Shown one piece after another: positions 1-11,188 of a stretch of 11,188 nucleotides of DNA. Both the position numbers and the translations under genes were made by a program. The DNA comes from a bacterium. Lineage in GTDB: Bacteria > JACRDZ01 > JAJRWM01. Below the pieces are notes generated by a model. The model was not told the origin of the DNA. It saw only the letters and a program-made list of their open reading frames with translations, and did no database searches. The stretch lies in NCBI GenBank assembly GCA_024276815.1, contig JAJRWM010000062.1, positions 1-11,188 on the forward strand. Reading direction: 5' to 3'. Every line of letters begins with the position of its first letter. Position 1 is the first letter of the stretch.

Positions 1-2
1 AA

Positions 3-1169
3 AAATCATTGGTGGAGAACGACTTTATTAACCCGTTGGCTTTAGAGCGTAACGTGGACAACGATTTTTTCTTTGACATCAAGTGGTCTGATGACAACAA
101 GCCGGTAAAAATCGTCAACGGTCAATTGTACGGTCTGCTGGTTGGCCGGGACAGCGTCGTGCCGAACCTGATGGAGCAGATGGATGAACTGGCGCTCGGG
201 ATCATGAACCGGGTCAATGAACTCCATAATACCGGTTTTGGACTGGATGGTTCGACCGGGGTGAATTTTTTTGATTCGTTCAGACAAAAGAACAGCGGCG
301 TTTTTAAAGTTGTCAGTCTGGATATCAGTTCCGGCAGCGAGTCGATCAACGACCCTGCCCTGCCGCTAAACGGTGATTTAACCAATACCACAACCGATAA
401 TTACGAATCTGATCCACTATCGCCGGCCAGCGGTTCTTTTATTATCAACCGCACCACCTTCAATTACGACGCCGGCGTAGACTCGATTAACGATATTATT
501 CAGCGGATCAATAGCGCTGATGTCGGTGTCAGGGCGCGCCTTGATGATTATAGCCGCCTGGTAATCGAAGCCACGCCAACTGGTTACGCCGACAAGAAAT
601 ACAATATCTTCAGTATTGAGGACAGTTCCGGAGAGTTAATGCAGCGCCTGGGCCTGATTGACTCGGCCGTACCGCCCAATATCACCGGTATTGTTCACCG
701 TCCGCCGGAAGAGGGCGCCGCCAAGTTCATGGCGGTAGCGGCTGATATTCTCAATGAGCTCAACAAGATCGCGGCCGACTCCGGCCACTTGAAAGACAGT
801 AATGACAACGCTACTCCCGATTCGCCGCCGGTCTGGGTGCCAAACGGAGCCGGCGATGGTTCCCAGGCAATCGCTATCGCGCAACTGAGCAATGATCTGA
901 GTATGCTCAGGGGAAACGCCACCTTTGGTGATTTTTACAAGTCGGTGGTCGCCGAAATGGGGGTACAGTCACAGGAAGCCCAGCGGCTGGTGGAAAATCA
1001 GACCCTGTTAAAGACACAGTTGGTTAATCGCCGGGAAAGTGTTTCGGGTATCAGTCTTGATGAGGAGATGACCAATATGGTCAAGTTCCAGCACGGCTAT
1101 CAGGCGTCCGCCCGAGTTATCCAGACCATGAACGACTTAATAGAAACGATTGTTAATCTGATCCGCTGA
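3..1169 (+). CDS. flgK: Flagellar hook-associated protein FlgK (HAP1), 3' part; 5' end outside window
   Basis: FlgK is the first hook-filament junction protein, exported and assembled on the hook tip. The frame is open to the left edge, so the N-terminal part of the gene is missing and the TTG at 9 is not a real start. Counting from that codon, residues 38-90 carry the FlgK-type stretch GLLVGRDSVVPNLMEQMDEL then VNELHNTGFGLDG...FF. Residues about 142-217 form a hook-IN-like module (strand, helix with INDIIQRINSADVGV, strands, ending LGL). The C-terminus (about 350-386: DEEMTNMVKFQHGYQASARV then TMNDLIETIVNLI) is the conserved D0 coiled-coil end shared with FlgE/FlgG. The next gene, flgL, follows after 36 bases, the usual flgK-flgL order. 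Identification is firm; full length unknown. Confidence 0.95.
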   Translation, partial: KSLVENDFINPLALERNVDNDFFFDIKWSDDNKPVKIVNGQLYGLLVGRDSVVPNLMEQMDELALGIMNRVNELHNTGFGLDGSTGVNFFDSFRQKNSGVFKVVSLDISSGSESINDPALPLNGDLTNTTTDNYESDPLSPASGSFIINRTTFNYDAGVDSINDIIQRINSADVGVRARLDDYSRLVIEATPTGYADKKYNIFSIEDSSGELMQRLGLIDSAVPPNITGIVHRPPEEGAAKFMAVAADILNELNKIAADSGHLKDSNDNATPDSPPVWVPNGAGDGSQAIAIAQLSNDLSMLRGNATFGDFYKSVVAEMGVQSQEAQRLVENQTLLKTQLVNRRESVSGISLDEEMTNMVKFQHGYQASARVIQTMNDLIETIVNLIR

Positions 1170-1205
1170 TGAAAAGGCGGCGCCTGGAGAAAGGAGTCTC
1201 TTGAA

Positions 1206-3122
1206 ATGGTAATGAGGATTACTAATAATCGTTTGGTGATGACGGTTTTGAGAAACCTTAACCGTAATGTTACTGAACTCGAAACCTTACAGGATCATCT
1301 TTCCAGCGGCAAACGAATACGCTTCCCGTCAGACGACCCGCTGGGCCTGGCTCAGGCGCTCGCTTTAGATTCCAACATCGCGCAAAATACGCAATTTACC
1401 AAAAATATCGATACCGGGCTTTCCTGGCTGGAACTTACCGACAGTAACCTCAACAGCTCCGTGGATCTTTTGCAGAGAGCGCGGGAACTGGCTGTCCAGG
1501 GCGCTAACGATACCGAAACCGCGGAATCAAGAAAAGCTATCGCCAAAGAAATAGATGAATTGTTCAAGCAAGTGCTCCAGATTGCCAACAGCAATCAGGG
1601 GGGGACCTATTTATTCGCCGGGCATGAAACCCGCACCCAGCCTTTTGTCCAGAACACCGATAGCGATGGGTTGCAAAGCATCTCCTACCTGGGTGATAAC
1701 GGCCAGAGAATTTGTGAGATCGGCCCTAAAATCGTGGTCCCGGTTAACGTTCCCGGCGACGACGCTTTTATGGTTGTGATGAAACACAGTATTACCGGCA
1801 GCGCTGAGCTGAACGAACTGGACCAGCCGCTTGATACGCAGGGGTTGGTCCCGGCTCCGACGGCGGGAACCTTCACCCTGACGGTTAATGAGAAAACCAC
1901 CCAGATTACGGTCGACCCAACCGTTGATTCCCTGGAAGACCTGGTGGACCGGATTAATTCTTCCGCCGCCAAAGTCACCGCCAGCATTGTTGATACCAAC
2001 GGCAAGCCGCCCTACAGCCTGAAGCTGGAATCCCAGGTTAAAGGGGACGATGGCCGGATTATTGTCACCAGCCAGACCAGTAATGTCATGCGTTCTTTGG
2101 GGTTGGCTACTTCGCTGAATCCGATGATGAGCGGGGGGACGGCTCTGGACGAGTTGAATTCCGGCAACGGTGTGAGCGTCGGCAGTTTCCAGATCTCGGA
2201 CCGCTCCGGCGTCACCTACGGGCCGATAACGGTTAACCTCGGCGACACCGTCGCCAATATTATCGCCAAGATCAGCGCGGCTAGCGGCGGTGTGATCACC
2301 GCGGCAATAGCTCCTACCGGGGATCGGCTGACGCTGACCGACACCTCAACGCCGCCGTCGGTCCAGCCCCGGAATTTAATTGTCGAGGACCTGGGTGGCG
2401 GGCGAACCGCCGAGGACCTGGGGATACTGTTCGACGTTCCGGCCAATTCATTTACCGGCGACAAGGTTTTTCACCTGGCCGCCAGTACAAACCTGGCCGA
2501 TCTCAACGGCGGCGCCGGCATGACTTTTACCGAGATTCGCATTGAAAACGACGAAAAAGTCGTCACCGTCGATCTGAGCGCTGATTACGACGGTAACGGC
2601 ACCTTGGAAATAAACGACCTGATCCAGGCGATCAATGATTCGGGCGTTGATGTTAAGGCCAGGGTAAATCAGCAAGGCGACCGTCTGGAAATTTATTCAA
2701 CCATACCGGGCAGTCGTTTAAATATCCTTCAGTCCGTGCCGCCGGGACAAAGTTTGGGCGACCTGGGTTTTGATGTTGAAGAGAAGATCCCCAAGAATGT
2801 CTTTCAGGTGCTGATAGATTTGCGGAACGCGCTGAACAGCGATAACCGGGAGAAAATATCCGCTTCCCTGACCGAAATTGATGAGGTGATGGATCATATT
2901 TTAGCGAAAGATTCTGAAGTTGGCGCCCGGGTGAACCGGATGGAACTTTCCCAGACCAGGTTGTCCGGCGATGTCATCAATCTCAAAACGCGTCTGACCA
3001 AGATTGAGGATATTGATATAACGGAAGCCATTATGAAGCTTAAAATGCAGGAAAGCGTCTATCGCAGCTCTTTGTCGGTTGGTTCGAGAGTGATTTTGCC
3101 AACCCTGATGGATTTTCTCTAA
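1206..3122 (+). CDS. flgL: Flagellar hook-associated protein FlgL (HAP3), enlarged
   Basis: FlgL is the second junction protein between hook and filament. The N-terminus (MRITNN, then LNRNVTELETLQDHLSSGKR and PSDDPLGLAQAL) is the flagellin-like D0/D1 helix pair; residues 120-147 hold the ANSNQGGTYLFAGHETRTQPF segment typical of FlgL. The C-terminus (about 530-638, with EVGARVNRMELSQTRL and ITEAIMKLKMQESVYRSSLS) is the matching helical end. At 638 residues it is about twice the usual ~300. The extra length is a central region, residues about 221-522, made of three related IN-type repeats. ATG 1206 was chosen because AAGGAG at 1191-1196 lies 9 bases upstream; ATG 1212 (giving MRITNN) matches the family N-terminus better but would be 15 bases from it. 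Confidence 0.95.
   Translation: MVMRITNNRLVMTVLRNLNRNVTELETLQDHLSSGKRIRFPSDDPLGLAQALALDSNIAQNTQFTKNIDTGLSWLELTDSNLNSSVDLLQRARELAVQGANDTETAESRKAIAKEIDELFKQVLQIANSNQGGTYLFAGHETRTQPFVQNTDSDGLQSISYLGDNGQRICEIGPKIVVPVNVPGDDAFMVVMKHSITGSAELNELDQPLDTQGLVPAPTAGTFTLTVNEKTTQITVDPTVDSLEDLVDRINSSAAKVTASIVDTNGKPPYSLKLESQVKGDDGRIIVTSQTSNVMRSLGLATSLNPMMSGGTALDELNSGNGVSVGSFQISDRSGVTYGPITVNLGDTVANIIAKISAASGGVITAAIAPTGDRLTLTDTSTPPSVQPRNLIVEDLGGGRTAEDLGILFDVPANSFTGDKVFHLAASTNLADLNGGAGMTFTEIRIENDEKVVTVDLSADYDGNGTLEINDLIQAINDSGVDVKARVNQQGDRLEIYSTIPGSRLNILQSVPPGQSLGDLGFDVEEKIPKNVFQVLIDLRNALNSDNREKISASLTEIDEVMDHILAKDSEVGARVNRMELSQTRLSGDVINLKTRLTKIEDIDITEAIMKLKMQESVYRSSLSVGSRVILPTLMDFL
1866..2771 (+). repeat. Three divergent IN-type repeats inside flgL (protein-level)
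   Basis: FlgL residues about 221-300, 315-407 and 427-522 align with each other: a beta strand (FTLTVNEK, SFQISDRSG, TEIRIENDE), a helix with a D-L-V-D-R-I-N / N-I-I-A-K-I-S / D-L-I-Q-A-I-N core, strands (LKLES, LTLTD, LEIYS), and an end of the form SLGL, EDLGI or GDLGF. The second and third units open with a shared LDELNSGNG / LADLNGGAG phrase. This matches the flagellin hook IN motif family known from FlgK, FlgL, FliD and flagellins. Similarity is visible in protein only, so the duplication is old. Boundaries are approximate. Confidence 0.7.
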
Positions 3123-3146
3123 GAAAGATAATAAAGGCGGTTAATA

Positions 3147-3389
3147 ATGTCGTTTTCTGTTAACTCATTGAATTCACTGGGAAAGGATTTGTTGTCCATT
3201 GCCGCTACAGTCAGAAACAAGGTCAAAAGGTCCCGGGTTGAACGCGGGCAGTTAGCGCCGGTGCCGGCAGCCAGGAGAGCGGCTCGGCAGGGCAAACAAA
3301 AAGTGTTGCAAGCTATTGCCGGAAAAGCTCAGGAAGGCGACCGCCTGGCTCAGATAGAGCTTAAACACCGGCGCGGCTATTTCAGATAA
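3147..3389 (+). CDS. Small basic hypothetical protein in flagellar operon
   Basis: I do not recognise this 80-residue protein. It begins 25 bases after the flgL stop, with an imperfect Shine-Dalgarno (AAAGGCGG, 3133-3140) 6 bases before ATG, so it is probably co-transcribed with flgL. It is strongly basic in the middle (residues about 25-53: NKVKRSRVERG, AARRAARQGKQK), with an Ala/Lys-rich helix and a C-terminal ending ELKHRRGYFR. The first 20 residues (MSFSVNSLNSLGKDLLSIAA) are Ser/Asn/Leu-rich, reminiscent of the N-terminal tails of exported flagellar axial proteins, but this is only an impression. There is no membrane segment and no cysteine. It could be a small secreted or regulatory flagellar accessory protein; its coding status rests on position, RBS and clean frame. 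Confidence 0.6.
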   Translation: MSFSVNSLNSLGKDLLSIAATVRNKVKRSRVERGQLAPVPAARRAARQGKQKVLQAIAGKAQEGDRLAQIELKHRRGYFR

Positions 3390-3391
3390 CA

Positions 3392-3422
3392 ATACTATGG
3401 TATTATTATATTATCGTAGTAT
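3392..3422 (+). other. AT-rich stem-loop between the small gene and fliW
   Basis: Arms ATACTATG (3392-3399) and CGTAGTAT (3415-3422) pair over 8 bp with one G-T wobble, around a 15-base AT-only loop. It sits in the 65-base gap just after the small gene's stop. No T-run follows, so it is not a standard terminator. It may be an mRNA processing or stability element before fliW, or chance in AT-rich DNA. Confidence 0.35.
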
Positions 3423-3454
3423 CATATGTAAGTAGCGTTGTTAGGAGAGTGACA

Positions 3455-3904
3455 ATGGAAATCAATACGACCCGTTTTGGCGTCCTGAATATTACTGAGG
3501 ATGAAATTGTTTATTTCCCCGAAGGCTTGGTCGGGTTCAGGGATGTCAAACGCTATATCGTTATCCCCCATGGTAACGCGAACAGTCCTTTCAGTTGGTT
3601 CCAGTCGGTTGACGAGGGCCATCTGGCGTTTGTGATAATCGAACCGCAAGTGTTCTGCTACGGTTACGAGGTTAAGATTTCAAGAGATACGTTGCAGCCG
3701 ATTGAGTTGGACGATATCAGCTTGGCGAAAATATACGTAATTGTTGTCGTCGGCGAGCGTCCCGATGACATGACCGCCAATCTTTTAGGACCGCTGGTCA
3801 TTAACCGGGAAAAAAATATCGGTATGCAGGTGGTGCAGAATACGGACAAATATCATACCCGGCACAAAATAATTGATGAACTCAAGCGAATGGAGGCCAG
3901 GTAA
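3455..3904 (+). CDS. fliW: Flagellar assembly factor FliW
   Basis: FliW is a cytoplasmic beta-barrel protein that binds flagellin. When flagellin is exported, freed FliW binds CsrA and relieves its repression of flagellin translation. The 149-residue product has the family hallmarks in order: EINTTRFG at the start, [11 protein letters not shown] (about 20-30), [18 protein letters not shown], and [12 protein letters not shown] followed by GMQVVQN and YHTRHKI near the C-terminus. Length is normal. GTG 3449 is in frame but only one base from the AGGAG (3443-3447); ATG 3455 has 7-base spacing and gives the canonical N-terminus, so it was chosen. csrA starts 2 bases after the fliW stop, so the two partners are almost certainly translated from one message. 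Confidence 0.95.
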
Positions 3905-3906
3905 CG

Positions 3907-4161
3907 ATGCTGGTACTTACCAGAAAAGCGGATGAGAGCATCATGATTGGCGATAATATCGAGATCGTTGTCGTGGAGATAAAGGGGGACGCGGTAAAAA
4001 TAGGCATCAACGCTCCCAGGAAAATTTCCGTTCATCGCAAGGAAGTATACCAGGCGATCCAGGCGGAAAATATCGCCGCGACCGGCGCTCAGCCTTCTGA
4101 TCTGGAGAAGATCAGCAAGTTTTTTCCTGGTCCAAAAAAGGAAAACAAGGGAGATGGTTGA
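3907..4161 (+). CDS. csrA: Translational regulator CsrA (RsmA)
   Basis: CsrA is a homodimeric RNA-binding protein that binds GGA motifs in hairpin loops of mRNA leaders and blocks ribosome access. The product begins MLVLTRK and contains [11 protein letters not shown] and VHRKEVY. The RNA-contact residues known for the family are present at canonical positions: L4, R6, V42, H43, R44. Asn55, the position reported as needed for FliW binding in Bacillus subtilis CsrA, is also Asn here. At 84 residues it is slightly long; residues about 56-84 form a C-terminal extension with a Lys-rich end, characteristic of FliW-associated CsrA proteins. GGAGG (3892-3896), inside the fliW end, gives 10-base spacing. 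The likely target is the flagellin leader immediately downstream. Confidence 0.96.
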
Positions 4162-4180
4162 AAATAAATTAAAAATATAA

Positions 4181-4208
4181 TAAAGTTACTGTACGGATAA
4201 GCCGATAT
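4181..4208 (+). promoter_or_regulatory. Sigma-28 (FliA/SigD) promoter for flagellin
   Basis: TAAAGTTA (4181-4188) and GCCGATAT (4201-4208) match the flagellar sigma-28 consensus (TAAAGTTT / GCCGATAA, or GCCGATAT for Bacillus SigD). The space from TAAA to GCCG is 16 bases, one more than the usual 15. An A/T-only stretch just upstream (4161-4180) could act as an UP-like element. Transcription should begin near 4214-4217, giving a leader of about 190 bases before the flagellin ATG. Confidence 0.88.
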
Positions 4209-4241
4209 GATTTATGCGGCATTGTCGACAGCATGTTTTTT

Positions 4242-4261
4242 GCTGAGGAAGGAACCTCGGC
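4242..4261 (+). promoter_or_regulatory. Leader hairpin 1 with GGA hexaloop (candidate CsrA site)
   Basis: Arms GCTGAGG (4242-4248) and CCTCGGC (4255-4261) pair over 7 bp with one T-G wobble, leaving the six-base loop AAGGAA (4249-4254). GGA in a hexaloop is the preferred CsrA ligand. It is well upstream of the ribosome site, so it would act as an anchoring site for the CsrA dimer rather than as a direct block. Confidence 0.65.
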
Positions 4262-4265
4262 CATT

Positions 4266-4281
4266 CTACCAGGGAAGGTGG
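4266..4281 (+). promoter_or_regulatory. Leader hairpin 2 with GGA hexaloop (weaker candidate CsrA site)
   Basis: Arms CTACC (4266-4270) and GGTGG (4277-4281) pair over 5 bp with one T-G wobble around the six-base loop AGGGAA (4271-4276). It lies 4 bases after hairpin 1. The short stem makes it the weakest of the four GGA hairpins. Confidence 0.45.
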
Positions 4282-4295
4282 TGAAAAACATCGTC

Positions 4296-4338
4296 GAGTG
4301 GTGTTAAAGGCAACCACTCAAAATGTGCGTAGTCACAT
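4296..4338 (+). other. Leader hairpins 3 and 4 without GGA loops
   Basis: GAGTGGT (4296-4302) pairs perfectly with ACCACTC (4313-4319) around a 10-base loop, and ATGTG (4323-4327) pairs with CACAT (4334-4338) around CGTAGT. Neither loop holds GGA; an unpaired GGGGGA follows at 4339-4344. They may space the CsrA-type sites or stabilise the leader. No T-run follows either, so attenuation by termination is not supported. Confidence 0.5.
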
Positions 4339-4359
4339 GGGGGAAAAATCGCTTGTGTG

Positions 4360-4381
4360 TTACCAGCATGGATGCTGGTAA
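4360..4381 (+). promoter_or_regulatory. Leader hairpin 5 with GGA hexaloop (strong candidate CsrA site)
   Basis: Arms TTACCAGC (4360-4367) and GCTGGTAA (4374-4381) are perfectly complementary over 8 bp, around the hexaloop ATGGAT (4368-4373). The loop and flank (CATGGATG) resemble the ARGGAUG core of the selected CsrA consensus. It lies 26 bases before the flagellin start, a good distance for one CsrA dimer to bridge to the Shine-Dalgarno hairpin that follows. Confidence 0.75.
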
Positions 4382-4385
4382 GTGT

Positions 4386-4405
4386 TAATTTCATGGAGGA
4401 AATTA
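4386..4405 (+). promoter_or_regulatory. Leader hairpin 6: GGA hexaloop over the flagellin Shine-Dalgarno
   Basis: Arms TAATTTC (4386-4392) and GAAATTA (4399-4405) pair perfectly over 7 bp, around the hexaloop ATGGAG (4393-4398). The Shine-Dalgarno GGAGG (4395-4399) is mostly in this loop, 7 bases before the ATG at 4407. CsrA bound to the loop would cover the ribosome site, as established for the second hag site in Bacillus subtilis. The stem itself is AT-rich and would only weakly block ribosomes without protein. Confidence 0.75.
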
Positions 4406-4406
4406 C

Positions 4407-6035
4407 ATGGGACTACTAATCAATCAGAACATCTCTGCGTTTAACGCTCACAGAAACCTGCTTATCACTGACAGCGCGTTAAGCAAATCTTTGGAAAAAT
4501 TGTCGACAGGTCTGCGGATCAACCGTGCGGCGGATGACGCCAGTGGTCTGGCCGTGTCTGAGAAATTAAGAGCTCAGGTCAGAGGTCTTAATCGCGCGTC
4601 GGCGAACGCCCAGGATGGTATTTCCCTGTTGCAGACGGCTGAAGGCGCTTTGAACGAAACTCATTCCATTCTGCAAAGGATGCGTGAGTTGGCCGTTCAG
4701 GCCGCCAACGGAACCTGGACAACCAATGACCGGGTGGAAATGCAGAATGAAGTTGACCAGTTGATTTCTGAAATCGACCGCATCGCTCAAACAACGGAGT
4801 TTAACACCAAGAAGTTGCTTGACGGTACCGCGACGGCGCTTATTTCAACCGATTCGCCAAGAACATTCAAGGGACTGGTTACCGGCAGCGTCGGCGCCGG
4901 CGGGAACTTCAGTATCGTAAAACAGGCTACTTCGGCGGGGCAAATGCAGATCCTGAAATCGGATGTTTTCGTTGTTATCGATTCCTCGGGTAACGTAACC
5001 CAGGCAACCAGCACAACGACTCTGGCCTCAATCAGCCGTTTCCAGGATTTTGGCGTGTTTACCGGCCGCAAAAGCGTCCAGCTTTCGTTGCATCGCTCAG
5101 GCGATCCCACGGAAATCACCCTGACCGGTTCCGATACCTTAAGCGATTTGGAAGGAAAGCTTTCATTAGCTATCGCTAATTCCAACTCCGCTAATGATTT
5201 GAACATGGAAGCTCCTTTAACCGGAACCTGGGATAACCTGGTGGAACTGAGAACCGATGTTCCCGGCGGCGGTACCAACACCACTTATGGAGTAGCCAGT
5301 ACTTCCAGCGTCACCGCTTCCACACTTTGGGTTACCTCGCCGATTCCGGGCGTGGACATCGTGTTTGACGGTGAGGAAGCGTTGCTGAACGCTTTAAGCT
5401 TCATGGAAATCCAGGAAGCTGAAACTCCGGTTTATTCAGTTGTCGCCTATAATATCCATACCGGAGCTACGGTAGGCAGCACATCAACCTCCTCGGCCCG
5501 TATCGAGGGTTTAATCGAGGGTGTAACGCTGGTCTTTGATCCATCGTCGGATATCCAGGTGCAGAACAGGGCTGGTACGGCGCCGGGACTTTCAGTTGGG
5601 ATCAATACCGCTACCGACCGTGAATTTATTCACGTCGCGCCGCGTAACCTGGATTTCCAGATTGGCGCTAACCAGGGTCAGACCCTGGGCGTAACCATTG
5701 GCGACATGGGTTCTACGGCGCTGGGCGTTGACGGAATCCTGCTGGTTAACAGCAAGTGGGCGCAGAACGGGATTACCACGATTAATGACGCTATTAATCA
5801 GGTCTCCTCTGAACGTTCCAAGTTGGGTTCGTTCCAGAATCGCCTGGAACACACCATCAAAAACCTGGGCGTTCAGTCTGAAAACCTGGCCGCCAGCGAA
5901 TCGCGAATTCGCGATCTGGATATTGCGAACGAGATGATTAGCTTCACTCGGAACCAAATCCTGATGCAATCCGGCGTCGCTATGTTAGCTCAGGCTAATC
6001 AGCTACCTCAGATGGTCTTACAGTTGATCGGGTAA
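4407..6035 (+). CDS. fliC: Flagellin (filament subunit)
   Basis: This is the main filament protein, 542 residues, exported by the flagellar type III system. Residues 1-140 are the conserved D0/D1 N-terminus: [58 protein letters not shown], then [13 protein letters not shown] and [10 protein letters not shown]. Residues from about 445 to 542 are the C-terminal D1/D0 end, with [33 protein letters not shown] and [16 protein letters not shown]. The middle (about 145-420) is a variable Ser/Thr-rich surface region that I cannot classify. No cysteine is present. It has its own sigma-28 promoter and a long hairpin-rich leader suited to CsrA control, and is followed by a strong hairpin. The name hag would serve equally well. 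Only one flagellin gene is in the window. Confidence 0.97.
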
Positions 6036-6052
6036 TTTAGGTAATTTGTTAT

Positions 6053-6088
6053 CGACGGCCGGTATGGGGCCGGCCGTCGGGACTTTTA
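6053..6088 (+). terminator. Rho-independent terminator or attenuator after flagellin
   Basis: Arms CGACGGCCGG (6053-6062) and CCGGCCGTCG (6070-6079) are perfectly complementary over 10 bp around a 7-base loop. CTTTTA follows 3 bases later, a short T-run, so termination may be partial. It lies 18 bases after the flagellin stop and would let flagellin be expressed far above flaG-fliD while allowing some readthrough. It may also protect the flagellin mRNA 3' end. Confidence 0.8.
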
Positions 6089-6107
6089 ACATGGAAGGTG
6101 AAGAGTC

Positions 6108-6506
6108 ATGGAGATTAATAGATTAGATGGATTAGTAACAGTCGCTGTTCCTCAAGCTGAGATAGATATCACGGGTAGAAAAGGATTTCGCCCTGGTCCT
6201 GAATTGGATAATTCGTCCGCTCGGCCTGACGCCAATTTAACTCCTGAAACTACCGCCGCTAAAGACCAAGAGAGAGAAATAGACGATAAGGCGCTCAGGG
6301 CTGAGGTTGAAAAAGTCAATAAGGTTGTCGAGTTGTTTCAGAAAGAGTTGAAATTTGTTACCCATTCATCCAGCCACCGGCGTATGGTTGAAGTGATTAA
6401 CCGGGAAACAGAGGAAGTGATCAAGGAAATTCCGCCCAAGGAATTTTTAGACTGGGTTGGTAAATTCCAGGATCTCCTGGGGATGATGGTCGATACGACG
6501 GTTTAA
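6108..6506 (+). CDS. flaG: FlaG family protein
   Basis: FlaG is a small protein encoded next to flagellin and fliD in many polar and peritrichous bacteria; loss affects filament length or motility, but its exact role is unsettled. The 132-residue product has a variable, low-complexity N-terminal half (about 1-60) and the conserved FlaG core from about 62: LRAEVEKVNKVVELFQKELK, FVTHSSSHRRMVEVINRETE, then EVIKEIPPKEFLDW and a GMMVDTTV end. The EVI.EIPP element is the family signature. AAGGTG (6095-6100) gives 7-base spacing to ATG 6108. It lies between the flagellin terminator and fliD, the usual flaG-fliD order. No separate promoter was seen, so it probably depends on readthrough. Confidence 0.9.
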   Translation: MEINRLDGLVTVAVPQAEIDITGRKGFRPGPELDNSSARPDANLTPETTAAKDQEREIDDKALRAEVEKVNKVVELFQKELKFVTHSSSHRRMVEVINRETEEVIKEIPPKEFLDWVGKFQDLLGMMVDTTV

Positions 6507-6557
6507 CGCGGAGTCTGACAAAGGCTAAAGCGCCATTGGAGTAAGGAGGGGGAGAGT

Positions 6558-7340
6558 ATGGCCAGTGAGTTCAAATTGAGCGGCTTGGCGTCCGGCGCTG
6601 ATACCCAGGCGATGATCGACGCCATGATGGCCGCGAAACGGGTTCCCATCACCAGGCTTGAGCAAACCAAGGAAAAACTGGGTTTTGAAAAAGAAGCTTT
6701 CCGAAGCGTCAATCTGTATCTGACCACCTTGCGGACCAGTCTCGACGCGCTCAAACTCGAATCCACATTTTTAAAGAAAAACGTGACTTCCGGTAACGAA
6801 AATGTCGTTACCGCGAGCGCTGATACGACCGCTCAACCGGGCGACCTTCTTTTAAGCAATATTACTCTGGCCACGGCGACCAGAGTTTCAAGCCTGGCGG
6901 TCTTGAATGATAACCCGGATACGGCCGCGGTCAAACAAAGTTCGTCGGCTGTCGTGACGGGAGCGGGATATGGCGGCAGCGGCGTACTGGACACCAGCCA
7001 AACCTTTACCAACGCCGGTTTTGACGGCCAGATTCATAACGGTACTATTACCATAAACGGTGTTAAATTTACCATCAACAAAGATACCACGACCATCGAT
7101 GAATTTATGGGGGAAGTGAATAACAGCGCGGCCGGTGTCTCGATCTCATACAGCGCTATCGACGATAAGTTCACTCTTACCTCGAATGACACCGGTTCAG
7201 CCGCCGCCATCGCCATCAGCGACTTTAATACTGATTTCTTTACTGAAGCCAAGATCGCGATTACTTCAACTACATATGGCGCCGGCACGATTAACCCCGA
7301 TAAAACATTAGCGGAAAATACTTTTCCCCTGGTTCCCTGA
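6558..7340 (+). CDS. fliD: Flagellar filament cap FliD, N-terminal part (frameshifted gene)
   Basis: FliD (HAP2) forms the filament cap that folds incoming flagellin. This frame holds the N-terminal part: residues 1-75 are the FliD D0/D1 start (FKLSGLASGADTQAMIDAMM, then RVPITRLEQTKEKL and a coiled-coil stretch). Residues about 160-222 form an IN-type module (GTITINGVKFTINKDTTTID with a FMGEVNNSAAGVSI helix). The frame ends early at TGA 7338-7340 after NTFPLVP. The rest of FliD continues one frame over, from just after a TTTTCCCC run at 7322-7329. Joined there, the protein would be about 739 residues. AAGGAGG (6543-6549) is 8 bases before ATG. Whether the shift is real, an assembly error or recoded is unknown. 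Confidence 0.9.
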   Translation: MASEFKLSGLASGADTQAMIDAMMAAKRVPITRLEQTKEKLGFEKEAFRSVNLYLTTLRTSLDALKLESTFLKKNVTSGNENVVTASADTTAQPGDLLLSNITLATATRVSSLAVLNDNPDTAAVKQSSSAVVTGAGYGGSGVLDTSQTFTNAGFDGQIHNGTITINGVKFTINKDTTTIDEFMGEVNNSAAGVSISYSAIDDKFTLTSNDTGSAAAIAISDFNTDFFTEAKIAITSTTYGAGTINPDKTLAENTFPLVP

Positions 7341-7378
7341 CCACGGACGCTTTCGAAATTTCCTTCAAGATTAACGAT

Positions 7379-8776
7379 GTGCCCTTTTCCTTCAATATTC
7401 TGAATGATACTCTTAATGACGTAATCGACGCGGTCAACAGTTCCGACGCCGGGGTCACCATGTCCTATAACACGGTAGCCGACAAACTGACGTTAACCAA
7501 CAACTCGACCGGCGACAGCACAATAAAGCTCGAGGATGTTTACGGTAATTTCCTGGACGCGACTAATGTTCTGGACGTTACCCGGGGCAACATTTCAACC
7601 AACGTGCAGACCGGTAACGCCACCATCAGCGCGACTCTGCGAAGCAATACGGCGGTTAACGAAACGTATAACATTGTTTTCGGCGCCGGCGGTCTTACTT
7701 ATGATATTGTTCGTGATTCAGACAGCGTAACCATCGCCTCGAATTTAACCTATACTTCAGGCTCGCCGAATTCATTGAACATCGACGGGGTGACCTTTAC
7801 CATCACGGACGGCGTCGGCGCTCCGGCTCTGAATGATGTCTACCAGGTAACAATCGCCAACAATCCGAATCCGACTCCGGACGCGACCGCTTACCATGCC
7901 GGGACAGACGCTCAATTTGACTGGAATGGCGTCACGATGACCGAAGCGTCCAATACTTTTACCAAGGATGGTATTACGGTGAATCTCAAGGAAGATTACA
8001 GTTCAGGGAATATCTTGTTGAAGGTTACCAATGATACTTCGGACGCGTCGGCGGCGATCAGTGATTTCGTGGAAAAATATAACAACCTGGTTACGCTGAT
8101 TTCTCCCAAGATTCTGACCGGCGAACAGAAGGTTTATTTGAAGCCGCTGACCGAGGATGACAGAGTAAGCATGACTTTCGCCGAGACGGATGAGTATGAG
8201 AGTAATTACAAACTCTATAATATTACGGAAGCAATCAGGAAAGAAAGTTCTCTGAACCGGTTGAGGACGTCTTTGAGATCAACCATTTTCAGCACGGTTG
8301 ACGGTTTATCCACTCAGTTTGACCGCTTAAGCTCAATTGGCATATCCACCGGGGCGGTTGGGATATCGGTTGAGCAGGCCAAAAAGGGTATGCTGGAAAT
8401 AGATACTGACGCTTTGAACGCGGCGCTGGAATCCGATCCTGAAGCTGTTTTAAAATTGTTCGCGAACGATAAGGATTTAACCTCATCGTCCTCGGACAAG
8501 GATGGCATTGCCCGTCAGTTGATTGACAAAATAAATTCAGCGGTCAGTTACCGGGGATTCATTGAAAGAAAGGTGGTTGCCGGCGGCAGTATTGATCAGC
8601 GTCTGGCCGATGTTAACAGTGAAATCGAGAAATTTGAGGATCGAATGGCGCAAATTGAAGAACGTCTGGTGCTTGAATTTGCCAACATGGAGACTATTTT
8701 AAGTAATTTAAACTCTCAAAGTCAATGGCTTGCGGGCCAGCTCAGCGGCCTGCCGAAAGCGGGTGCTAAATCATGA
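7379..8776 (+). CDS. fliD: FliD, C-terminal part (continues after frameshift)
   Basis: This frame is open from 7304 and is in the FliD sense from about 7325 (TCC CCT GGT...), where it directly continues the broken upstream frame. GTG 7379 is only a nominal first start with no Shine-Dalgarno, so independent translation is unlikely. It opens with a second IN-type module (FEISFKINDVPFSFNILNDT, then DVIDAVNSSDAGVTMSY). A segment resembling FlgK-type beta domains follows (YNIVFGAGGLTYDIV...LNIDGVTFTI). The rest is the FliD C-terminal domain: ISDFVEKYNNLVTLI, TVDGLSTQFDRLSSIGI, KKGMLEIDTDALNAALESDP and a final coiled coil IEKFEDRMAQIEERL ending NLNSQSQWLAGQL. It ends in an ATGA overlap with the next gene. 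All key C-terminal features are intact, arguing against long-standing decay. Confidence 0.9.
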   Translation: MPFSFNILNDTLNDVIDAVNSSDAGVTMSYNTVADKLTLTNNSTGDSTIKLEDVYGNFLDATNVLDVTRGNISTNVQTGNATISATLRSNTAVNETYNIVFGAGGLTYDIVRDSDSVTIASNLTYTSGSPNSLNIDGVTFTITDGVGAPALNDVYQVTIANNPNPTPDATAYHAGTDAQFDWNGVTMTEASNTFTKDGITVNLKEDYSSGNILLKVTNDTSDASAAISDFVEKYNNLVTLISPKILTGEQKVYLKPLTEDDRVSMTFAETDEYESNYKLYNITEAIRKESSLNRLRTSLRSTIFSTVDGLSTQFDRLSSIGISTGAVGISVEQAKKGMLEIDTDALNAALESDPEAVLKLFANDKDLTSSSSDKDGIARQLIDKINSAVSYRGFIERKVVAGGSIDQRLADVNSEIEKFEDRMAQIEERLVLEFANMETILSNLNSQSQWLAGQLSGLPKAGAKS

Positions 8777-9411
8777 AACTATTCATAAACGAGGAACTAC
8801 AGGAAACGCCGGCCTATGATAATAAATCCCTGCGGGAGATTATCCTGCTGATAGAAAAAGACAGGATACCGAAATCGGAAGTTATTACTACGATTAAGTT
8901 AAACGGCGTTATTTTGAGTATGGAGGACGAAAAGAATATCGCCGCCAATTATCCGGTGGAAAAGATTGAGTCTTTGGAACTGCTGTCGGCCAATCCCAAC
9001 GATTTAATGCTTGAGGGTCTTGGTGACGCTCGTGATGTGCTGACAAATTTGGTTGAGCATATCGCGGCTGTTATTGACTTGTTGCGGCAGGGTGATATTA
9101 ACAAGGGTAGCGAGAAGTTTCAGAGCTGTTTGGGAATAATGCAGTGGTTTAACGAACTGCTTGGTTATACGACCAAGTTCGCCAAGATTGACTATAGTCA
9201 TATTACCTGGCAGGAAGACCGTTCGGTTGCCGAGTTGAACCTGAAACTTCTTAATATATATGGCGACATAACCGAAGCTCAGCGCAACAATGACTGGATT
9301 AGTTTAAGCGATATTCTGGAGTATGAGTTTATTCCGGTTATGCAAGCCTGGATTAAGCTGTTGCCGGTTTTGTTGGATTACATAAAAAGTAAAACGGGCA
9401 AGGCTAATTAA
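8773..9411 (+). CDS. Unknown 212-residue protein between fliD and fliS; possible flagellar chaperone
   Basis: I do not recognise this protein. Its ATG overlaps the fliD stop (ATGA at 8773-8776) and there is no good Shine-Dalgarno, so translation is probably coupled to fliD. The first ~72 residues look like a small alpha/beta domain: strand KLFINEEL, helix SLREIILLIEKDRI, strands ITTIKLNGVILS and IESLELLSA. Residues about 82-212 look all-helical (DARDVLTNLVEHIAAVIDLL, then FQSCLGIMQWFNELLGY, and SLSDILEYEFIPVMQAWIKL). No signal peptide, membrane segment or catalytic motif is seen. In enterobacteria the FliD chaperone FliT is encoded next to fliD and fliS, so a FliT-like role is a reasonable guess from position and helical content, not from sequence match. 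Confidence 0.85.
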   Translation: MKLFINEELQETPAYDNKSLREIILLIEKDRIPKSEVITTIKLNGVILSMEDEKNIAANYPVEKIESLELLSANPNDLMLEGLGDARDVLTNLVEHIAAVIDLLRQGDINKGSEKFQSCLGIMQWFNELLGYTTKFAKIDYSHITWQEDRSVAELNLKLLNIYGDITEAQRNNDWISLSDILEYEFIPVMQAWIKLLPVLLDYIKSKTGKAN

Positions 9412-9461
9412 GTGACCAGAGTCATATTATGGCTGACCGGAGATGAAAAACGAGTTGGGGG

Positions 9462-9489
9462 TAAAGTTTAGAATAACCGGAGACGATAC
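9462..9489 (+). promoter_or_regulatory. Sigma-28-like promoter upstream of fliS
   Basis: TAAAGTTT (9462-9469) is a perfect -35 match for sigma-28, and GACGATAC (9482-9489) matches GCCGATAA at 6 of 8 positions. The TAAA-to-GACG spacing is 16 bases, the same as in the flagellin promoter in this window. It lies in the 114-base gap before fliS and would give a leader of about 30 bases. This would let the flagellin chaperone be made independently of fliD. Confidence 0.7.
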
Positions 9490-9525
9490 TACAAGCAAGT
9501 ATTGTGAGAGGATAAAGGTGCGTTT

Positions 9526-9957
9526 ATGAATAAAGCTTCCCACCATAAAATGTACAACAAAACGCAGGTCGCGACTTCAAATCCTGGCACTCTGTTGCTG
9601 ATGTTATATGGGGGAGCGATCCAGTTTTTGAAGAAAGCCAGAGAAGCGATCAACGCGAAAGACCTGGAAGCGTCCAATAACAATATAATCAGGGCCGAGG
9701 CGATTATCGTGGAGTTGATGACCTCGCTCAATATGGAGGTTGGCGGGGAAATATCCCGTAATCTCTATAGTATCTATGATTATTTATATCACACGCTGGT
9801 TGAGGCGAACACCCAAAAAGACGGCCAGAAAGTTGACGGTGTTATCAGGATGCTTGAAAGTATGAAGCGGACCTGGGAAGAAGTAATCAAGAAGGAAAGC
9901 CAGAACGACAGTAATGTTACAAAGGAAAAAGCAAGTAGTTTGAATATCGCGATTTAG
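9526..9957 (+). CDS. fliS: Flagellar export chaperone FliS
   Basis: FliS is a cytoplasmic four-helix-bundle chaperone that binds the flagellin C-terminus and prevents premature polymerisation; in Bacillus it also brings flagellin to FliW-related control. The 143-residue product shows the FliS pattern: YNKTQVATSNPGTLLLMLYG at about 10-29, then GAIQFLKKAREAI, a helix with NNIIRAEAIIVELMTSLNME, GGEISRNLYSIYDYLYHTLV, and a last helix DGVIRMLESMKRTWEEVI. The tail (about 126-143) is polar and variable. ATG 9526 is preceded by AAAGG (9514-9518). It is the last flagellar gene in the window, and a sigma-28-like promoter precedes it. Confidence 0.93.
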   Translation: MNKASHHKMYNKTQVATSNPGTLLLMLYGGAIQFLKKAREAINAKDLEASNNNIIRAEAIIVELMTSLNMEVGGEISRNLYSIYDYLYHTLVEANTQKDGQKVDGVIRMLESMKRTWEEVIKKESQNDSNVTKEKASSLNIAI

Positions 9958-10191
9958 TCCCGACTCTCACTCCCTACCGCGTCACACCAAGACTCGCGAC
10001 CTGCTCTAATGACCCGGTCGAATGTACCTGTAACCGCCGGGGACGCCTTTTTTTGGACAAGACAATCCGCCACAGTTGATTTTTTCGCGCGCGAAATGAG
10101 CCGGCGCAAGACAACAAGTAATATTTCCACATTCGGTAGAATCTATTTTCGTAACTTGTTTTGGAGCGTTTTACGACCAATCATACTGTAT

Positions 10192-10220
10192 GTCATACCC
10201 GCGAACGCGGGTATCCAGGG
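10192..10220. repeat. REP-like palindrome of the 'VIPANAGIQ' type
   Basis: ATACCCGCG (10195-10203) and CGCGGGTAT (10206-10214) are perfectly complementary with an AA between them; GTC precedes and CCAGGG follows. This matches the general form of the widespread short palindromes with core GTCATTCCCGCG...CGCGGGAATCCAG, found in many copies in intergenic DNA of Proteobacteria and several candidate phyla. Read in frame, it gives VIPANAGIQ, a frequent false peptide. Only one copy is in this window. Confidence 0.65.
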
Positions 10221-10404
10221 CTGAAAAGCGCCGTACATTTGATCGTAATTTGCTTTAAGTGATTGAAAAAGTGGCGGCTAAAATTAAAACCCAAACCTCA
10301 GAGCAGAAGCAACTGCCCAGGAAAACCCTCTGGAAACCTTCACCTTCACATCACTGGAGAGAGCAGGCGCACAGATTTTTAAAAGCGGACATTTCCACTT
10401 GTGG

Positions 10405-10456
10405 TTGACAACGCGATTCGTTTTAGGTTGTGAGCGCATATCCGGTATGTTAAGAT
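10405..10456 (+). promoter_or_regulatory. Possible housekeeping promoter for the peptidase gene
   Basis: TTGACA (10405-10410) is a perfect -35 hexamer, but the hexamer 17 bases on (TTGTGA, 10428-10433) is a poor -10. An alternative pair is TTGTGA (10428-10433) with TAAGAT (10451-10456), 17 bases apart, 4 of 6 matches each. Either would start transcription shortly before the gene at 10497. A separate promoter is expected because the peptidase is unrelated to the flagellar operon. Confidence 0.3.
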
Positions 10457-10496
10457 TTACTACCTTTTTTAGTTGGAGTGAAAGGAGTAAAGGTTT

Positions 10497-11188
10497 ATGG
10501 AATTGTTGAAGATCAGAAAAGTAATAATATCTTTATTGGCGGTCGCGCTAAGCGGCCTGAGTCTGGGCTGCGTCCATCTTCAGAAAACCGCCTACCGCGA
10601 ACCGGTCAAAATACAGCGGGTCAGTCTGGAAAAAACAGCTCCGCCAGCCGCGGCGTCCGCCGCGGAAACCTCGGTTCAGGAAGAATCAAATCCGCCCCGG
10701 CGGGTCGTTCTGGATAACGGCCTGGAGGTTATTCTGCAGGAAAGGCACGATTCGCCAGTCGTGGCGATCCAGGTCTGGGTGAAAACCGGAAGTATTTATG
10801 AAGACAAATACCTTGGCAGCGGGATTTCTCACGCCGTGGAACACATGCTCTTTAAAAACACCAAAAACAGGGGCCTGGGTGAGATCGCCCGGGAAATTCA
10901 CAATGCCGGCGGCGAACTGAACGGTTATACCAGTTGGGACCAGACAGTTTTCCATGTTGTGCTGGCCAGCCGTTATTTCGATACCGGTCTGGATGTGCTG
11001 AGTGACTCAGTGATGAATTCCGTGATTTCCGAGACTGAATGGCAAAAAGAACAGCAGGTGATTCTCAGGGAAATTGACATGAATATTGACGATCCCAATC
11101 GCTACATGTACCGGATTTTCTGGAATTCACTGTTCCAAACGCATCCCTATCACTACCCGGTTATCGGCGAACGGGAATTATTCAGCGC
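10497..11188 (+). CDS. M16-family zinc metallopeptidase, N-terminal part, probable lipoprotein; 3' end outside window
   Basis: The frame runs to the right edge without a stop; 230 codons are visible. M16 peptidases (pitrilysin/processing-peptidase type) cut peptides using zinc held by an inverted HxxEH motif. Residues 70-95 are the family entry (VVLDNGLEVILQERHDSPVV then AIQVWVKTGS). HAVEH is at 112-116, giving zinc ligands H112 and H116 and catalytic E115. GGELNGYTSWDQTVFH (138-153) follows, and E192 in VILREIDM, 76 residues past H116, fits the third zinc ligand. The N-terminus (KIRK then a hydrophobic run, LSGLSLGC with Cys25) is a lipoprotein-like signal, with Ser rather than Leu at -3, so lipidation is likely but not certain. 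Residues 30-68 are a Pro/Ala/Glu linker. AAGGAG (10482-10487) is 9 bases before ATG. Confidence 0.92.
   Translation, partial: MELLKIRKVIISLLAVALSGLSLGCVHLQKTAYREPVKIQRVSLEKTAPPAAASAAETSVQEESNPPRRVVLDNGLEVILQERHDSPVVAIQVWVKTGSIYEDKYLGSGISHAVEHMLFKNTKNRGLGEIAREIHNAGGELNGYTSWDQTVFHVVLASRYFDTGLDVLSDSVMNSVISETEWQKEQQVILREIDMNIDDPNRYMYRIFWNSLFQTHPYHYPVIGERELFS

Follow-up and report, generated by a model that had tools for sequence, protein, structure and literature searches.

The window analyzed here, an 11,188-nucleotide stretch of bacterial DNA, holds a flagellin gene whose leader is predicted to fold into a series of hairpins, four of which present GGA in a six-base loop. Two of these lie next to the start codon (the proximal pair) and two lie farther upstream (the distal pair). 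CsrA seated over a Shine-Dalgarno sequence blocks ribosomes, and FliW releases CsrA. The locus raises two questions: whether its flagellin leader belongs to the CsrA-repressed hag/flaA type, and what a second pair of sites would add to such a leader.

The csrA, fliW and flagellin locus

Genes in the window run in the order flgK, flgL, a small DUF6470-like ORF, fliW, csrA, flagellin, flaG, fliD (in two frames), an unknown ORF and fliS. Pfam matches place csrA and fliW directly upstream of the flagellin gene, as the initial annotation had said (Table 1), and the genome holds one copy of each. Among solved structures, both products are closest to their counterparts in 5dmb, the crystal of the CsrA-FliW complex. 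The CsrA encoded here has a C-terminal extension as in FliW-regulated CsrAs, carries K at position 7, and retains L4, R6, V42 and R44, the RNA-contact residues of CsrA. A sigma-28 promoter, also claimed in the annotation, was recovered as a pattern match between csrA and the leader, and its position puts all four GGA hairpins inside the flagellin transcript. The same motif is found upstream of other flagellins, including the paralogue L098 of the same genome.

Three further observations concern the neighboring genes. The fliD gene is split, with FliD_N in ORF 6558-7340 and FliD_C in ORF 7379-8776 (the frames overlap at 7304-7340), which reflects either a frameshift or an assembly error. The 80-aa ORF that separates flgL from fliW (3147-3389) aligns with just positions 65-96 of the DUF6470 model, which is 178 aa long, and by that match appears to be a shortened relative. 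The 212-aa ORF at 8773-9411, between fliD and fliS, has no match in Pfam or NCBIfam.

Table 1. Features of the flagellin leader and its flanking genes, in window coordinates.
Feature	Position	Strand	Details
fliW, CsrA antagonist	3455-3904	+	149 aa; PF02623 E 1e-37; matches FliW of 5dmb, E 3e-22
csrA	3907-4161	+	84 aa; PF02599 E 5e-27; best PDB match 5dmb_D over residues 2-71
Sigma-28 promoter	4181-4207	+	TAAAG...GCCGATA; pattern match; transcription start expected near 4214
Possible closing helix	4233-4241 with 4283-4291	+	9 bp; pair probability about 0.62
Distal GGA hairpin 1	4242-4261	+	7 bp; loop AAGGAA; G-C closing pair
Distal GGA hairpin 2	4266-4281	+	5 bp; loop AGGGAA; C-G closing pair
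Hairpin between the two pairs	4295-4318	+	GAGTGGT...ACCACTC; loop GGC, not GGA; stable; MFE and centroid
Long-range helix GUAGUC/GACUAC (predicted)	4329-4334 with 4411-4416 (flagellin codons 2-4)	+	P 0.83-0.98
Proximal GGA hairpin 3, standard upstream CsrA site (predicted)	4360-4381	+	8 bp; loop AUGGAU
Proximal GGA hairpin 4, over Shine-Dalgarno GGAGG	4386-4405	+	7 bp; loop AUGGAG
Flagellin, regulated gene	4407-6035	+	542 aa; PF00669 E 2e-48, PF00700 E 1.5e-29

An exhaustive scan for stems of at least 5 bp found in the leader four hairpins whose hexaloop has GGA as its third to fifth bases, at coordinates identical to those of the annotation and with the last covering the Shine-Dalgarno sequence. 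The rest of the 11 kb window has just two further such hairpins on the plus strand (5908 and 10701; both with loop CTGGAT and within ORFs) and none on the minus strand. The two GGAs are 22 nt apart in the distal pair and 25 nt apart in the proximal pair, and the gap from one pair to the other is about 97 nt. Each of the four loops conforms to ANGGAN, which CsrA/RsmE favors. The closing pair is C-G, as in CANGGANG, in three of the four; the exception is hairpin 1, whose G-C is the less usual form, C-G closing 68 of 92 upstream proximal sites in the surveyed leaders described below.

Such clustering is rare by chance. When the leader was shuffled 20,000 times with its dinucleotides preserved, two hairpins with stems of at least 5 bp arose in 4 shuffles, and three or four in none. 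The leader folds at -70.7 kcal/mol, whereas its shuffles average -53.4 (z -4.15). Hairpins 1 to 4 have mean helix probabilities of 0.99, 0.75, 0.96 and 0.87, and in the full-leader ensemble the GGAs are unpaired with P 0.83-1.0. The distal domain alone folds just modestly better than its shuffles (z -1.5). The annotation had also read two hairpins between the pairs. One of these stands as a stable structure, with GGC and not GGA in its loop; the other, at about 4324-4352, likewise lacks a GGA hexaloop and has competing folds, its GTAGTC arm pairing better with the GACTAC of the flagellin coding region than inside the hairpin. The predicted long-range helix that results surrounds the proximal pair and the start codon. 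Upstream, the closing helix could possibly seat both distal hairpins on one junction, to judge from its modeled pairing.

The proximal pair among surveyed flagellin leaders

The survey comprised 241 non-redundant 250-nt flagellin leaders from many phyla, several hundred genomes having been searched, and sites were called by energy as hexaloop hairpins with an A.GGA loop at -3 kcal/mol or lower. No site was called in 73 leaders, one in 112, two in 48, three in 6 and four in 2; positions pile up at -40 to -21 (111 sites) and -20 to -1 (52 sites) and are sparse elsewhere. Shuffled controls (775, made from an earlier set of 155 leaders) gave no site in 738, one in 35 and two in 2. One or two sites are thus usual for a flagellin leader, which agrees with the published hag, flaA and fliC leaders (PMC7652899, PMC4894983, PMC11898703). 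Most surveyed leaders have such hairpins at about -38 and -13, and the proximal GGA-GGA spacing in leaders other than ours is mostly 21-30 nt. Among genomes with both a flagellin leader and a csrA call, at least one proximal hairpin occurs in 48 of 59 with csrA and in 3 of 8 without (Fisher p 0.016), an association taken as supporting evidence only, because the csrA-less group is small and some genomes are incomplete.

Stems of this kind are conserved as structures. Across 154 leaders they keep pairing while all four Watson-Crick pair types occur. In 92 leaders chosen on the ANGGA motif alone, with the stem playing no part in the choice, the first three positions of the upstream-site stem are paired in 89-90%, again with all four types, whereas sliding the 3' side by 1-4 bases leaves 9-52% paired. 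A set of 25 two-site leaders gave a covariation score of 0.65, compared with 0.19 when shuffled and at most 0.20 when slid; the motif-selected test is the cleaner of the two, since these 25 leaders were selected on stem energy. The annotation had made its reading depend on compensatory change in the stems of homologous leaders, and for the proximal pair such change was seen. A covariance model (R1) built from the 25 leaders, all of other genomes and holding none of this genome's sequence, gives its top match of the whole genome at 4360-4406, with 40 bits and, in the window, E 6e-8. Its other matches to pairs in the genome are two weak ones, both at chance level and one of them inside an ABC-transporter ORF (L193).

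The leader of this locus therefore has a GGA loop over the flagellin Shine-Dalgarno sequence, a second GGA hairpin 25 nt upstream at dimer-bridging distance, a fit to the consensus structure of other leaders, and csrA and fliW adjoining upstream in the same genome. It differs in site number, with four sites here against the two typical of the studied hag, flaA and fliC leaders, a count that is common and not strictly defining, so that the leader is a variant of the CsrA-repressed flagellin leader and is not barred from membership. As judged from its sequence, the proximal pair is an ordinary hag/flaA-type CsrA leader, with CsrA binding expected from the protein and RNA families. The Bacillus subtilis hag leader is alike in having one site over the Shine-Dalgarno sequence and one upstream (BS1, BS2), in a genome with csrA and fliW, a FliW circuit and a C-terminally extended CsrA; unlike hag with its two sites, the present leader has two more hairpins at dimer spacing, which precede the proximal pair by about 97 nt. 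The Campylobacter jejuni flaA leader likewise has two hexaloop hairpins with ANGGA, spaced 21 nt apart, of which the second covers the RBS, and its message titrates CsrA (PMC4894983), but that leader is 45 nt long and thought to bind one dimer, whereas ours runs to about 190 nt with two pairs.

The annotation had inferred that the hairpins are CsrA sites, a prediction that is well supported by the proximal position, the compensatory stems, the association with csrA, and the neighboring csrA-fliW genes with their RNA-contact residues. It is highly improbable that the hairpins are instead a riboswitch-like aptamer, another structured element or chance structure. Nothing was found in support of that reading, and it has to contend with the position, loop consensus and spacing of the hairpins, the adjoining csrA-fliW genes, the recurrence of such sites across phyla and the covariance-model match. 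No Rfam family matched, and a riboswitch or other known RNA was rejected at thresholds as loose as E 1.

The distal pair

This leader is alone among the 241 in having two strong pairs with dimer spacing. Its nearest counterpart is in the same genome. The flagellin of paralogue L098 is 88% identical to the window flagellin at its N-terminus, and at a looser threshold its leader shows distal GGAs at -218 and -195, a spacing of 23 nt, in the stretch that follows the gene's own sigma-28 promoter. Two of its hairpins are weak, namely the second distal one (-2.4 kcal/mol, with 2 bp next to the loop) and the one over the Shine-Dalgarno sequence. The two leaders cannot be aligned upstream of the proximal sites, so the common distal pair rests on layout and not on homology. 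R1 gave just a partial match to the distal pair (8.9 bits), its second hairpin being shaped by the Shine-Dalgarno sequence. Orthologous leaders for distal-pair covariation were sought in the four genomes of the phylum in the searched set and none was found: in two of them neither csrA nor a flagellin gave a match, and in a third (G002) no flagellin follows csrA. A version of the distal pair is shared by just the one paralogue, L098.

Another phylum offers looser parallels. L243 has a distal pair at 33 nt and L136 has four scattered sites; both come, together with L249, L231 and L239, from one other phylum. Extra distal sites thus exist elsewhere, seldom, and are usually not paired. In this phylum, around G279, we observed long leaders with extra distal GGA hairpins and up to four sites (L136, L249, L231, L239 and L254); for most of the flagellins with long leaders there, a sigma-28 promoter is in view. 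The upstream hairpin of L069 was rejected as an extra site, since it lies upstream of the sigma-28 promoter.

The four flagellin genes of the genome carry four sites (the window gene), two to four with two of them weak (L098), two (L100) and none (L099). The L099 gene (G000:C200, start 2317, minus strand) has the Shine-Dalgarno sequence AAGGGGG, with no GGA, and no CsrA-type hairpin, and may for these reasons escape CsrA control. The series suggests that leader differences alone may place the paralogues under graded control by CsrA.

Several leaders of Escherichia coli also collect CsrA sites, with six in pgaA, up to four in cstA, and four each in csrA and iraD (PMC7652899). They resemble the present leader in placing four or more sites in one mRNA leader and differ in that they are not flagellin leaders, act without FliW and are antagonized by the CsrB/C sRNAs. 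Three E. coli messages provide precedents for CsrA acting at the distal pair on something other than the Shine-Dalgarno sequence: on transcription through Rho access (pgaA), on RNA decay through RNase E protection (flhDC) or on a short upstream ORF (iraD) (PMC7652899). We consider such action improbable here. Two short ORFs, at 4233-4307 and 4323-4388, do overlap the hairpin pairs, but no ribosome-binding site is visible for either, and ORFs of such size often arise by chance; the sole terminator-like match is hairpin 3, with a poor T tract. The two ORFs encode 24 and 21 aa, both end in Cys-stop, and are probably chance occurrences. Translation of these ORFs was rejected for want of a ribosome-binding site, as was an intrinsic terminator or attenuator, for which hairpin 3 with its weak T tract was the only candidate.

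It is also unlikely, though less so, that only the proximal pair works and that the distal hairpins are neutral or serve message stability at the 5' end. One or two sites are all that most flagellin leaders have, the distal pair of L098 is weak, and Clostridioides difficile needs only the Shine-Dalgarno site though two are predicted (PMC11898703), so that the presence of a site does not prove its use. Set against this, two strong ANGGAN hexaloops arose in the distal half in just 9 of 50,000 shuffles, and the layout recurs in L098.

How two site pairs may work

We consider it reasonably probable that this is a CsrA-repressed hag/flaA-type flagellin leader with an added second pair of sites; the function of the distal pair is a guess. 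The added-pair reading is favored by the excess over shuffles, the accessibility of the GGAs, the R1 match, the spacings, the single-copy csrA-fliW genes, the association with csrA and the L098 layout, and it is weakened by the G-C closing pair of hairpin 1, the z of -1.5 for the distal domain, the weak distal hairpin of L098 and the C. difficile precedent. A CsrA dimer can bridge two sites that lie 10 to 63 nt from each other, and does so best at distances above 18 nt (PMC7652899); the 22- and 25-nt spacings make it fair to expect two dimers; the gap of about 97 nt makes bridging across the pairs unlikely.

From the families involved, we infer CsrA binding and a FliW circuit that might operate as follows. 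One CsrA dimer would bridge hairpins 3 and 4, cover the Shine-Dalgarno sequence and keep ribosomes from binding; at low levels of cytoplasmic flagellin, FliW would be free and would remove CsrA, and translation could start. A second dimer may sit on hairpins 1 and 2, where it would raise total CsrA occupancy and the local CsrA supply per message, thereby tightening repression, make the FliW-controlled release steeper, and also titrate CsrA off other targets. Our favored guess for the distal dimer is this combination of tighter, steeper repression with CsrA titration. The annotation had suggested a graded switch; that reading is no likelier than a steeper switch or a CsrA sponge, with the distal function a guess in each case.

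Titration might even be the main role of the distal pair, the abundant flagellin message drawing CsrA off other flagellar or metabolic mRNAs with little self-repression. We regard this as rather unlikely. The flaA leader does titrate CsrA in C. jejuni (PMC4894983), the genome has a single csrA gene, and the distal pair lies beyond the 63-nt bridging range and so need not act on the Shine-Dalgarno sequence; however, no relieved target was identified, and the R1 genome scan gave no other convincing pair. The RsmZ/CsrB sponge RNAs also gather several GGA hexaloops on one RNA and load several dimers there, but they are free non-coding RNAs, whereas these hairpins are part of a coding message. A stand-alone CsrB/RsmZ-type RNA was rejected, with no Rfam match and no convincing terminator before the flagellin ORF.

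Multi-site CsrA leaders in E. coli and two-site flagellin leaders are already known; the literature searched contained no flagellin leader with two dimer-spaced pairs, and such leaders are rare in our survey. We tentatively propose that this flagellin leader loads two CsrA dimers on its two hairpin pairs, yielding a steeper, two-step FliW-CsrA-flagellin switch or making the message a CsrA sponge, as a lineage-specific device common to two paralogues of one little-sampled phylum. In B. subtilis, flagellin, FliW and the CsrA dimer stand at nearly 1:1:1 (PMC6529632). Two dimers per message would alter the arithmetic of this homeostat, and the number of sites in the RNA could be a means of tuning it.
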